The notes under the pieces: generated by a model | The model's database searches: none | Seen by the model: only the letters and a program-made list of their open reading frames with translations | What the model was told of the DNA's origin: nothing | Shown here: positions 1 through 64,000 of the stretch, in pieces | Layout: the number at the start of each line of letters is the position of its first letter | Numbering within the stretch: position 1 is the first letter of the stretch | Position numbers and translations under genes: made by a program | Source of the DNA: Arenibacter antarcticus | GTDB lineage: Bacteria > Bacteroidota > Bacteroidia > Flavobacteriales > Flavobacteriaceae | NCBI RefSeq assembly: GCF_041320605.1 | Contig: NZ_CP166679.1 | Coordinates: 4,388,001 to 4,452,000 of the forward strand | Direction: 5' to 3' | DNA length: 64,000 nucleotides

Positions 1-491
1 ACAGTTGTTTTTACTCCTTTTTTCCCATATAGACCGGAAAGCACTAGAATTTTATCTTCTCCTTTGGTCTTGCCCCGGTACAGATCAAAAATTCTTTTAA
101 AATTGGGGTCTTTTTCCTGGGCTGCAGGATTATCCATAAGTTTTAGCAAATCCTGCCATCCTATATCGGAGACAGGGTCCAGAGGATACATCTCCGCAGT
201 CTGTGTCCACAACCTTCCCGCATCATCAAATGCCATATGGATAGGATTGACTACGCCGTCCCTTTCACTGGCAACCAATTCTACAACGAAGCCTTCCGGA
301 ACTTGGAACCCGGCCAATTCTTTTTCTGGAGAATAGATTTCTGTCCTTGCGGACTGTGTCTTACGGTTGTAATCTGGGTATTCGGTCCCTGTAGCATCCA
401 TAGTTTGGGATGTAGATGACCTTTCTTTACATCCCAGGCAGGACAAGACTATGACAACGCTGTATAAAAATAATAAGTTCTTGATTTTCAT
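1..491 (-). CDS. PVC-type / membrane-bound dehydrogenase lipoprotein, N-terminal part (cut by window edge)
   Basis: An open frame runs from an ATG at 489-491 to the left edge of the window (163 codons, no stop), so the C-terminus is missing. The protein begins with a lipoprotein signal (hydrophobic residues 6-17, Cys at 18 or 21), then a short linker, then GFQVPEGFVVELVASE (about 61-76) and IHMAFDDAGRLWTQ (about 82-98). This is the pattern that opens the beta-propeller of the Piru_Ver/TIGR02604 'membrane-bound dehydrogenase' family, whose full members often carry a c-type haem domain at the C-terminus, not visible here. It lies 31 bp downstream of the DUF1080 gene on the same strand, so they are probably one operon for periplasmic or surface carbohydrate turnover. 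The family assignment rests on a partial protein. Confidence 0.6.
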   Translation of the reverse strand, partial: MKIKNLLFLYSVVIVLSCLGCKERSSTSQTMDATGTEYPDYNRKTQSARTEIYSPEKELAGFQVPEGFVVELVASERDGVVNPIHMAFDDAGRLWTQTAEMYPLDPVSDIGWQDLLKLMDNPAAQEKDPNFKRIFDLYRGKTKGEDKILVLSGLYGKKGVKTT

Positions 492-522
492 TCCGTGGCG
501 TAATGTTAATGTTTAGAATTCC

Positions 523-1161
523 TTAAAGCTTGGTTATGGTTATATGTTTAAATTCGATCTTCGCATTGCCGCCACTGTGCAACTGAATACCAATAACTCC
601 CTTCGACGGAATTTCCGGATCCTTTTCATCATACTCCGTGGTCTTTACCCCGTTGATATACAGTTCGTGCTTATTTCCTTTGCACCTTATAATGTAACTG
701 TTCCAACCATCCTCCTTCAGAAGGTGCCGTAACGTACTGAGATCCCCTCCGATAAGTTTAGCGCGTCGGTGCTCATCATAGATATCCCCCCAATACCCTT
801 TACCGATATCCGCTTGATACCCAATGATAGTATTACCTTCTAGTATAGAACGGTATTGAATCCCGCTGTTCATCAGGCCAGTTTCATGGTCCCCGGTCAA
901 ACGAAAAAGAGCTCGGAATTCAAAATCCCCATAACTTTCAGTCGTACGCAAATATGTGTTGGTGGGAATGTTAATAATTCCATCGCCCCCAGTTATGACA
1001 CTATCCACTACAGACCAATACTTGCTGTTGTCTTTGTTTACGACCTCCCAACCCTTTAAGGTTGTTCCGTCAAAAAGGGAGACCGTGGAAGAGTTACGCT
1101 GTGCTGTGCAACCTAGGGTTCCCAAAATAGCGAAAATCGGTATCAGGTACTTTTTACACAT
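523..1161 (-). CDS. DUF1080 (3-keto-disaccharide hydrolase) lipoprotein
   Basis: 212-residue secreted protein of the DUF1080 / 3-keto-disaccharide hydrolase family (concanavalin-like jelly roll). The signature SLFDGTTLKGWE lies at about residues 28-39 and GLMNSGIQYRS in the middle. Known members cleave 3-keto-glycosides after an oxidoreductase has oxidised the sugar; whether this one does is inferred. I place the start at 1161 because MCKKYLIPIFAILGTLGC is a complete lipoprotein signal with Cys18. An in-frame ATG at 1281 would add 40 residues ahead of that signal and is unlikely. It heads a two-gene operon with the dehydrogenase-like lipoprotein downstream. Confidence 0.8.
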   Translation of the reverse strand: MCKKYLIPIFAILGTLGCTAQRNSSTVSLFDGTTLKGWEVVNKDNSKYWSVVDSVITGGDGIINIPTNTYLRTTESYGDFEFRALFRLTGDHETGLMNSGIQYRSILEGNTIIGYQADIGKGYWGDIYDEHRRAKLIGGDLSTLRHLLKEDGWNSYIIRCKGNKHELYINGVKTTEYDEKDPEIPSKGVIGIQLHSGGNAKIEFKHITITKL

Positions 1162-2041
1162 ACTGCATCTTTTAATAAAAGTGAACTGTTCCGTTCTAGC
1201 TTTTATACTCCCTATTAGTATACTTATCTTGCTTAACTCAAGGTTTATTTCCATATCTGTCATTTCTTTGTTAATTATCATTTATCACTAAATACCAAAC
1301 TGGCCAATAAAAGGACCATGGTGGCTAATCGCTTCCTCGGAATCAACCTAGCTATTCATAGATAAGATTTTGGTTCCCTTTTCATTATCGATGAACGTTC
1401 ATGCCAATTAAAAATGTTCTATCCTAAGCAATTACCCTATCTATATTTGGTCCTCACTGTAGTCTTTTTCGTTTATTTTATTTGCATGATTAGATGTCAG
1501 AAACAGCATAATTTACGACTATCCCTATTTTTGAATTGAATTCACTAAAATAAGTTAACGATAGAAAAACATCAGGTTTTGAGCCTAAATTTCGTCCCAA
1601 AGAATTCATTGGAACGTCCCAAAACACCTTTATATAACTATTATATAGGATTAAAAATTACACTATTATTTCGAGAATCTTAAGATAAATCACTTTGGAT
1701 TTGAAATCCATAGTTTTAAACAAAAGAATCAAGATATTTTACCTTTCGTAACCTCGAGACCAGAACGTTGGAAATGATGAAAAATATTTACATAAAATTC
1801 AATTTATATAAGACCAAATAGTACCGACGTACCGTTTATGGAAGTAAATTGCTGGATATGTTAAGGGAGGGATACCCAAAGAAGCCACTAAAACTTGAAT
1901 AGATCCTATTACTGGATATATGGAGGTTGAGCAGATTGATTGAAGGAAAGTACCTAGAACTTATGCAAATCCATGCTTATTAATGTAAGCACCAAAAATC
2001 GTATCTTAAATCTTTTAACCGTAAAAGTTATCCAAAAACCA
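1162..2041. other. Gene-free stretch, AT-rich, possibly decayed
   Basis: No intact gene is seen on either strand. A plus-strand frame at about 1820-1982 reads 50-odd codons with a single TAG (positions about 1900-1902), containing SKLLDMLREGYPKKPLKLE and then ILLLDIWRLSRLIEGKYLEL. I do not recognise it, but it could be a remnant, given the clear remnants that follow. Confidence 0.35.
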
Positions 2042-2165
2042 ATGAAAACAATCAATCGTATTACGTCAGCGCTCCTTGGTTTTTTTTACTTTCAGGATTA
2101 ATATCTGGAAATGCGCTGCAAGCACAAAGCAATGACACGGTGAAATTGCCTGAGTTTACTGTAGA
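2042..2165 (+). pseudogene. 5' end of a secreted-protein gene, frameshifted and truncated
   Basis: An ATG at 2042 opens MKTINRITSALLGFF and then hits a stop because an 8-T run (2080-2087) is one base short. Adding one T restores a convincing signal peptide ending in NALQAQ followed by SNDTVKLPEFTVDTT. Coding sense is lost at about 2165, where the oppositely oriented GH32-like remnant begins. The original product cannot be named from about 40 residues. A sequencing error in the homopolymer would explain the frameshift but not the truncation. Confidence 0.45.
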
Positions 2166-2519
2166 TACAACCTTATTATTCACAATAAGGCTTATACATT
2201 CTCGTGTATCGTGATTGCCGACTGCTATCCGAAAGTGGATATAGGATCGATTGATAATAAAGTTTCCTGAGACTAGTAAAACCTGACCAATACTTTCTCC
2301 AAATCCTTCGAAATTGGAAAATGCAAAAAAATCAACTTCTACATTTTCAATTTGTTCTGCAACAGAATCAAGCTTAGAAGGGTTGTTGAAGGCTACACCT
2401 AATGTGTTCCAGTTATCAAAGCTACCACTTTCAAAATCTTCGAAAATGATATCAGTCCTCTAGGGAGAGGAACATGACACCATCATAAATACTACAAGAA
2501 AATAGAGGCGAAATAACAT
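2165..2519 (-). pseudogene. Remnant of a GH32-type fructanase lipoprotein (N-terminal DUF4980-like domain)
   Basis: Read from an ATG at 2517-2519, the minus strand gives a lipoprotein signal (MLFRLYFLVVFMMVSC), an in-frame TAG at 2460-2462, and then about 95 residues in the same frame: IIFEDFESGSFDNWNTLGVAF ... SYIHFRIAVGNHDTRE ... CISLIVNNKVV. The FEDFESG...NW opening and the YI.F.I..GNH....CI.L.V...VV block are the hallmarks of the small beta-sandwich that precedes the catalytic domain in Bacteroidota GH32 levanases/inulinases. No catalytic domain follows; the sequence breaks off at about 2165 against another truncated gene. I infer a dead gene left by deletion or inversion. Confidence 0.6.
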
Positions 2520-2768
2520 TAATTCAAAGAATGTCTACATATGATTATGTCATAAACATACTGTCGTAGAATTGAATATAAAAGTTTCAAATCTTTTAAA
2601 TACCTCTGTTTTTCGGGTCCATCCATTTTGGGGACTTTCAATGATTGATATTGATGGTGAATACTATTGCTCGGTTTCTCAAACAGCTACATCTCTTTAG
2701 AAAGGTTTTATTGACAAAGGTAACCTTGGAATTAAAAAAGAGCAACAAGGGGTTTATAAACGAAAAAA
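2520..2768. other. Gene-free stretch upstream of the GH32 remnant
   Basis: AT-rich DNA without an intact gene. A short plus-strand frame (about 2643-2698, MIDIDGEYYCSVSQTATSL then stop) is not recognisable. It may belong to the same decayed locus. Confidence 0.3.
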
Positions 2769-2798
2769 GCCAACTTTAGAAATAAAGTTGGCATTTTT
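2769..2798 (-). terminator. Rho-independent terminator of the capB-like gene
   Basis: A perfect 10-bp stem (2769-2778 with 2783-2792) around a 4-base loop, with A/T runs on both sides, 22 bp beyond the stop codon at 2815. Confidence 0.8.
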
Positions 2799-2814
2799 CA
2801 GTATTGAATTATAA

Positions 2815-4074
2815 TTATTCTCCCATTGCAGCAGAAACTGCAGCGGACAATCTTTTATAGGTTCCATTTTGCAATCGTTCCCTAATTACAGAAAATGCTT
2901 CCAAAGTTTCTGACACATCCTGTAATGTATGGGTTGCGGTGGGAATCATTCTTAAAAGTATTAACCCTTTAGGAATAACAGGGTAAACAACAATAGAACA
3001 AAATATTCCAAAGTTTTCCCGTAGATCCTTTACCAAGGCCATTGCCTCAGGGATACTTCCGTTAAGATATACAGGCGTAACACAACTTGTTGTGGTGCCA
3101 ATATCAAAACCTCTTTCCTTAAGTCCGTTTTGAAGCGCATTTACGTTCTCCCATAGTTTTGCTTTCAGTTCTGGCTGAGTACGCAACATATCCAAACGTT
3201 TCAATGCTCCTTTCACATAGATCATGGGTAAGGATTTCGCAAACATCTGTGAACGAAGATTGTATTTCAAATAATCTATAATTTCCTTATCAGCGGCTAT
3301 AAAGGCTCCTATACCAGCCATAGCTTTAGCGAAGGTGGCAAAGTATACATCTATACCGTCCTGCACGCCCTGCTCCTCCCCTGCACCTGCTCCTGTAGCA
3401 CCTAAAGTTCCAAAACCATGGGCATCATCAACAAATAACCTGAAATTATATCGTTCCTTTAAAGCAATGATTTCTTTTAGTTTCCCTTGCTCACCCCTCA
3501 TGCCAAAAACACCTTCCGTGATTACCAAAATTCCACCTCCGGTCTGGTCTGCCATTTTTACGGCGCGATCTAAGTTTTTCTCCAAGCTTTCCATATCGTT
3601 ATGCTTAAAGGTAAACCGCTTGCCCATATGTAAACGAACACCATCAATAATACAGGCGTGGGAATCAACGTCATAAACAATAATATCATCCTTGGATACC
3701 AATGCATCAATGGCCGAAACCATTCCTTGATAACCAAAATTCAGTAGATAGGACGATTTCTTTTGAACAAATGCTGCCAATTCCTCTTCCAATTGCTCAT
3801 GGAATTCGGTATGTCCACTCATCATCCTTGCTCCCATTGGGAATGCAGCTCCATATTCCATTGCTGTTTCACCATCTACCTTTTTAACTTCTGGCAAATT
3901 GGCTAATCCCAAATAATCATTAATACTCCAAGTGATAACATCCTTGCCTTGGAACTTCATCCTATTTGATATAGGACCTTCTAATTTTGGAAAAACAAAA
4001 TATCCTTCTGCTTGCGAGGCCCATTTTCCTAATGGACCCTTATTTTCGATAATCCTGTCAAATAAATCTCTCAT
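2815..4074 (-). CDS. capB: Cysteate C-acyltransferase, alpha-oxoamine synthase family (capnine synthesis)
   Basis: 419-residue PLP enzyme of the alpha-oxoamine synthase family (relatives: serine palmitoyltransferase, KBL, BioF). Visible features are DSHAC (His139, cofactor stacking), VDDAHGFG (Asp217, His219, cofactor binding) and the Schiff-base lysine in FATFAKAMAG (Lys250). In Flavobacteriia, Alistipes and Chryseobacterium, enzymes of this type condense a fatty acyl thioester with L-cysteate to give 3-dehydrocapnine, the precursor of sulfonolipids. The neighbouring cysteine-synthase-like gene, which fits cysteate synthase, makes that reading much more likely than serine palmitoyltransferase or BioF; no biotin gene is near. 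It has its own -7 element (4098-4105), and a terminator separates it from the upstream gene. Confidence 0.8.
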   Translation of the reverse strand: MRDLFDRIIENKGPLGKWASQAEGYFVFPKLEGPISNRMKFQGKDVITWSINDYLGLANLPEVKKVDGETAMEYGAAFPMGARMMSGHTEFHEQLEEELAAFVQKKSSYLLNFGYQGMVSAIDALVSKDDIIVYDVDSHACIIDGVRLHMGKRFTFKHNDMESLEKNLDRAVKMADQTGGGILVITEGVFGMRGEQGKLKEIIALKERYNFRLFVDDAHGFGTLGATGAGAGEEQGVQDGIDVYFATFAKAMAGIGAFIAADKEIIDYLKYNLRSQMFAKSLPMIYVKGALKRLDMLRTQPELKAKLWENVNALQNGLKERGFDIGTTTSCVTPVYLNGSIPEAMALVKDLRENFGIFCSIVVYPVIPKGLILLRMIPTATHTLQDVSETLEAFSVIRERLQNGTYKRLSAAVSAAMGE

Positions 4075-4097
4075 CTAGACTGCGTTGATTGTTAGTG

Positions 4098-4105
4098 CAA
4101 AAGTA
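4098..4105 (-). promoter_or_regulatory. -7 promoter element for capB
   Basis: TACTTTTG on the minus strand, 24 bp before the ATG, fits the Bacteroidota TAnnTTTG consensus. No clear TTG -33 element was found at the right distance. Confidence 0.5.
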
Positions 4106-4142
4106 TATATTTTTAATAAACATTCACTTTAATTAGAACATA

Positions 4143-4172
4143 AAAAGCAACGACTTACCAACCGTTGCTTTT
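4143..4172 (-). terminator. Rho-independent terminator of the capA-like gene
   Basis: A 10-bp perfect stem, AAAAGCAACG (4143-4152) with CGTTGCTTTT (4163-4172), lies 25 bp beyond the stop codon at 4197 and upstream of the capB promoter. The two genes are therefore probably transcribed separately. Confidence 0.75.
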
Positions 4173-4196
4173 AAATTGTGAAAAACTACATACTTT

Positions 4197-5237
4197 TTAT
4201 TTTATAAATTCTATTTTCTGTGGTTCTTCAATGTTTTTGCTATCAAAAAAGCCCTGGTCGCCCATCCACTGGTCGCTGTATATTTTACTCATATATCTGG
4301 AGCCATGATCTGGAAAAATCACAACTACATTACTGTTTTCATCAAATTCTCCTAACTGGTCCAATTGCCTAACTGCTTGCATCGCGGCACCACTGGTATA
4401 GCCAACGAAAATTCCTTCAGTTCTGGCAATCTGACGGGCAGTATGAGCACTTTCCTCGTCAGTTACTTTTACAAATTCATCTATAAGTTCAAAATTGGTC
4501 GCTGTAGGAATTAAATTTTTCCCCAAACCTTCAATTCGGTAGGGATATATTTCCTTATTGTCAAACTCACCAGTTTCGTGATATTTTTTTAAGACAGAAC
4601 CATAGGCATCCACTCCAATAACACGGATATCCGGATTTTGTTCTTTAAGGTATTTGGCAGTTCCAGAAATGGTACCTCCCGTTCCACTACAGGCAATTAG
4701 ATGGGTAATATGTCCGTTAGTCTGATCCCAAATTTCCGGTCCAGTACTGTGGTAATGGGCATCAGCATTCAGAGCGTTAAAATATTGGTTGATATAGATA
4801 CTATCTTCCGTTTCCTCGTGTAATCTCTTTGCTACCTCGTAATAAGACCTTGGGTCATCTGCACTAACGTGTGCAGGACACACATAGACCTTAGCTCCCA
4901 TAGACCTCAACATATCTATTTTGTCTTGGGAAGATTTAGAACTAACTGCCAAAATACAGTCGTATCCCTTAATAATACTGATCATAGCAATACTAAAACC
5001 CGTATTTCCCGAAGTGGTCTCTACAATAGTGCTTCCTTCCTTTAATATTCCCCTACGCTCCGCCTCTTCAATAATATGAAGTGCAATACGATCTTTTGAG
5101 GAATGTCCTGGATTAAAGCCTTCTACCTTGGCGTAAAAATTGCCGGTCAAGGATGCTGCAATTTTATTTAATTTGATTAATGGGGTGTTTCCTATAAGTT
5201 CTAGGAGGTTGTTATAAGCATTTATCTTATGTTCCAT
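4197..5237 (-). CDS. capA: PLP-dependent cysteine synthase-like enzyme, probable cysteate synthase
   Basis: 346-residue fold-type II PLP enzyme of the cysteine synthase/cystathionine beta-synthase family. The Schiff-base lysine sits in NPGHSSKDR (Lys48), the cofactor/substrate loop is TTSGNTGF, and the phosphate-binding loop is [10 protein letters not shown]. There is no CBS or haem domain. In Capnocytophaga and other flavobacteria a paralogue of this family next to the alpha-oxoamine synthase makes L-cysteate from O-phosphoserine and sulfite. I infer the same role here from the neighbour; by sequence alone an O-acetylserine sulfhydrylase or cystathionine beta-synthase cannot be excluded. Own promoter (5297-5304) and a leader hairpin upstream. 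Confidence 0.7.
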
Positions 5238-5261
5238 AAACAGTTTCTAGGTTTAGAACTC

Positions 5262-5286
5262 ATTGACGCAATGAATTTTCGTCAAT
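5262..5286 (-). promoter_or_regulatory. Inverted repeat in the capA leader
   Basis: ATTGACG (5262-5268) and CGTCAAT (5280-5286) form a perfect 7-bp inverted repeat around an 11-base loop, between the -7 element and the start codon, so it would be at the very 5' end of the mRNA. It could be an operator or an RNA hairpin; function unknown. Confidence 0.4.
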
Positions 5287-5296
5287 ATTTATGGTA

Positions 5297-5304
5297 CAAA
5301 ATTA
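5297..5304 (-). promoter_or_regulatory. -7 promoter element for capA
   Basis: TAATTTTG on the minus strand, about 60 bp before the ATG at 5237, a full match to TAnnTTTG. Confidence 0.5.
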
Positions 5305-5327
5305 ATCTTTTTTTTGGATTATTTAAT

Positions 5328-7379
5328 TTATTGCTCCAAATCTAATAAAAATGCATATTCTTTTGCCACCTCCCTTAGGGATTCAAATCGCCCGGAAGCC
5401 CCACCATGACCCGCATCCATATTAATGTTAAAAAGTAATAAATTTTCATCCTTTTTATATTCCCTAATTTTTGCTACCCATTTCGCAGGTTCAAAATATT
5501 GCACTTGAGAATCGTGTAACCCAGTGGTAACCAATATATTGGGATACTCCTGCGCAACAACATTGTCATAAGGGGAATAACTCTTTATATAATCATAATA
5601 TTCCTTTTCATTGGGATTTCCCCATTCATCGTACTCTCCCGTAGTCAACGGAATAGAATCGTCCAGCATGGTCGTTAATACATCAACAAAGGGTACCGCG
5701 GAAATAATTCCATGATAAATTTCAGGAGCCAAATTTACTATTGCCCCCATTAAAAGTCCCCCTGCAGAACCACCCATAGCATATAGATGGGATGGGCTTG
5801 TATATTTTTTTTCGATTAGAAATCTAGAACAATCTACAAAATCGGTAAACGTGTTCTTTTTTTGCAGGAGACGACCATCTTCGTACCATTTCCTACCTAG
5901 ATACTCCCCTCCCCTTATATGGGAAATGGCATAAATAAACCCTCTGTCCAATAGACTTAACCGTACCGTTGAGAAATAGGGATCTATGGTGTACCCATAT
6001 GCCCCATAGGCATATTGCAATAACGGACTAGTTCCGTCTAACTTGGTATCCTTATGATATACCAGTGAAATAGGCACTTTTACTCCATCTGCTGCAGTTG
6101 CCCACACCCTTTCGGAGATATAGTTTTCCTTTTGGAAGTTGCCCCCCAACACTTCTTGTTCTTTTTTAACCTCACTTTCCTTGGTCCGCATATTAAAATC
6201 TATGACAGAACTAGGTGTAGTCATGGAATTATAGCCATACCTAAGTATTTCCGTATCAAAATCCGGATTGGTCCCTGCATAAGCGGTATACGTTTCGTCA
6301 TTAAACGGCAAATAATAACTTTCAGTGCCATCCCATCGCACTATTTTTATAAGGTTTAAACCGTTTTCCCGTTCAGAGAGTACGTAGTAATCGTTAAATA
6401 TTTCTATGTCCTCCATTAGCACCGCCTCTCTATGAGGAATGAAATCTAGCCAATGATGGGCCTCCGTCCGTTCTTCCGAAGTTTTCATCACCTTAAAATT
6501 AGTAGCCCCATCCTTATTGGTAAGAATATAAAAGTCGCTACCATAGTGTGCAAGGGAATATTCTAACCCCCGTACTCTTTTGGAAAACATATTAAAATTT
6601 CCGGCAGGAGTATCCGCATTTAATATCTGGTATTCCGAAGTCATGGTACTTGCCGAACCAATAACAATAAATTTTCGGGATTTTGTTTTGTAAACAAAGG
6701 TGGTAAAGGTATCATCATCCTCATGAAAGACCAGTTCGTCCTCTTCCGTTGGAGTACCCAATACATGTTTATAGATGTTGTTAGACCGTAGCGTCACCGG
6801 ATCCTTTTGGGTATAAAAGATAGTTTTATTATCATTTGCCCATACCGCACCTCCAGTAGTATTTTCTATTTTATCGGGAAATAGATCACCCGTCTCCAAA
6901 TTCTTAAAGCCTAGGGTATACTGTCTTCTAGAAACCGTATCTATCCCAAAGACCGCCAATTTATTATTTGGACTGACAGATAATCCGCCTAAATTAAAAT
7001 AATCGTATCCTTTGGCCATATCATTACAATCGACCATTATTTCTTCCGGGGCATCTTCCAATTGATACCTTCTGGTGAAAATGGGATATTCCTTCCCTAT
7101 CTCAAAACGGGTGGAATACCAAAATCCATTGTACTTATATGGCACTGAGGAGTCGTCCTCCTTGATCCTCGATTTCATTTCCTGGAACAATTGTTCCTTT
7201 AATTCGTTGGTATGCTCGGTGAGCGACTCGTAATAAGCATTTTCCTGTTCCAAATACGCAATGACTTCCGGATCTTCCCTATCGTTTAACCAATAGTATG
7301 GATCTACTCTTGTGTCTCCATGTTTTGTGAGTTCTTTGGCTACTTTTTTCAGGCTCGGAGGGAGTAATTGTTGTTGCAT
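5328..7379 (-). CDS. ptrB: S9 family prolyl oligopeptidase, oligopeptidase B
   Basis: 683-residue serine peptidase (length usual for oligopeptidase B). The N-terminal two thirds is the seven-bladed propeller that filters substrates; the C-terminal third is the alpha/beta hydrolase. Catalytic triad read from the sequence: Ser538 in GGSAGG, Asp623 in GLHDSQV, His658 in DAGHGG. No signal peptide is seen (MQQQLLPPSLKK), so it should act in the cytoplasm on short peptides after basic residues. It ends 90 bp upstream of the capA start on the same strand as that gene but without an obvious operon link. Confidence 0.92.
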   Translation of the reverse strand: MQQQLLPPSLKKVAKELTKHGDTRVDPYYWLNDREDPEVIAYLEQENAYYESLTEHTNELKEQLFQEMKSRIKEDDSSVPYKYNGFWYSTRFEIGKEYPIFTRRYQLEDAPEEIMVDCNDMAKGYDYFNLGGLSVSPNNKLAVFGIDTVSRRQYTLGFKNLETGDLFPDKIENTTGGAVWANDNKTIFYTQKDPVTLRSNNIYKHVLGTPTEEDELVFHEDDDTFTTFVYKTKSRKFIVIGSASTMTSEYQILNADTPAGNFNMFSKRVRGLEYSLAHYGSDFYILTNKDGATNFKVMKTSEERTEAHHWLDFIPHREAVLMEDIEIFNDYYVLSERENGLNLIKIVRWDGTESYYLPFNDETYTAYAGTNPDFDTEILRYGYNSMTTPSSVIDFNMRTKESEVKKEQEVLGGNFQKENYISERVWATAADGVKVPISLVYHKDTKLDGTSPLLQYAYGAYGYTIDPYFSTVRLSLLDRGFIYAISHIRGGEYLGRKWYEDGRLLQKKNTFTDFVDCSRFLIEKKYTSPSHLYAMGGSAGGLLMGAIVNLAPEIYHGIISAVPFVDVLTTMLDDSIPLTTGEYDEWGNPNEKEYYDYIKSYSPYDNVVAQEYPNILVTTGLHDSQVQYFEPAKWVAKIREYKKDENLLLFNINMDAGHGGASGRFESLREVAKEYAFLLDLEQ

Positions 7380-7704
7380 AGGAATGGAATTTAAAAAGAA
7401 AATGCAAAAGTAATATTAATATACTAGCTGTACGGACAGAAAATCATTAAAAATTACTCTCCTTATCTCCCACAATCACAAAAGCGATTACCGAATACTG
7501 AATGATCAAAATTAAAGCTTAGTCTACCCCTAGGCATGCCTCTGGCCTTCGTCTACCGAAAGGGTTATATAGAGTCGTCTGGGAATAGCTCGATTCGGTA
7601 CCGGTCTTAAGATTATTATTTCATTTTTGGAAGTTGGTCGCTATTTGCGAAAAAAATCAATTCTATTCACTAATTTTGATTCTTGAAAACTTAAACGGTT
7701 AATT
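7380..7704. other. Intergenic region between divergent ptrB and ybaB
   Basis: No gene seen. About 7,510-7,600 is richer in GC than its surroundings and reads through short self-complementary bits, but I cannot fold it into a known RNA. The right end carries the ybaB promoter. Confidence 0.4.
7644..7678 (+). promoter_or_regulatory. Promoter for ybaB
   Basis: TTTG at 7644-7647 and TAATTTTG at 7671-7678, 23 bp apart, 26 bp before the ATG at 7705. Matches the Bacteroidota -33/-7 pattern with a spacer at the long end. Confidence 0.5.
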
Positions 7705-8031
7705 ATGTTTGGAGATATGATGGGTATGTTGGGGAAATTGAAAGAAACCCAAGAAAAAGTACAACGCACTAAAGAGCGACTCAACACGGTGATTATAGAC
7801 GAACAATCACCAGACGGCTTATTAAAGGTAAGTATAACAGCCAATAGGACTATAAAATCCATTTCAGTGGATGATAGCCTGTTAGCGGATAAGGAACAAT
7901 TGGAAGATTATTTGATCCTTACCTTAAATAAGGCCATAGAAAAAGCCACCACTATCAATGAAAACGAATTGGCTGCAGTGGCCAAAGAAGGAATGCCCAA
8001 TATTCCGGGTATGGATTCGTTCTTAAAATAG
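7705..8031 (+). CDS. YbaB/EbfC family nucleoid-associated protein
   Basis: 108-residue small DNA-binding protein of the YbaB/EbfC family: Met-rich N-terminus ([19 protein letters not shown]), central beta strands around [20 protein letters not shown], and a C-terminal helix. Members form tweezer-like dimers that coat DNA. In many bacteria the gene follows dnaX or precedes recR; here it stands between ptrB and a thioredoxin gene, so context adds nothing. Confidence 0.9.
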
Positions 8032-8072
8032 CTATTGGCAATAACCTAATGATTTTCATATTACGTTCTTAG

Positions 8073-8522
8073 ATGAAGTATTTTATTTATTTGTTTTTAC
8101 TACCAATATTTCTAAGTGCACAGGACAATAATACTACTATAGCTCAGAAATGGTATACCAATTATGAGGATGCTCAAAATGCAGCCCAGAAAAGCAATTC
8201 TGAAATCCTGATGTATTTCACCGGAAGTGATTGGTGCGCCCCATGTAAAGTGCTTAAAAAGAATGTTTTAGATACTCAGCACTTTACCGATATCACCAAG
8301 AATTATGTGCTTCTCTATGTAGATCTTCCTCGGAAAAAGGAAAAGATTAGCGCGGAGGAAATGCAACAGAACAAGGAATTGTTGGCACAATGGAACAAGA
8401 AAGGATTATTTCCTTTTATGAAAATTATTAGTCCAGATGGCAAAGGTTTATCCAGCATATCTGGCTATATGGGCCAAGGAGATATGGAACGATATATGAA
8501 TTTTTTACGTCAGGATCGGTAA
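8073..8522 (+). CDS. Secreted thioredoxin-family protein
   Basis: 149 residues. A signal peptide (MKYFIYLFLLPIFLSAQ) exports it; the thioredoxin fold carries WCAPC at residues 54-58 with a preceding YFTGSD, a pattern of the Thioredoxin_7/DUF255-like periplasmic reductases, and a cis-Pro-type loop LFPFMKIISPDG. The likely role is reduction or isomerisation of disulfides in the periplasm; the partner is unknown. It begins 41 bp after ybaB, possibly co-transcribed. Confidence 0.82.
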   Translation: MKYFIYLFLLPIFLSAQDNNTTIAQKWYTNYEDAQNAAQKSNSEILMYFTGSDWCAPCKVLKKNVLDTQHFTDITKNYVLLYVDLPRKKEKISAEEMQQNKELLAQWNKKGLFPFMKIISPDGKGLSSISGYMGQGDMERYMNFLRQDR

Positions 8523-8703
8523 TCATATCAATTTTAAACTTCAACAATTTACTGACTAGAACCACCTTCAATAGTGATTTACATCTGTAAATTGGCTAAC
8601 CTATATCCTCCAAAAAGATTGCTACATCTGTCTAAAGCAACTTCACTCATCAATTGTATTCATTGCTATTTTTTATGTAACTTTAGAAAAAGATGCCTAG
8701 CCA

Positions 8704-9027
8704 ATGATACGGATAAAACAAGAATTAGACCACACCTTTTCCTTTACTTTACAATCAGAAAGCGGACATAATCTATTACAGAGTGTCCCCTTTAGCGACA
8801 AGCAAAAATTAGAGTGGACCATAGCAACACTTAAAGAATTGATCTTACGCCATTCCTCGTTTGAACGCAAGACCAATTACAACGGAAAGTTTTTTTTTCT
8901 ATTGAAGGATAGCGATGGAAAGCTAATTGGCAATTCTATGTTCTATAGCTCAGAGGCAGGAATGGAAAACGGCATCAAAAATATTAAGACCAGCATTACC
9001 CTTTTGCCCGATACCATCGACCTATAA
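8704..9027 (+). CDS. YegP/DUF1508 family protein
   Basis: 107 residues that contain two copies of the DUF1508 beta-beta-alpha unit: FSFTLQSESGHNLLQSVPFSDKQ... (about 12-34) and GKFFFLLKDSDGKLIGNSMFY... (about 61-81), each followed by an amphipathic helix. Family function is not established beyond association with stress responses. The 3' end overlaps the 3' end of the convergent threonine aldolase gene by 6 bp. Confidence 0.75.
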   Translation: MIRIKQELDHTFSFTLQSESGHNLLQSVPFSDKQKLEWTIATLKELILRHSSFERKTNYNGKFFFLLKDSDGKLIGNSMFYSSEAGMENGIKNIKTSITLLPDTIDL

Positions 9028-10044
9028 TCGTGCTAGGGTCTTCAAAAACGACTTGTGCATCCCGTCCGTATAATCCATATGGGTCACAATTCGCAGTTTT
9101 CCTTGCCCCATACCAATTATATGAATGTCCTGTTGCTTCATACTTTCAAGAAAGTCTTCCACACTCCTTTGTTGCTCATCCAATTCAAAGATAATAATAT
9201 TGGTTTCCGTAGGTGCAACCGATTTAATATATGGCAGGGATTTGAGCAATGTACTTATTTCCTTGGCCTTGTAATGATCTTCTTCCAATCGCTCCCTATG
9301 ATTGTCCAAGGCATATATTCCAGCCGCTGCCAAAAAGCCCGCCTGTCTCATACCGCCTCCGAAAACCTTTCTTATTCTTAACGCCCTTTTTATCGTCTCC
9401 TTATCGCCCACTAAAACGGAGCCTACGGGACAACCAAGCCCCTTACTAAGACAAACACTTATGGTATGGAACAATTTACCATATTGCTGGGGTACTTCCT
9501 TCTTGGCTATTAGGGCGTTCCACAACCTTGCACCATCCAAATGGTATTTTAAGGAATTCTGATCGCATACCTTGCGAATGGATTTTAGCTCCTCCAAATC
9601 CCAACAGGCACCACCGCCTTTATTGGTCGTATTTTCTATGGAAACAAGCGTAGTTAGTGGACTGTGGTAAAAATCAGGTGGATTAATGGCCTCTTTTACC
9701 TGGGCCGCAGTCATCATCCCCCTATCACCATCTACCAACTTACAGGAAACTCCACTATTAAAACTAACTCCTCCCCCTTCATAATTATAAATGTGCGCGT
9801 ATTTATCACAGATCAATTGCTCTCCAGGTTGGGTATGTAACTTAATTGCGGTCTGGTTGGCCATAGTACCACTTGGAAAGAACAGCGCTGCCTCCATCTC
9901 AAAAAGTGCGGCCACTTTTTCCTCTAACCGGTTTACGGTGGGATCTTCCTTAAAAACGTCATCACCCACTTCTGCAGACATCATCGCCTTTAGCATACCA
10001 ACGCTTGGTTTGGTAACAGTATCGCTAATTAGATTGATTTTCAT
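9022..10044 (-). CDS. ltaE: Threonine aldolase, GntG-type PLP-dependent
   Basis: 340-residue fold-type I PLP enzyme. The N-terminus MKINLISDTVTKPSVGMLKAM, the block GDDVFKEDPTVNRLE, the Asp/His region LDGARLWNA and the lysine in SVCLSKGLGCPVGS are characteristic of low-specificity L-threonine aldolases, which split L-threonine or allo-threonine to glycine and acetaldehyde. Length is normal. It is a lone gene divergent from prfB. Confidence 0.9.
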   Translation of the reverse strand: MKINLISDTVTKPSVGMLKAMMSAEVGDDVFKEDPTVNRLEEKVAALFEMEAALFFPSGTMANQTAIKLHTQPGEQLICDKYAHIYNYEGGGVSFNSGVSCKLVDGDRGMMTAAQVKEAINPPDFYHSPLTTLVSIENTTNKGGGACWDLEELKSIRKVCDQNSLKYHLDGARLWNALIAKKEVPQQYGKLFHTISVCLSKGLGCPVGSVLVGDKETIKRALRIRKVFGGGMRQAGFLAAAGIYALDNHRERLEEDHYKAKEISTLLKSLPYIKSVAPTETNIIIFELDEQQRSVEDFLESMKQQDIHIIGMGQGKLRIVTHMDYTDGMHKSFLKTLARL

Positions 10045-10217
10045 ATGGATTTGGATAGCTGTAAATAATTGAAATTTCCATTATACAATGCAAAATCTAT
10101 ACTTTTTTTAGGGAACTGGGCATTACTCTCAAACAAACCCAAGCCTATTGCCTGGTAAACTAAAATATAGTCTGTCATTATTCTTTATATTGAATTTTTA
10201 AATTTATGTAAAATAGA

Positions 10218-10247
10218 TTGTACAACCATACTTAAGTTCTATTTTTG
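10218..10247 (+). promoter_or_regulatory. Promoter for prfB
   Basis: TTG at 10218-10220, a 19-bp spacer, and TATTTTTG at 10240-10247: the best -33/-7 match in the window. The start codon at 10264 lies only 16 bp downstream, so the leader is very short. Confidence 0.65.
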
Positions 10248-10263
10248 CCCAAAATGAGTAAAT

Positions 10264-11362
10264 ATGATTAATACCGACCATTACAAGAGCCTTTTAGATC
10301 GCCTTGGTGCCTTAAGACGGTATCTTTGACTTAGATGCCAAGCTTATAGAAATAGAGAACGAGCAAGAAAAAACTATGGCTCCCGACTTTTGGGACCATC
10401 CGCAGGAAGCCCAAGCACATATGAAATTGATTCAATCCAAAAAACAATGGGTAGACGGTTTTAACGATGCCAAAAGCTTAGTGGGTGATTTGGAGGTTTT
10501 TTTAGAATTCCTGAAAGAAGGGGAAATGAGTCAAGAAGAAGTGGACAACCACTATGAAAAGACCTTGGATGCCTTAGAATTGTTGGAATTCAAAAATATG
10601 CTCTCCTCCGAAGGGGATGAACTTAGCGCAATTTTACAGATTACTGCGGGAGCAGGAGGAACCGAAAGTTGTGATTGGGCCGCCATGCTCATGCGAATGT
10701 ATATGATGTGGAGCGAAAAGCACGGGTATAAGATTAAGGAACTGAACTACCAAGAAGGAGATGTTGCGGGAATAAAAACCGTAACCTTAGAAATAGAAGG
10801 TGAATATAGTTTTGGTTGGCTTAAAGGCGAGAACGGGGTGCATAGGTTGGTCCGCATATCGCCCTTCGATAGCAATGCCAAAAGACACACCTCCTTTGCC
10901 TCTGTATATGTTTATCCTATGGTGGATGACAGTATAGAAATCGATATCAATCCGGCCGACATAGAAATCACTACAGCCAGGTCTAGTGGTGCTGGAGGCC
11001 AAAATGTAAACAAGGTAGAAACCAAGGTACAATTGACCCATAAACCCTCAGGTATCCAAATTTCCTGTTCTGATTCCCGATCTCAACACGATAACAGGGC
11101 AACGGCATTAAAAATGCTGAAATCTCAGTTATACGAGATAGAACTACGTAAAAAAATGGAAGCAAGACAGGAAATTGAATCCTCCAAAATGAAGATTGAA
11201 TGGGGTTCACAGATCCGAAATTACGTTATGCACCCGTATAAATTAGCAAAAGACGTACGTACAGGTGAAGAAACTGGCAATATAGATGCGGTAATGGATG
11301 GGGATATAGACCGCTTCCTAAAAGCCTATCTAATGTTGATGGGACAAAAGGAAGACGAATAG
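10264..11362 (+). CDS. prfB: Peptide chain release factor 2 (programmed +1 frameshift)
   Basis: RF2 that releases peptides at UGA and UAA. The gene is in two frames: ATG at 10264 opens 21 codons ending ...RRYL at CTT (10324-10326), followed by an in-frame TGA (10327-10329). Skipping one T (10327) joins GAC at 10328 and the frame continues as [13 protein letters not shown] to the stop at 11362. CTT-TGA-C is the classic RF2 autoregulatory slip site, so low RF2 raises its own synthesis. The SD-like stimulator upstream is weak here (AGACGG). The product is about 365 residues with SPF at 199-201 (stop-codon reading) and GGQ at 244-246 (peptidyl release). A competing ATG at 10254 gives only five codons. 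Confidence 0.95.
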
Positions 11363-11447
11363 GTTTATGGAATACCTGTTATTAAGTTCCTCCAATTATT
11401 CTAAAAACAACCAGCAATTACTATTGAATTTTTAAATCCGATTAACG

Positions 11448-11789
11448 ATGATCAAAATTTACCACAATCCCCGATGCAGCAAATCCAGACAAGGACTTGC
11501 TATTTTAACCGAATCGGGGAAGGAATTTGAGATTGTAAAGTATCTCGAGGACATTCCAACCAAAAAGGAGCTGAAAGATATAGTGAAAATACTTGGAATT
11601 TCACCAATACAACTAATCCGTACAAACGAGACCATTTGGAAGGAAAAGTATAAAGGTAAAAACCTTACGGATGACGAATTACTACTGGCAATGGTAGAAA
11701 ATCCTAAATTATTAGAGCGTCCTATCGTAATCTATAAGAACAAAGGGGTAATAGGACGTCCCCCAGAAAAAATAATGGAGCTGTTCTAA
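11448..11789 (+). CDS. arsC: ArsC-family arsenate reductase (glutaredoxin type)
   Basis: 113 residues of the ArsC/Spx-like thioredoxin fold. The catalytic loop HNPRCSKSR carries Cys10, and the C-terminal RPIVIYKNKGVIGRP contains the conserved arginines that bind arsenate. No other ars gene is close, so a general role or a YffB-like function is also possible. It is 85 bp downstream of prfB. Confidence 0.85.
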   Translation: MIKIYHNPRCSKSRQGLAILTESGKEFEIVKYLEDIPTKKELKDIVKILGISPIQLIRTNETIWKEKYKGKNLTDDELLLAMVENPKLLERPIVIYKNKGVIGRPPEKIMELF

Positions 11790-11906
11790 CCTAATCCATT
11801 CTTTACCTATTAGCTAAATTTCGGAAGTGAAACTACCTCCTTGACCTTGAGGTAAATTCAGCTTTAATGTTCTATGATAATTGGGGCAGACCCAATTTAA
11901 CAAACA

Positions 11907-11926
11907 TTTAACCCTTATCGGTTAAA
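11907..11926 (+). promoter_or_regulatory. Inverted repeat upstream of the YG-repeat protein gene
   Basis: TTTAACC (11907-11913) and GGTTAAA (11920-11926) form a perfect 7-bp inverted repeat with a 6-bp spacer, ending 8 bp before the -7 element. Position and symmetry suit a regulator binding site; the regulator is unknown. Confidence 0.4.
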
Positions 11927-11934
11927 CCTTCATT

Positions 11935-11942
11935 TAATTTTG
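11935..11942 (+). promoter_or_regulatory. -7 promoter element for the YG-repeat/TonB receptor operon
   Basis: TAATTTTG, a full TAnnTTTG match, 24 bp before the ATG at 11967. No TTG at -33; the inverted repeat occupies part of that space, which would suit activator-dependent transcription. Confidence 0.5.
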
Positions 11943-11966
11943 GAATCCCATTAAGCAGTAAACATT

Positions 11967-12458
11967 ATGAAAACAAACAAAAAATTATTTTTAAGCATTT
12001 TATTGGTGCTTTTATCATTTCCTATTTTAAATGCCCAATACGGTTACGGTAATGGATACGGCAATGGTTACGGTAATGGCTACGGATATGGAAGACAACG
12101 AAATAGTATTCCACAAGCCGTTGAAACACCCAAGGAACCGGAAAAACTAACTGCAGAACAGATTGTGGATGCAGAGATGCCGGAGATTTCGGAAAAGCTA
12201 GGCCTTAATGCATTTGAAGAAGCGGTATTGTCATCAACCTTAAAAAAGTACTTACAAGAGCGTATAGAGATGCAAATATTGAAATTGCCACCTGAAAAAA
12301 TGAAGGAAGGCTATGAAAAAATAACTCTAAAACAAGATGAGGAATTAAAGGCAGGTCTTCCCTTGGAAAAGTACGAGGCATTTGTAAGCCTTCAGGAGAA
12401 CGGATTTAAGAAAGTGAAAGATAAAAAGAAGCGCAAAAAGAAAAAAAAGAAAGACTAA
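11967..12458 (+). CDS. Secreted YG-repeat, Lys-tailed protein of unknown function
   Basis: 163 residues, unrecognised. It has a signal peptide (to about Ala23), then a low-complexity stretch built from YGNG/YGYG units (about 25-42), a helical central domain (LTAEQIVDAEMPEISEKLGLNAFEEAVL ... LEKYEAFVSLQENG, about 77-148), and a strongly basic tail with 11 Lys/Arg in the last 14 residues. The central part resembles in layout the small Spy/CpxP-like helical proteins found with flavobacterial receptors, but I cannot assign it. One base separates its stop from the start of the TonB-dependent protein, so the two are co-translated and likely act together in the envelope. Confidence 0.75.
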   Translation: MKTNKKLFLSILLVLLSFPILNAQYGYGNGYGNGYGNGYGYGRQRNSIPQAVETPKEPEKLTAEQIVDAEMPEISEKLGLNAFEEAVLSSTLKKYLQERIEMQILKLPPEKMKEGYEKITLKQDEELKAGLPLEKYEAFVSLQENGFKKVKDKKKRKKKKKKD

Positions 12459-12459
12459 T

Positions 12460-14970
12460 ATGAGAAAACTAATTCCAGTAACATTGTTGCTGTTAACATT
12501 GACCGCTTATTCCCAAAGTCCCCAGAATCAACAAGAACCTGTTAAAATTACTGGGACAGTTTTGGATCAAGAAACCAAGGAGCCATTGGAATATGCCACC
12601 TTGGTCCTACAAAGCATTAGCAATCCAGACAAAGTAACTGGTGGTATTACAGACGGCACAGGGAAATTTGAAGTAGAGGCAGCACCGGGTAATTACCATC
12701 TTAGTGTAGAATATATCTCCTACAAATCATATAAAATTGATAATTATACTTTAAAGGGCCCATCAGACCTAGGGGTCATTAATCTAAGTTTAGATGTTGC
12801 CCAATTGGCAGAAGTAGAGGTCGTTGGACAACGTACTACCGTTGAATTGCGGTTGGATAAAAAAGTGTATAATGTTGGATCGGACCTAACGGTAAAAGGA
12901 GGTTCCGTTACCGATGTACTAAGCAATGTTCCTTCAGTTTCAGTGGATGTTGAAGGAAATATTAGTTTGCGTGGGAACGAAAGTGTACGGATCCTAATCA
13001 ATGGAAAACCATCTGCTTTATCAGGATTAAGTCCAGAGGCACTTCAACAATTACCTTCGGATGCCATTGAAAAAGTAGAGGTAATTACCAACCCTTCTGC
13101 ACGGTACGATGCCGAAGGTACAGCAGGGATTTTGAACATTATCCTAAAACAAAGCAAAACAGCCGGACTCAATGGTTCTGTAAATGTATATGCTGGACAC
13201 CCCGATAATTACGGAGGGTCTTTAAGTCTAAATCTAAGAAGGGATAATTTCAATATCTTCACCAATACCACCTATCGTTACCGCAGTGGTCCCGGAAATG
13301 CCTTATTCAATCAAGAGAACTTTGATGCCAATGGCAATACACTAAGCTTTCAGGACGAGATAAGGGATTATCAGAGACAGGATAAAAGCTTTAATACCAA
13401 TGTTGGATTCGAATTATTTTTGGACAAAACCAGCAGCATCACCAATTCGTTTGTATTTGGTAAATCGAATGGAGAAAATACGGTGGATGTAGATTTTTTC
13501 AACTTCGACGCCAATAAGAACCCCACTATACGAAGAAACAGATTTACATGGGAGGATGAATTTGAGGAAGAAGTAAAATACTCCCTTAATTATCAAAAGA
13601 AATTTAATGAAGATGGTCACCAACTTACTTTTGACTACCAGTATTCTAAAGGAATGGATGATGAAAATTCCCTTATAAAAGAAGTAATACTAGGGGATAA
13701 TATAGATTTAGATACCGAAAAGACCATTGATGCCCAAACGCAAATATCGCAATTGGTTCAAATGGATTATGTACTACCCTTTGGAAAGGATAACCAATCC
13801 CAGTTTGAAATTGGTTATCGAGGAACTTTCAACAATAACAATACCGATTTTGATTTTGGTCTACAGCAGCAAGATGGTAGCTTTACCAGCGATCCCAACT
13901 TCAGCAATGAATTAAATTATAAGGAATACGTAAATGCCGCCTATACCCAATTGGGAACCAAGTTCAATAAATTTAGTATTCTTGGAGGATTGCGAATGGA
14001 AGCTTCCGACATAGGAATAGAGTTGATCAATACCAACGAAATCACCAATAAAGATTATGTAAATTGGTTCCCATCAGTGTTTTTAGGGTATGAATTTTCT
14101 GAAACTGAACAATTTACATTGAGCTACAGTAAAAGGCTAAGAAGACCTTGGTCTAGGTTTATTAACCCCTTCCCTTCTAGGTCCAGTAACACCAATCTAT
14201 TTCAAGGGAATCCAGATCTAGATCCTACTTTTACCGATGCTTATGATCTAGGGTATTTAAAACGATGGAGCAATATGTCCTTTACCACTTCAGGATATTA
14301 TAATAGGTCCACTGGTGTTTTTCAATTTGTTGCTAGAGAAACAGGAGATTTCGTATCTATAGATAACCCAGATGATCCCAATAATCCAATTGTAGTACCA
14401 GTTCAAGTGAGAAGTCCTATTAATTTAGCGACTGAAGAACGTTACGGAATGGAATTTACCACTACCTATACCCCTAAGAGAAATTGGAGGTTGTCCTTGA
14501 ACTTAAATGCCTTTCAAAAAAATTTAGAAGGTGATTATACCTATGTAAACACAAACAACGAAACCATAGTGCAGAATTTTGATGCCAGTGATTTCTCGTG
14601 GTTCACAAGGTTCAGCGCTAAATTACCATTGCCAGGAAAGATCGATTTTCAGACCAACTTCTTTTATATGGGCCCCTCCAAAGATGCACAGAGCACTAGA
14701 GAAGGGATGTTAAGCTCCGATCTGGCGTTGAGTAAGGATATATTAAAGGATAAAGCCTCAATATCATTAAATGTGAGCGATATCTTCAATACCAGAAAAC
14801 GTACGAGTGAAACTAGGACCGCTAATGTATTGACCTATAGCGAGTTTCAGTGGAGGGAGAGACAAATTACACTCTCCTTTCAATACCGATTTAATCAACC
14901 TCAGAGTCAGAAAGGAAAAAATGGACAAGGTCGTAATGGCGGAGGGGAAGATATGGATTTTGAAGGCTAA
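12460..14970 (+). CDS. TonB-dependent outer membrane protein (CarboxypepD_reg, plug, OMP_b-brl_3 barrel)
   Basis: 836 residues. Signal peptide (to about 18, AYSQ), carboxypeptidase-regulatory-like domain (about 27-112; ITGTVLDQETKEPLEYATLV), plug domain (about 120-235; VTDVLSNVPSVSVD, NPSARYDAEGTAGILNI), then a beta-barrel of the outer membrane beta-barrel family 3 type to the C-terminus. The short Gly/Asn/Gln-rich tail after QFRF-like strands (FQYRFNQPQSQ) is unusual for a barrel terminus. No SusD partner follows; instead it is coupled to the YG-repeat protein upstream. Substrate unknown; the regulatory-like domain is general in Bacteroidota. Confidence 0.88.
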   Translation: MRKLIPVTLLLLTLTAYSQSPQNQQEPVKITGTVLDQETKEPLEYATLVLQSISNPDKVTGGITDGTGKFEVEAAPGNYHLSVEYISYKSYKIDNYTLKGPSDLGVINLSLDVAQLAEVEVVGQRTTVELRLDKKVYNVGSDLTVKGGSVTDVLSNVPSVSVDVEGNISLRGNESVRILINGKPSALSGLSPEALQQLPSDAIEKVEVITNPSARYDAEGTAGILNIILKQSKTAGLNGSVNVYAGHPDNYGGSLSLNLRRDNFNIFTNTTYRYRSGPGNALFNQENFDANGNTLSFQDEIRDYQRQDKSFNTNVGFELFLDKTSSITNSFVFGKSNGENTVDVDFFNFDANKNPTIRRNRFTWEDEFEEEVKYSLNYQKKFNEDGHQLTFDYQYSKGMDDENSLIKEVILGDNIDLDTEKTIDAQTQISQLVQMDYVLPFGKDNQSQFEIGYRGTFNNNNTDFDFGLQQQDGSFTSDPNFSNELNYKEYVNAAYTQLGTKFNKFSILGGLRMEASDIGIELINTNEITNKDYVNWFPSVFLGYEFSETEQFTLSYSKRLRRPWSRFINPFPSRSSNTNLFQGNPDLDPTFTDAYDLGYLKRWSNMSFTTSGYYNRSTGVFQFVARETGDFVSIDNPDDPNNPIVVPVQVRSPINLATEERYGMEFTTTYTPKRNWRLSLNLNAFQKNLEGDYTYVNTNNETIVQNFDASDFSWFTRFSAKLPLPGKIDFQTNFFYMGPSKDAQSTREGMLSSDLALSKDILKDKASISLNVSDIFNTRKRTSETRTANVLTYSEFQWRERQITLSFQYRFNQPQSQKGKNGQGRNGGGEDMDFEG

Positions 14971-15009
14971 TAGTTTATACCCCTATCAATTTTCATAAAA
15001 GAATAATGA

Positions 15010-15044
15010 AACCTGTCAAGTTTAAACTGGGCAGGTTTTTTTTA
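15010..15044 (+). terminator. Terminator after the TonB-dependent protein gene
   Basis: AACCTG (15010-15015) pairs with CAGGTT (15032-15037), followed by a run of eight or nine T, 39 bp beyond the stop codon. Confidence 0.7.
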
Positions 15045-15207
15045 TTAAAAATAATGAAGGTGGTGTCAATTAACACCGGGCTTTAGCCGAAAACGTTAGT
15101 ATTTTTATTATGGCAGAATCCAGTTTGTAGTCTTTTATCTTTCCCCATGATTTATCACGGGAAATTCAAGTCAAAATCCTCAAACTACCCGATAGGGGAA
15201 CAACAAA

Positions 15208-15233
15208 AAAAGGGAACCAATTGGTTCCCTTTT
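15208..15233 (-). terminator. Terminator after the 57-residue membrane protein gene
   Basis: A 26-bp perfect palindrome (arms 15208-15220 and 15221-15233). On the minus strand it is followed by seven T and lies 22 bp past the stop at 15256. Confidence 0.75.
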
Positions 15234-15255
15234 AAATCTTTATAATCAAAATATG

Positions 15256-15429
15256 TTATTCTTCCCGCTTTGCTTTCTTTGCGTCGCGTTTTTCTTTTAA
15301 AGCTTCAAGGATGGAACCTCCAATCCAGTAAGGCACTACAAAGGTCAACAAGAAAATCATCAACCAAAAACCGATGAGCAAGATGGTTGTAAAAGCTAAA
15401 AACCCTAAATATTGGTCAAATTCGAACAT
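15256..15429 (-). CDS. Small membrane protein, 57 residues
   Basis: Not recognised as a named family. Starting at ATG 15427-15429 the product has an acidic/aromatic N-terminus (MFEFDQYLGFLAF), one long or two short membrane segments (about 8-36, LLIGFWLMIFLLTFVVPYW), and a charged C-terminal helix rich in Lys, Arg and Glu (about 41-57). It is shorter than common ORF cut-offs, but a good promoter (15458-15490) and a perfect terminator (15208-15233) bracket it exactly, so it is very probably a real monocistronic gene. Confidence 0.75.
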   Translation of the reverse strand: MFEFDQYLGFLAFTTILLIGFWLMIFLLTFVVPYWIGGSILEALKEKRDAKKAKREE

Positions 15430-15457
15430 GATTGATATGTGTTTTGATGTAACTGTG

Positions 15458-15490
15458 CAAAGATATTAAAAACTATATAATTATCCCAAA
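15458..15490 (-). promoter_or_regulatory. Promoter for the 57-residue membrane protein
   Basis: On the minus strand TTTG (15490-15487), a 21-bp spacer and TATCTTTG (15465-15458), 28 bp before the ATG. Confidence 0.6.
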
Positions 15491-15613
15491 AGTGGTCAAC
15501 AATAATTTATGATAAATTTAATAAGAATTATTAATGGTAACTTTTCTTTCCCTATTCACTATACTACTAACAGGCGCTTTAGCTCCAACTTCGATTAAAA
15601 TGAATTTATAGCC

Positions 15614-16786
15614 CTATTTTAAATTATCCAAAATAAAATCTAATTTCTTATCAGTATTCCTATTTTCCTTAAAGGCAGCATTAAAATGGGTAATGGGTTG
15701 CGATAGGCCCATCTCCTTCCACCTCAAAATGGAATCTTCCTCCTCCAAGGATACTTTTCCGGTTAACAAGGAATCCATGGACACTCCATTCTTATAACGT
15801 TTATAAATTTTTCTCAATCCGCTTAAATACAGTCTGTCTTTTGTAAATCCTCCACCCCGGTGCACCCGCATTGTAATGGTAAAAGCTTGGTTCCGATCTA
15901 GTTTGTACTGCCCGTGAAGCATATCAAAAGTATCAGAAAAACTAAAGCCCTTAATTAAACTATCAGAAGCTAGCACCCTATAAGCCAATTCTTTTAACCT
16001 CTTTAAGGTAAGCGCCCCTCCCATATACTCGCTAAAAACAGCCAAGCCCTCCTGAGTCTCCACATTTTTGGGAAATCCGTTCGAAAAAACTTTTAATGGT
16101 TGCAATAGTCCGTTATAAGTGGTTACCAAATGCACTCCAATCTCATGATGGGCCAAGGTAAGCAACTGGTTCTTGCTAAAACTGGCATTTTTTTTAATTA
16201 AAAGAGACTGTGTATTATTGCTCACCATGGCATCAGCAGCTATACTTGTAGAATAAGTGACATTTAAAGGGAATGTATACTGTTTTGCATATTCCTCAAA
16301 ATAGTGCTTTGCATCTTCAGGGGAATATTTTTTATCAAACTCATTTACCATGGATTCCTCTTTAAAATGGAGGATAAACCGTGCATTCTGAACATCTATA
16401 TCCGTTGGTGTCCCATAGACCCTAAGGGAATTGTAATAAAATTTTCTTCCCAATCCAATGGTTTCAATACATTGGATCATATTGGCATAATAGTAAATTA
16501 CTTCCTGATAGAATTTCCGTATTTGAGTGTCCTGAATCTGATCTAATCGCTGGGAAAAAAGTAATCGGTGCAATTCATACGGATCAAATTGCAGTTTTTT
16601 ATACTTAAAAATGGGGGCATCAATATATTTGGAAGCAAAAAATCGCTGTTTCTCCTTTTCAATATTCAGTGGATTTAGATAGGTAAGAAGCTCTATTTTC
16701 TTTACCAATCGGTCTAAATTCGCGTCAATTTCAAATATATGTGGATACTGTAGCATCATCTGTATTTGTATTTCTTCCTTTAACAT
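15614..16786 (-). CDS. DUF1704 / QEGLA-motif metallopeptidase-like protein
   Basis: 390 residues of the DUF1704 family ('flavohemoglobin expression-modulating QEGLA motif protein'). A zinc-binding HEIGVH lies at 214-219 and the name-giving QEGLA at 245-249, with FSEYMGG following. Eukaryotic relatives (MATCAP/KIAA0895) are tyrosine carboxypeptidases acting on tubulin, so a metallo-carboxypeptidase activity is plausible; the bacterial substrate is unknown. No signal peptide. In other Bacteroidota the gene often sits beside an ATP-grasp ligase and an N-formylglutamate amidohydrolase; neither is here. Confidence 0.85.
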   Translation of the reverse strand: MLKEEIQIQMMLQYPHIFEIDANLDRLVKKIELLTYLNPLNIEKEKQRFFASKYIDAPIFKYKKLQFDPYELHRLLFSQRLDQIQDTQIRKFYQEVIYYYANMIQCIETIGLGRKFYYNSLRVYGTPTDIDVQNARFILHFKEESMVNEFDKKYSPEDAKHYFEEYAKQYTFPLNVTYSTSIAADAMVSNNTQSLLIKKNASFSKNQLLTLAHHEIGVHLVTTYNGLLQPLKVFSNGFPKNVETQEGLAVFSEYMGGALTLKRLKELAYRVLASDSLIKGFSFSDTFDMLHGQYKLDRNQAFTITMRVHRGGGFTKDRLYLSGLRKIYKRYKNGVSMDSLLTGKVSLEEEDSILRWKEMGLSQPITHFNAAFKENRNTDKKLDFILDNLK

Positions 16787-16826
16787 TATTCCAACTATTA
16801 ATTATTAAACCAAATTACTTTTTCTG

Positions 16827-18119
16827 TTATTTCGGCATATCGTGTAGTTTTCCTACCGACTTTGCAACCACCATGGCCACCATTGCATCTCCGGTAACGT
16901 TTACTACTGTTCTTGCCATATCCAATGGTCTGTCTACCGCGAAGATCAACGCTAAGCCAACAGCCAACTTATCGCTGGGAAATCCAATGGATTCCAGAAC
17001 AATGACCAACATCACCATTCCTGCTCCTGGTACTGCAGCCGATCCTATAGAGGCCAATAAGGCGGTGAGCACTATGATCAATTGGTCTGTAATCTCCAAA
17101 TGATGCCCCAAGGTTTGGGAAATAAAAACTGCGGCTACTCCCTGATAAAGACTAGTCCCATCCATATTTATAGTTGCCCCTACAGGAAGGACAAAACTGG
17201 AAACTTCCTTGTCCACTCCAAGGTGATTTTCTACCCTATCCATGGTTACTGGTAGGGTTGCTGCACTAGAACTTGTAGAAAACCCCAAAAGTTGTGCAGG
17301 ACTTATTGCTTTTAAAAACCAGATCGGATTTTTTCCGGCTACCACTAGTAAAACCACACAATAAAAAAGGATCATAAGAAAGAGTCCTAAAAGCACCACG
17401 CCTGCATACTTCAACAATGCCAGCAATAAATCTGGATCTCCAGAGCTTACCACCACATTGGCCAAGAGCGCAAAAACTGCCAAGGGTGCGGTCATCATGA
17501 TTAGATCCACCATTTTTAAGACGGCATCATTCAAGGAATCAAAAAAAGCTTTTAAGGGTTTCGCCTGAGCCTCTCCTATCAGCAACATGGATACCCCTAG
17601 AAAAATAGAGAAAAATATCACTTGAAGCATCAATCTATTATCGCTCATAGCGCTAAAAGCGTTATCGGGCACCATATCTACCAAGAACTGTAGGGGACCT
17701 GAGTCTTTTTGCAGGGACGCTTCGGCTATTTTGGCCTGCACCCCCTGCCCAGCAGCATAATCATTGGTAATCCTAGCTATGGTCTCTGGTGAGATTCCTT
17801 TCCCTGGGGAAAAGATATTAACCAGCACCAAACCAATAACAATCGCTATTATCGTGGTCAGTATAAATAGTGTGATGGAACGCAGACCAATACTTTTAAA
17901 CTTGGCGATGTCCTTTAAATCTGAGATTCCTTTTATTATGGAAGCTAAAATTAAAGGAATGGCAATCAGTTTTAAAAGATTGATAAAGATAATTCCAAAG
18001 GGGTTGATCCAATTTTGAATAAACATCTTACCCCCGGATACCCATAACATTACCAACCCAAAAAGCAACCCTAAAAGCATCCCTATAAGGATTTGCCAGT
18101 GTAAGGCAGGTTTTTTCAT
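16827..18119 (-). CDS. Dicarboxylate/amino acid:cation symporter (DAACS/GltP type), copy 1
   Basis: 430 residues with eight membrane helices and two re-entrant hairpins typical of the glutamate transporter fold. HP1 carries the serine-rich motif STSSSAATLPVTM, TM7 carries NMDGTSLYQ (Na+ binding), and HP2 is SIGSAAVPGAGMVML. The TM8 region VDRPLDMARTVVNVTGDA contains Asp, Arg and Thr at the substrate-contact positions, suggesting an acidic substrate such as glutamate, aspartate or C4-dicarboxylates. I start at 18119 (MKKPALHWQILIGM) because it aligns with the paralogue's start; an upstream ATG at 18140 adds seven residues. A close paralogue lies 118 bp upstream. Confidence 0.9.
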   Translation of the reverse strand: MKKPALHWQILIGMLLGLLFGLVMLWVSGGKMFIQNWINPFGIIFINLLKLIAIPLILASIIKGISDLKDIAKFKSIGLRSITLFILTTIIAIVIGLVLVNIFSPGKGISPETIARITNDYAAGQGVQAKIAEASLQKDSGPLQFLVDMVPDNAFSAMSDNRLMLQVIFFSIFLGVSMLLIGEAQAKPLKAFFDSLNDAVLKMVDLIMMTAPLAVFALLANVVVSSGDPDLLLALLKYAGVVLLGLFLMILFYCVVLLVVAGKNPIWFLKAISPAQLLGFSTSSSAATLPVTMDRVENHLGVDKEVSSFVLPVGATINMDGTSLYQGVAAVFISQTLGHHLEITDQLIIVLTALLASIGSAAVPGAGMVMLVIVLESIGFPSDKLAVGLALIFAVDRPLDMARTVVNVTGDAMVAMVVAKSVGKLHDMPK

Positions 18120-18237
18120 AATTACAAAATAAGATTGCACTAATTTATAGGAACAATCCTTCGAAATTACAAACCTTTGAAAATAATTTGTTGCTGATTA
18201 ATTTCCTTTATTACACCCTAGAAAGTAAAAATTAGGA

Positions 18238-19545
18238 TTACTTTCTCATTTTGTATTCGTCGTCCCAATTTTTAACCTTGGGGTCCCCTAATTTGCCTAG
18301 AGATTTTGCGACCACCATAGAAACGGCGGCATCTCCGGTAACGTTAACAACGGTCCTACACATATCCAACGGTCGGTCTACGGCAAATATCAATGCCAAT
18401 CCGGCCTCGGGGATACCCGCTTGCGCCAACACTATCACTAACATAACCATCCCGGCCCCAGGAACTGCTGCACTGCCTATAGAGGCCAATGTTGCTGTGA
18501 CAATAATTCCCAATTGAACTCCAAAACTTAGATCCATTCCAAAGGCCTGAGCTATAAAAACGGCAGCAACTGCTTGGTACAGACTTGTACCATCCATGTT
18601 TATAGTAGCCCCAATAGGTAATACAAAACTGGTCACTTCTTCCTCCACGCCCAAATGCTCTTCAACACGTTCCATTGTTACGGGCAAAGTTGCTGCACTA
18701 GAACTGGTAGAAAACGCCAATAATTGTGCTGGGGATATCCCCGATATAAAAAACGAGGGGCTGCGTTTGGTTACCAAATAAACGATCAAAATATACACCC
18801 CTATCATTAGTATAAGACCACTAAGAACACAAACTGCATACCATGCCAATGCCTTAAAGAGGTCTAAACTGGGCGATTCTACTACCAAAGCAGCCAAAAG
18901 GGCGAATACTCCGTAGGGAGCTGCCAACATAATTAGATCGATTAATTTTAAGATAACCTCATTAAATCCATCAAAGAATTTCTTTACCGGGGCGGCCTTT
19001 TCTTCTGGTATCAGTATCAGTCCAATCCCGAAAAATATAGCGAAAAATATGACCTGTAACATATTGCCGTTATCGCTTGCCGCATTAAAGATATTGTTAG
19101 GCACCAAATCTTCTAATGCCTTTAAGGGTCCGGCTTCTTTTTGTTTATTTGCCTGTTGGATCCTAGAGTCGGCATCCCCCTTATAATTTTCTACCAACTC
19201 ATTTCTGGTCTCCTCACTGATCGACGCTCCAGGTTTAATAATATTAACTATTGTTAGACCTATAGAAACGGCTATTACCGTGGTAAGAATATATATACCA
19301 ATAGTTCTACCGCCCATTTTGGACAATTTGGAGATATCCTTTAAATCGGAAACACCTTTGATTAAGGAGCCTAGAATTAAAGGAACTGCAATTAGCTTTA
19401 AGGAGCTGATGAAAATATTACCAAAAGGTTTAATCCAGTCCGATACTATTTTAGGACCCCATTCAAATTGAACCAACGCCAAGGCTAAAAATACTCCGCC
19501 CAGCATTCCTAATAAAATTTGCCAATGCAACTCCAATTTCTTCAT
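18238..19545 (-). CDS. Dicarboxylate/amino acid:cation symporter (DAACS/GltP type), copy 2
   Basis: 435 residues, same fold and motifs as the downstream copy: STSSSAATLPVTM, NMDGTSLYQ, SIGSAAVPGAGM and VDRPLDMCRTVVNVTGDA. The N-terminus MKKLELHWQILLGMLGG nearly repeats that of copy 1, so the pair arose by tandem duplication. They differ most in the extracellular loop after TM3 (about residues 110-150) and at the C-terminal tail (here longer and charged, NWDDEYKMRK). One Ala-to-Cys change follows LDM in TM8. Substrate is inferred from the family only. Confidence 0.9.
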   Translation of the reverse strand: MKKLELHWQILLGMLGGVFLALALVQFEWGPKIVSDWIKPFGNIFISSLKLIAVPLILGSLIKGVSDLKDISKLSKMGGRTIGIYILTTVIAVSIGLTIVNIIKPGASISEETRNELVENYKGDADSRIQQANKQKEAGPLKALEDLVPNNIFNAASDNGNMLQVIFFAIFFGIGLILIPEEKAAPVKKFFDGFNEVILKLIDLIMLAAPYGVFALLAALVVESPSLDLFKALAWYAVCVLSGLILMIGVYILIVYLVTKRSPSFFISGISPAQLLAFSTSSSAATLPVTMERVEEHLGVEEEVTSFVLPIGATINMDGTSLYQAVAAVFIAQAFGMDLSFGVQLGIIVTATLASIGSAAVPGAGMVMLVIVLAQAGIPEAGLALIFAVDRPLDMCRTVVNVTGDAAVSMVVAKSLGKLGDPKVKNWDDEYKMRK

Positions 19546-19609
19546 AAAAAAACTGATTTAGGCCGGTAAGATACTATTTTGAGATGCAACGCGCCAAAAA
19601 AATAAGTAG

Positions 19610-20674
19610 TTATAATGTAATGGTCCGGTTCAGCAGCTTAAAATCTGCCATTACCAAGGCAGCCATGGCTTCCACGATAGGTACAGCCCTTGGAACTACA
19701 CAGGGATCATGCCTCCCTTTGCCTTGCGTGCTCACCTTGTTACCCTCTTTATCTATAGTATCGTAAGCTTGGATAACCGTAGCTACCGGCTTAAAAGCAA
19801 TATTAAAGTAAATATCCATGCCGTTACTTATACCTCCCTGAATACCTCCACTATAATTGGTCTGAGTGGTCCCATCCGTATTAAATTTATCGTTATGCTC
19901 GCTACCTTTCATTTTTACGCCTTCAAAACCACTGCCATACTCAAAACCTTTTACGGCATTAATAGACAACATAGCCTTCCCCAATTCGGCATGCAACTTA
20001 TCAAAAACAGGTTCTCCCAAGCCAATCGGGACATTTTGGATGACACAGGTAATTATGCCACCTACGGTATCTCCCTGCTTTTTTATTTGCTTTATATACT
20101 CCTCCATCCTTGCCGCTGTTTCCTGATCTGGGCAGCGTACTGGGTTGGACTCTATCAACGTAAAATCTAATTCCTGATAATTTTTATCCAGTTTTAAATT
20201 TCCTACTTGGGAAACGAAGGCATTAATTTTCATATCGCCCAAGAATTGTTTGGCAATGGCCCCTGCCACTACCCTACTGGCCGTTTCGCGGGCAGAGCTT
20301 CTTCCCCCTCCACGGTAATCCCGAAATCCATACTTTTGGTCGTACACATAATCGGCGTGCGAAGGGCGATAGGAGTCCTTTATATGGGAGTAGTCATTCG
20401 ATTTCTGATTGGTATTATGAATGGCAAAACCTATGGGTGTTCCCGTAGTTTTTCCTTCAAAGAGTCCAGAATAAAACGCTACGGTATCTGGTTCCTTCCG
20501 TTGGGTTACTATGGCCGACTGTCCAGGTTTACGTCTATTTAAATCTTCTTGAATAGCATCTAAATCCAATGTTATGCCTGCGGGACAACCATCTAATACG
20601 CCGCCTATGGCCACGCCATGCGATTCTCCAAAAGTGGTCAATTTAAAAAGGGTACCAAAAGTATTTCCTGCCAT
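19610..20674 (-). CDS. aroC: Chorismate synthase
   Basis: 354 residues, usual length. It makes chorismate from EPSP with reduced FMN, the last step of the common aromatic pathway. Signatures: GESHG near the N-terminus, YRPSHADY (about 103-110) and [16 protein letters not shown] (about 120-135), and GRHDPCV near the C-terminus. Chorismate also feeds menaquinone synthesis, whose menF gene lies further right in this window. The gene stands alone. Confidence 0.97.
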
Positions 20675-20860
20675 ATCCTGTGTAAAGTAATAGGTTCGTA
20701 TTGCTTATAAACCCTATCGGGCTTAAGCAACCAAAGGTAAATCTTAAAAAAGAGATAGAAAAATGGAAGAGCTCCTTATTGTTGCCAAAAAAGCAGTTTC
20801 TTACACTTAATAATAAAATTCCAAAAAACTGTTGTACCCTAAGCAAGCATAAGCCCCAAT

Positions 20861-23782
20861 CTAATTGATTAAGGCCTCCTTTAAAATACTAATAGGGTGC
20901 AATGCCTTTCTATTGGTACCGTCATAAATCTGGTGCCTACAACTAGTGCCGTTGGCAGCAATGATTACCTCCTCGGCGGTTTTACGTACGGCAGGGAACA
21001 ATTTTAACTCCCCTACCTGCATACTCACCTCATAATGTTCTTTTTCGTAGCCAAAAGATCCGGCCATTCCACAACAACCAGAATTAATTATAGAAACATT
21101 ATAATTTTTTGGCAGATTAAGAATATCAAAAGTCACCTTCTGGTTGGAAATTGATTTTTGATGACAGTGATTATGAATTTTAACCGTCCTCTCCTCTGAC
21201 GTAAAGGAAGCGGAAGTCAAGACGCCAGCTTTAATCTCTTTGGACAAAAATTCTTCAATTAGGTATGCATTTTTGGCGATGTTCTCCATCTTTTTCTTAT
21301 CCATCCCAAATCGCTTGTACTCGTCCCTAAACGTAAGAATGGCAGAAGGTTCCAATCCAAGGACAGGAAGCCCCCTTTCGGAAAATTCCATTAACTTCTC
21401 CACATTTTTTATGGCCAGGATTTTTGCCTGTTTTAAGAATCCTTTTGAAATAAAGGTACGTCCACTTTCTGCATAAAAAAGTTCTACCTCATACCCCAAC
21501 CTTGTCAGGACCTCAATAGCATCCTTTCCTAATTCCACGTCTAAAAATTGGGTGAATTCATCTATATAAAGAACAACCTTGGATTTAGTAACACTACTGG
21601 CCTCTTTTGCCGTGTTTAGCACGCTGTCAAAATCTACTTTGTACACCTTTGGCAAGTTCCTCTCGGGAGCCACTCCCACCGATTTTTTAAGCAATCCTCC
21701 CAAAAATTTGGAATCGTAGATTGCATTCGTAAAACCTGCCATCTTACTCCCCAATCTATTTAGGGCGGTATTATAGGCAAAAAGTTTTGCTCGTAGCGGG
21801 TATCCATTTTCTTCCTGATACTGATAGAGAAATTCCGCTTTCAAGGTAGCCACGTCCACATTACTAGGGCATTCGCTAGAACAGGCCTTACAGCTTAAGC
21901 AAAGGTCAAACACCTCCTTAAGTTCCTTATTGTCGAATTTATTTGTTTTGTCTGAAGAGGTCAAGAATTCGCGCAGGGCATTCGCACGTGCACGAGTGGT
22001 GTCCTTTTCATTCTTTGTCGCATGATAACTTGGACACATGGCTCCTGACATATGATGTGTCTTTCTACAATCGCCACTCCCATTACATTTTTCTGCAGCC
22101 TTCAGGATTCCCTCACTATCTGAGAAATCCAACAACGTCTTTATTTCCGGTTCTTTCCGGTCTATTTCATAACGCAAGGATTGATCCATGGGATAGGCAT
22201 CCACAATTTTACCAGGATTGAATAAATTTTGGGGGTCAAAATAACTTTTCACGCGTTTTAGTAGCTCATAATTCTTTTCCCCGATCATTAGGGGTATAAA
22301 CTCTGCCCTTACAATTCCATCGCCATGTTCCCCACTAAAAGACCCTTTGTATTTCTTGGTAAGTTTTGCCACGTCAGTGGTAATAGCCCTAAATAGAGCT
22401 ACATCAGTAGATTTTTTTAGATTAAGGATAGGTCTTAGATGCAGCTCTCCTGCACCGGCATGAGCGTAGTATACCGCTTCCTGGTCATATTCCTTCATTA
22501 TTTGGGAAAACTCCCCAATAAAATCCTTAAGGTCTTCCACGGCTACGGCAGTATCTTCAATACAGGCCACAGCTTTACGATCCCCCACTATATTTCCCAA
22601 CAATCCCAAGCCCGCCTTTCTTAATTCTACGGCCTTGTTAATATCATCATATTTAAGTATTGGATGAGCGTAGCTTAGTCCGGATAATTTTACGGTGTTC
22701 AACAACTGTTGTAGTTGATTTTCCAAATCCTCCTCGGTATCCGATTTCACCTCCAACATTAACAGTGCGGTGGGGTCCCCATCCACAAAAAACCGGTTTT
22801 CCAATTGGGTACGGTTGTTTTTGGTACAATCCAAAATAACCTTGTCCATCATCTCACAGGTATGAAGGCTATGTGCCATTAGTGGCGCCACATCACTTAA
22901 GCAGTCTTCCAAAGACTTGTAATGGGTAACCACCATTGCGGAAAGCTTAGGGGGCATGTCATCCAATTGCAGTACGATCTCGGTGGTAAATGCCAAGGTA
23001 CCTTCGCTCCCACTTAATAATTTACAAAGATTTAATCCCTCATCTCCCATGCCAAACACACTACTCTTAAGTAGCTCATCAACAGCATAGCCAGTATTTC
23101 TTCTATGAATTTGAGGTTTGGGGAATTCCGATAGAATTTCTTCTTGTGTTTCCTTATTTATAAGTTCTTTATGAATGTTCCGATAAATATCGCCCTCAAA
23201 GGTTTCTAGGGACATTTTTCCTAAAAATTGGTTTTGGGACAGGCTGCTGAATTGGACCTTGCTCCCATCGGAAAGAAAAGTATTCATAGAAACCACCTTA
23301 TCACGGGTTACCCCATACTGTATAGAAGTGGTTCCCGAGGAGTTATTACCTACCATACCCCCTATCATACATCGGTTAGAGGTAGAGGTATTGGGTCCAA
23401 AAAATAGGCCGAAAGGCGCTAAATATTGATTTAATTCATCACGGATTACCCCTGGTTGAACAGTAACTTGTTTTTTATCTGTATCTAAGGAAAGTATTTC
23501 GGTAAAGTGTTTAGAAACATCTACCACTATGCCCTCACCTACACACTGACCTGCTAATGAGGTGCCTGCAGTCCTGGGAATGAGGCCTATAGTGTTTTCC
23601 TTCGCAAATAAAATTAATTTCTTAATATCGGCCTCGCTTTTGGGATAGGCAACGGCCATTGGGATTTTCCTATAAACCGAAGCATCGGTTGCGTATAAGG
23701 TGGTTGTTAATTTATCCACAAACAACTCACCATCTAAATGATCTTTTAAATAATTTAGCATATTTTTATCCAACTCAAACAA
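20861..23782 (-). CDS. FAD-linked oxidase / Fe-S oxidoreductase fusion (D-2-hydroxyacid dehydrogenase type)
   Basis: 973 residues, a GlcD-GlcF-like fusion of the YdiJ/D-2-hydroxyglutarate dehydrogenase type. FAD-binding type 4 domain about 25-260 (PRTAGTSLAGQCVG, GGMVGNNSSGTTSIQYG), FAD-oxidase C domain to about 520 (YYAHAGAGELHLRPIL, GSFSGEHGDG), then two 4Fe-4S clusters (CNGSGDCRKTHHMSGAMCPS and CLSCKACSSECPSNVD) and a C-terminal CCG-type domain (NHCHQKS, SGCCGMAGSFGYE) with cluster-ligand cysteines. It probably oxidises a D-2-hydroxyacid (2-hydroxyglutarate or lactate) and passes electrons to the quinone pool or an ETF. No signal peptide or membrane span. Confidence 0.88.
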   Translation of the reverse strand: MFELDKNMLNYLKDHLDGELFVDKLTTTLYATDASVYRKIPMAVAYPKSEADIKKLILFAKENTIGLIPRTAGTSLAGQCVGEGIVVDVSKHFTEILSLDTDKKQVTVQPGVIRDELNQYLAPFGLFFGPNTSTSNRCMIGGMVGNNSSGTTSIQYGVTRDKVVSMNTFLSDGSKVQFSSLSQNQFLGKMSLETFEGDIYRNIHKELINKETQEEILSEFPKPQIHRRNTGYAVDELLKSSVFGMGDEGLNLCKLLSGSEGTLAFTTEIVLQLDDMPPKLSAMVVTHYKSLEDCLSDVAPLMAHSLHTCEMMDKVILDCTKNNRTQLENRFFVDGDPTALLMLEVKSDTEEDLENQLQQLLNTVKLSGLSYAHPILKYDDINKAVELRKAGLGLLGNIVGDRKAVACIEDTAVAVEDLKDFIGEFSQIMKEYDQEAVYYAHAGAGELHLRPILNLKKSTDVALFRAITTDVAKLTKKYKGSFSGEHGDGIVRAEFIPLMIGEKNYELLKRVKSYFDPQNLFNPGKIVDAYPMDQSLRYEIDRKEPEIKTLLDFSDSEGILKAAEKCNGSGDCRKTHHMSGAMCPSYHATKNEKDTTRARANALREFLTSSDKTNKFDNKELKEVFDLCLSCKACSSECPSNVDVATLKAEFLYQYQEENGYPLRAKLFAYNTALNRLGSKMAGFTNAIYDSKFLGGLLKKSVGVAPERNLPKVYKVDFDSVLNTAKEASSVTKSKVVLYIDEFTQFLDVELGKDAIEVLTRLGYEVELFYAESGRTFISKGFLKQAKILAIKNVEKLMEFSERGLPVLGLEPSAILTFRDEYKRFGMDKKKMENIAKNAYLIEEFLSKEIKAGVLTSASFTSEERTVKIHNHCHQKSISNQKVTFDILNLPKNYNVSIINSGCCGMAGSFGYEKEHYEVSMQVGELKLFPAVRKTAEEVIIAANGTSCRHQIYDGTNRKALHPISILKEALIN

Positions 23783-23865
23783 TTTTGGGCACTAAATTAA
23801 GTTATTATTGTTTGAGCTTAACCATGAATTTTTCATTTTTAACTATATCTAAAATTAGAACCCCT

Positions 23866-24375
23866 ATGAAAATCGTTAAATTATTCGCTTTGTTACTGTG
23901 TTGTTCTTGGTACTCCGTTAGCGCCCAAGAAATTTCAGATCATTCCATTGGTCTTCGCTTGGGGGACAGCGATGGTTTTGGCGCTGAGATTTCCTATCAA
24001 AAATCCTTATTTCAATACAACAGATTGGAAGCTAACCTTGGCTGGCGAGACAGTCGGTATTTTGACGCCTTTAAATTATCCGGACTTTATCAGTGGATCT
24101 TTCCTATAGATGACAATTTCAATTGGTACTACGGTGCTGGTGGCGGATTGGGCAGTGTAGATTTTGCTTCTGTTCCGGATAACAACAATAACCAACGTAC
24201 TCCAGATGGCGGCCTATTTATATTTGCTGCCGGAGATATTGGGGTGGAATACAATTTTGATTTCCCCTTATTGCTCTCTTTGGACTTTAGACCAGAGATA
24301 GGTTTGGTGGGCTACAAAAATTTCTCAAATAACTTTGATTTCGATATTGCCCTAGGCGTACGTTACCAATTCTAA
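23866..24375 (+). CDS. Small outer membrane beta-barrel protein
   Basis: 169 residues from the ATG at 23866; longer upstream starts are unlikely because MKIVKLFALLLCCSWYSVSAQ is a full signal peptide. The mature part shows alternating strands with aromatic girdles (RLEANLGWRD, WIFPIDDNFNWYYGAGGGLG, YNFDFPLLLSLDFRPEIG) and ends GVRYQF, with a terminal Phe as usual for outer membrane proteins. An eight-stranded OmpX/OmpW-like barrel is likely. Function unknown. It is divergent from the FAD/Fe-S gene with about 80 bp between. Confidence 0.75.
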   Translation: MKIVKLFALLLCCSWYSVSAQEISDHSIGLRLGDSDGFGAEISYQKSLFQYNRLEANLGWRDSRYFDAFKLSGLYQWIFPIDDNFNWYYGAGGGLGSVDFASVPDNNNNQRTPDGGLFIFAAGDIGVEYNFDFPLLLSLDFRPEIGLVGYKNFSNNFDFDIALGVRYQF

Positions 24376-24399
24376 GGTGCTTACCTCTATTCAACTAAT

Positions 24400-24437
24400 A
24401 AAGCCTTGAGCCTTCTTGGACTGCTTTTGGCTTTTTT
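24400..24437 (+). terminator. Probable terminator after the beta-barrel gene
   Basis: AAAGCC (24400-24405) pairs with GGCTTT (24429-24434), followed by T-rich DNA. The stem is short and the loop long. Confidence 0.45.
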
Positions 24438-24454
24438 TATTTACCATATATAAG

Positions 24455-24462
24455 TACATTTG
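24455..24462 (+). promoter_or_regulatory. -7 promoter element for the TlpA-like lipoprotein gene
   Basis: TACATTTG, a full match to TAnnTTTG, 22 bp before the ATG at 24485. Confidence 0.5.
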
Positions 24463-24484
24463 CGCCAATTAAAACAACATAACA

Positions 24485-25615
24485 ATGAAGAAATTAATTT
24501 TATCCCTTTCCGTAATCATCGGATTGGTTGCGTGCAACAACAAACCAGAAGGCTATGTCCTAAACGGTACATTGACTGGCGACATTGAGGACGGTACGCA
24601 AGTATTTATACGTAAGATCAACGAGAGCAATCAGCCCTACGATATTGATACTACTACCGTTGTAGACGGTAAATTTAGTATTAAGGGTACTGCAGCTTCC
24701 CCAGATTTGATCTATGTATTTGTAGACCAAGTTCAGGGATATACCCCACTTGTAGCCGAAAATGGTACCATAGAGCTAACCGCTCAAAAGGACAGCCTAA
24801 ATTTCGCCAAGGTAACGGGAACTGTCCAGAACGATGTATTCTTTAAATATTTGGACAATTCCAGATCGCTATCCGATAAAGCGATGTCTATACAGAAAGA
24901 TCTTCAGGAGGCAAGCATGACAGGAAATGAAGCCACTGTAAATTCGCTTAAAGACGAGTTTGCCGAATTGCAAGAAGAGTACAAAAACTTTGAATTACAG
25001 TTTATAAAGGACAACCCCAACGGACTTATCTCTGCTCTTTTAATAGATAAAGTATTAAATAGTAGAATAGTGGAGAGTGCAGAGGCCCAAGAAATGTACG
25101 ATGCACTAACACCAGAAATAAAAGAAACAGTAACTGGTAAAAAAATAGCTGCTAGCTTAACTGCAGCGAAAGAACGGGAAGAAAAAGGAAAATCTACTTC
25201 CATTGGTGCTATAGCTCCTGATTTTTCAGGTCCTACTCCAAATGGTGGCAAGATCTCCCTAAAAGAAGCTATGGGAAAAGTAACCATAATCGACTTTTGG
25301 GCTGCTTGGTGCAAGCCATGTAGGGTAGAAAATCCTAACGTAGTAAATGTATACAACAAATACCACGAGAAGGGATTGAATATCATTGGCGTTTCTTTGG
25401 ATCGGAAGGAAGAAGATTGGAAAAAGGCCATTGCCGATGACAACCTAACCTGGAACCATATCTCAAGTTTGGATTATTTTGACGATGCCATTGCCAAATT
25501 ATACAATGTTGATGCTATTCCCGCTACTTTTATCTTGGATGAAAACGGAGTGATCATCGCAAAAAACTTACGGGGCCCTGCCTTGGAAGAGAAAATTTCT
25601 GAATTACTTAATTAA
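24485..25615 (+). CDS. TlpA-like thiol:disulfide lipoprotein with DUF4369 domain
   Basis: 376 residues. Lipoprotein signal with Cys17 (VIIGLVACNN); DUF4369 beta-sandwich about 22-115 (GYVLNGTLTGDIEDGTQVFIRK); a helical linker; then an AhpC/TSA-Redoxin domain from about 240 with WCKPC (Cys276, Cys279) and the cis-proline loop AIPATFIL. Such proteins keep thiols reduced on the periplasmic side, for example in cytochrome c maturation. The combination is common in Bacteroidota. Monocistronic: own promoter and a shared bidirectional terminator. Confidence 0.9.
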   Translation: MKKLILSLSVIIGLVACNNKPEGYVLNGTLTGDIEDGTQVFIRKINESNQPYDIDTTTVVDGKFSIKGTAASPDLIYVFVDQVQGYTPLVAENGTIELTAQKDSLNFAKVTGTVQNDVFFKYLDNSRSLSDKAMSIQKDLQEASMTGNEATVNSLKDEFAELQEEYKNFELQFIKDNPNGLISALLIDKVLNSRIVESAEAQEMYDALTPEIKETVTGKKIAASLTAAKEREEKGKSTSIGAIAPDFSGPTPNGGKISLKEAMGKVTIIDFWAAWCKPCRVENPNVVNVYNKYHEKGLNIIGVSLDRKEEDWKKAIADDNLTWNHISSLDYFDDAIAKLYNVDAIPATFILDENGVIIAKNLRGPALEEKISELLN

Positions 25616-25634
25616 GATTAAGTCAAGTTTACAT

Positions 25635-25682
25635 AAAGAGGTCTACCACTACTGTAAAAAGTATTGATAGACCTCTTTTTAT
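25635..25682. terminator. Bidirectional terminator between the TlpA-like gene and the rhomboid gene
   Basis: AAAGAGGTCTA (25635-25645) pairs perfectly with TAGACCTCTTT (25668-25678), with T-runs at the right and A-runs in the loop; it sits between two convergent stop codons. Confidence 0.7.
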
Positions 25683-25683
25683 A

Positions 25684-26334
25684 TTACAATTTACCCAATT
25701 TACCGAGTATAAAAAGAATGATAATGGGTACTGCAAGTAAAAGTACCATCCAAGTATCGGTAACTAGGAGGTCTGGTTTAAATAACAATGTAGTAACGTA
25801 CCCACCAATTGCGCCCCCAAAATGTGCGGTATGGCCAATATTACCCAATCTGGTTTTCATTCCGTATATGGAATAGAATAAATATAATATCCCTAATACG
25901 TAGGCTGGCAAGGGAATGGGAATAAACATAATTCCCAATCGCATTCCCGGTTCCAATAAAATAGCAGCATAAAGTACACCTGTTACCGCCCCACTTGCAC
26001 CAACAGCACTATAATGCGGTTCTTTTTTATGGAAAAACATAGCCAAAAGGCTCCCTGCTACAAGACTTATAAAATATAATATCAAAAATTTTCCAGGCCC
26101 AAACCAGTTGATGACCACATCTGAGAAGAAATAGAGCGTAAACATATTAAAGAAAAGGTGGGAGAAATCTACATGCAAAAACCCTGAGGTAACCATTCTG
26201 TCTTTCTGCCCTGTCTGTATTGCACCAACACCAAATTTATAACGTTCAAAAAAATAGGTGTCATTAAAGCCTTTTAAGGAGGCAATTACATTGACCGCCA
26301 TTATGGCAATAGTAGCTAAATGGATGTTATTCAT
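25684..26334 (-). CDS. Rhomboid family intramembrane serine protease
   Basis: 216 residues, six membrane helices. The catalytic dyad is Ser114 in GASGAVTG and His171 in HTAHFGGA; the HLFFNMFTL stretch in TM2 is the rhomboid H-x-x-x-N motif. It cleaves membrane proteins within the bilayer; substrates unknown. I start at ATG 26332-26334 (MNNIHLATIAIM). An in-frame ATG at 26361 would lie inside the -7 element at 26359-26366 and is therefore rejected. Confidence 0.9.
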   Translation of the reverse strand: MNNIHLATIAIMAVNVIASLKGFNDTYFFERYKFGVGAIQTGQKDRMVTSGFLHVDFSHLFFNMFTLYFFSDVVINWFGPGKFLILYFISLVAGSLLAMFFHKKEPHYSAVGASGAVTGVLYAAILLEPGMRLGIMFIPIPLPAYVLGILYLFYSIYGMKTRLGNIGHTAHFGGAIGGYVTTLLFKPDLLVTDTWMVLLLAVPIIILFILGKLGKL

Positions 26335-26346
26335 ATTTAAATGGAT

Positions 26347-26354
26347 TATCTTTG
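26347..26354 (+). promoter_or_regulatory. -7 promoter element for the LpxL-like gene
   Basis: TATCTTTG on the plus strand, 38 bp before the ATG at 26393, overlapping the leader of the divergent rhomboid gene. Confidence 0.45.
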
Positions 26355-26358
26355 ACGC

Positions 26359-26366
26359 CAAATATA
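26359..26366 (-). promoter_or_regulatory. -7 promoter element for the rhomboid gene
   Basis: TATATTTG on the minus strand, 24 bp before the ATG at 26334. It faces, and nearly touches, the plus-strand element at 26347-26354. Confidence 0.45.
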
Positions 26367-26392
26367 ATTATATTTAGCCTAATCCTCTTTGC

Positions 26393-27280
26393 ATGCAGCT
26401 TCTTGTTTACGTCTTGGTATATCCTTTTTTATGGCTTATCTCTATTTTACCCTATAGATTATTCTATGCTTTTTCCGATTTTATATTTTTTCTGGTCTAC
26501 CATCTAGTGGGATATCGTAAGGATATCGTATTATCTAATTTAAACCTCGTTTTTCCCGATAAGCGCAAAGACGAATTATTGCGAATAAGGAAATCCTTTT
26601 ATCATCATATGTGTGATATGTTCTTAGAAATGGTGAAGACAATGGCCCTCTCCAAAGAAAAAGTGAAACAACGATATCGCATTACCAATTTAGAAGTGCT
26701 TCAAGAAATTTTGAAGGACAAAAGTATTTTGATCGTTTGCTCCCATTATGCCAATTGGGAGTGGAATGTTAGTATCAATAATTATGTAGACGCCAAGGGA
26801 TATGCTGTATATCAAAAAATTGGCAATCCTTATTTTGACCGCATGGTGAAAAGGATAAGGGCAAAATGGAACACGACCCCTATTACTACCAACGAAACTC
26901 CAAAAACTGTAGTTTCCAATGCGCGTAAGGGAATAACTGCAGTATATGGGATGGTAAGTGACCAATCGCCACAAGTCCAAAGGGCGCACTATTGGAGCGA
27001 TTTTATGGGTGTAAAAGTTCCTATCTACAATGGTGCGGAAGCTTTGGCTCGTAAATTGGATCTTGCGGTAGTTTTTCTAAAAGTCACCAAGATTAAAAGA
27101 GGGTATTACGCCGCAGAATTTATTCCCATAACCGTCTCGGGAAAGGAAACCGAAAAAAATGAGATTACTGAAAAATTCTTAAGACTAACTGAACAACAGA
27201 TTAGGGAAAAGCCGGATTATTACCTATGGACACATAGAAGATGGAAACACCGAGATAAAGCTCCTAAGGAATTACAATAA
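26393..27280 (+). CDS. LpxL/HtrB-family lipid A acyltransferase
   Basis: 295 residues of the lysophospholipid acyltransferase superfamily. N-terminal membrane anchor (about 1-38), catalytic HYANWE (His118 to Glu123, the H-x4-E motif), and the later block MVSDQSPQ that in HtrB/LpxL proteins contributes to acyl-chain binding. It most likely adds a secondary acyl chain to lipid A at the inner membrane. The C-terminus ends YYLWTHRRWKHRDK, also conserved in the family. Confidence 0.9.
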   Translation: MQLLVYVLVYPFLWLISILPYRLFYAFSDFIFFLVYHLVGYRKDIVLSNLNLVFPDKRKDELLRIRKSFYHHMCDMFLEMVKTMALSKEKVKQRYRITNLEVLQEILKDKSILIVCSHYANWEWNVSINNYVDAKGYAVYQKIGNPYFDRMVKRIRAKWNTTPITTNETPKTVVSNARKGITAVYGMVSDQSPQVQRAHYWSDFMGVKVPIYNGAEALARKLDLAVVFLKVTKIKRGYYAAEFIPITVSGKETEKNEITEKFLRLTEQQIREKPDYYLWTHRRWKHRDKAPKELQ

Positions 27281-27430
27281 ATTCTTATAATTCACTTATT
27301 TCCACTACTCCCATCACCATTCACTCCTTGATAAAAACAGCTGAAGCCGGTATCATCTTTTGCCATTTATAGCGTTTTAATTAAATATTTTGTTTTTTTC
27401 TGCGTTATAGAACAAGATTTATTTAAAAAA

Positions 27431-28720
27431 ATGGAATTTTGTTATTCAATTAAGACCAGAAATTTTTATTTTCTTTTTTGTCTGCTATTTGCCTTAACAA
27501 CTCATGCTAATAGTACCATGGTACCCAAAGCTGTTTCCAAGGTAAACAAGACAGTTGATCTCCTTAAGGAGGACTTTACAGAGAGAATAGGGAGGTATGG
27601 TGACCCATTGCCTCCTACAACAAAGAACAGCTCTCAAGAGTTCTGTGCTTTAAATAGGCCTACCCTACACTCCATTCAAATAAATGAATCCAATGTTATT
27701 TGGTATCACCAAGAGACCAATGGTAATCCATTGGATCCAAGCAGTCTTCTGGAAGAAAATACCACTTACTATGCAGCACAAATAATAGCAAATGATGAGA
27801 GTCCTGGACGATTGGCCATCTCCGTTTTATTAGGTGTTCCTTCGTCACCTACAACCAACGATACTGTTCAAGTTTTTTCAACTTCCGAAAATCCTACCAT
27901 TGGGGATATAAAAGTAACTGAAACAAACATTATTTGGTACGATGCACCGGTAGAAGGAAAACTACTGCATTTTGATACCCCTTTAGAAAATGGTATAAAG
28001 TATTTTGCTTCCCAAGTGATCAATAATTGTGAAAGTGTGGACAGATTGCCGGTTAAAATAGCCCTAATTGAGCCGTCGGATATTACAATTACCAAAACGG
28101 TGAACAACAAGCGACCCATCATTGGGGAAAAAGTGATTTTGACCATAACCGTACAAAACGATGGAACATCCGTCTTTAACGATATTGTAATTAATGAACA
28201 ATTAGGCCGTGGGTTTACATACATTAACGCAAAAACCACCAACGGGAGTTTTAATCCATCCGACCGAGTTTGGACTCTTTCATCGCTTCCATCCTTGGAA
28301 ACTGCAGTACTATATATAGAGGTAGAGGCAACACCCAATGGGGATTATAGCAGTATTTCTACTATAGAGAGCGCTTTTCCCAAGGACAAAAATTTGCAGA
28401 ACAACAGTGCGGAAATAACTTTGGAACCATCGTGCATCACGATTTATAATGAATTTACACCTAATGATGATGGAGATAACGACTATTTTAGGATAGACTG
28501 TATAGAAACTTTCCCAGAATCGGTCCTCCAGATTTTTAACAGGTATGGCGCTTTGGTCTATCATAAAAAAGGCTACCAAAATGATTGGCGCGGCTTTGCC
28601 AATGTAAGCGGAAGTTTGGGCAAAGGATCCCCATTACCAACAGGAACCTACTTTTACAGCCTAAAAACCAATGGTTTAAGCGAAAACAAAACTGGTTGGT
28701 TATTTTTAAGAAAGGAATAA
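27431..28720 (+). CDS. Secreted protein with DUF11 and gliding-associated (CHU_C, type B) C-terminal domain
   Basis: 429 residues. Signal peptide (about 1-27, TTHANS). Two Ig-like repeats of about 95 residues, each with a IxxxNxIWYxxxxxGxxLxxxxxLxxxxxYxAxQ pattern (about 78-120 and 165-205), then a DUF11 domain (about 215-325; ITITKTVNNKRPIIGEKV), and a CHU_C domain (about 335-429; FTPNDDGDNDYFRI, IFNRYGALVY, LPTGTYFYSLK). CHU_C is the type B signal that sends proteins through the type IX secretion system to the cell surface. First gene of a three-gene operon with PorP/SprF and a PorE-like protein, the usual partners of type B cargo. Confidence 0.9.
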   Translation: MEFCYSIKTRNFYFLFCLLFALTTHANSTMVPKAVSKVNKTVDLLKEDFTERIGRYGDPLPPTTKNSSQEFCALNRPTLHSIQINESNVIWYHQETNGNPLDPSSLLEENTTYYAAQIIANDESPGRLAISVLLGVPSSPTTNDTVQVFSTSENPTIGDIKVTETNIIWYDAPVEGKLLHFDTPLENGIKYFASQVINNCESVDRLPVKIALIEPSDITITKTVNNKRPIIGEKVILTITVQNDGTSVFNDIVINEQLGRGFTYINAKTTNGSFNPSDRVWTLSSLPSLETAVLYIEVEATPNGDYSSISTIESAFPKDKNLQNNSAEITLEPSCITIYNEFTPNDDGDNDYFRIDCIETFPESVLQIFNRYGALVYHKKGYQNDWRGFANVSGSLGKGSPLPTGTYFYSLKTNGLSENKTGWLFLRKE

Positions 28721-28745
28721 TGGGGCACATACTTTAAACTAATCA

Positions 28746-29675
28746 ATGAAGATTATTCGAAAATGTTATATAGGAATCATTGTACTGTTTTTTCTCTTTG
28801 GAGGAGGAAGGCTGATGGCGCAGCAATTGCCGCAATATACCCAGTATATGTATAATACCACCACTATAAATCCTGCATACGTCAATGAAAATAACCGGAT
28901 GGATGCCACTTTGAGTTACCGGGCACAATGGATAGGGATTGAGGGCGCTCCTGAAACAAAGGCACTTACCGTTTCGGGAATTATCAATAATAGAATTGGC
29001 TTGGGGCTTAACATATATAAGGACAACATTGGCCCATCGACAGAATTTAACGCAAATGCCATTTTCTCGTACTACTTAAACCTCAGCAAAAAAATAAAAA
29101 TGTCGTTGGGCATCAATGCAGGTGTCAATTTTTTGGAGATGGATTATTCCAAAGGCAGTTATTATGATGAGGACGATATTCTTTTTAGTTATGACGATTA
29201 TTTCAATGTCCTTCCCGCTATAGGCGCTGGAGTTTTTGTATTCAGCGAGAATTGGTATGTCGGATTTTCCGTTCCCAGCATATTACTAAAACAATCCAAT
29301 GTTGTAAGTGATAAAAATCTAATAACCAGGGATCATCATTTCTATTTTATAGGGGGTTATGTAGTGGATATTTCCGCCGCCCTAAAATTAAAGCCCTCCG
29401 TATTAGTCAAGCTCATAGATAATGCCCCTCTAACCATAGACACCTCCCTAAACGTGCTATTTCTGAATAAATTCACCTTAGGCGCCTCCCATAGGCTTAA
29501 GGACAGCTATAGTGCCTTGGCAGGATTTCAAATATCAAGAAACCTTTTTATGGGCTATTCCTATGATTATAATATATCTGATATAGGAGATTACAATCAA
29601 GGTTCCCACGAAATAATCATTAAGTACCTAGTGCCAAGGTGGGAACCAAACGCCCGCTCACCCAGATTTTTCTAA
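28746..29675 (+). CDS. Type IX secretion system outer membrane protein, PorP/SprF family
   Basis: 309 residues with a signal peptide (to about LMAQQ) and the PorP/SprF opening LPQYTQYMYNTTTINPAYV, followed by a beta-barrel. SprF-like proteins anchor or help deliver particular type B cargo, usually the one encoded next to them. It follows the CHU_C gene by 25 bp and precedes the OmpA-type gene by 10 bp. Confidence 0.92.
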   Translation: MKIIRKCYIGIIVLFFLFGGGRLMAQQLPQYTQYMYNTTTINPAYVNENNRMDATLSYRAQWIGIEGAPETKALTVSGIINNRIGLGLNIYKDNIGPSTEFNANAIFSYYLNLSKKIKMSLGINAGVNFLEMDYSKGSYYDEDDILFSYDDYFNVLPAIGAGVFVFSENWYVGFSVPSILLKQSNVVSDKNLITRDHHFYFIGGYVVDISAALKLKPSVLVKLIDNAPLTIDTSLNVLFLNKFTLGASHRLKDSYSALAGFQISRNLFMGYSYDYNISDIGDYNQGSHEIIIKYLVPRWEPNARSPRFF

Positions 29676-29685
29676 GTATAGACTT

Positions 29686-31608
29686 ATGAAACTACTCCTT
29701 TCCATATTCGCGTTGTTTCTATGTAATGTCCATTGGGCACAGTATTCTAGATCGGAAGCCAACGAGCATTTTCAAAATTTAAATTTTAAGGAAGCCATAA
29801 CAATTTACCACCATCTGGAATCGGAAAAAAAAAGATCACGACCCTTATTTGTAGAACGTTTGGCAGAAAGTTATTTTAATATAAATGACTATACCAATGC
29901 AAAAATTTGGTATCAAAAACTCTATGAACTTAAAGATAAAAGAGTGGGTGAAGCAATCTTTATTAAGTACGTACAAAGCCTAAAAGCTGGACAGGAATAT
30001 GAGGCGGCCAATAGTTTGATAAAGGAATACTATGACTATGACCAGCAAAAATTAGCAACTATATTAGAGCAGGAAAAGTATTTGGATAGCCTTATGGCGC
30101 AAAACCCTGGATATCAAATTTCCAACATGGAAATTAACTCTCCCTTTTCAGACTTTGCCCCAATGTACTACAAGGATGCCCTTGTATTCTCCTCCAGCCG
30201 AACTCCTATGTTATCCGAAGACGCTATGTATTCATGGAACAACCAACCGTATCTTTCCATTCTTACGGCCAAGAGGGACAAATCTACCGGGGAACTAAGT
30301 GATGTGCAGAAATTCCATAACAATATTCAATCTTCCTTTCACGAAGGAACTCTCACCTACTCGTCCGATTTTAAGACCGTTTATTTTACCCAAAATTACA
30401 TCAATAATCACTCCTTAGTCGTAAATCCAAAAGGGTTCTCCAATATGCAGATATTAAGAGGAGAGGTGGTGGGAGATTCAATTGTGCACCTCAAAGCCTT
30501 AAAGTTTAATAATCCCAAATATTCTTATGGACATCCCTATTTAACCAAGGATGGAAAACGACTCTTTTTTGTCTCCGATATGTTCGGAGGTTTTGGGGAA
30601 ACGGATATCTATTATGTGGATATTGATAAGGATGGGGACCTAGGACCTGCCGTGAACCTCGGTCCTACCATAAATACTGCAGGAAGGGAAATGTTTCCTT
30701 ATACTTCTGGACAGTACTTGTATTTTGCCTCGGACAGTCATTTTGGACTTGGGGGACTGGATATTTTTAAATCAGAAATTGAGCCTGCTAACAGCTATGG
30801 CATTCCCAAAAACATGGGATCTCCCATCAATAGCAATATGGATGATTTCGCCCTGATTATAAATGACCAGAATAATTCTGGCTATTTTTCTTCCAATAGG
30901 GTCAATGGCAAAGGAGATGACGATATATATCGATTCTTAGAAATAGCCGAAATGATGCCGTATAAGGGCAATATTATAAACGAAATTACCAAAGCACCGC
31001 TCCCAAATGTTATAGTAAAGGTCTATGACCAAGCAAATAAATTAATTACAGAAACCTTCACAGACGAAGAAGGTAATTTTGAAGCATTGATATCCCCTAC
31101 TCTCAATCATATATTTGCCTTTTTAAAACCAGAATATAAGCAAGAACTTAAGACCGTTAATAATGCTGATACACCTGAGCTTTACAAAGACCTAAACAAC
31201 ATAGAATTGACCCCTTTTTCGAGCTTTGTTACCAATGAGGGTGGTGTAGAAAAGGTAAGGATTAATCCTATATTTTTTAATTTGAACCGCTACAACATCA
31301 CTTATAAGGCGGCAAAGGAATTGGACAAAATAGTGAGCTTTATGAACGCCTTTCCAAGCGTAAAAATAAAGATTGAAGCCCATACCGATTCTAGGGCATC
31401 AACAGCAATTAATATGGAATTGTCTAATAATAGGGCCACTTCCACCCAAAATTACCTTATTGAAAAGGGTATTAATGCGTCACGAATTGTGAGTGCTAAA
31501 GGATATGGGGAATCCCGACTGATTAACGAATGTGCCAATGGCATTCCCTGCAGTAATGGGCAACATTTGGCCAATAGACGTTGTAATTTTATAATTATAA
31601 GCAAGTAA
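29686..31608 (+). CDS. PorE-like OmpA family protein (TPR, PD40 propeller, CarboxypepD_reg, OmpA)
   Basis: 640 residues. Signal peptide (to about WAQ), TPR-like helices about 20-120 (NINDYTNAKIWYQKLYELKD), a PD40/WD40-like propeller about 145-410 (YKDALVFSSSRTP, DGKRLFFVSDMFGGFGETDIY, GQYLYFASDSHFGLGGLDIF), a carboxypeptidase-regulatory-like domain about 425-510, and an OmpA peptidoglycan-binding domain about 535-640 (IKIEAHTDSRAS, NRATSTQNYLIEKGI). This order matches PorE, which ties the type IX system to peptidoglycan. Third gene of the operon. Confidence 0.9.
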   Translation: MKLLLSIFALFLCNVHWAQYSRSEANEHFQNLNFKEAITIYHHLESEKKRSRPLFVERLAESYFNINDYTNAKIWYQKLYELKDKRVGEAIFIKYVQSLKAGQEYEAANSLIKEYYDYDQQKLATILEQEKYLDSLMAQNPGYQISNMEINSPFSDFAPMYYKDALVFSSSRTPMLSEDAMYSWNNQPYLSILTAKRDKSTGELSDVQKFHNNIQSSFHEGTLTYSSDFKTVYFTQNYINNHSLVVNPKGFSNMQILRGEVVGDSIVHLKALKFNNPKYSYGHPYLTKDGKRLFFVSDMFGGFGETDIYYVDIDKDGDLGPAVNLGPTINTAGREMFPYTSGQYLYFASDSHFGLGGLDIFKSEIEPANSYGIPKNMGSPINSNMDDFALIINDQNNSGYFSSNRVNGKGDDDIYRFLEIAEMMPYKGNIINEITKAPLPNVIVKVYDQANKLITETFTDEEGNFEALISPTLNHIFAFLKPEYKQELKTVNNADTPELYKDLNNIELTPFSSFVTNEGGVEKVRINPIFFNLNRYNITYKAAKELDKIVSFMNAFPSVKIKIEAHTDSRASTAINMELSNNRATSTQNYLIEKGINASRIVSAKGYGESRLINECANGIPCSNGQHLANRRCNFIIISK

Positions 31609-31765
31609 CCAATTAGAAATGAATATTTTACTTATTCCATAACAAAATAACACAAAAAGAACAATTCATGGCAGCATATACGCAGCGGTAGAGTTGTTCC
31701 CAATCAGAATATTCTTTAATTTTTATTATTAAATTATACCCTAATTAATAATCTAGGTATTTAAA

Positions 31766-32761
31766 ATGGACATACTAAAAACCTTTATAGAAGAACTTAT
31801 TGGATTTCTTGGCGTTGGAAATGCTTGGGAATTATTGCAGTCTGGAGATTTCAGTGTGTTTACTACCTATGATGGTGTGGTATCCCTAATCTATCCTATT
31901 ATTCCCTTACTACTGATTTTGGAGTTTATCCTTGGCCTAGTCTATAAAAAACCAAATACCAAGGTCTACAAAGTGAATTTTCTCATTTATGTTTGCAACC
32001 GGTTTATTGGGCGTTTTATAGCCTTAGCTATGGTTACCTTGATTATTGGATGGCTTCAACCTTTTGCTCTGTTCCAAACCAAAATGACCTGGTACTGGTT
32101 TATATATGGGTATATCGTTTGGGAATTCGGACACTTTCTATACCATTATTGGGGACACAAGGTTAGGCTATTCTGGTGCTTGCATTCTACCCACCATGCC
32201 CCTGAGCAAATGAACCTATCCGTGACCCATGCCCATTTTTTTCTGGAGGCACCCTATGCCGATGCCATAAGGACCACCGTCTGTATTTTAATGGGAGTAG
32301 AACCGGTATTACTATTCTTGATCATGTTTATTGATGGAACGTATGGCGCCTTTATACATGTGGGTGAAAATATGATGAAAGATGGAAAGATGGGTTTTTT
32401 GAACAAGATTATTCTTACTCCGTCCCATCATAGGGTACATCATGCACGAAATCCGTTGTATATGGATACCAATTTTTGTAATTTACTGAATATCTGGGAC
32501 AAGGTTTTTGGGACTTATCAGGAGGAACAGGATGATCTCGTCATTGAATATGGTATTACCCGAAAAATGAATTCTGGGAACTTTTTCGATGTTTATTTTG
32601 GGGAGTTTATCGCTTTATTCCATGATATTAGAAAAGCTCCAGGTATTATAAATAAATGCAAATATCTTTTTATGCCACCCGGTTGGAGTCATACTGGGGA
32701 GCACCAGACTGCAAAATTGGTACGTGGCTCTTATTTACAGCAACAACTGACTAAGGAGTAA
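31766..32761 (+). CDS. Sterol desaturase / fatty acid hydroxylase family membrane protein
   Basis: 331 residues with several membrane helices and the di-iron histidine clusters of the fatty acid hydroxylase superfamily: HFLYHYWGH (about 122-130), HSTHH (about 140-144), and HHRVHH (about 220-225), plus an additional THAH in between. Members hydroxylate or desaturate lipids or sterols. In this phylum the substrates are mostly unknown; hydroxylation of fatty acyl or sulfonolipid chains is a possibility, not a demonstrated role. Its 3' end overlaps the convergent EEP gene by 11 bp. Confidence 0.85.
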   Translation: MDILKTFIEELIGFLGVGNAWELLQSGDFSVFTTYDGVVSLIYPIIPLLLILEFILGLVYKKPNTKVYKVNFLIYVCNRFIGRFIALAMVTLIIGWLQPFALFQTKMTWYWFIYGYIVWEFGHFLYHYWGHKVRLFWCLHSTHHAPEQMNLSVTHAHFFLEAPYADAIRTTVCILMGVEPVLLFLIMFIDGTYGAFIHVGENMMKDGKMGFLNKIILTPSHHRVHHARNPLYMDTNFCNLLNIWDKVFGTYQEEQDDLVIEYGITRKMNSGNFFDVYFGEFIALFHDIRKAPGIINKCKYLFMPPGWSHTGEHQTAKLVRGSYLQQQLTKE

Positions 32762-33539
32762 ATACCAAAGTAGCCATCACCACACAGTGATCCGTGGCAT
32801 AGTTTTCGCAAAGCACCCTATAATCTGTTACCTTCCATTTTTGAGGCATATTATACAGTATATGGTCTATATTTATTCTTGGGTCGTCTGAAGGCCAAGT
32901 TGGTAAATAGGCATTGGGTATATTTGGTTTGGTAAATTCTCCCAACAACAATTTTATGGATTCATCTTTTGGTTCGGCGTTTAGGTCTCCGGTGAGAATA
33001 GTAGGATATGGGGAATCTTTAAGTCTTTCCACTAAAGCTTTTGCTTGTAGTACCCGATCTGAATTATCCTTTAAATGATCCAAGTGGGTGGCCACAAACT
33101 GTATGGTGTTACCATTTTTTGTTTTTACTTTAACGATCAATGCCGCACGGGGTTCGGAATCTGGCAAATGGGGCAACGCAAAATTCTCGGTTTCCACAAA
33201 ACTATATTGGGATAAGACTCCTTCGCCATATTCCCCACCATCATAATACATAGCACGTGCAAAAAGAGAGGCCATTTTGGTCCTATACCCTAGTTCCGTT
33301 GGCAGATCGTATTCCCTAGCACGCTTCGTTTTAAAATCTACCTCCTGTAAGGCTACTAAATGGGGTTGGTAACTATTGATCACCCCAGCAAGAGTATCTA
33401 GGTTAAAATCGTTTTTAACCGTTGCGCCGTGAAGAATATTAAAGCTCATTATTCTAAGGGTATCCGTTTGGGCATTTGCTTGGGTAGTTGGCCAGAGCAT
33501 GGCTCCTACAAAAAATAGTTTTATCCAAGGTAGTTTCAT
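32751..33539 (-). CDS. Secreted endonuclease/exonuclease/phosphatase family protein
   Basis: 262 residues. Signal peptide (to about NAQT), then the EEP fold: MSFNILHG (about 29-36), LQEVDF (about 64-69), GDLNAEP (about 179-185), DHILYNMP (about 223-230) and ATDHCVVMATL (about 247-257), which are the metal-binding and catalytic Asn/Glu/Asp/His positions. Most likely a periplasmic or secreted metal-dependent phosphodiesterase. Substrate unknown. Confidence 0.88.
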   Translation of the reverse strand: MKLPWIKLFFVGAMLWPTTQANAQTDTLRIMSFNILHGATVKNDFNLDTLAGVINSYQPHLVALQEVDFKTKRAREYDLPTELGYRTKMASLFARAMYYDGGEYGEGVLSQYSFVETENFALPHLPDSEPRAALIVKVKTKNGNTIQFVATHLDHLKDNSDRVLQAKALVERLKDSPYPTILTGDLNAEPKDESIKLLLGEFTKPNIPNAYLPTWPSDDPRINIDHILYNMPQKWKVTDYRVLCENYATDHCVVMATLVFTP

Positions 33540-33621
33540 TTTAGAATTTTTAAATTATGGAAACGTATTAAAATTAATAGGTCCTGGTAAGACCCAAGAC
33601 CTTTTACTATATAGCTATATA

Positions 33622-35010
33622 TTATAGTCCGGCCACCTCTTTTATCTCGCCTATTATTCTATCGGCAAGGGAGTCCGCTTCCGCCTGACTCTTAGCTTCG
33701 GTGTATATTCTAATAATTGGTTCGGTATTGGATTTACGTAAATGCACCCAATTCTCTGGAAAATCTATTTTAACCCCATCTATAGTAGAGATTTCCTCAT
33801 TCTTGTATTTTTCAGCCATAGCGGTTAGGATGCCATCGACATCCAATCCCGGAGTCAGTTCAATTTTCTTTTTACTCATAAAGTAACTGGGATAGCTGGC
33901 CCTAAGGTCGGCTACCGTACCTCCTTTTTCTGCCATTAGCATTAAAAACAAAGCGGTTCCTACTAGGGAATCGCGCCCATAATGACTTTCAGGATAAATA
34001 ATTCCTCCGTTACCTTCACCTCCTATTATGGCGTTGTTTTTTTTCATTAAGGTCACAACGTTCACTTCGCCAACTGCAGAGGCTTCGTAGGTGCCACCAT
34101 GTTTTTGGGTGATATCCCTTAAAGCGCGGCTAGACGATAAATTGGAAACCGTATTCCCTTTCGTCTTCCCCAAAACATAATCTGCACAGGCAACCAAGGT
34201 ATATTCTTCCCCGAACATCTCACCTTCATTGGTTATAAAGGCCAAGCGGTCCACATCCGGATCCACTACAATTCCAAAATCTGCTTTTTCCTTTACTACA
34301 AGAGCACTGATATCACCCAAATGTTCCTTTAATGGTTCCGGGTTATGTGGAAAGTGTCCCGTAGGCTCACAATATAATTCTACCACCTCTACCCCCAATT
34401 CTTTTAAGAGTCTGGGAATGGCAATTCCACCTGTAGAGTTTACTCCATCTACCACAACCTTAAATTTTGCGGCCCGTATCACATCTGCATCCACTAAGGA
34501 CAGCTCTAAAACTTCATCAATATGTATATCTATATAGGAATCATTTCGGGTTATTTCCCCCAAATCGTCCACTTCTGCAAACTCAAACGCCTCTTCATCG
34601 GCAATTTCCAAAATTTTGGCACCTTGTGCGGCATCCAAAAACTCTCCTTTTTCATTCAATAGTTTAAGAGCATTCCATTGCTTAGGATTATGGCTTGCGG
34701 TGATGATTATCCCTCCATCGGCATTTTCCAAAGGAACTGCAATTTCTACCGTAGGGGTGGTGGAAAGATCTAAGTCTATCACATCTACTCCAAGACCTAC
34801 CAAGGTATATACCACCAAATTTTGGATCATTTCTCCCGAAAGTCGAGCATCCCTTCCTATAACCACCTTAAGCTTTTTCTTTTTAGAATATTCTTTTAGC
34901 CATATTCCGTATGCTGCAGCAAATTTTACGGCATCTATAGGTGTTAAATTGTCTCCTGGTTTTCCTCCGATAGTACCCCGGATTCCTGAAATGGATTTAA
35001 TTAAAGTCAT
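33622..35010 (-). CDS. glmM: Phosphoglucosamine mutase
   Basis: 462 residues of the alpha-D-phosphohexomutase family. The phosphoserine loop TASHNP carries Ser106; the metal loop is DPDVDRLA, and the sugar-binding GEGNGG and RKSNTEPIIRIY follow. Converts glucosamine-6-P to glucosamine-1-P for UDP-GlcNAc; phosphomannomutase or phosphoglucomutase activity cannot be ruled out, since flavobacterial members of this clade are annotated both ways. A -7 element lies at 35032-35039. Confidence 0.85.
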   Translation of the reverse strand: MTLIKSISGIRGTIGGKPGDNLTPIDAVKFAAAYGIWLKEYSKKKKLKVVIGRDARLSGEMIQNLVVYTLVGLGVDVIDLDLSTTPTVEIAVPLENADGGIIITASHNPKQWNALKLLNEKGEFLDAAQGAKILEIADEEAFEFAEVDDLGEITRNDSYIDIHIDEVLELSLVDADVIRAAKFKVVVDGVNSTGGIAIPRLLKELGVEVVELYCEPTGHFPHNPEPLKEHLGDISALVVKEKADFGIVVDPDVDRLAFITNEGEMFGEEYTLVACADYVLGKTKGNTVSNLSSSRALRDITQKHGGTYEASAVGEVNVVTLMKKNNAIIGGEGNGGIIYPESHYGRDSLVGTALFLMLMAEKGGTVADLRASYPSYFMSKKKIELTPGLDVDGILTAMAEKYKNEEISTIDGVKIDFPENWVHLRKSNTEPIIRIYTEAKSQAEADSLADRIIGEIKEVAGL

Positions 35011-35031
35011 TTGTTAGATTATAAGTTTATA

Positions 35032-35039
35032 CAAATATA
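35032..35039 (-). promoter_or_regulatory. -7 promoter element for glmM
   Basis: TATATTTG on the minus strand, 21 bp before the ATG at 35010. Confidence 0.45.
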
Positions 35040-35106
35040 GCGGGTTAGGTTTAATTCGTATGACGCTATGTTGTAAATTCGTCTTACATAACATTTTTTT
35101 GCCTAG

Positions 35107-35712
35107 ATGAATTTTTTAGCACATATTTACCTATCCTTCGGGGACAATGAGCTCACTATTGGAAATTTTATAGCCGATAGTATACGCGGTAATAAATATC
35201 ACTACCTCCCTAAAAGGGTTCAAACTGGTATACATTTACACAGGGCCATAGATACTTATACCGACTCACATCCTATAGTCAGACAGAGCACAAAACGACT
35301 ACACCAAAATTATAGCCATTATAGTGGGGTAATCGTAGATATTTTCTACGATCATTTTCTGGCTAAAAATTGGGATACGTATTCTAAAGTTCCCTTAAAA
35401 CGTTATGTAAATGATTTTTATCTTTTATTGGATGAAAATTATGAAATACTTCCAATGGGTGTTAAACGCATGATGCCCCATATGATTGCGGATAATTGGA
35501 TTTACAATTATTCCAAAATGTCTGGGATTTCCAGGGTTTTGCATGGCATAAACAGAAGAACCAAAAATAAATCCAAAATGAATTTTGCTATCTTGGACCT
35601 AGAGGAGCATTATACTATTTTTGAAGAAGAATTTAGTTTATTTTTCAACGACTTGATTAAGTATGTCAAAAACATTGAAATTGAGAACTCCAACCCATTC
35701 ATTGTCAACTGA
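35107..35712 (+). CDS. Acyl carrier protein phosphodiesterase (AcpH-like)
   Basis: 201 residues of the AcpH/DUF479 family, an HD-like all-helical fold. MNFLAHIYLSFGDNELTIGNFIADSIRG at the start contains the conserved NFLAH and GNF.AD; HRAID-TYTDSHP (about 37-50) and FYDHFLAKNW follow, with the metal-binding His/Asp residues. In E. coli AcpH removes the phosphopantetheine arm from ACP. Divergent from glmM. Confidence 0.88.
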   Translation: MNFLAHIYLSFGDNELTIGNFIADSIRGNKYHYLPKRVQTGIHLHRAIDTYTDSHPIVRQSTKRLHQNYSHYSGVIVDIFYDHFLAKNWDTYSKVPLKRYVNDFYLLLDENYEILPMGVKRMMPHMIADNWIYNYSKMSGISRVLHGINRRTKNKSKMNFAILDLEEHYTIFEEEFSLFFNDLIKYVKNIEIENSNPFIVN

Positions 35713-35918
35713 CAACGATGATATTTTTTATCCAAATATTGTTTTTTACTATAATTAATAAGTACCTTTAGTATCCTTTCCCTAAATTAGAAGGTAAGCT
35801 TCCCCTTTATTTTTAATATTATCCTTAAAATACATTCCCCCATTGTTATGTCCTTTTCACATTGTGCAAACAATGGTGTGCCGTTATTTCTTTCAATCTT
35901 ATCTAAAAAACAATAACT

Positions 35919-36770
35919 ATGAGATTTAAACATTTGAAATTCATGGGAGTGGGAAGTATGCTGCTCTTAATGAGTCTAGGCTGTAGTAAGGAATCTACAG
36001 TAGGAGATGCGCTGGAACCCATCAATGGTAAGGCTGTTTTAAAAGCCAACAAAACGAATACCTACTATGGCCCCCAAATATCCTTGGGAAATGGCCATGT
36101 ACGGTCATGGATTAGGATTGCAAAAGATGGAACCCCAGAAGAATTGGGTGTTGAAATGAGTGCCAAATCCCTTACAGGGTTGCCTTCCGGACCAGGCCAT
36201 ACCTCTTTGGTACTGCCACTTCACAAGAAAGCAATGGAAAACACTCCTTTTGATCATGTGTTTTTTAATTGGAATCCAGAAGGCCATGAACCACCAGGTG
36301 CTTTTGATGTTCCTCATTTTGATGTTCATTTTGTCATGGTTTCGGTAGCAGAAAGGGAGGCAATCCCCTCCTGGTCACCAGAAACAGATCTATTATTCAA
36401 CACCTATCCACCTCCTGGTTATATACCCGATGGATATGTTACCCCGCCAGGAGCTGGAACTGCAGAACCATTAATGGGAAAACACTGGTTACCCTTGTCC
36501 ATTTTTTCCGCCCCAGGGGTCATAGATCCCAACTATGTATTCCAGAATATCCTTTTGTATGGTTCCTATAACGGGAAGGTACTATTCCTAGAACCAATGG
36601 ACACTTTGGAGTTTTTAAATAGCATGGCTTCCTTTAGTAGTGATTTTCCATTACCGGACAAATATGAGCACTCTTCGTATTATCCTACTTCCTATAATAT
36701 ATTTGCTGATTCCAAACATGACAGGCATTATATTTCTTTAAGCAATTTTGAACATCGCGATGCCGATTAA
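35919..36770 (+). CDS. DUF5602/TTHB210-like lipoprotein
   Basis: 283 residues. Lipoprotein signal with Cys22 (MLLLMSLGCSKE). The body contains GPQISLGNGHVRSWI (about 50-64), LVLPLHKKA (about 96-105) and VPHFDVHFVMVS (about 129-140); the HFD.HF block is typical of the TTHB210/DUF5602 fold, whose biological role is unknown. No neighbour on the same unit; an own terminator follows. Probably a periplasmic or surface protein. Confidence 0.65.
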   Translation: MRFKHLKFMGVGSMLLLMSLGCSKESTVGDALEPINGKAVLKANKTNTYYGPQISLGNGHVRSWIRIAKDGTPEELGVEMSAKSLTGLPSGPGHTSLVLPLHKKAMENTPFDHVFFNWNPEGHEPPGAFDVPHFDVHFVMVSVAEREAIPSWSPETDLLFNTYPPPGYIPDGYVTPPGAGTAEPLMGKHWLPLSIFSAPGVIDPNYVFQNILLYGSYNGKVLFLEPMDTLEFLNSMASFSSDFPLPDKYEHSSYYPTSYNIFADSKHDRHYISLSNFEHRDAD

Positions 36771-36773
36771 TCT

Positions 36774-36806
36774 AAAAAGGCGGTCATTTCACAGGCTGCC
36801 TTTTTC
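36774..36806 (+). terminator. Terminator after the DUF5602-like gene
   Basis: AAAAAGGC (36774-36781) pairs with GCCTTTTT (36798-36805), 3 bp after the stop codon, with a T-run on the 3' arm. Confidence 0.7.
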
Positions 36807-36943
36807 TGATTTTCCTCCAAGTAGTTTATAGTATTCCCCTAAAACCTATCGGTTATATTTTACGAATTGATTTAAGTCCAATTCTACTAATAGAATTTAT
36901 ATTTTAAGAGAATATGACTATCTTTTCAGCAAAATAATAGTCT

Positions 36944-38632
36944 ATGATTCGGTTAATTGGTTTCCTATTTGGAATAATCCTATTTATCAATTGCAAGAAT
37001 ATACCTTCTCCTGTCCCAAAAGGATTGGTGACAGAAAATGCCATGGTGGTATCGGCACGCGAGGAAGCTTCCAAAATTGGATCGGACATTCTTCAAAAAG
37101 GTGGGAATGCTTTTGATGCCATGGTAGCAACAGAATTGGCCCTTGCCGTAGCCTATCCCTTTGCAGGAAATATTGGCGGAGGCGGATTTATGGTATACAG
37201 AATGGCTGACGGGGAAGTTGGAGGCTTGGACTATCGGGAGAAAGCCCCTTTATCTGCGCATAAGGACATGTACTTGGATTCTTTAGGGAATGTTGTTCCG
37301 GGAAAAAGCACTTTGGGAGCAACAGCGGTAGGAGTTCCGGGAACCGTAGCCGGTGTAATAGCAGTACACAAAAAATTTGGAACCTTGCCCCTAAACGAGT
37401 TGTTGGCACCCGTAATTGCCTTGGCGGAAAAAGGAGTTATAGTCACCCAAAAACAGGAAGAACGATTGGAGGCTTACAGGGAGCAATTTATAGCGGTAAA
37501 TGGCGATAGTACCTTTTTTGCAAAGACCTTTAAGGAAGGGGACACCATAAAATACAAGGCCTTGTCCAATACCCTAAAAAAAATTGCCAAAGAAGGTAAA
37601 GACGGATTTTACAAGGGGGAAGTGGCCGAAAAATTGAGTGCTTTTATTCAAAGTAAAGGTGGATATGTAACTGTGGAAGATTTGGCACGCTATGAGGCCA
37701 AATGGCGTAATCCCCTAAAATTTACGTATAAAGATTTGACAATCATTTCTATGAGTCCGCCCAGTAGCGGTGGCTTTACCATACAACAGATTTTAAAGAT
37801 GATGGAACCCTATGAGGTTTCCAAATTCGGCCATAACTCGGCCAAAACCATCCAATTGTTTACAGAGGCGGCAAGGCGGGCCTATGCTGATCGAAATTAT
37901 TATTTGGGAGATCCAGATTTTGTGGATCTCCCGATGAACGAGTTGTTGAGCGATTCGTATTTACAACAGAGAATGGCAGCTTTTAGTTTTGATAAGGCTA
38001 CAAAATCATCTGAGGTCTCCCATGGAGAAGTGTCCATTGTGGAGAGTGATGAGACTACCCATTATTCTATCGTAGATTCTTTTGGTAATGCAGTGTCTGC
38101 CACCACTACCATTAACGCTGGTTATGGTTCCAAACTTTTTTCGGATGAACTTGGATTTTTCCTAAACAATGAAATGGACGATTTTAGTGCCAAACCAGGA
38201 GTACCAAATATGTTTGGATTAATTGGTGCCGAGGCCAATAGCATTATGCCCGAAAAAAGGATGTTGAGCAGTATGACCCCAACCATTGTGGAAAAGAAAG
38301 GAAAACTTTGGATGGTAGTGGGTACCCCGGGCGGATCTACTATAATTACTGCCGTGGCACAGACGATATTGAACGGGTATGAATTTAATATGAGTATGCA
38401 AGCCGCGGTTGATGCCCCACGTTTTCACCACCAATGGATGCCAGATAATGTAGTTTTTGAACCCCAAGGTTTCTCTCCAGAACTATTGACGGAACTAAAA
38501 AGCAAGGGATATATCATAAATGAGGAGCGCACACCTATAATAGGAAAGGTAGATGCCATTATGGTACTGCCCGATGGCCGTTTTGAAGGAGGAGCCGACC
38601 ACCGTGGGGATGATACCGCAGTTGGATTTTAA
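36944..38632 (+). CDS. ggt: Gamma-glutamyltransferase
   Basis: 562 residues, an Ntn hydrolase made as a precursor that cleaves itself. The small subunit should begin at Thr371 in TTHYSIVDSFGNAV; later conserved blocks are LNNEMDDFSAKPG, MLSSMTPTIV and GTPGGSTIIT. A lipoprotein-like signal (FINC, Cys18) anchors it in the periplasm. It transfers or hydrolyses gamma-glutamyl groups of glutathione or glutamine. Followed at 12 bp by an unknown membrane-anchored protein, probably one operon. Confidence 0.95.
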   Translation: MIRLIGFLFGIILFINCKNIPSPVPKGLVTENAMVVSAREEASKIGSDILQKGGNAFDAMVATELALAVAYPFAGNIGGGGFMVYRMADGEVGGLDYREKAPLSAHKDMYLDSLGNVVPGKSTLGATAVGVPGTVAGVIAVHKKFGTLPLNELLAPVIALAEKGVIVTQKQEERLEAYREQFIAVNGDSTFFAKTFKEGDTIKYKALSNTLKKIAKEGKDGFYKGEVAEKLSAFIQSKGGYVTVEDLARYEAKWRNPLKFTYKDLTIISMSPPSSGGFTIQQILKMMEPYEVSKFGHNSAKTIQLFTEAARRAYADRNYYLGDPDFVDLPMNELLSDSYLQQRMAAFSFDKATKSSEVSHGEVSIVESDETTHYSIVDSFGNAVSATTTINAGYGSKLFSDELGFFLNNEMDDFSAKPGVPNMFGLIGAEANSIMPEKRMLSSMTPTIVEKKGKLWMVVGTPGGSTIITAVAQTILNGYEFNMSMQAAVDAPRFHHQWMPDNVVFEPQGFSPELLTELKSKGYIINEERTPIIGKVDAIMVLPDGRFEGGADHRGDDTAVGF

Positions 38633-38644
38633 GGTATTTTGGCT

Positions 38645-39388
38645 ATGATAAAAAAAATAGGAAAAGTGTTTCTTGGCTTTGTGCTACTTTTAATAGCTGT
38701 AGCAGCAATACTCTTTGCTGTTTTACATGAGTCACGCCCGCAAGTCACCCCAAACATGGAGGCAGATGTCCTCGCTAACAAAATGCTAACCGCCCTAGAT
38801 TATGAGGCTTATAAAAACACTCGTTTTTTGGAATGGTCCTTTGCCAGCGGAGGTCATAACTATATGTGGGACAAACAACAACAAATTGTTAATGTAAGTT
38901 GGAAAAACCATCAAGTTACCCTTCATTTAAAAGATATTCCAAAAAGCAAGGCCATTAAAAACGGCATTGTACTTAATGGAACGGAAAGGTTAAAAACTAT
39001 AAAAATGGCCCATACTAAATTTAACAACGATTCCTTTTGGTTGGTGGCCCCATACAAAGTATTTGATACTGGTACACAACGAAGTCTAGTGCCTTTGGAG
39101 AATGGATCACAGGGCTTATTGGTTACCTATACCAGCGGAGGAGATACCCCTGGGGATTCGTATTTATGGACGTTGGACCCCAAGGGGATTCCACAAAGTT
39201 TTAAGATGTGGGTTAAAATTATTCCCCTAGGTGGATTAGAGGCTAGTTGGGAAGGGTGGCAAGTAATGGATAGTGGTGCAAAATTACCCACTATGCATCA
39301 ATTAGGGCCATTTAACCTAGGGATGGGAGCAGTTAAGGGGTTTAATGCTACCATAGAACACAGTAATCAGCCAAACAATGCATTCTAA
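38645..39388 (+). CDS. Membrane-anchored protein of unknown function
   Basis: 247 residues, not recognised with confidence. One N-terminal membrane helix (about 5-27, VFLGFVLLLIAVAAILFAVL), then a predicted extracytoplasmic beta-rich domain with FLEWSFASGGHNYMWDKQQ (about 59-77) and VNVSWKNHQVTLHL; the layout recalls DUF6503-like periplasmic proteins of flavobacteria that bind or sense lipids, but this is only an impression. The start at ATG 38645 is preferred to an in-frame TTG at 38639. Downstream of ggt in the same direction. Confidence 0.7.
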   Translation: MIKKIGKVFLGFVLLLIAVAAILFAVLHESRPQVTPNMEADVLANKMLTALDYEAYKNTRFLEWSFASGGHNYMWDKQQQIVNVSWKNHQVTLHLKDIPKSKAIKNGIVLNGTERLKTIKMAHTKFNNDSFWLVAPYKVFDTGTQRSLVPLENGSQGLLVTYTSGGDTPGDSYLWTLDPKGIPQSFKMWVKIIPLGGLEASWEGWQVMDSGAKLPTMHQLGPFNLGMGAVKGFNATIEHSNQPNNAF

Positions 39389-39433
39389 GAACTAACTTCC
39401 TGGTAAAGTTATGGAATACCAAGCCCTGTTATT

Positions 39434-39465
39434 TTGATGAAATGAAGTTTTTTAGTTTAGTTTTG
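39434..39465 (+). promoter_or_regulatory. Promoter for the 171-residue membrane protein gene
   Basis: TTG (39434-39436), a 21-bp spacer, and TAGTTTTG (39458-39465), 35 bp before the ATG; an AGAGGAGA purine run at 39472-39480 is a possible SD-like site. Confidence 0.55.
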
Positions 39466-39500
39466 AATCTTTAGAGGAGAAGGCATTAAGGGCATAAAGA

Positions 39501-40016
39501 ATGAAAAATAAAATATTAAAAATAATTGGAAAGACCATTGTGCTCTTGCCTATCGGACTTTCCTTTTGGGTATTAATAAACGGATTTGACCTCCATAATT
39601 GGGTTTATCCCGTAATTTCAGGATTGGTACTCTCCTTCGGGATTGTGTTTTGGAATTTGTTCGATTATGAGAAGTATGACGACATGGGTATGGTGGATTT
39701 CCTTGAATCCAAACATATTTTAAAAATTAAGAACAATAAGGAGAATTGGACTAGCATTAATCAAATGATAGAAACTCCATTCGAAAAGCTACAAGTTCTG
39801 GAAAAAACGGACGACAATATAAAGGTTCAGATCAACAGGAAATTTATAAATTCCATACTTACAGCAAGGAAGTCGGAAAATGAAATTTTAGTAGCGATCG
39901 AAAAAAAATATATGAACTTTTTACCAGACAAGGCTGTGAATTATAATACTCTAAGGAAGATTGAGAATGAGACTAAAAACATTTTAGACACCCCCCTTTC
40001 CAATAGTAAAGCATAG
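39501..40016 (+). CDS. Membrane protein of unknown function, 171 residues
   Basis: Not recognised. Two membrane helices at the N-terminus (about 11-28 and 33-54) are followed by a cytoplasmic domain of about 115 residues with alternating Lys/Glu and Ile/Leu (MVDFLESKHILKIKNNKENW ... VLEKTDDNIKVQINRKF). Its own promoter supports it as a real gene. No informative neighbours. Confidence 0.65.
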   Translation: MKNKILKIIGKTIVLLPIGLSFWVLINGFDLHNWVYPVISGLVLSFGIVFWNLFDYEKYDDMGMVDFLESKHILKIKNNKENWTSINQMIETPFEKLQVLEKTDDNIKVQINRKFINSILTARKSENEILVAIEKKYMNFLPDKAVNYNTLRKIENETKNILDTPLSNSKA

Positions 40017-40181
40017 CGATATAATTTGGCTTTGACCACTAGAGGTGTTGTCGTTTTTACAACCCAAAATGGGTATTGTGTGGTATTGGAATACATTTAG
40101 ATACCATTCCCGAAATTTTAGGTAATAATTCTAAAATAGATAACAATGCCCAATTCCAACCCACAATACACTCCCCAAAGC

Positions 40182-40784
40182 TTATTTCCGTTTTAACTGC
40201 AACCACCTTAAACCGATACCTCTTCGGCCTTCCTCGGACAAATTGGCTTCGTTTACCATTTTCACTCCCTCTATGGTATAGAATGCATTAGGGTGATATT
40301 TATTGATGGCATCAGTCAAATGATTAAGATGCTCTCTTTTTAAGACTAAAAAGACCACATTAACTTTTCCTGTTTTCCCTTCAGCATCCAACATGGAATA
40401 ACGATAGTCATTATCGTTGAAAAAGGTCAGTAATTCCTGAACCCGCTCCTTGGTAATTAGTCGTAACACAACACGGCCTAAGGCAAGTCTTTCCTCAATA
40501 TACATGCCTACATAGGTTCCAACAGCAAAACCACCAGCATAGGCGAAATAGGACATAGGGTTATCTATATTTTCAATTATCTGCCCTATTGCCAAAAGCC
40601 AGATAAGGGCTTCGAAAAAACCCAAAATGGGAGCAATATTTTTCTTTCCACTCATCACAAAAATGATTCGGATAGTAGAAATTGAAACATCCCCGATTCT
40701 CGCCAAAAATATTAAAAAAGGAATAATTAAGTAGTTTAAAACATTCTCACTTACGCCGAAATTATCATAAAAAAATTGTTCCAT
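40182..40784 (-). CDS. UPF0316/DUF2179-DUF5698 membrane protein
   Basis: 200 residues. DUF5698 membrane part with three helices (about 18-95; IIPFLIFLARIGDVSISTIRIIFVMSG) and a C-terminal DUF2179 domain (about 115-180; VLRLITKERVQELLTFFNDNDYRYSMLDAEG), a putative ligand-binding PII/ACT-like fold. Role unknown. I start at ATG 40782-40784 (MEQFFYDNFGV), which fits family N-termini; an in-frame ATG 69 bp further up adds an unrelated stretch. Confidence 0.82.
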   Translation of the reverse strand: MEQFFYDNFGVSENVLNYLIIPFLIFLARIGDVSISTIRIIFVMSGKKNIAPILGFFEALIWLLAIGQIIENIDNPMSYFAYAGGFAVGTYVGMYIEERLALGRVVLRLITKERVQELLTFFNDNDYRYSMLDAEGKTGKVNVVFLVLKREHLNHLTDAINKYHPNAFYTIEGVKMVNEANLSEEGRRGIGLRWLQLKRK

Positions 40785-40947
40785 AATACTGAAAAAATAG
40801 AGATTATCACTATTAGACAAGCTTGTGTAATAATGGAGTGCAAAGATATTCAATCAGCTTATATTCAATTGAAAAAATCAATAAACTTATGTTAACTGTT
40901 CATCCTCTGGTAAAACCACTAAACATTGGCCGGCTTACTACTACATC

Positions 40948-41826
40948 TTATTTCACAACCAGCAGGGGCATATTCCGATTCCTCAACAATAGATCGTTGG
41001 TTATACTGCCAATAAAAAGGGAAGTAATATTGTTCCCTCCCCTAGCGGATAGCAGAATAATATCAAATTCACCCTTCTCCGCCTGTTGTTCTATGACCTC
41101 TCCTACAGAGAAATCTTCCCTATCTATATGTTTAAAATTAATATTTTCCGGAAGACGATATTTTTTGCGATATTGTTGGAATCTAGAATGCAAATGCGCT
41201 TTCGTTTTGTCCTTCGCTTCTTCAGTATCAATATAGGGAAAATAAAATGAGGGAATATTGTACACATGTAAGGCTTGGATTTCTCCATTATCACCAGTTA
41301 CCAAACTTTCAGCGGCCGAAAATGCCTTTGCGGAATCGGAACTGAAGTCGATTGGAACCAACACCTTTTGCAACCGATGCTTGGCATCCTCAGGTACCAA
41401 TAGTAAATTCGCGTTCAACATGCGCACCAATTTTTGGGGTACCGCTCCTGTACCTTGCAACTCGTCCTTATTTCCCGTTATCACAACATCTATACGATAT
41501 TCCTTAGACAAATGCCCCAGAATGCTCTCTGTATAATCATCCGTGGTGATGATTAAGGTGTAGGATGATTTCCCATTATAGTTTTCTTCTATAGAACGCT
41601 CCAACTCCCGCTCCACTATATCTTCAATTGTAATGCAGTCCTTTAAAAAATCCTCGTATAGGTTGTACAGTTTGGATTGTTTTATATTATGGACAAAGTA
41701 GAGATGTTTTACCTTCCATATAGTACTTAAAAAACTAACATACTTTAATAGAATAGGATCCATCCGGGTTAAATCTAAGGCTACTATAAGGTTCAATTCA
41801 TTATCCAATCGTATCTTCTTCGTCAT
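40948..41826 (-). CDS. Tandem universal stress protein
   Basis: 292 residues with two UspA-type Rossmann domains (about 1-145 and 147-292). The second begins KVLVPIDFSSDSAKAFSAAESLV and ends LLSARGGNNITSLFIGSITNDLL ... MPLLVVK, which retains the G...GS nucleotide-loop pattern; the first is more divergent. Only 3 bp separate it from the BCCT transporter upstream, so it is translated from the same mRNA and probably regulates or signals the state of that transporter, as suggested for other transporter-Usp pairs. Confidence 0.85.
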   Translation of the reverse strand: MTKKIRLDNELNLIVALDLTRMDPILLKYVSFLSTIWKVKHLYFVHNIKQSKLYNLYEDFLKDCITIEDIVERELERSIEENYNGKSSYTLIITTDDYTESILGHLSKEYRIDVVITGNKDELQGTGAVPQKLVRMLNANLLLVPEDAKHRLQKVLVPIDFSSDSAKAFSAAESLVTGDNGEIQALHVYNIPSFYFPYIDTEEAKDKTKAHLHSRFQQYRKKYRLPENINFKHIDREDFSVGEVIEQQAEKGEFDIILLSARGGNNITSLFIGSITNDLLLRNRNMPLLVVK

Positions 41827-41829
41827 TTC

Positions 41830-43497
41830 CTATTTATTATCGGTTAATGTTGATTTTTCTTCTTTTAGTTCAGTTGCAACCAAGTTTCGTGCTTCACGTT
41901 CCTTATTTACCAATTGAAGAATGTTTTTCCTATAGGTTTCCTTTTCCAGCAGTTTTTGTTCCCGTTCCTCTTTTTCATGGTCTTCCTTCATACCGGTAAA
42001 GAGCGAAAAGCACATCATTATGAGTAATATGGCAAAAGGGAGCCCAGAAATGGTAACCGCAGTCTGCAGGGCATTTAGTCCACCGCCATACATAAGTACT
42101 GCTGCTATGACCCCGGTAGCCATGGCCCAAATCACCCGTTGAAATCGAGGGGTCTTCAGTTTTCCGCCAGAAATAATGCTATCTACGACCAAGGCACCCG
42201 AGTCTGCCGAAGTAATTATAAAACTACCGATCAACACTACTCCCAAAACCTTCAGTAACATGTGGAAAGGAAATTTTTCAAAAAACACGTATAAAGCGGT
42301 CGAAATATTATCGTTTACCGCAGCGATCATTGCCGTATCTCCCATAAGAATGTCGCGCATAGTAGTCCCTCCGAAGGCACTAAACCAAAGGAATGTGACC
42401 AAAGCCGGTAGTATCAACACACAAAGGATAAATTCTTTTATGGTTCTTCCCTTAGAGATCCTAGCGATGAACGTACCTACGAAAGGCGACCAGGAAATCC
42501 ACCATCCCCAATACATAATGGTTCTCGTTTTCTGCCAATCGGTTCCCCTTAGCGCTTCCGTCCAAGTGGCCATATCCACAAAATTGGTAAGATAACTCCC
42601 TATATTTTGGATATAGGATTTTAAAATAAAGGTCGTTGGACCCAAAATAAGGACGAGTAGAAAGATGGCTGAAGCGACTCTAACATTTAGTTTACTAAGC
42701 ATTTGAACCCCCTTATCTACCCCACTAAATGCCGATATGGTGGCTGCAAGAGTAACCGCAACAATAATGAGTATTTGATAAAATAGGGAACTTGGGACAC
42801 CAAAAACATGGGTGAGCCCAGAGTTGATCTGTCCTACTCCAAAGCCTATAGTAGTGGCCAATCCGAATAGGGTGGTGATAACCGCCATTATATCGATTAC
42901 ATCTCCCATCCATCCATAAATCCTATTTCCCAATAGTGGATAGAAGGCAGAACGTAGGGTAAGTGGCATTTTTCGGTTAAAGGTAAAATAGGCCAAGGAT
43001 AATCCCACAACCGAATAAATGGCCCAACCGTGAATTCCGTGATGAAGAAACGAGAAATTAATAGCTTCTTGAGCAATAATTGCCGGTTCCTGCCCTGCTA
43101 ATCGAGGTGGGTTTAAAAAATCGCGCACCGGATCCGCGATACTAAATAATACCAATCCGTTTCCTATCCCCGCACTGAACAACATGGCAAACCAAGCCCA
43201 GACACTAAATTCTGGTTTGGCACTTTTACCCCCAATACGGATATTTCCAAATTTACCTAAAGCCATGTACAGGCAAAATATAATGAACAGATTGGCCGAT
43301 AAGGTATAGATCCATCCCCCATGCGCGGAAACATAACTTTGCGCAATTCCAAAATAATAATCTGCCTCCTTCTCAAAAATTAAAGTAAACACTACACTGG
43401 CTATAAGGATTAAAGTGGCCCCAAAAAAGACGGTCTTGTTGACCACCAATCCCAAAAATTTTGAAGACTTTTCTTTTCTTGTTACTTTTACTGACAT
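41830..43497 (-). CDS. BCCT family transporter
   Basis: 555 residues, twelve membrane helices of the betaine/choline/carnitine transporter family. The signature YWGWWISWSPFVGTFIARIS and SKGRT of TM8 is intact, as is YPLLGNRIYGW. The TM3 loop is LFSAGIGNGLVLFSIADP, where most members have GMGIG...FWGVAEP or FYG, and the TM4 opening is FLHHGIHGWAIYS, where a Trp of the aromatic cage is normally found ahead of Gly; the usual trimethylammonium site is therefore partly changed. A charged C-terminal tail (about 515-555, many Glu/Lys) may act as the osmosensor. Precedes the Usp gene. Confidence 0.9.
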   Translation of the reverse strand: MSVKVTRKEKSSKFLGLVVNKTVFFGATLILIASVVFTLIFEKEADYYFGIAQSYVSAHGGWIYTLSANLFIIFCLYMALGKFGNIRIGGKSAKPEFSVWAWFAMLFSAGIGNGLVLFSIADPVRDFLNPPRLAGQEPAIIAQEAINFSFLHHGIHGWAIYSVVGLSLAYFTFNRKMPLTLRSAFYPLLGNRIYGWMGDVIDIMAVITTLFGLATTIGFGVGQINSGLTHVFGVPSSLFYQILIIVAVTLAATISAFSGVDKGVQMLSKLNVRVASAIFLLVLILGPTTFILKSYIQNIGSYLTNFVDMATWTEALRGTDWQKTRTIMYWGWWISWSPFVGTFIARISKGRTIKEFILCVLILPALVTFLWFSAFGGTTMRDILMGDTAMIAAVNDNISTALYVFFEKFPFHMLLKVLGVVLIGSFIITSADSGALVVDSIISGGKLKTPRFQRVIWAMATGVIAAVLMYGGGLNALQTAVTISGLPFAILLIMMCFSLFTGMKEDHEKEEREQKLLEKETYRKNILQLVNKEREARNLVATELKEEKSTLTDNK

Positions 43498-44220
43498 ATA
43501 TCTTTATCAATTTAATGAAATAGGTAATGCCCTTCTTATTAGCGAATAGAAAGGACTGAAAAACAATTTAAAGTGTGAAATCTAGGTATCGCGGTGATTT
43601 AGGGGAATGAACTTCTGATAACCTCTAGTGGAATCCTTATACCTAGAAGACGTAGGAAGATAAATGGCCTCAGATAAGTTGTAGGTAATACGGTTCATAG
43701 ACTGTTTTTAATAGTTTGGTAAAATTTTAAAGCGAATAGTATACTAATAATAGGGTGATTTTCCAACTATTCCCCGTGAAATTCACCTATTCATCAAACC
43801 TGATGCATTTCTTTACATGACTTTCAATTTGATACAGATTAAACCACCTTATAATTCCAGCTCCTATCCATTTTTTTTATAAAATTTCTAGGAGCTTTAC
43901 AGTAGTCCCTACCTAAATAGAATTCCTATTATGGGAAAGGTTAATAAAGGAGAAATAAAATATGGGTAACCTATATTTTTTTGTAACATTGAAGTCGAAT
44001 TCAGAGAAGCAGTATTCAACCTAATTCAGTGGTCTTAAAACAACGAAATGGCTACATGTATGGGTCTTTTTATTGACTTAACTAACTATATTTTCCCAAC
44101 ATAAAAGAGCTAGGGATTACGGTATTGAAATTGGTCATATATAAACAGGTTAAAGAATTGGGGAATATAGAAACTCCAATTATCTTAACCAATCTTTATT
44201 AGTCACAAGTAATACAATCC
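43498..44220. other. 723-bp intergenic region between BCCT and rlmF genes
   Basis: No gene of confidence. On the minus strand a 38-codon ORF (43582-43698, MNRITYNLSEAIYLPTSSRY...) lies 84 bp upstream of the BCCT start and could be a leader peptide. Around 43,752-43,790 a near-palindrome (TAGGGTGATTTTC ... GAAATTCACCTA) may be a regulator site. The rest is AT-rich and reads no known family. Confidence 0.35.
43582..43698 (-). CDS. Possible 38-residue leader ORF upstream of the BCCT gene
   Basis: ATG at 43696-43698 to TAG at 43582-43584; product hydrophilic with Tyr, Ser and Arg, no membrane segment, no known family. It would be transcribed ahead of the BCCT-Usp genes. Codon choice looks ordinary for the window, but there is no clear ribosome-binding or promoter signal, so this may be chance. 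Confidence 0.2.
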   Translation of the reverse strand: MNRITYNLSEAIYLPTSSRYKDSTRGYQKFIPLNHRDT

Positions 44221-45069
44221 ATGCATTCAAAAAATCCGTTTATAAAAGATTATGATTTTGAAAGGTTAATTTTACATCATCCTATTCTGGGGGATTTTGT
44301 TTTTGTAAACGATTATGGCACCAAGACTATAAAATTTGGTGACAAAGAAGCTGTAAAGGCGTTAAATACCGCCTTATTAAAATTCCATTACGGGCTTACT
44401 TATTGGGACATTCCGGAAAAAAATCTTTGTCCCCCTATCCCAGGCAGGTTAGATTATCTGTTGCACATAGCAGACCTCATCCCCAAAAGAAATATTCATT
44501 TATTGGACATCGGTACCGGAGCCAACTTAATCTATCCCATTTTAGCATGCCGTCATTTTGATTGGGAATGTACTGGGAGCGAGGTAGATTTGGATTCTCT
44601 AAAAAATGCCCAACAGCTCATAAGGAAAAACGAGGTTTTGAAAAAAATAACATTACGCCATCAACCCTTCAAGAATAGTATATTGGAGCATATTGTACTC
44701 TCAAATGATGCTTTTGATGTGGTGGTCTGTAACCCTCCCTTCTTTAAAAATAGTTCAGATGCGCAACAGAAAAATAAGCGCAAGGTCCATAACCTTGGAC
44801 TTACAGAAGCTGATTCTCAAAATTTCGGCGGACTCTCCAACGAATTGTGGTACAAGGGCGGAGAAACAGCATTTATAAAAAAAATGGCAGTAGAAAGTGT
44901 TCAATTTAAGGATCAAATACATTGGTTTACCTCTTTAATATCCCAAAAAGAAAACTTAAAAGATATTAAAAGAGCCGTTAATAAAACCCTACCTTCTACA
45001 GTTAAGGTGATCCAAATGGACCAAGGCAATAAAAAGAGTCGGTTTATTGCATGGACCTTTCAAGGCTAA
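44221..45069 (+). CDS. rlmF: 23S rRNA (adenine-1618-N6)-methyltransferase
   Basis: 282 residues, close to the usual length. N-terminal RlmF motif PFIKDYDFERL ..., SAM-binding LLDIGTGANLIYPIL (about 94-108), and the N6-adenine methyltransferase motif NPPFF (about 172-176) with the conserved SS.DA and a trailing FGGLSNELWYKGGE. It methylates A1618 of 23S rRNA. Lone gene ahead of the Cys-rich/sigma pair on the same strand. Confidence 0.92.
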   Translation: MHSKNPFIKDYDFERLILHHPILGDFVFVNDYGTKTIKFGDKEAVKALNTALLKFHYGLTYWDIPEKNLCPPIPGRLDYLLHIADLIPKRNIHLLDIGTGANLIYPILACRHFDWECTGSEVDLDSLKNAQQLIRKNEVLKKITLRHQPFKNSILEHIVLSNDAFDVVVCNPPFFKNSSDAQQKNKRKVHNLGLTEADSQNFGGLSNELWYKGGETAFIKKMAVESVQFKDQIHWFTSLISQKENLKDIKRAVNKTLPSTVKVIQMDQGNKKSRFIAWTFQG

Positions 45070-45157
45070 CATATCCGGGTCAGAAAAAATAATGTAGAAA
45101 TTTTGTATCTTATTATAAGATTAATAGTCTCCATATAGAACTTAAAAAAGTAAGGCT

Positions 45158-45271
45158 ATGAATAATTGTAAATGCACCGATTGTGATTGTACCAAGTGCA
45201 ATTGTGGGAACTGTTTAAAAAACAACTGCCCTTGTGACAAATGCGAATGCAACAAGTGCGATTGTTGTTAA
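45158..45271 (+). CDS. Metallothionein-like Cys-rich peptide, 37 residues
   Basis: ATG at 45158-45160 to TAA at 45269-45271. Fourteen of 37 residues are Cys, arranged as C-x-C and C-x-x-C units (C-K-C-T-D-C-D-C-T-K-C-N-C and so on, ending D-C-C); the others are mainly Asn, Lys, Asp and Thr. Composition and spacing are those of metallothioneins that hold Zn, Cu or Cd in thiolate clusters, though I cannot match it to a named family. It is 48 bp upstream of a SigZ-like sigma factor gene on the same strand, with a hairpin between. Too small for usual gene callers, but the cysteine pattern makes a chance ORF very unlikely. Confidence 0.75.
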   Translation: MNNCKCTDCDCTKCNCGNCLKNNCPCDKCECNKCDCC

Positions 45272-45276
45272 GAAAA

Positions 45277-45300
45277 AAGGTTGGCCTTTGGGTCGACCTT
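45277..45300 (+). promoter_or_regulatory. Hairpin between the Cys-rich peptide and sigma factor genes
   Basis: AAGGTTGGCC (45277-45286) pairs with GGTCGACCTT (45291-45300) over ten positions with two G-U pairs and a 4-base loop. No T-run follows, so it is not a standard terminator. It may protect the upstream mRNA or uncouple expression of the two genes. Confidence 0.45.
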
Positions 45301-45319
45301 AAACATTCTAAAAGCGAAA

Positions 45320-45841
45320 ATGGACACTGTCACGATATGGAACAAGTTTAACGGTCAAATGTACTTTTTTATACTAAAAAAAGTACAAGATCGAGATGCG
45401 ACTAATGAAATAATGCAAAATTCCTTTTTAAAGATTCATCAAAATATTGATCAATTAAAAAATCAGGAAAAAGTAAAGGCTTGGGCATTTCAGATTGTCA
45501 GGAATGAAATTTACAATCACTTTAACAACTCGACTAAAAAAGTAGAGGACTTTAATTCCGCACCTATCATCCAAACTGAAAATTATTCAGATTTTTGCTG
45601 TTTTGATCACTTTATAACTGACCTTCCTCAGGAATATAGAACGGTAATGACATTGGTCTATATAAATGGAATGAAACAAAAAGAAGCAGCCTCCGAAATT
45701 GGCATCAGTTTGGCCAATGTTAAGGCAAGAGTAAGACGCGCTAAAGCCATTCTGATTATGAACTTTAAAGAGTGCTGTAAGTTTAACTTGAACCATGAAG
45801 GCAAATTGGTAGGCGAGTCCAATTGCAGTCGTTGTAATTAA
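45320..45841 (+). CDS. SigZ-like ECF RNA polymerase sigma factor with Cys pairs
   Basis: 173 residues from ATG 45320 (an in-frame TTG at 45281 is not used). Sigma-2 region about 8-75 (ATNEIMQNSFLKIHQNIDQL) and sigma-4 about 100-150 (LPQEYRTVMTLVYINGMKQKEAASEIGISLANVKARVRRAK). It contains three Cys pairs: Cys93-Cys94 in the linker, Cys152-Cys153 just after sigma-4, and Cys169/Cys172 at the C-terminal end (NCSRCN). The CC after sigma-4 is shared with B. subtilis SigZ-like proteins. No anti-sigma gene is next to it. The cysteines suggest direct sensing of metal or thiol stress, fitting the metallothionein-like gene upstream. Confidence 0.85.
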   Translation: MDTVTIWNKFNGQMYFFILKKVQDRDATNEIMQNSFLKIHQNIDQLKNQEKVKAWAFQIVRNEIYNHFNNSTKKVEDFNSAPIIQTENYSDFCCFDHFITDLPQEYRTVMTLVYINGMKQKEAASEIGISLANVKARVRRAKAILIMNFKECCKFNLNHEGKLVGESNCSRCN

Positions 45842-45903
45842 TAGCTGTAAAAAAAACTTCCTTTGCTGTGAACATTCTATATTTTACAGTAAAAACAATA
45901 GGC

Positions 45904-45947
45904 AAATAGACCTATCGAACTTTGGATAACCCAACAGGTCTATTTTC
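45904..45947 (+). terminator. Terminator after the sigma factor gene
   Basis: AAATAGACCT (45904-45913) pairs perfectly with AGGTCTATTT (45936-45945) with further T after; 63 bp downstream of the sigma factor stop codon. Confidence 0.6.
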
Positions 45948-46011
45948 CGTTTCTTCTTTCAGGAATGCCGCCTTTACCTTCCCCTAGTCATTAGAAACAT
46001 CCTATTTGCAA

Positions 46012-46530
46012 TTAACCTTTATTTGTTTTGGAATGCTTGGTATGGAACTTTCTGTGCAGCGCTTTGATGCCTTGCAAGAGCTCCCCACTTCCCGGACCTT
46101 TTACTTGAATATTTGGCACAATATCCTGTATTGGATAGAAGTGAATAGGAGCAGCAGGCACATCTATTTCCTGCAACCATTCCCTTAATTGTTTTGCGGA
46201 ACTCAAGTATACAATTCCCCCCAAGCCTACCCATCCGTGGGCGGCGGAACACATTGGACAATGTTCCCCACTAGTGTACATGGTGGTTGTTTTACGTTCT
46301 TCGGGGGACAAATGGTCTGCTGCCCAATGGGCAAGTTCTATTTCGGGATGTGCCAGATTGTTTAATTGGTTCACCCTATTTCGTGCCGTTGCAATTACCT
46401 CATTATTTTGGTTCACCAAAATGGACCCAAAGGGTTCGTCCCCCGCCTTTACTGCTTCTTCCGCTAAAGCTAAGCAATGTGCCAGATGTTTAAGATCGCT
46501 ATTCGAAAGTGATTCCTGAGATATATCCAT
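46012..46530 (-). CDS. Cytidine deaminase-like nucleoside deaminase
   Basis: 172 residues of the CDA superfamily (guanine deaminase/TadA-like). Zinc ligands and catalytic Glu: His61 and Glu63 in HPEIE (Pro instead of the usual Ala), Cys91 and Cys94 in HCPMCSAAH. The N-terminus DLKHLAHCLALAEEAVKAGDEPFGSILV fits. Probably deaminates a free purine or pyrimidine base or nucleoside rather than tRNA, since the TadA anticodon-binding tail is absent; uncertain. The start is followed upstream by three AATTAAAC repeats. Confidence 0.85.
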   Translation of the reverse strand: MDISQESLSNSDLKHLAHCLALAEEAVKAGDEPFGSILVNQNNEVIATARNRVNQLNNLAHPEIELAHWAADHLSPEERKTTTMYTSGEHCPMCSAAHGWVGLGGIVYLSSAKQLREWLQEIDVPAAPIHFYPIQDIVPNIQVKGPGSGELLQGIKALHRKFHTKHSKTNKG

Positions 46531-46567
46531 GTTTAATTGCGTTTAATTATTGTGTTAGTGTTTAATT
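46531..46567 (-). repeat. Three AATTAAAC boxes upstream of the deaminase gene
   Basis: AATTAAAC occurs on the minus strand at 46531-46538, 46541-46548 and 46560-46567, directly before the start codon. May be a regulator site or simply AT-rich chance. Confidence 0.25.
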
Positions 46568-46826
46568 AACCTTGGGACTTCGTAAATAAGTCCAATTTTG
46601 CACTGCTCCAATGGTTAGGCTAAAACCTACTATATCCTTCTGCCAATAGGCCCACAGTCTTAGGCCTCTGGCAATTTAATCTCTTCAATTATCTATGAAT
46701 TGCCTCCAGATTTAACCGGGGAGATTATACGATTCCGCCGGTGAGGCCTTTAGCAAAAACCTATCTATGGGAGTCCAATTACCTTCCTATAAGGGGAAAC
46801 ATGTTACATTACTCACCAACCCTTGT

Positions 46827-47990
46827 CTAAGGCGTTTTGTGTTTTGCAAAAACATGCACCGCTAAAACACCAATAGAGAATACCCCTCCCAGAGCAGAAA
46901 CACCTATCCATCCATAATACTCCCATGCCATTGCCCCCAGTGTGGTACCCAGTGCACCGCCCATAAAAAATGCCACCATATAGACGGTATTTACACGGTT
47001 TCGGGCCTCTGGATTCTTAGAAAAGATAATATTTTGATTGATTATATGCAAGGCTTGCAATCCAAGGTCTACCAATATAACCCCTATAATCAACCCTACA
47101 AGGGAATAGGTAGAAAACAGGAAAATCCCCCAAGAGATAATCAGTAAAATACTTGAAAAAAAAATGATCTTGTTCCCGCTTACCCTATTGCTCATTTTCC
47201 CTACCACAGTCGCCGCAAGCGCACCAACTATACCTACCAGACCAAAGGTTCCCGTAACCCCACTTCCGTAACCAAAGGAATCTTCCATAAGGAATACCAA
47301 GGTTGTCCAGAACGCACTTAAGCCTGCAAAACCCAATGCTCCTCTAAGAGCTGCCAACCTTAAGGAAGGTTCCGTCTTAAAATAAAACCAGAGCGATTTA
47401 ATAAGGTCCACATAATTTCCTTGGTATTTGGGAGTTATTTTAGGTAATTTAAACCTGAGCAGTATAAAAAGTAATAGCATCATTCCCGCTGCCACATAAT
47501 ACATTACCCGCCATCCAAATTGTTCACCTACCAAGCCGCTGATTACCCTACTCCCTAAAATACCGATTAAAAGTCCGCTCATTACGATTCCAATAGCACG
47601 TCCCCGCCCATTATCATCACTGAGTTCTGCTGCCATGGGCACAAATAATTGTGGGAGCGTAGAGGTAAGCCCTATAAAAAAACTACTTGTGATCAGCAAA
47701 AAAAGGGAGTTAGACACTGCAGCCGCCAACAGGGAGATGATCATTAACAGAAAATCATACTGTAATATTTTTTTATTGGACACCATATCTCCCAATGGAA
47801 TAATAAAAAGCAACCCAAATGCGTAACCCAATTGCGTAGCGAGTGCCACGTTGCTGACCGCAGAATCCGATATCCCAAAAGATTCGGAAATTTGATGTAA
47901 CAACGGCTGGTTGTAATAAAGATTGGCTACTACTAGTCCGGCCGAAACACTCATTAGATATAAGGTAGCATTGGAAAGTTGTGGCTTCAT
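46827..47990 (-). CDS. MFS transporter (sugar efflux / drug exporter type)
   Basis: 387 residues, twelve membrane helices. The N-terminus VSAGLVVANLYYNQPLLHQISESFGIS and the A-motif GDMVSNKK (about 67-74) match the MFS exporters of the YnfM/AraJ-like group; the second half mirrors this (GKMSNRVSGNKI). Probably a proton-driven exporter of a drug-like or sugar compound; substrate unknown. A hairpin lies in its leader at 48048-48067. Confidence 0.85.
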   Translation of the reverse strand: MKPQLSNATLYLMSVSAGLVVANLYYNQPLLHQISESFGISDSAVSNVALATQLGYAFGLLFIIPLGDMVSNKKILQYDFLLMIISLLAAAVSNSLFLLITSSFFIGLTSTLPQLFVPMAAELSDDNGRGRAIGIVMSGLLIGILGSRVISGLVGEQFGWRVMYYVAAGMMLLLFILLRFKLPKITPKYQGNYVDLIKSLWFYFKTEPSLRLAALRGALGFAGLSAFWTTLVFLMEDSFGYGSGVTGTFGLVGIVGALAATVVGKMSNRVSGNKIIFFSSILLIISWGIFLFSTYSLVGLIIGVILVDLGLQALHIINQNIIFSKNPEARNRVNTVYMVAFFMGGALGTTLGAMAWEYYGWIGVSALGGVFSIGVLAVHVFAKHKTP

Positions 47991-48319
47991 TTTTTAAGGA
48001 AGATTGCTAATTATAAACTGTTTGCGTTAGGGATAGTAGTGTAAATCCCCCATTCCATCGGATGGGGAATTGAAACGGATAGCCCGCCCGAACGCCCTAA
48101 ATATAAAGACAAAATTAGGAAACGAGTTAATTTTCCGAACAATTAAATATCCTGTACGTAGCGATATATTTAGTAGATCAACTAATACCTCAGTTGTAGT
48201 GGGTAGGTTAATTAATTGAAGATTTCCGAAAGATTTAAAATCAACTTTGAAGTCGATTAATGGCGAAAAACTAACCCTAAACTTTATTTATAAGGGGTTC
48301 AGTTTGCTGAGCTAATAGA
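47991..48319. other. Intergenic region between MFS and DUF4494 genes
   Basis: No gene seen. It contains the MFS leader with an imperfect hairpin, CCCCAT-T-CC (48048-48056) with GGATGGGG (48060-48067), which could be an operator or mRNA structure. The rest is AT-rich. Confidence 0.4.
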
Positions 48320-48345
48320 AAACCCCGATGCTGGCATCGGGGTTT
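48320..48345 (-). terminator. Terminator after the DUF4494 gene
   Basis: Twelve-base perfect arms, 48320-48331 with 48334-48345, GC-rich core, followed on the minus strand by TTTTCTATT; 7 bp beyond the stop at 48352. Confidence 0.75.
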
Positions 48346-48351
48346 AAGGGA

Positions 48352-48870
48352 TTATATGTTATCGCTTTCTTCCAAAGTGTTTTCCATTTCGGGTTCGGAT
48401 TTTTCAATGGCATTAAATTTCTCTAACTGTTCTTCTTCTCCGGTAAAGTAGGGAAATACATCTATTATAGGAGATTCGGAAATTGCAGGAATAGTATAGT
48501 CGCCCGTTGTGCCTTTCATAGCGGTAATAGTATTATCATAAGCTTCTTTTACGTCATTTGCCTGAACCAACATATACAAATTGGTCTTTCTTTCCTTACC
48601 ACTTTCTTCATCAAAGGCAATCAAAGAAACCTTTGATCGGAACCAACGATCGGAATTCTCATAGGGATGTACTTCCGAGAAATTCGCTACCTTAATCGTA
48701 GTAATTAGGAATTCTTCGCTAGTATAAGCGGCCATTTCTTCGTTGATCCTAGATTCTGCCTCCGTATAGGAAATGGCATCCAAGAGGTAGGCTTCCGTTG
48801 TTACTTTAATTTCTCCAGTATCGTGTGTCTTTCTGTATTTTACCTTGCATTCGTACCAAGTTACGCTCAT
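48352..48870 (-). CDS. DUF4494 protein
   Basis: 172 residues. The N-terminal MSVTWYECKVKYRKTHDTGEIK and DAISYTEAESRINEEM are diagnostic for DUF4494, a Bacteroidota family of unknown function with two beta-rich halves; the C-terminal 35 residues are acidic and probably disordered. No signal peptide. Monocistronic, with its own -7 element and a strong terminator. Confidence 0.88.
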   Translation of the reverse strand: MSVTWYECKVKYRKTHDTGEIKVTTEAYLLDAISYTEAESRINEEMAAYTSEEFLITTIKVANFSEVHPYENSDRWFRSKVSLIAFDEESGKERKTNLYMLVQANDVKEAYDNTITAMKGTTGDYTIPAISESPIIDVFPYFTGEEEQLEKFNAIEKSEPEMENTLEESDNI

Positions 48871-49328
48871 AGTTTATTTTTTAGGATGCCAAATATATAG
48901 GTAATAAAAGGGATTGTAGGGAAATATCACAATAGATATTCACAATTTATTTATTGAACGATTTTCTTTAACCACCACTAACCTAGAACCCATTTTACCA
49001 GCAGCTAATAGGTGCTATGATATGCGAGAGTAGAATATTAGAATGAAGAAATATGGACCAATATGTCGATTAGCATAGATAGTGAATAGAAAATTACAAC
49101 AACAATATCTGAGGCAATTCATATAGTTTAGCCGTAAAACATAGTAATTGCAGAATTAGGATATGCCTTTAAAATTGAACAAATAACAGCACTATAATAA
49201 GGAGTAATTTTTTATCGCCACTCTTTGGAAAATAAGATAAAACCTCTTTTATTTACTTATCTTTATCAAACCCGATAATTTATGCGCTTTTCCACGATAT
49301 CTTAAAGTAACTCTAAACTATAGATACA
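48871..49328. other. Intergenic region between DUF4494 and the response regulator gene
   Basis: Holds the DUF4494 promoter -7 element TATATTTG at 48890-48897 (minus strand). The remaining 430 bp is AT-rich, stop-dense in all frames and shows no family I know. Confidence 0.5.
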
Positions 49329-49775
49329 ATGACCGCCGACCATTTATTTATTATGCTTGCCGATGATGATGAAGACGATTGCATGTTTTTTCAAGATGCC
49401 CTGGATGAACTTTCCTTAGCCGTCTCCTTAAAAACAGTGAACAATGGGGAAGCCTTGATGAATTATCTTGAAAGTAATCTAACCAATCTTCCACAACTTA
49501 TTTTTCTGGACCTGAATATGCCGTGCAAATCTGGTTTTGAATGTCTGATCGAATTAAAGCAAAATGATATGTTGAAGCAATTGCCGGTAATAATCTATTC
49601 TACCTCCTCAAATCCTGAGGTAATGGATGAACTTTACAACCAAGGAGCTCTGTACTATATTCGAAAACCAGCCGCTTTTTCAAAGCTAAAAGATGTTATT
49701 AAAAAGGCTGTCTCCTTAATTAATACGACCACAGGGTTACAGCCTAAAAAGGAAGCTTTCCTAATTCAACCCTAA
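49329..49775 (+). CDS. Single-domain response regulator (Rcp1-like)
   Basis: 148 residues, a lone receiver domain with DDDEDD at about 16-21, phospho-acceptor Asp61 in FLDLNMP, Thr/Ser in IIYSTSS and Lys in YIRKP. No output domain: it passes phosphate or docks on a partner. The PAS histidine kinase begins 12 bp downstream, so the two are a pair. The type resembles the Rcp1/CheY-like regulators paired with bacteriophytochromes or PAS kinases. Confidence 0.92.
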   Translation: MTADHLFIMLADDDEDDCMFFQDALDELSLAVSLKTVNNGEALMNYLESNLTNLPQLIFLDLNMPCKSGFECLIELKQNDMLKQLPVIIYSTSSNPEVMDELYNQGALYYIRKPAAFSKLKDVIKKAVSLINTTTGLQPKKEAFLIQP

Positions 49776-49787
49776 TACGCAATTGAT

Positions 49788-52148
49788 ATGAATTCAACTC
49801 ATAACGAGACCAAGTATAAAGCCCTTATATATGGTTTACCGGTAGCCGTGTATACTTGTGATGCAGAGGGGTATATACAGCTCTATAATGAAGCGGCAGT
49901 TAAACTCTGGGGACATACTCCTAAAATTGGAAAGGATTTATGGTGTAGATCGTGGAAAATTTTCACTCCAGAGGGTAAACCTGTGTTATTGGAAGAGCTC
50001 CCAATGACCATAGCGTTAAAGGGAGGGGAAATATTGAACCCAGAATTGGTGGTACTGCGACCCGATGGTACCAAACGACATTTTATTCCCTATCCAAAAC
50101 CCCTATATAATAGTGGGGGAGAAATTACCGGAGTAATAAATACCCTTATCGATATTACCAACCAGATTACTGCCAAACAAAAAATTATAGATAGTGAAAT
50201 TCGTCTGCACACCATGGCAGATAACATTCCTAATTTAGCTTTGATGGCCAATGCTAATGGCTCGGTTTACTGGTACAATGAAAAATGGATAGAGTATACA
50301 GGTTTAACACATGAAGAATTGGAAGGATGGGGTTGGAAAAGAGTTGTGGACCCTAAGTTTTTATCTTCCGTATCAGATAAATGGCAGAAGTCATTAGATC
50401 ACGGACAAAAGTTCGAAATGGTATTTCCAATTAAAGGGGCTGATAATACCTATAGACAGTTTCTTACTAGGGTGATACCTGTTAAAAATGAAGAAGGCAC
50501 TATATCCAATTGGTTTGGAAGCAATACAGATATTACGGAGCATGTTGAAGCACAACAAAAACTTGAGGAGAGTGAGAAAAAATTTCGATTACTTGCAGAC
50601 TCCATGCCCCAATTCATTTGGATTGCAGACCCTAATGGGGTTATAAATTATTTTAACCAATCTGTTTATAAGTATTCGGGGCTAACGCCAGAACAAATAG
50701 AAATGGATAGTTGGATTCAAATTGTTCATCCCGATGAGCGGGAAAAAAACATTAAAACATGGATGGAATCCATCTCCTCGGGCACAGATTTTTTATTTGA
50801 GCATCGCTTTCGCCGACATGATGGAAAATACAGATGGCAATTGAGTCGCGCAAAACCCCAAAGGAACGAAAACGGAAAAATTCAAATGTGGGTAGGTACC
50901 AGTACGGATATTCAGGATCAAAAAATGTTCCGCGACGAGCTGGAGAAACAGGTTGAGGAACGCACATCAGAGCTATTGAAGTTGAACGAGTCGCTTCAAA
51001 AAAGTGAACAGCGCTATCATTTAATGGTAGAGGAAGTACAAGATTACGCCATTTTATATTTAAACCGAGAGGGTATTGTAGAAAATTGGAATGCTGGTGC
51101 AGAAAAGATCAAGGGGTATAAAGCCGACGAAATTATAGGAAAGAATTTTTCTAACTTTTATACCGTAGAGGATAAGAAGAAGGGGCTTCCCGGTAAATTA
51201 TTGCGGAGAGCCATAAAGAATGATCAGGCGGTTCAGGAAGGTTGGCGTGTACGGAAAGACAACTCCTTGTTTTGGGCGAGTGTGGTAATTACAGCGGTCC
51301 ATGGTAAGAATAATGAGGTGATAGGTTATTCCAAAGTCACCCGGGATCTAACGGCGAAAAAAATCGCCGATGACGCCCTCATGGATAAAAAAGCAGAACT
51401 TGAACATAAAAATGAAGAGCTTCAGAAAATGAACAAAGAGCTCCAGTCCTTTGCGTATATCTCTAGCCATGATCTACAGGAGCCCTTAAGAAAGATTCAG
51501 ACCTTTGCCTCGCGGATAGCCGAAAGGGAAGCTGACGTCCTATCAGATTATGGCCTAGACCTCTTTAAACGGATGCAGCTATCGGCCGAACGTATGCAAG
51601 CGCTTATTGAAGATCTGCTTGCCTATTCCCGAACCCATAACCTAGAGGGGGATTTTAAAAAAGTAGAGCTAGACAGTATTATTGTACAAGTAGAAGAAGA
51701 TCTAGCCGAAGAGCTGCTGCTGCAAAACGCAACCATAGATATCCAGTCTAGCTGTACGGCGAACATTATCCCTTTCCAAATTCAACAAGTGTTTTATAAT
51801 CTGATCAGTAATTCCCTTAAGTTTTCAAAATCTGAAGAACCCCTACGTATTACTATAAACGCCAGGATTGTAAAGGCGAATTCCTTTGAAAATAATAAAT
51901 TATTGAACCATAAAAGCTATTGCCATATTTCCATTTCCGACAATGGAATTGGATTTGACCAACAATACAGCGAAAAAATATTTGAACTGTTCCAACGTCT
52001 TCATGGAAGAAACGAATATCAAGGAACAGGGATAGGGCTTGCCATCATAAAACGGATTATAGAAAACCACCATGGTGTTATTACGGCGTCTGGGGAATTG
52101 GGCATAGGTGCTACCTTTGATATTTATCTTCCCGAAAATAATAGTTAA
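49788..52148 (+). CDS. Soluble multi-PAS sensor histidine kinase
   Basis: 786 residues without membrane segments or a signal peptide. Four PAS/PAC units in tandem at about 8-125, 140-255, 265-385 and 415-530; the second and third carry WIxxT/S-like GTDFLFEHRFRRHDGKYRW-type PAC motifs. Coiled coils link them (about 385-415 and 530-555). A HisKA domain contains the phosphoryl-accepting His561 in SSHDLQEPLRK, and the HATPase has N-box ISNSLKFSK, SDNGIGFD and GTGIGLAIIK. The fourth PAS (YAILYLNREGIVENWNAG) is like bacteriophytochrome-type kinases. The ligand is unknown. Confidence 0.92.
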   Translation: MNSTHNETKYKALIYGLPVAVYTCDAEGYIQLYNEAAVKLWGHTPKIGKDLWCRSWKIFTPEGKPVLLEELPMTIALKGGEILNPELVVLRPDGTKRHFIPYPKPLYNSGGEITGVINTLIDITNQITAKQKIIDSEIRLHTMADNIPNLALMANANGSVYWYNEKWIEYTGLTHEELEGWGWKRVVDPKFLSSVSDKWQKSLDHGQKFEMVFPIKGADNTYRQFLTRVIPVKNEEGTISNWFGSNTDITEHVEAQQKLEESEKKFRLLADSMPQFIWIADPNGVINYFNQSVYKYSGLTPEQIEMDSWIQIVHPDEREKNIKTWMESISSGTDFLFEHRFRRHDGKYRWQLSRAKPQRNENGKIQMWVGTSTDIQDQKMFRDELEKQVEERTSELLKLNESLQKSEQRYHLMVEEVQDYAILYLNREGIVENWNAGAEKIKGYKADEIIGKNFSNFYTVEDKKKGLPGKLLRRAIKNDQAVQEGWRVRKDNSLFWASVVITAVHGKNNEVIGYSKVTRDLTAKKIADDALMDKKAELEHKNEELQKMNKELQSFAYISSHDLQEPLRKIQTFASRIAEREADVLSDYGLDLFKRMQLSAERMQALIEDLLAYSRTHNLEGDFKKVELDSIIVQVEEDLAEELLLQNATIDIQSSCTANIIPFQIQQVFYNLISNSLKFSKSEEPLRITINARIVKANSFENNKLLNHKSYCHISISDNGIGFDQQYSEKIFELFQRLHGRNEYQGTGIGLAIIKRIIENHHGVITASGELGIGATFDIYLPENNS

Positions 52149-52232
52149 ATCAACTTTTTTTAAACAAAATATTCCGAAGACAGAACTATAATAGCGTTAT
52201 TAGGATTAGATTAACTATTCCAGAAAGCGTGA

Positions 52233-52448
52233 AATTACTATGCTCCTATTTATAAAAAAGAACCTCAAACAGTAGAAGTAGCAGGGAATTCCTTAAAATG
52301 TCTCATTTGTAGCAATAATTTATTTTGGACAAGAAGGGCCTAATTAAATTTGGCCGTAGCCACGTTTTTTAAATTAGATTGGACCAACAGAAGTGCAAGC
52401 TGTTTTGAATGTTCAGATTGCACACATATTACTTGATTTCTAAGGTAA
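52233..52448 (+). pseudogene. Decayed zinc-ribbon DNA-binding protein with two nonsense codons
   Basis: A single frame reads KEPQTVEVAGNSLKCLICSNNLFWTRRA, TAA (52341-52343), LNLAVATFFKLDWTNRSASCFECSDCTHIT, TGA (52434-52436), FLR, TAA. The pattern KC..C...FW.R.AQLN.....FF.LDW.NRSA.C..C..C..I.WFL is the small zinc-ribbon protein family found in many bacteria; the two stops fall where that pattern has Gln (CAA to TAA) and Trp (TGG to TGA), so each is one substitution. All four Cys ligands survive. No in-frame ATG is seen upstream. I read this as a recent pseudogene; recoding is most unlikely. Confidence 0.65.
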
Positions 52449-52804
52449 TATTGCTGTTCGCAATAATGGGAAGCCATACAGAGGTTTAAATTGTAGATCC
52501 ACAACTTCCAAAACTACATTTAGTCAAATTTCCCTCAATTAAGTTTTCCCACAACAATAGATAAGGAATTAGTAGTAAGGTATGGGCACCCCCCTGTGTT
52601 CTTTAAAAAAATACTTTAAATAGCATTTTAGTCCATTTTACCTTTCCCAGCATAAAAAGTAAACATGATGGATGTTTTGCGTTAAAAATGATTTTTTTAG
52701 AGATATTTAATACAAGGGATAATAATTAATTTAGATATAAGATTATAATTAAAATAATTATTAACCTGCTCGACCTTCGTAGGTTGGGCAAAATATAAGA
52801 CACT
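52449..52804. other. Intergenic region upstream of csbD
   Basis: No gene found. AT-rich; a weak hairpin (AACCT ... AGGTT, about 52763-52785) precedes the CsbD start. No clear promoter of the TAnnTTTG type was identified. Confidence 0.4.
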
Positions 52805-52990
52805 ATGAACAGCGATCAGTTAGAAGGAAAATGGAAACAAGTGAAAGGTAAGTTTAAACAAAAATACGGTGATCTTACCGATAATGACCTTACCTATGCC
52901 GAAGGTAAATTTGATGAAATGATGGGGAGATTACAGGAAAAAACCGGTAAAAAAAGGGAAGAATTGGAAGAGGAAATAAAGAATTGGTAA
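52805..52990 (+). CDS. CsbD family stress protein
   Basis: 61 residues. The N-terminus MNSDQLEGKWKQVKGKFKQKYGDLTDNDL followed by YAEGKFDEMMGRLQEKTG is the CsbD-like fold, a small helical, highly charged protein induced by general stress in other bacteria. Function unknown. Terminated by the hairpin at 53026-53060. Confidence 0.93.
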   Translation: MNSDQLEGKWKQVKGKFKQKYGDLTDNDLTYAEGKFDEMMGRLQEKTGKKREELEEEIKNW

Positions 52991-53441
52991 GGCCCACTCC
53001 TCCTTGATGAAATGTATTTAAACAAACAACCTGTGCCAATTGGTATGGGTTGTGTTTTTTTATCCTATTTACTATCACTCATGCAACCATAATGTTGACC
53101 ACCAACATTCTATAAACTTTGGATTTGTTCGAGAAATAAAGGATAAAATATAGTATTTTTTTCGGGTTTTTCGGCACCGAGCCCTAGATTATATTTCGCT
53201 TCATCTGGAACGGCTCTTACCATTGACTCTGACAAAGCACTTACAAAAACGGTTGAAATGGAAACCCTTTAGAAACGGTATTTAATAATTATTAGATAGA
53301 AATTTCCTTAAAGATGAGTACTTCTGTAAAATTTAATCATTAAATTTAAGGGTGAGTGAAAAGAGATGATTTTTATGCTATCCTAAAAACCCGATCTGTT
53401 TAGGAGCCACAAACGATATTTTAAGAGTAAATCAATAACCC
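52991..53441. other. Intergenic region between csbD and the flavin disulfide reductase gene
   Basis: Carries the csbD terminator at its left end. A minus-strand frame of about 50 codons without a start (about 53114-53272, contains SMVRAVPDEAKYNLGLG) is open but unrecognised. No other feature. Confidence 0.4.
53026..53060 (+). terminator. Terminator after csbD
   Basis: ACAACC (53026-53031) pairs with GGTTGT (53048-53053), with an inner CC-AATT-GG element, followed by seven T. Confidence 0.65.
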
Positions 53442-54824
53442 ATGAATTTTGATGCCATTATTATAGGAACTGGGCAAGCGGGACCTCCCTTAGCCCAAAG
53501 TTTGGCGGAACACGGCCAGAAAATTGCAATTATTGAAAAAGATCATTTGGGGGGTACCTGTGTAAATGTAGGTTGCACCCCCACCAAGTCCTATGTAGCT
53601 TCTGCCAGACGTGCATTTATTGCTGGCAATAGCAGTGAACTAGGAGTGACGATCAAAGGGGACGTACTTATAGACCTAAAAAAAATAAAACAGCGTAAAG
53701 ATGGCATAGTACAGGATTCCCGTAATGGATTGGAAAAGATGCTGACCGAAAATAAGTCCATCACCCTAATTCGTGGTAAGGCAAGCTTTGTGAACAACCA
53801 TACCATTGAAGTAAATGGCGACCAGCATACCGCGGATAAAATTTATATAAATGTTGGAGCAAGACCCTACATTCCAAATGGTTTTAAGGATGTACCCTAT
53901 CTTACCAATGAAAGTATTTTGGAATTAGAGGAGATTCCAGAGCACCTTGTAATAGTAGGTGGGGGATATATTGGATTAGAGTTTGGACAAATGTTCAGGC
54001 GATTTGGCAGTAAAGTCACCATTCTAGAAAAGGGAGGAGAATTATTAAAAAAGGAAGATGGGGATATTTCGGATCTCATTGCCGAAATTATGGAAGATAG
54101 TGGGGTGGAGATAAAATTGAAATCGGATTGTATTGGGGCGAAAAAAAAGAATGACCATATAGAGGCAACGTTCAATTGCGATGATAACTCCCAAAAACTT
54201 AAGGCGTCCCATTTACTTTTAGCTACAGGTCGCACCCCAAACACCGACTATATGGGCCTAGAAAACACCGGGATTAAGCTAACCAAGCATGGGTATATAA
54301 AAGTAGATGATACCCTTCTCACTTCGGTAGACCATATATGGGCTTTGGGCGACTGTAACGGGGAAGGAGCCTTTACTCATACTGCCTATAATGATTTTCA
54401 GATTGTAAACTCCCAATTGTTCCTAGATCAAAAACGTTTTCTTTCGGATAGATTTACCTGTTATGCTGCTTTTATTGATCCTCCGCTTGCTCGTGTAGGG
54501 ATGAACCAAAAAGATATTCAGAAAAAAGGTCTAATTGCCAAAGTGTCAGAAATTCCTATGAGTAAAATTGCCCGAGCCAAAGAAATGGGAGAGACCAAAG
54601 GAAAATTAAAAATATTTCTTGAAGTGGATACAGACTCCATATTAGGGGCCACATTTATTGGTGCCGGTGCCGATGAATATATCCATACCATAATTGATCA
54701 AATGTATGCCGGGTCGTCCTATCAAACCGTGCGTGATGCTATTCATATTCATCCCACCATTAGCGAATTAATCCCTACCATGTTGGAAAACTCCACCATG
54801 CTACGCTATTTCGTGAAAAAGTAA
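53442..54824 (+). CDS. Class I flavoprotein disulfide reductase, MerA-like without metal-binding ends
   Basis: 460 residues. FAD-binding GTGQAGPPLA (about 8-17), redox disulfide in GGTCVNVGCTPTK (Cys42, Cys47), NAD(P)H-binding GGGYIGLE (about 169-176), FAD-binding ALGDCNG (about 301-307), and the C-terminal HIHPTISE with the catalytic His-Glu. Length and HPTISEL are as in mercuric reductase/dihydrolipoamide dehydrogenase relatives, but the N-terminal HMA domain and the C-terminal Cys pair of real MerA are absent, so mercury reduction is unlikely. Probably reduces an unknown disulfide or quinone. Confidence 0.85.
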   Translation: MNFDAIIIGTGQAGPPLAQSLAEHGQKIAIIEKDHLGGTCVNVGCTPTKSYVASARRAFIAGNSSELGVTIKGDVLIDLKKIKQRKDGIVQDSRNGLEKMLTENKSITLIRGKASFVNNHTIEVNGDQHTADKIYINVGARPYIPNGFKDVPYLTNESILELEEIPEHLVIVGGGYIGLEFGQMFRRFGSKVTILEKGGELLKKEDGDISDLIAEIMEDSGVEIKLKSDCIGAKKKNDHIEATFNCDDNSQKLKASHLLLATGRTPNTDYMGLENTGIKLTKHGYIKVDDTLLTSVDHIWALGDCNGEGAFTHTAYNDFQIVNSQLFLDQKRFLSDRFTCYAAFIDPPLARVGMNQKDIQKKGLIAKVSEIPMSKIARAKEMGETKGKLKIFLEVDTDSILGATFIGAGADEYIHTIIDQMYAGSSYQTVRDAIHIHPTISELIPTMLENSTMLRYFVKK

Positions 54825-54959
54825 CATTCTCTTCTCTTTAAATTATTTTCACTGTATAGGATAGCATAATATTCCATAATTAAGGACTATTTTTTTTCAA
54901 TAATCTCCATATTTAAAATAATTTCAATTCTTTATTAATGCTATCTAAACAAGAATAAT

Positions 54960-55811
54960 ATGCCTAAATCTATACTCATTTTGTCCCTACTCCTATTGTG
55001 TAGTAATGTATTTGGTCAGATGAAGCCCTATGTACTTTACAATTCCAAGGGCAAAAAGGTTTCCTATTCTAAAATGGTACGTAAACTAGCCAAGGCCGAT
55101 GTTGTGTTGTTCGGTGAATTGCACGACAACCCTATTGCCCATTGGTTGCAACTTAAGGTGACCACGGAATTAAGTAGCCAGAGGTCTCTTATTCTAGGAG
55201 CAGAAATGTTTGAAGCGGATGACCAGATCCCCCTAAACAAATATTTAAATGAAGAAATCACGTATAAAGGATTGGATTCCATGGCGCGACTCTGGCCCAA
55301 TTATAAAACGGATTATGCACCCCTAGTAGATTTTGCTAAAACAAATAAGCTGCCATTTATCGCTACCAATGTTCCAAGAAGATATGCCAACCTTGTCTAT
55401 AAAAATGGTTTTTCCATTCTAGACTCCCTTAATTCAGATGAAAAATCATGGATTGCACCACTACCCATCCCGTTTGACAGCGAATTGCCAACTTACAAAA
55501 ATATTCTTTCCATGATGGGAGATCATGGGAGCCCTAAACTAATAATGGCACAGGCTATAAAAGACGCTACCATGGCCTACTTTATTTTAAAAAACCATAA
55601 GCAAAACCAACTTTTTTTACATTTCAACGGTGCCTACCATTCAGACTTCTACGAGGGCATCCTTTGGTACCTTAAAAGGGATAATGCCAGCCTGAATTAT
55701 GTTACCCTAAGTACCGTATCTCAGGACAACCTAAAGAAACTATTACCAGACCATCTTAAGAAGGCAGATTTCATTATATGTGTAGATAGTGATATGACCT
55801 CTACCTATTAA
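54960..55811 (+). CDS. ChaN family (heme-regulated, DUF399) exported protein
   Basis: 283 residues. Signal peptide (to about VFGQ), then LAKADVVLFGELHDNPIAHWLQ (about 43-64), GAEMFEADDQ (about 80-89), and FIATNVPRRYANLVYKNG, which are the core blocks of the ChaN/Haem_bd_a fold. The GELHDN His and a second conserved region around HGSPKLIMAQAIKDATMA and FNGAYHSDF suggest a metal- or haem-binding role; in Campylobacter ChaN-like proteins bind haem for uptake. Standalone gene. Confidence 0.85.
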   Translation: MPKSILILSLLLLCSNVFGQMKPYVLYNSKGKKVSYSKMVRKLAKADVVLFGELHDNPIAHWLQLKVTTELSSQRSLILGAEMFEADDQIPLNKYLNEEITYKGLDSMARLWPNYKTDYAPLVDFAKTNKLPFIATNVPRRYANLVYKNGFSILDSLNSDEKSWIAPLPIPFDSELPTYKNILSMMGDHGSPKLIMAQAIKDATMAYFILKNHKQNQLFLHFNGAYHSDFYEGILWYLKRDNASLNYVTLSTVSQDNLKKLLPDHLKKADFIICVDSDMTSTY

Positions 55812-56000
55812 TTTTCAACCTATTGCCATGAAGACTAGGGCTCAAATGAATTGATATTCTTAGCATTTATGAATATCGAGTTTATAAATAAGCAACAAAC
55901 GTAAAATTTCTTTTGATTGCATATTCCAAAAGTATAAGGTGGTTAATTCAATAGCTTAAAAAATGCGTAACTTAGAATATATTTATTTAAAATACCACAT

Positions 56001-56372
56001 ATGGAACTAGGTGCATTTTCGGTAAGTTTGAATGTCAAGGACATTAACGCTTCAAGATTATTTTATGAAAATTTAGGATTTTCCGTCTTTGCAGGCGTAT
56101 TGGAAAAAAATTATCTAATTATGAAGAACGGTAATTCATTGATCGGATTATTTCAGGGAATGTTCGAAAACAATATACTGACCTTTAATCCTGGCTGGGA
56201 TGAAAATGCTTACAAATTAGATTCATTTGCCGATGTTAGGAAAATTGAAAAAGATCTGCTAAAAAAAGGAGTCCAGTTGGTGCAAAAGACAGGGGAAAAC
56301 ACAAGTGGTCCGGCCAGTATTGTGGTGGTAGACCCCGACGGGAATACCATTCTATTAGACCAGCATGTGTAA
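56001..56372 (+). CDS. VOC family (glyoxalase/bleomycin resistance fold) protein
   Basis: 123 residues made of two beta-alpha-beta-beta-beta units. FSVSLNVKDINASRLFYENLGFSVF opens the first; DPDGNTILLDQ (about 112-122) is the metal-binding end. A small cytoplasmic metalloenzyme or binding protein; substrate unknown. Standalone. Confidence 0.85.
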   Translation: MELGAFSVSLNVKDINASRLFYENLGFSVFAGVLEKNYLIMKNGNSLIGLFQGMFENNILTFNPGWDENAYKLDSFADVRKIEKDLLKKGVQLVQKTGENTSGPASIVVVDPDGNTILLDQHV

Positions 56373-56675
56373 AAGTACACGAGAAATTAGATCTAATTTT
56401 TTCTGCTTCCTGCCAAGCGCAATTATGTTCCAGCAATCATAACCCACCAACCAATCCAAAAATTTATGTACAAAATGCCCCCTTACCAATGGTCCTATTG
56501 AAAGAATTAAAAGAAATACCCCCTCCTTCCGAACTAATCCATTAGGCAAAAGCGCTCAGCTATGCCTCTAAAAGGCCTGTCATGATACTTGCATTATTAA
56601 ATAGATTAAATGAACAGGTAGTTATGAATCTGTTTGCATTTTTATAATCGAAGGCAAAAAAATCAGAGCTTCAGT
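56373..56675. other. Intergenic region with two opposed open frames
   Basis: Minus-strand 56355-56549 is open for 64 codons (hydrophobic, no family) and the plus strand is open across the same DNA with a single stop. Neither resembles a known protein, and I believe neither is coding. Confidence 0.35.
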
Positions 56676-56706
56676 AAAAAAAGGTGCCAAATGGCACCTT
56701 TTTTGT
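56676..56706. terminator. Terminator of the menA-LytTR unit (minus strand; bidirectional)
   Basis: GGTGCCA (56683-56689) pairs with TGGCACC (56692-56698), flanked by A-run on the left and T-run on the right, so it can stop transcription both ways. Confidence 0.75.
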
Positions 56707-56732
56707 TTTTTATTCCTTTCGATAAATAGTAT

Positions 56733-57485
56733 TTATGAATTCATTGCCGAAATTATAAATAACTTAAACTCCTTTGATATAGGTATCAACGTTTCGTTTA
56801 TCAGAATATCTTTTGAGTTTATCGCATCAATATGGTCCACATTTACAATATAGGATTTATGCGCCCTATAAAATTTATTTTGAGGCAATTTCTCCAAATA
56901 GTCCTTAAGCGGTGACCGTACCAAAAACTTTTTATCTACAGTATTTACTTCTAAGTAAACATTATCGGCCTTTATAAATTGAATATCTCCAAACTGGATC
57001 CGATAATATAAATGTTGTTTTTTAACAAAAATAGAATCCTTCAAAACCTTGTTCGCCATTAATTTATCATCCTCTTCTTCCTGGGATTCCTCTCCCTTTT
57101 TTACCACTGAGATAAAATTGGATAAGGCAATTTCAATAGAGGTGTAAAGATCCTGTTGTTCAAAGGGTTTTACAAGATAGCCATTAGGCTTAACGCTCTT
57201 CGCATTTTCTACAGTAGCTCTGTCCGAGTTGGAAGTGACAAAAATAAATGGAATATTATAGTTTTCCCTAATGTGTTTACCTAGGTCTATTCCGGTTTTA
57301 TCCGAAGCCAAGATAATATCTATAAGCACTAGATCTACTTCATTATTCTTTAATACCTCTACAGCTTGTTCATAAACAATAACATTATCTACGATCTCGT
57401 AACCAATTTCCTCCAACATGGACTGCATGTCGTCTGCAATAATTACGTTGTCCTCTACTATAAGAATTCTAATTGGTTGTTCCAA
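56733..57485 (-). CDS. LytTR-type response regulator
   Basis: 250 residues. Receiver domain about 1-125 with EDN (11-13), phospho-acceptor Asp56 in LVLIDIIL and Lys in YLVKPFE; an acidic linker (EESQEEEDD); LytTR DNA-binding domain about 150-248 (IQFIKADNVYLEVNTVDKKFLV, FYRAHKSYIVNVDHID). It binds DNA as a transcription factor. No histidine kinase is adjacent; it is the last gene after the SPOR-like protein and menA (gap 14 bp), suggesting a link of its regulon to respiratory quinone or envelope state. Confidence 0.9.
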   Translation of the reverse strand: MEQPIRILIVEDNVIIADDMQSMLEEIGYEIVDNVIVYEQAVEVLKNNEVDLVLIDIILASDKTGIDLGKHIRENYNIPFIFVTSNSDRATVENAKSVKPNGYLVKPFEQQDLYTSIEIALSNFISVVKKGEESQEEEDDKLMANKVLKDSIFVKKQHLYYRIQFGDIQFIKADNVYLEVNTVDKKFLVRSPLKDYLEKLPQNKFYRAHKSYIVNVDHIDAINSKDILINETLIPISKEFKLFIISAMNS

Positions 57486-57499
57486 AATTTAATTTTTTG

Positions 57500-58417
57500 T
57501 TAGGTTAGTTGGTTGAAATCATTAAAGCTAAAATAAAACAGAATTGCAAATAAAAAGGTGCTTAGCGCCAATTTCTTTAATTCTGGATCCAGCAAAACGG
57601 TGTTCTTTACCTGCAGCATTTTCACTAAATGCATAAATATAGGCACAAAGGCCACTAGGTGCACTGTGTTTCTCCAATTTTCGAAATGTAAAATAGTAAA
57701 AATCAACATGCAAACAAAACTTACGCAAATCAATAGGGTATGGTATATCTTTCCATTGCGCACCCCCATCTTCACAATGACTGTGTTTTTATTGGATAGT
57801 TTATCGGACCGGTAGTCCCTAAGATTATTTAAATTTAACACTCCTGTACTCAGCAATCCAATTGTAATTGCCGGAAAAAAAGAGGGGAAATACACTAATT
57901 TAGTATAGAGAAACATAGAGCCAATTACCCCCAATAGTCCAAAAAACAGAAATACAAAAACATCTCCAAATCCTTTATAACCATAGGCGGAATCTCCTAC
58001 TGTATATTTAATAGCTGCCCATATACTTAAAATACCGAGGAAACCAAATAATAAAATGAATTCCAAATGTTCTGTACCGAAAGAAAAATACAATAAGGCC
58101 AATACTAAAATCAAGCAGATCACAATGGAAATAATTATTCCTCCTTTCAATTGTGCTCTGTTGAGTAAACCACTTTGATATACTCGTTTAGGTCCAACCC
58201 TATTTTCATTATCGGTACCCTTAACGCCATCCCCATAGTCATTGGCAAAATTGGAGGTTACCTGAAATCCTACGGTAGTAAGAACCGCAAATATAAAAAT
58301 ACGCCAGTCAAATGTTCCATACATACCTCCTAAGGCAGTACCAACAACTATTCCCGATAATGAAAGAGGAAGAGTTCTTAACCGCGCTGCATCGAGCCAA
58401 GCTTTTATTTTCAACAA
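57500..58417 (-). CDS. menA: 1,4-dihydroxy-2-naphthoate polyprenyltransferase
   Basis: 305 residues, nine predicted helices of the UbiA family. First Asp-rich motif NFANDYGDGVKGTD (about 59-72) and second NLRDYRSDKLSNKNT (about 196-210) bind Mg-polyprenyl diphosphate. It attaches the isoprenoid tail to DHNA, making demethylmenaquinone in the membrane. It overlaps nothing but is 1 bp after the SPOR-like gene upstream. Confidence 0.92.
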   Translation of the reverse strand: MLKIKAWLDAARLRTLPLSLSGIVVGTALGGMYGTFDWRIFIFAVLTTVGFQVTSNFANDYGDGVKGTDNENRVGPKRVYQSGLLNRAQLKGGIIISIVICLILVLALLYFSFGTEHLEFILLFGFLGILSIWAAIKYTVGDSAYGYKGFGDVFVFLFFGLLGVIGSMFLYTKLVYFPSFFPAITIGLLSTGVLNLNNLRDYRSDKLSNKNTVIVKMGVRNGKIYHTLLICVSFVCMLIFTILHFENWRNTVHLVAFVPIFMHLVKMLQVKNTVLLDPELKKLALSTFLFAILFYFSFNDFNQLT

Positions 58418-58418
58418 A

Positions 58419-59018
58419 TTAGTAGGGGTCTTCTATTTCTACGCGTTTTCCATCTCTGTACGACGCAACAAAGGCGTCTTTAAATCCCATTTTCACCAAT
58501 TGAAATCGAAATGAACGAGCTTCTTCCAAAGTTTCAAAATTCCCCAAAGAATATGAGTAAAATGGATTTGCCTTGGCAAATATGGTATTTCCAAGAGATT
58601 CCGATGCTAGGGTAAGATTGTTATCCACGAATGATTTTACCTGTACCGAATATATTTTTTCCTTCTCCAAAAACTTTTTGGCCAAATAGAATTCCTTTAC
58701 TAAACTCAGTTCTTCGTTCTGCTCCTTAAGGTTGTCTATTCTTGCCTTAATAACATCTAGACTATCAATTGAAACTAGTAAATTAGTCCTATTCTCAAAA
58801 TTGGATGATCTTATAATCCCAGCATTGTACGAAAAGAAGGCCAGAGAAACAATAAGGAAAAGTACCGTAATACTACCAAAAAGGTTTCTTTGGAGTTTAC
58901 TTCGCCTTAATTCCTTATTCTTATATTTTATTTGATCTAATAAACGCTCATTAATTATTTGAGCCTTATCTATATCCTTATGCAATTCCAATAAATCACT
59001 TTCTTCGATGAATGGCAT
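58419..59018 (-). CDS. SPOR-like single-pass membrane protein
   Basis: 199 residues. N-terminal coiled coil (about 5-40, rich in Leu/Lys/Glu), one membrane helix (about 48-66, GSITVLFLIVSLAFFSYNAGI), a second coiled region (about 80-120) and a C-terminal domain (about 122-198) that reads IYSVQVKSFVDNNLTLA ... YSYSLGNFETLEEARSFRFQLVKMGFKDAFVASYRDG, the SPOR fold that binds denuded peptidoglycan in other proteins. So the C-terminus should face the periplasm. Cotranscribed with menA and LytTR. Confidence 0.8.
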   Translation of the reverse strand: MPFIEESDLLELHKDIDKAQIINERLLDQIKYKNKELRRSKLQRNLFGSITVLFLIVSLAFFSYNAGIIRSSNFENRTNLLVSIDSLDVIKARIDNLKEQNEELSLVKEFYLAKKFLEKEKIYSVQVKSFVDNNLTLASESLGNTIFAKANPFYSYSLGNFETLEEARSFRFQLVKMGFKDAFVASYRDGKRVEIEDPY

Positions 59019-59254
59019 AGAAGTATTATTTTAGGGGTGAAGACTTAAATGTAACAAAAAATAATGTATTTATTTAATATTATCTTTATGCTGTTGTAAA
59101 AGTAATGGATTTTGTGGTAATATGACAAATATTCACCATCAAAATTTAAAGGCACGCTAATTACATGTATCTAATAATCAGTAGTTTAACTCCAAATCGA
59201 ATCAACTTACAAAAGTAAGAGTGTAACTTTGGGACAAAACTATAAAATAAACGT

Positions 59255-60085
59255 TTAAATCAGTCTTATACCGTCGTCACTAATTTCTATTTTTCGTTCT
59301 TTATAAAGCGCCCCTACTCCTTTTTTAAAGGTTTTTTTACTCATTTGAAGTAAACGCTTAATATCTTCAGGATCAGATTTGTCATGAAGCTTTAAAAAAC
59401 CGTCCTGAGCCTTCAACTTTTCATAAATAAGATTGGCGGCAGGCTCCAAACTCTTGTATCCAATAGGTTGTAGTGAAACATCTATTTTATTATCAGGCCT
59501 TATAAGTTTTATATATCCCTCCAACTGATCTCCTATGGAAACTTTTTTATACACCTCATTTGCATAAATTAGACCTTTGTAATTGTTGTTTATGATTACT
59601 TCCCAACCTAGGTCGGTCAATCTAGTGACGACCAAGTCTACCTTATCCTGCTCATTTATAGTAGGGGTGTCATTGGACAGGAATTTATCTAATTTATTAG
59701 AACCTACCAACCTGTTGGTCTTTTCATCCAAATAGCAGTGTACAACGTACCATTGGCCTTCCTGCATTTTACTGCGTTGCTCACGGAAAGGGACCAATAA
59801 GTGCTTTTCCAATCCCCAATCCATAAAAGCACCGTATTCATTAACCTCAGCTACTTGTAATAACCTAAATTGATTCACCATAACATAGGGCTCCAAGGTG
59901 GTGGCCACTATGCGCTCCTCATGATCCAAATAGCAAAATACGTCTAGGAAATCACCGATCTCAAATTCTTCAGGCACATATTTATTAGGCAATAGAACAT
60001 CATTACCTTCCTCATCTCCTAAAAAAAGACCCACGGTAGTGTCTCTTAATATTTCTAAATTACTATATTCTCCAAGTGCTATCAT
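59255..60085 (-). CDS. cvfB: S1-like RNA-binding protein, CvfB family
   Basis: 276 residues from ATG 60083-60085 (MIALGEYSNLEILRDTTVG). Tandem S1-like OB folds: first about 1-70 (VGLFLGDEEGNDVLLPNKYVPEEF), second about 70-140 (LLQVAEVNEYGAFMDWGLEKHLLVP), third about 145-220 (GLIYANEVYKKVSIGDQLEGYIKLIR), and a winged-helix tail (FLKLHDKSDPEDIKRLLQMSKKTFKKGVGALYKE). Homologues influence virulence-factor expression. The TAnnTTTG element ends 4 bp before this ATG, which supports the start and implies a leaderless mRNA. Confidence 0.88.
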   Translation of the reverse strand: MIALGEYSNLEILRDTTVGLFLGDEEGNDVLLPNKYVPEEFEIGDFLDVFCYLDHEERIVATTLEPYVMVNQFRLLQVAEVNEYGAFMDWGLEKHLLVPFREQRSKMQEGQWYVVHCYLDEKTNRLVGSNKLDKFLSNDTPTINEQDKVDLVVTRLTDLGWEVIINNNYKGLIYANEVYKKVSIGDQLEGYIKLIRPDNKIDVSLQPIGYKSLEPAANLIYEKLKAQDGFLKLHDKSDPEDIKRLLQMSKKTFKKGVGALYKERKIEISDDGIRLI

Positions 60086-60089
60086 GCTG

Positions 60090-60097
60090 CAAAAATA
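60090..60097 (-). promoter_or_regulatory. -7 promoter element for cvfB (leaderless)
   Basis: TATTTTTG on the minus strand, four bases before the start codon; TTG at 60116-60114 is the possible -33 (16-bp spacer, short). Transcription should begin at or next to the ATG. Confidence 0.5.
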
Positions 60098-60125
60098 CAC
60101 TTTAAAATAATCCCAATAAAAAAAA

Positions 60126-60147
60126 GCCGCTCTTTTTAAAGAGCGGC
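60126..60147 (-). terminator. Terminator of the menI-menF-menD-DUF2853 operon
   Basis: GCCGCTCTT (60126-60134) pairs with AAGAGCGGC (60139-60147), followed on the minus strand by eight T; 22 bp beyond the DUF2853 stop codon. Confidence 0.85.
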
Positions 60148-60169
60148 CCTAACATTCTAATTTTGTTAC

Positions 60170-60514
60170 TTATTTATTATAAACAGATTCTTTTTTAAAG
60201 TGTTTGGCCAGCATATAATACACTACCGCCCTATGTTTATTTTTTACGGAAGAACCGTATTTGTCTGTCACAGCTTTTACGGCCTCCATCAATTGAGGGC
60301 CATCTTCTAATCCAAGTTTTTTTACAAGAAAATTTTTCTTTACCGTTTCTAATTCCTTAGCATCCGAACCAGAAACTTTTGATGCATCATTATTGTAAAT
60401 TGAAGGTCCCAATCCTATGGTCACTTTAGTTAATAAATCCATATTTGGTGTTTCGCCAAATTTTTCTTTAATGTCCGCCGCGTACTTTTCGATCAATTCG
60501 TCTCTTTTGTTCAT
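60170..60514 (-). CDS. DUF2853 protein
   Basis: 114 residues. DELIEKYAADIKEKFGETPNMDLLTKVTIGLGPSIYN and the tail KNKHRAVVYYMLAKHF are the DUF2853 pattern, a mostly helical small protein of unknown function found in Bacteroidota and others. It ends the menaquinone operon, 29 bp after menD. Confidence 0.88.
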   Translation of the reverse strand: MNKRDELIEKYAADIKEKFGETPNMDLLTKVTIGLGPSIYNNDASKVSGSDAKELETVKKNFLVKKLGLEDGPQLMEAVKAVTDKYGSSVKNKHRAVVYYMLAKHFKKESVYNK

Positions 60515-60543
60515 AATACTTGTTAAAAATTAGTTATCAATAT

Positions 60544-62313
60544 CTATTTGCTGTTGTAAGATATAAAATCAAAATAACTAAGCAAAATTTTATCATTCAA
60601 TAATCTAGGGGTCTTGATCTCCAAAATTTTAGGACAATTAGACTTCGCATAGAAATCATCCAATACAGCTCCTAATGCCCCTTCATCTGCAACGGACATA
60701 AAATCAAAACTATAGGCTTTAGCAATTAGAGCAAGATCTATCTGATGTGTGGTTTCAAAAAAGTTTTCAAAATTATCTGTTTTGTCCTTACCTGGCAAAA
60801 TCCTAAAAATTCCACCTCCGCCATTATTGATAACGATTATCCTAAAATCTGGTCGTATATACTTATTCCATAGCCCATTGCTATCGTATAAGAAACTGAG
60901 ATCCCCTGTGACCAGCAAAGTAGGTTGTTCAGAATATAGGGCGGCACCGATAGCCGTAGAGGTGCTGCCGTCTATTCCACTGGTGCCCCGGTTGCAGAAA
61001 ACATTTATGCATTGGTCCAAATCGAACAACTGACCATAACGTACGGTAGCACTATTTCCAAGTTGTAGTTGGTAATCTTTGGGGATGCTGCCCATGATAC
61101 GATAAAATGCCAACATATCGCTAAACGGAATTTCCTTTAGGTACTGTTCCCTTCTGGCGATATATTCATTTTTGAACCGAGTCCAGTATTGTTGGTAGTC
61201 GCTCTGGATACCAGAAGAAACTTGCAATAGTTTTTCGAAAAATCTATTGGGATCTGTCTGAAAATGATGTGTTAGGCTGAAAAACGTATTTGGTGCCTTT
61301 TGAGGATCGATATGCCAATGAAACTTTGGGCTATATTCCCGCAAAAACGCTTTTATTTTTTTGGAGACTATAAGCCCCCCGAACGTCAGCACAATATCTG
61401 GCTGCAATTGTTTAAACAGCATTTCTTTTTCGGGAGATTTCTCTATAGGTGCTATGATACTATCTATACTTGGAAAGAAATTATGATGGTGTAAATTGGA
61501 GGTGCACTCCGTTAAAACAATAACAGAAGGGTCCATTGCCAATTGTTCCAGATATTTTTGTTCCACAGAATTCGGAAAATTAACCCCTACCAAAATTATT
61601 TTCCGTTCCGATCCATTCCAAACTTCTACACTTTCTTTCAATTTACCTAGATCTAATTCCTGTTGATTGTCCCTAACAAAATTAACCATGGGAATTAAGG
61701 TTGTTTCCGTAACAACATCATATAAGGGCTCTTCAAAAGGTACATTGATGTGTACTGGACTGTTTTGGGACCATGCCAAATTTAAGGCGTTATCCAGAGC
61801 GGTATCGTTAAATTCCTGCACCGCTTGCTGTGCAATGCCAACATCAGTACCCATGAGGCTGAGTGCATCGTATTTGCGAATTTTATCCGTAGCATGGGAT
61901 ACATCCAATTTCAGGTTTGCCCCATACGCAATATGGTTTTCAAAAACATTCTCCTGTCTAATGGTCTGTCCGTCTCCCACATCTACCTTATAAGGTGGCC
62001 TATCTGCAGAAATTACGACCAGGGGAATATCGCTATAGAATGCCTCTGAAATGGCGGGATAATAATTTAATAGAGCACTCCCAGAAGTACAAAGAATAAC
62101 TACAGGCTCCCGTAGCTGTTGGGCAATACCCAAGGCAAAGAAAGCAGCACACCTTTCATCAACAATGCTGAAGCATTTAAAAAAAGGATCTTCCGTGAAA
62201 CCAATGGTCAACGGGGCATTTCTAGAACCAGGGGAAATAACGATGTTTTTAATACCTCTTGCCTTGCAATGGTACACAACGGTTTGGGAAGAAGGAATAG
62301 TAGAATATTTCAT
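60544..62313 (-). CDS. menD: 2-succinyl-5-enolpyruvyl-6-hydroxy-3-cyclohexene-1-carboxylate synthase
   Basis: 589 residues, a thiamine diphosphate enzyme of normal length. N-terminal pyrimidine domain (VISPGSRNAPLTIGF, CTSGSALLNYYPA, VVISADRPP), central domain, and pyrophosphate domain (GNRGTSGIDGSTSTAIGA-like NRGTSGIDG; GDLSFLYDSNGL; INNGGGGIF). It joins isochorismate and 2-oxoglutarate to form SEPHCHC in menaquinone synthesis. Starts 55 bp after menF. Confidence 0.97.
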   Translation of the reverse strand: MKYSTIPSSQTVVYHCKARGIKNIVISPGSRNAPLTIGFTEDPFFKCFSIVDERCAAFFALGIAQQLREPVVILCTSGSALLNYYPAISEAFYSDIPLVVISADRPPYKVDVGDGQTIRQENVFENHIAYGANLKLDVSHATDKIRKYDALSLMGTDVGIAQQAVQEFNDTALDNALNLAWSQNSPVHINVPFEEPLYDVVTETTLIPMVNFVRDNQQELDLGKLKESVEVWNGSERKIILVGVNFPNSVEQKYLEQLAMDPSVIVLTECTSNLHHHNFFPSIDSIIAPIEKSPEKEMLFKQLQPDIVLTFGGLIVSKKIKAFLREYSPKFHWHIDPQKAPNTFFSLTHHFQTDPNRFFEKLLQVSSGIQSDYQQYWTRFKNEYIARREQYLKEIPFSDMLAFYRIMGSIPKDYQLQLGNSATVRYGQLFDLDQCINVFCNRGTSGIDGSTSTAIGAALYSEQPTLLVTGDLSFLYDSNGLWNKYIRPDFRIIVINNGGGGIFRILPGKDKTDNFENFFETTHQIDLALIAKAYSFDFMSVADEGALGAVLDDFYAKSNCPKILEIKTPRLLNDKILLSYFDFISYNSK

Positions 62314-62368
62314 TCATACAAAAATACAACCTCCTCTTTATTAAATCCAATCCAAATCCCTATTAAGT

Positions 62369-63481
62369 TTAACTGCGGATAATATTCAGCATAGTGCGAC
62401 TTTTATCGCAGGTTTCTTTCCATTCCATTTCTGGATCAGATTCACGTGTAATTCCACCACCAACATATAGAGTAAGCTTATTTTTATGTATTTTCATACA
62501 CCTCAAATTTACAAAAAGAGAGGTTTTATTCTTGATAGTCCTATACGCCCTATTCTCTTGATTCCTTCGCTTTGAAGGTCGATTCACTTCTTCCTTGAAA
62601 TTTAACTCTCCCAAGAAACCTGTGTAGAATTCTCGGAGATACTTTTCGTTCTTAAGAATAAAATCCTTGGCTTTTAATTTTGGAAGGCCACATACCGCTG
62701 GGGTTGGGTGTAAGGAATGGATGATTTCGCTTAATCCGATTTCAGGGGTTGTCATTCCTGATATTGATGTTTTAAGGTGCCACAAATTACCTGCACGGTA
62801 ACTCATGGTTTCCGATATAGTCAACAATTTTATTTTGTCTTTTAGGGAATCGGTGATGAATTGGGTAACCATTTGTTGTTCTTCCAACTCTTTGTTGCCC
62901 CAAACAGGGCTATCTTCCCCTAGATATTTCTGAGTACCGGCCAAAGACATGGTCTTTAGCCTTTGGTTTTCCATTTCCAATAACATTTCGGGTGTTGCAC
63001 CTAACCAAATACCAACTTTTGGGTGATACCATATATAACAGAATGCCGTAGGATACAGAGACAAGATGTTCTGAAATAATTGTATTGGATCTTTGGAAGT
63101 GGACACCTCCACTTCTCTGGAGAGCACCACCTTATCCAAATTTCCTGCTTTAATTTCATGAATTCCCCGTTGCACCAGGCCTAAGTGAAAAGCCTTGCCA
63201 GCTCCATCGTCCTTCATTGGTTGTGAATCACTGTTTTCACTGGTCTTTTCCGTATTTAAAATTTCAGAATAGGAAGCATCATTCTTTAACAGAATGGCCT
63301 CATCACTTGCATTAAACGGAGCAAAAATAAAACCGCTTTCCCTATAATCTACAACATGGTGCAGTTCCTGATCATTTTGTAGGATCAACCGTACTTCTTC
63401 TTCATTGGGTTTACGGTAGGCCACAAAAGGCAACTGGTTTCCATATTGCTGGGCAATTCGGTCCAAAAAATTTAAAGTCAT
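62369..63481 (-). CDS. menF: Isochorismate synthase (menaquinone)
   Basis: 370 residues of the chorismate-utilising family. Conserved blocks: KVVLSREVEV (about 120-129), WLGATPEMLL (about 155-164), MSLAGT (about 174-179), LHPTPAVCGLPK (about 259-270), FYTGFLG (about 287-293), and LYVGGGITRESDPEMEWKE (about 335-353). It isomerises chorismate to isochorismate, the entry to menaquinone. One base separates it from the thioesterase gene upstream. Confidence 0.92.
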   Translation of the reverse strand: MTLNFLDRIAQQYGNQLPFVAYRKPNEEEVRLILQNDQELHHVVDYRESGFIFAPFNASDEAILLKNDASYSEILNTEKTSENSDSQPMKDDGAGKAFHLGLVQRGIHEIKAGNLDKVVLSREVEVSTSKDPIQLFQNILSLYPTAFCYIWYHPKVGIWLGATPEMLLEMENQRLKTMSLAGTQKYLGEDSPVWGNKELEEQQMVTQFITDSLKDKIKLLTISETMSYRAGNLWHLKTSISGMTTPEIGLSEIIHSLHPTPAVCGLPKLKAKDFILKNEKYLREFYTGFLGELNFKEEVNRPSKRRNQENRAYRTIKNKTSLFVNLRCMKIHKNKLTLYVGGGITRESDPEMEWKETCDKSRTMLNIIRS

Positions 63482-63482
63482 A

Positions 63483-63905
63483 CTATTTTCTTGGTAACGC
63501 TATGGTCGTTAATTTACAAATTGAAACTAAATTATTGTCCTGATCGGTAATCTTAATATCCCATATTTGTGTGGTACGGCCCTTATGTACTATGACGGCT
63601 TTGGCAAAGATTTCTCCCTCACTAACACTTTTGACGTGGTTGGCAGAGATTTCCAAACCCCGGATGAAATACTTTTTGGCATCCAAAAAAATATACGAAG
63701 CTGCACTTCCTACACTTTCGGCCAAAGCTACAGTTGCCCCACCATGTAGAACCCCATCTGGTTGATATACTTTTTGGGTAACTGGCATTTTTGCCACTAA
63801 AAAATTGTCGCCAACATCTATAAATTCCATTCCCAAGGTTTCCATTAAGGTTCCTTTACTACTTTCGTTACAAATTCCCAGTATTTTCTCCTTATATCCG
63901 TCCAT
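63483..63905 (-). CDS. menI: Hotdog-fold thioesterase, probable DHNA-CoA hydrolase
   Basis: 140 residues of the PaaI/4HBT hotdog family. VLHGGATVALAESVGSAAS (about 52-70) holds the Gly-Gly and catalytic Glu/Asp region. In the menaquinone pathway such enzymes cleave DHNA-CoA after MenB; the location as first gene of the menF-menD operon supports that role. PaaI-type activity on other aryl-CoAs cannot be excluded. Confidence 0.8.
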   Translation of the reverse strand: MDGYKEKILGICNESSKGTLMETLGMEFIDVGDNFLVAKMPVTQKVYQPDGVLHGGATVALAESVGSAASYIFLDAKKYFIRGLEISANHVKSVSEGEIFAKAVIVHKGRTTQIWDIKITDQDNNLVSICKLTTIALPRK

Positions 63906-63975
63906 GACCTTTTTTTCGTAAAATTAAGCATTAGAAAATCAAATAAAGCGTTACTTTATTCCATATATCACGATT

Positions 63976-64000
63976 ATGGAACCCAAAGAAAAAAACATCT
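63976..64000 (+). CDS. Start of an unknown gene running off the window
   Basis: ATG at 63976-63978 followed by EPKEKNI with no stop before the edge. It is divergent from menI with about 70 bp between. Too short to identify; could be a chance ATG. Confidence 0.25.

Follow-up and report, generated by a model that had tools for sequence, protein, structure and literature searches.

A metallothionein-like peptide gene and a SigZ-like sigma factor gene recur side by side behind a shared promoter type in marine flavobacteria

Introduction

The small Cys-dense bacterial metallothioneins, among them SmtA/BmtA (PF02069) and MymT, are presumed to be cytosolic metal sinks that are made on demand, and they are controlled by a metal-sensing repressor. 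A short Cys-rich ORF upstream of a gene is also a feature of the mycobacterial poly-cysteine attenuator uORFs. Genes for anti-sigma factors usually sit after the sigma gene in one transcript. SigZ of Bacillus subtilis carries a CC after sigma4. The passage of PMC10141391 that names SigZ lists it as an ECF factor and gives no function, and the part of PMC13055313 considered here uses sigZ expression as the readout of SigZ's own RNA polymerase form, implying that SigZ is autoregulated. The ECF sigma factors CorE and CorE2 of Myxococcus xanthus (ECF44/ECF238) have a short Cys-rich C-terminal extension and linker Cys, and they lack a linked anti-sigma gene. In the sections of PMC3107203 and PMC8999054 considered here, the tail Cys of CorE sense copper, a CxC in the linker is also needed, and the CorE targets belong to metal homeostasis. 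Neither paper mentions metallothionein in its main text. The 21 CRD factors listed in 2011 come from four named phyla, and Bacteroidota is not one of them.

The locus described here lies in Arenibacter antarcticus, and "the window" denotes the whole 64,000-nt stretch of DNA that was analyzed. Its sigma factor has, like CorE, the sigma2 and sigma4 domains and no linked anti-sigma gene in the window. The tail reads CC...CxxC instead of the four invariant Cys of CorE, CxxC...CxC, and the linker holds a CC with a single Cys invariant across the alignments instead of a CxC. By analogy, the sigma factor resembles CorE in logic while lying outside the CorE motif definition. The peptide encoded upstream differs from SmtA/BmtA and MymT in having neither a Pfam match nor His or aromatic residues, and on the present reading it would be controlled by a co-transcribed sigma factor, not by a metal-sensing repressor. 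It differs from the mycobacterial uORFs in that its peptide sequence is under selection and in that sister loci carry it downstream of the sigma gene. The arrangement of Cys-rich peptide and sigma factor recurs across marine flavobacteria behind a shared promoter type. No description of the pair was found in the open-licence literature, a scope outside which most subscription journals lie.

Results

A Cys-rich peptide gene adjoins a SigZ-like sigma factor gene

The features of the locus are collected in Table 1. The earlier note had described a peptide of 37 residues with 14 Cys that ends 48 nt before the ATG of an ECF sigma factor on the same strand, a 10-bp hairpin between the two genes, Cys pairs 93/94, 152/153 and 169/172 in the sigma factor and the lack of an adjoining anti-sigma gene, and each of these is present as described. 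The flanking genes identified by profile searches in the window are RlmF upstream and a convergent deaminase. A terminator had also been placed after the sigma gene. The hairpin exists, and the terminator scan assigns it to the minus strand as the terminator of the deaminase gene and lists none on the plus strand. An Rfam search returned no match at gathering scores.

Table 1. Features of the peptide-sigma locus (positions in the window)
Feature	Position	Strand	Basis or remark
ECF-type promoter, TGTATC (-35) ... GTCTCC (-10)	45104..45135	+	Ends 22 nt before the peptide ATG
Metallothionein-like peptide, 37 aa, 14 Cys, without His or aromatics	45158..45271	+	ORF translation; genus conservation; pN/pS
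Intercistronic hairpin with a 10-pair stem and a 4-nt loop, lacking a clear T tract	45277..45300	+	Folding; covariation
SigZ-like ECF sigma factor, 173 aa	45320 (ATG)..45841	+	ORF, Pfam, NCBIfam, alignment
Cys93-Cys94, sigma2-sigma4 linker	45596..45601	+	One column (Cys94) invariant, 31/31 and 51/51
Cys152-Cys153, just after sigma4	45773..45778	+	Invariant in both alignments (31, 51)
Cys169-x-x-Cys172, C-terminal	45824..45835	+	Invariant, 31/31 and 51/51; predicts the upstream peptide
Terminator-like hairpin	45904..45945	.	Between convergent sigma and deaminase genes; terminator scan, minus strand only

The sigma protein exceeds the Pfam gathering scores for Sigma70_r2 (PF04542) and Sigma70_r4_2 (PF08281). 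The label SigZ-like, also taken from the earlier note, is fair in that the B. subtilis SigZ family (TIGR02959/PRK09637) is the nearest NCBIfam family and the best family match by score, but the 124.5 bits obtained lie below the curated TIGR02959 cut-off of 168.65. The protein shares with SigZ the CC after sigma4. Use of an alternative TTG start at 45281, from which translation would traverse the hairpin, is unlikely.

The peptide has a single match in its own genome. It matched no Pfam or NCBIfam profile at E values up to 10, in searches where short low-complexity queries are hard for profiles, and no PDB entry. The term metallothionein-like therefore reflects composition and Cys spacing. The conserved, Cys-dense CxC/CxxC repeats agree with the composition typical of prokaryotic metallothioneins, and the peptide is a putative metal binder.

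The pair is conserved in the genus and the family

The pairing extends well beyond the strain. Fifteen of the 18 genus genomes have a sigma orthologue (53-100% identity), each with an adjoining upstream ORF of 37 aa and 14 Cys. The other three have neither gene: their sigma matches are weaker (27-34% identity), and the peptide has no match. Upstream of the module, the DNA is similar only in L002-L004, three of the 15, apart from a degree of resemblance between close relatives. The pair thus remains linked in changing surroundings.

TIGR02959 at E ≤1e-26 matched 72 places in 64 of the 249 family genomes. The family set of 85 loci comprises 70 places outside the genus and the 15 genus loci; many loci are close relatives, and the counts are not independent. 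A tail motif, CC...G.L.G...CxxC, occurs in 55 of the 85 sigma proteins, and a Cys-rich ORF lies directly upstream in 54 of these 55; the exception is L124, where the motif is present and the peptide absent. Sigma proteins without the motif have such an ORF in 3 of 30 loci, namely L118 (another peptide type), L133 (an altered tail) and L139 (a shortened sigma frame). Outside the genus, the upstream Cys-rich ORF is present in 42 of the 70 family loci and absent from 28. These positive counts use a looser filter (≥5 Cys and 13%). In the chance control, ORFs with ≥8 Cys and ≥20% Cys occurred twice in 639,372 bp of flanks, and both were module peptides of off-centre loci. The only Cys-rich small ORFs in the flanking control are thus the module's own, which argues that the pair is not a product of chance.

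Two main peptide forms occur at the family loci, type A with 37 aa and 14 Cys, as in the window, and type B with 33 aa and 11 Cys, and the peptide type tracks the C-terminal type of the sigma factor. A scan of genome contigs with a type B query found 472 relatives; the best 80 (61-100% identity to the query) have the peptide in 80 of 80 and the strict promoter in 75 of 80. Matches of the type B peptide in the 249 genomes, 24 in all, fall at TIGR02959 sigma places without exception (E ≤1e-5), in a search that missed several known type B peptides and is no proof of absence elsewhere.

In the phylum, TIGR02959 at 1e-30 matched 53 places in 52 of 395 Bacteroidota genomes. Of these, 44 were inspected and another 7 duplicate places of the family set, while G509 and G654 lie outside the count. 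A Cys-rich small ORF (≥8 Cys) lies beside the sigma gene in 13 of the 44 loci, upstream in 9 and downstream in 4. The peptides include several unrelated sequences, and one of the 13 loci, L283, is the same place as L101. Two matches of the loose filter with just 5-6 Cys (L287, L301) were excluded, and the remaining 29 of the 44 have no Cys-rich ORF. The five top SigZ-scoring sigma proteins (L259-L263) have no Cys-rich small ORF beside the sigma gene. Three plasmid relatives (Priestia, Hymenobacter and Vibrio; of five matches) have no Cys-rich peptide adjoining the sigma gene and no promoter match beside it on the scanned strand.

In one family genome, G220 (L116/L314), an intact promoter stands before an interrupted sigma gene, and the frame of the peptide is disturbed as well; this may be a module in decay or reflect a fault of the assembly.

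Selection on the peptide and conserved Cys of the sigma factor

Peptide length and Cys positions are identical in all 15 genus loci, independently of any selection by length or Cys number, and the Cys pattern, which was checked for loss in the homologues, is kept. In sets of sequences picked for exact length and Cys number, 14 Cys columns are invariant among 23 distinct type A sequences and 11 among 72 distinct type B sequences. The pN/pS ratios of these sets are 0.21 for type A and 0.32 for type B, or 0.38 and 0.54 at non-Cys positions. Both TGT and TGC are used at 13 of the 14 invariant Cys columns of type A and at all 11 of type B. These values show purifying selection that acts on the peptide protein and not only on its codons.

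In an alignment of 31 sigma proteins drawn from the two types, with rows chosen for the tail motif, Cys94, Cys152, Cys153, Cys169 and Cys172 are invariant. The same five Cys are again invariant in 51 sigma proteins (the window protein and 50 from the best 80 type B loci) whose rows were not selected for the motif. The AlphaFold2 model shows an ordinary two-domain ECF fold in which the linker and the tail have low confidence; because these two segments are poorly resolved, the model makes no statement on a metal site. In the PDB, the sigma protein matched ordinary ECF sigma factors and otherwise nothing beyond chance. Direct metal sensing through the sigma Cys is putative.

A same-strand ORF begins ≤100 nt past the sigma stop in 44 of the 80 best type B relatives. 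By eye, these ORFs are helicase-like, OsmC-like, antitoxin-like or channel-like, and no anti-sigma-like gene was seen among the downstream ORFs of the 80 relatives, as judged by eye only. In many relatives from Winogradskyella, Lacinutrix and Olleya (among L179-L254) the helicase-like gene (by eye) starts no more than about 60 nt past the sigma stop; elsewhere OsmC-like, antitoxin-like or ion-channel-like genes take this place.

An ECF-type promoter precedes the peptide gene

Alignment of the 15 genus loci revealed a single, strongly conserved block in front of the peptide in all of them, a promoter element that was absent from the earlier reading. The consensus, drawn by eye, is TGTATCYTTTT-N12-GTCTMCTTA in the genus (type A) and TGCATCTTTTT-N12-CGTCTATTA in type B. 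The general pattern is TGYATC-N16-NGTCT, in which a 16-nt spacer separates the two elements. In the window's own genome the pattern fits with 0 mismatches at the module; 6 other places fit with 3 mismatches, compared with 4 control places. The promoter regex matched 54 of 57 peptide loci, whereas the flanking strand gave 5 matches over 700,354 nt. The misses are L131 and L138, which read AGTATC, and L083, which was anchored at a too-early start codon. When 12 loci, mostly with other peptide types, were re-read by eye, all 12 had the promoter directly before the peptide, and the regex agrees for 10. The third base of the -35 element is T in 24 of 25 type A loci (22 TGTATC, 2 AGTATC), and in type B it is C in 29 of 31 family loci and in 77 of 77 matched loci of the best 80; types were assigned by script in this comparison, and L118, L203, L213 and L232 are unmatched.

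The peptide gene lies downstream of the sigma gene in five loci (L070, L272, L273, L274 and L280), each with one promoter copy before the peptide and a second before the sigma gene. Because a copy precedes each gene in these loci, both genes look like targets of the promoter, which fits autoregulation. A promoter-based coupling of sigma factor and peptide is strongly supported by these sequence comparisons, and we infer that this promoter is recognized by this sigma factor.

The promoter type occurs at metal-related genes of relatives

The exact pattern was found at 40 sites in 38 of 397 family genomes, compared with 2 for the reversed control. Thirty-four of the 40 sites are at the module, one of them at a broken copy (L314). 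Elsewhere, the site in G163 lies at a CDF cation-efflux gene (PF01545, 4e-45; TIGR01297 above cut-off) with a CusB/HlyD-type gene adjacent, the site in G720 at a DUF3703 gene immediately before the module, and the site in G257 at a TonB receptor gene that ends beside the peptide-less sigma gene of that genome. The site in G062 (L173, ~1640-2000) belongs to a CDF-type transporter gene that is broken by in-frame stops (by eye). The sites in G085, at a lipoprotein-like gene, and G697, at no clear gene, may be due to chance. As a separate observation, G062 is absent from the genomes with a SigZ match at 1e-26.

A family-wide pattern with one mismatch matched 95 of 249 genomes and filled the controls too, and therefore exact matches alone were used; the one-mismatch sites G082 and G085:C8 were inspected and excluded from the promoter argument. 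Within the own genus (18 genomes), the strict pattern returned only module sites, in 8 of the 18 genomes, the window's own genome not being among them. With a looser pattern, other sites in the genus occurred at about the control rate among the matches listed (G009, G013 and G017 fall outside). As no second target rises above the control rate in the genus, the metal-gene targets of the promoter come from relatives only.

Sister loci carry other cargo behind the promoter

In 11 of the 28 family loci that lack the upstream peptide, the promoter regex matches past the sigma stop; ten of the matches lie ≤13 nt from the stop and the eleventh at 50 nt. The genes behind the promoter at sister loci include those for a downstream Cys-rich peptide (L070), arsenite methyltransferase (L076, L122 and, in the phylum set, L261, 3 of 3 scanned being above the PRK11873 NCBIfam cut-off; L115 by likeness) and DUF2703 (a Pfam match in L106, likeness in L117). 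In L102 a thioredoxin-fold gene precedes a permease that is ArsP-like by eye, and L129 carries a flavin oxidoreductase gene. Cargo without a clear metal link is also found: L278 carries PAP2, L287 PhzF, L270 a glyoxalase-fold gene and L089 a gene that is aminotransferase-like by eye. The module is one of several cargo kinds in a larger SigZ-like group. The window pair appears to belong to a wider SigZ-like group linked to thiophilic metals and metalloids, into which not all members and cargo fit.

Directly after the sister sigma genes and behind a SigZ-type promoter, L115 (3105-3236), L122 (3108-3248) and L130 (2257-2385, minus strand) encode a peptide of 42-46 aa of the type M[DE]SK...SCR...FGA[HY]RR[YF]C. 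In L115 and L122 the next gene is arsenite methyltransferase-like and has a separate copy of the promoter.

A structure-conserved hairpin lies between the genes

The 71-nt stretch that holds the intercistronic hairpin folds with a z-score of -2.84. Seven of the 10 stem pairs show two-sided compensating changes among 22 type A spacers. These are 22 of 24 distinct spacers; the omitted L134 and L138 do not show the hairpin, nor does L139. A strong hairpin (z ≤-2, mean -5.6) is present in 78 of 78 type B spacers compared with 2 of 74 control segments, two of the 80 spacers having been skipped at <30 nt, and the hairpin sequences differ between type B loci. Judged from the aligned spacers, the hairpin, to which the earlier note assigned no function, is a structure-conserved intercistronic element. 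It more likely marks an mRNA 3'-end or a partial terminator than a full stop, which is less likely because the hairpin in the window lacks a T tract.

Discussion

A putative soft-metal response and its alternatives

We consider it probable that the locus encodes an anti-sigma-free, autoregulated two-gene response to thiophilic metals whose output is the metallothionein-like peptide. Basal SigZ-like sigma factor would stay inactive until a soft metal or metalloid binds to its conserved Cys, namely one or two in the sigma2-sigma4 linker, the CC after sigma4 and the C-terminal CxxC. The active sigma factor would then initiate at the promoter before the peptide gene and give rise to large amounts of the peptide, and read-through into the sigma gene would supply more sigma factor as positive autoregulation. 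The hairpin between the genes would let the short peptide mRNA outnumber the sigma mRNA, and the peptide, by taking up the metal, would switch the sigma factor off and so serve as both sink and brake. The pair probably forms a small self-amplifying response to soft metals, for example zinc, cadmium, copper or arsenic; the roles of the hairpin and of the feedback, like the identity of the metal, are putative. The metal reading is favored because the same promoter type is found at CDF efflux, DUF3703, arsenite methyltransferase and DUF2703 genes. The self-contained module proposed in the earlier note thus stands in its pairing, its Cys pattern and the lack of an adjacent anti-sigma gene, and sigma-driven expression of the peptide is the best reading of the conserved ECF promoter in front of it.

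The main rival is a thiol-redox sensor, in which oxidants or electrophiles would drive the sigma Cys into disulfides and the peptide would serve as a thiol buffer or redox sink instead of a metal sink. The CC and CxxC pairs could form disulfides as well as bind metal, sister loci include a thioredoxin-fold gene and a flavin oxidoreductase that is weakly YpdA-like (below cut-off), and in 2 of 80 loci the gene after the module is OsmC-like by eye. We judge redox sensing unlikely since the promoter targets include metal efflux and arsenic genes and the CxC/CxxC repeats of the window peptide, without His or aromatics, resemble metal cluster ligands. Metals and thiol oxidants have overlapping effects, so the two readings are not mutually exclusive.

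The sister cargo also bears on the proposal that the peptide mainly regulates the sigma factor, with detoxification secondary; the apo-peptide would bind the sigma factor or strip its metal as a soluble anti-sigma factor or metal donor. Very different Cys-rich peptides serve the sister sigma factors, which suggests cargo and not a matched partner. The peptide gene leads here, and in some lineages it lies downstream with its own promoter, unlike the usual order of anti-sigma genes. These points make a regulatory peptide quite unlikely, despite the tight pairing, the peptide type that follows the sigma C-terminal type and the restriction of type B matches to sigma genes in the 249 genomes (E ≤1e-5, with several known ones missed). 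A poly-cysteine leader, at which ribosome stalling at Cys codons would control read-through into the sigma gene as a cysteine attenuator, suits the order of short Cys-rich ORF, hairpin and regulator gene in the window, but is barely credible given that five sister loci lack the leader position and carry the Cys-rich ORF downstream of the sigma gene with its own promoter, that non-Cys residues are under purifying selection, that the Cys codons alternate between TGT and TGC, and that the window hairpin has no T tract.

If the soft-metal response holds, it would give a testable job to SigZ-like sigma factors, which are without a function even in B. subtilis in the part of PMC10141391 that lists SigZ. 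Sigma-driven metallothioneins would join the known bacterial modes of metal buffering, and the promoter motif would allow regulons to be read from sequence. Peptides this short are presumably easily missed in annotation, and widespread metal buffering in marine flavobacteria may thus be overlooked.

A wider SigZ-like group

The soft-metal response may be one branch of a broader design. Bacteroidota SigZ-like factors in general would sense soft metals and metalloids without an anti-sigma factor, use one promoter type, TGYRTC-N15/16-NGTCT, and differ in the detachable cargo that they control: unrelated metallothionein-like microproteins, arsenite methyltransferase, DUF2703 and CDF efflux, with the window as the metallothionein branch. 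The same logic may explain the role of SigZ itself. We regard this generalization as evenly poised. A promoter match lies near the sigma gene in 32 of the 72 sister loci (28 family and 44 phylum), and the 40 of 72 without one count against it.

Very short peptides with ends like CC..CCGG..CC are encoded near SigZ-like genes in L089 (~1240-1347), L020 (1261-1341) and L256 (~5106-5172), the last on a Hymenobacter plasmid with arsenic genes nearby. They may represent a further family of Cys-rich microproteins in the same circuit.
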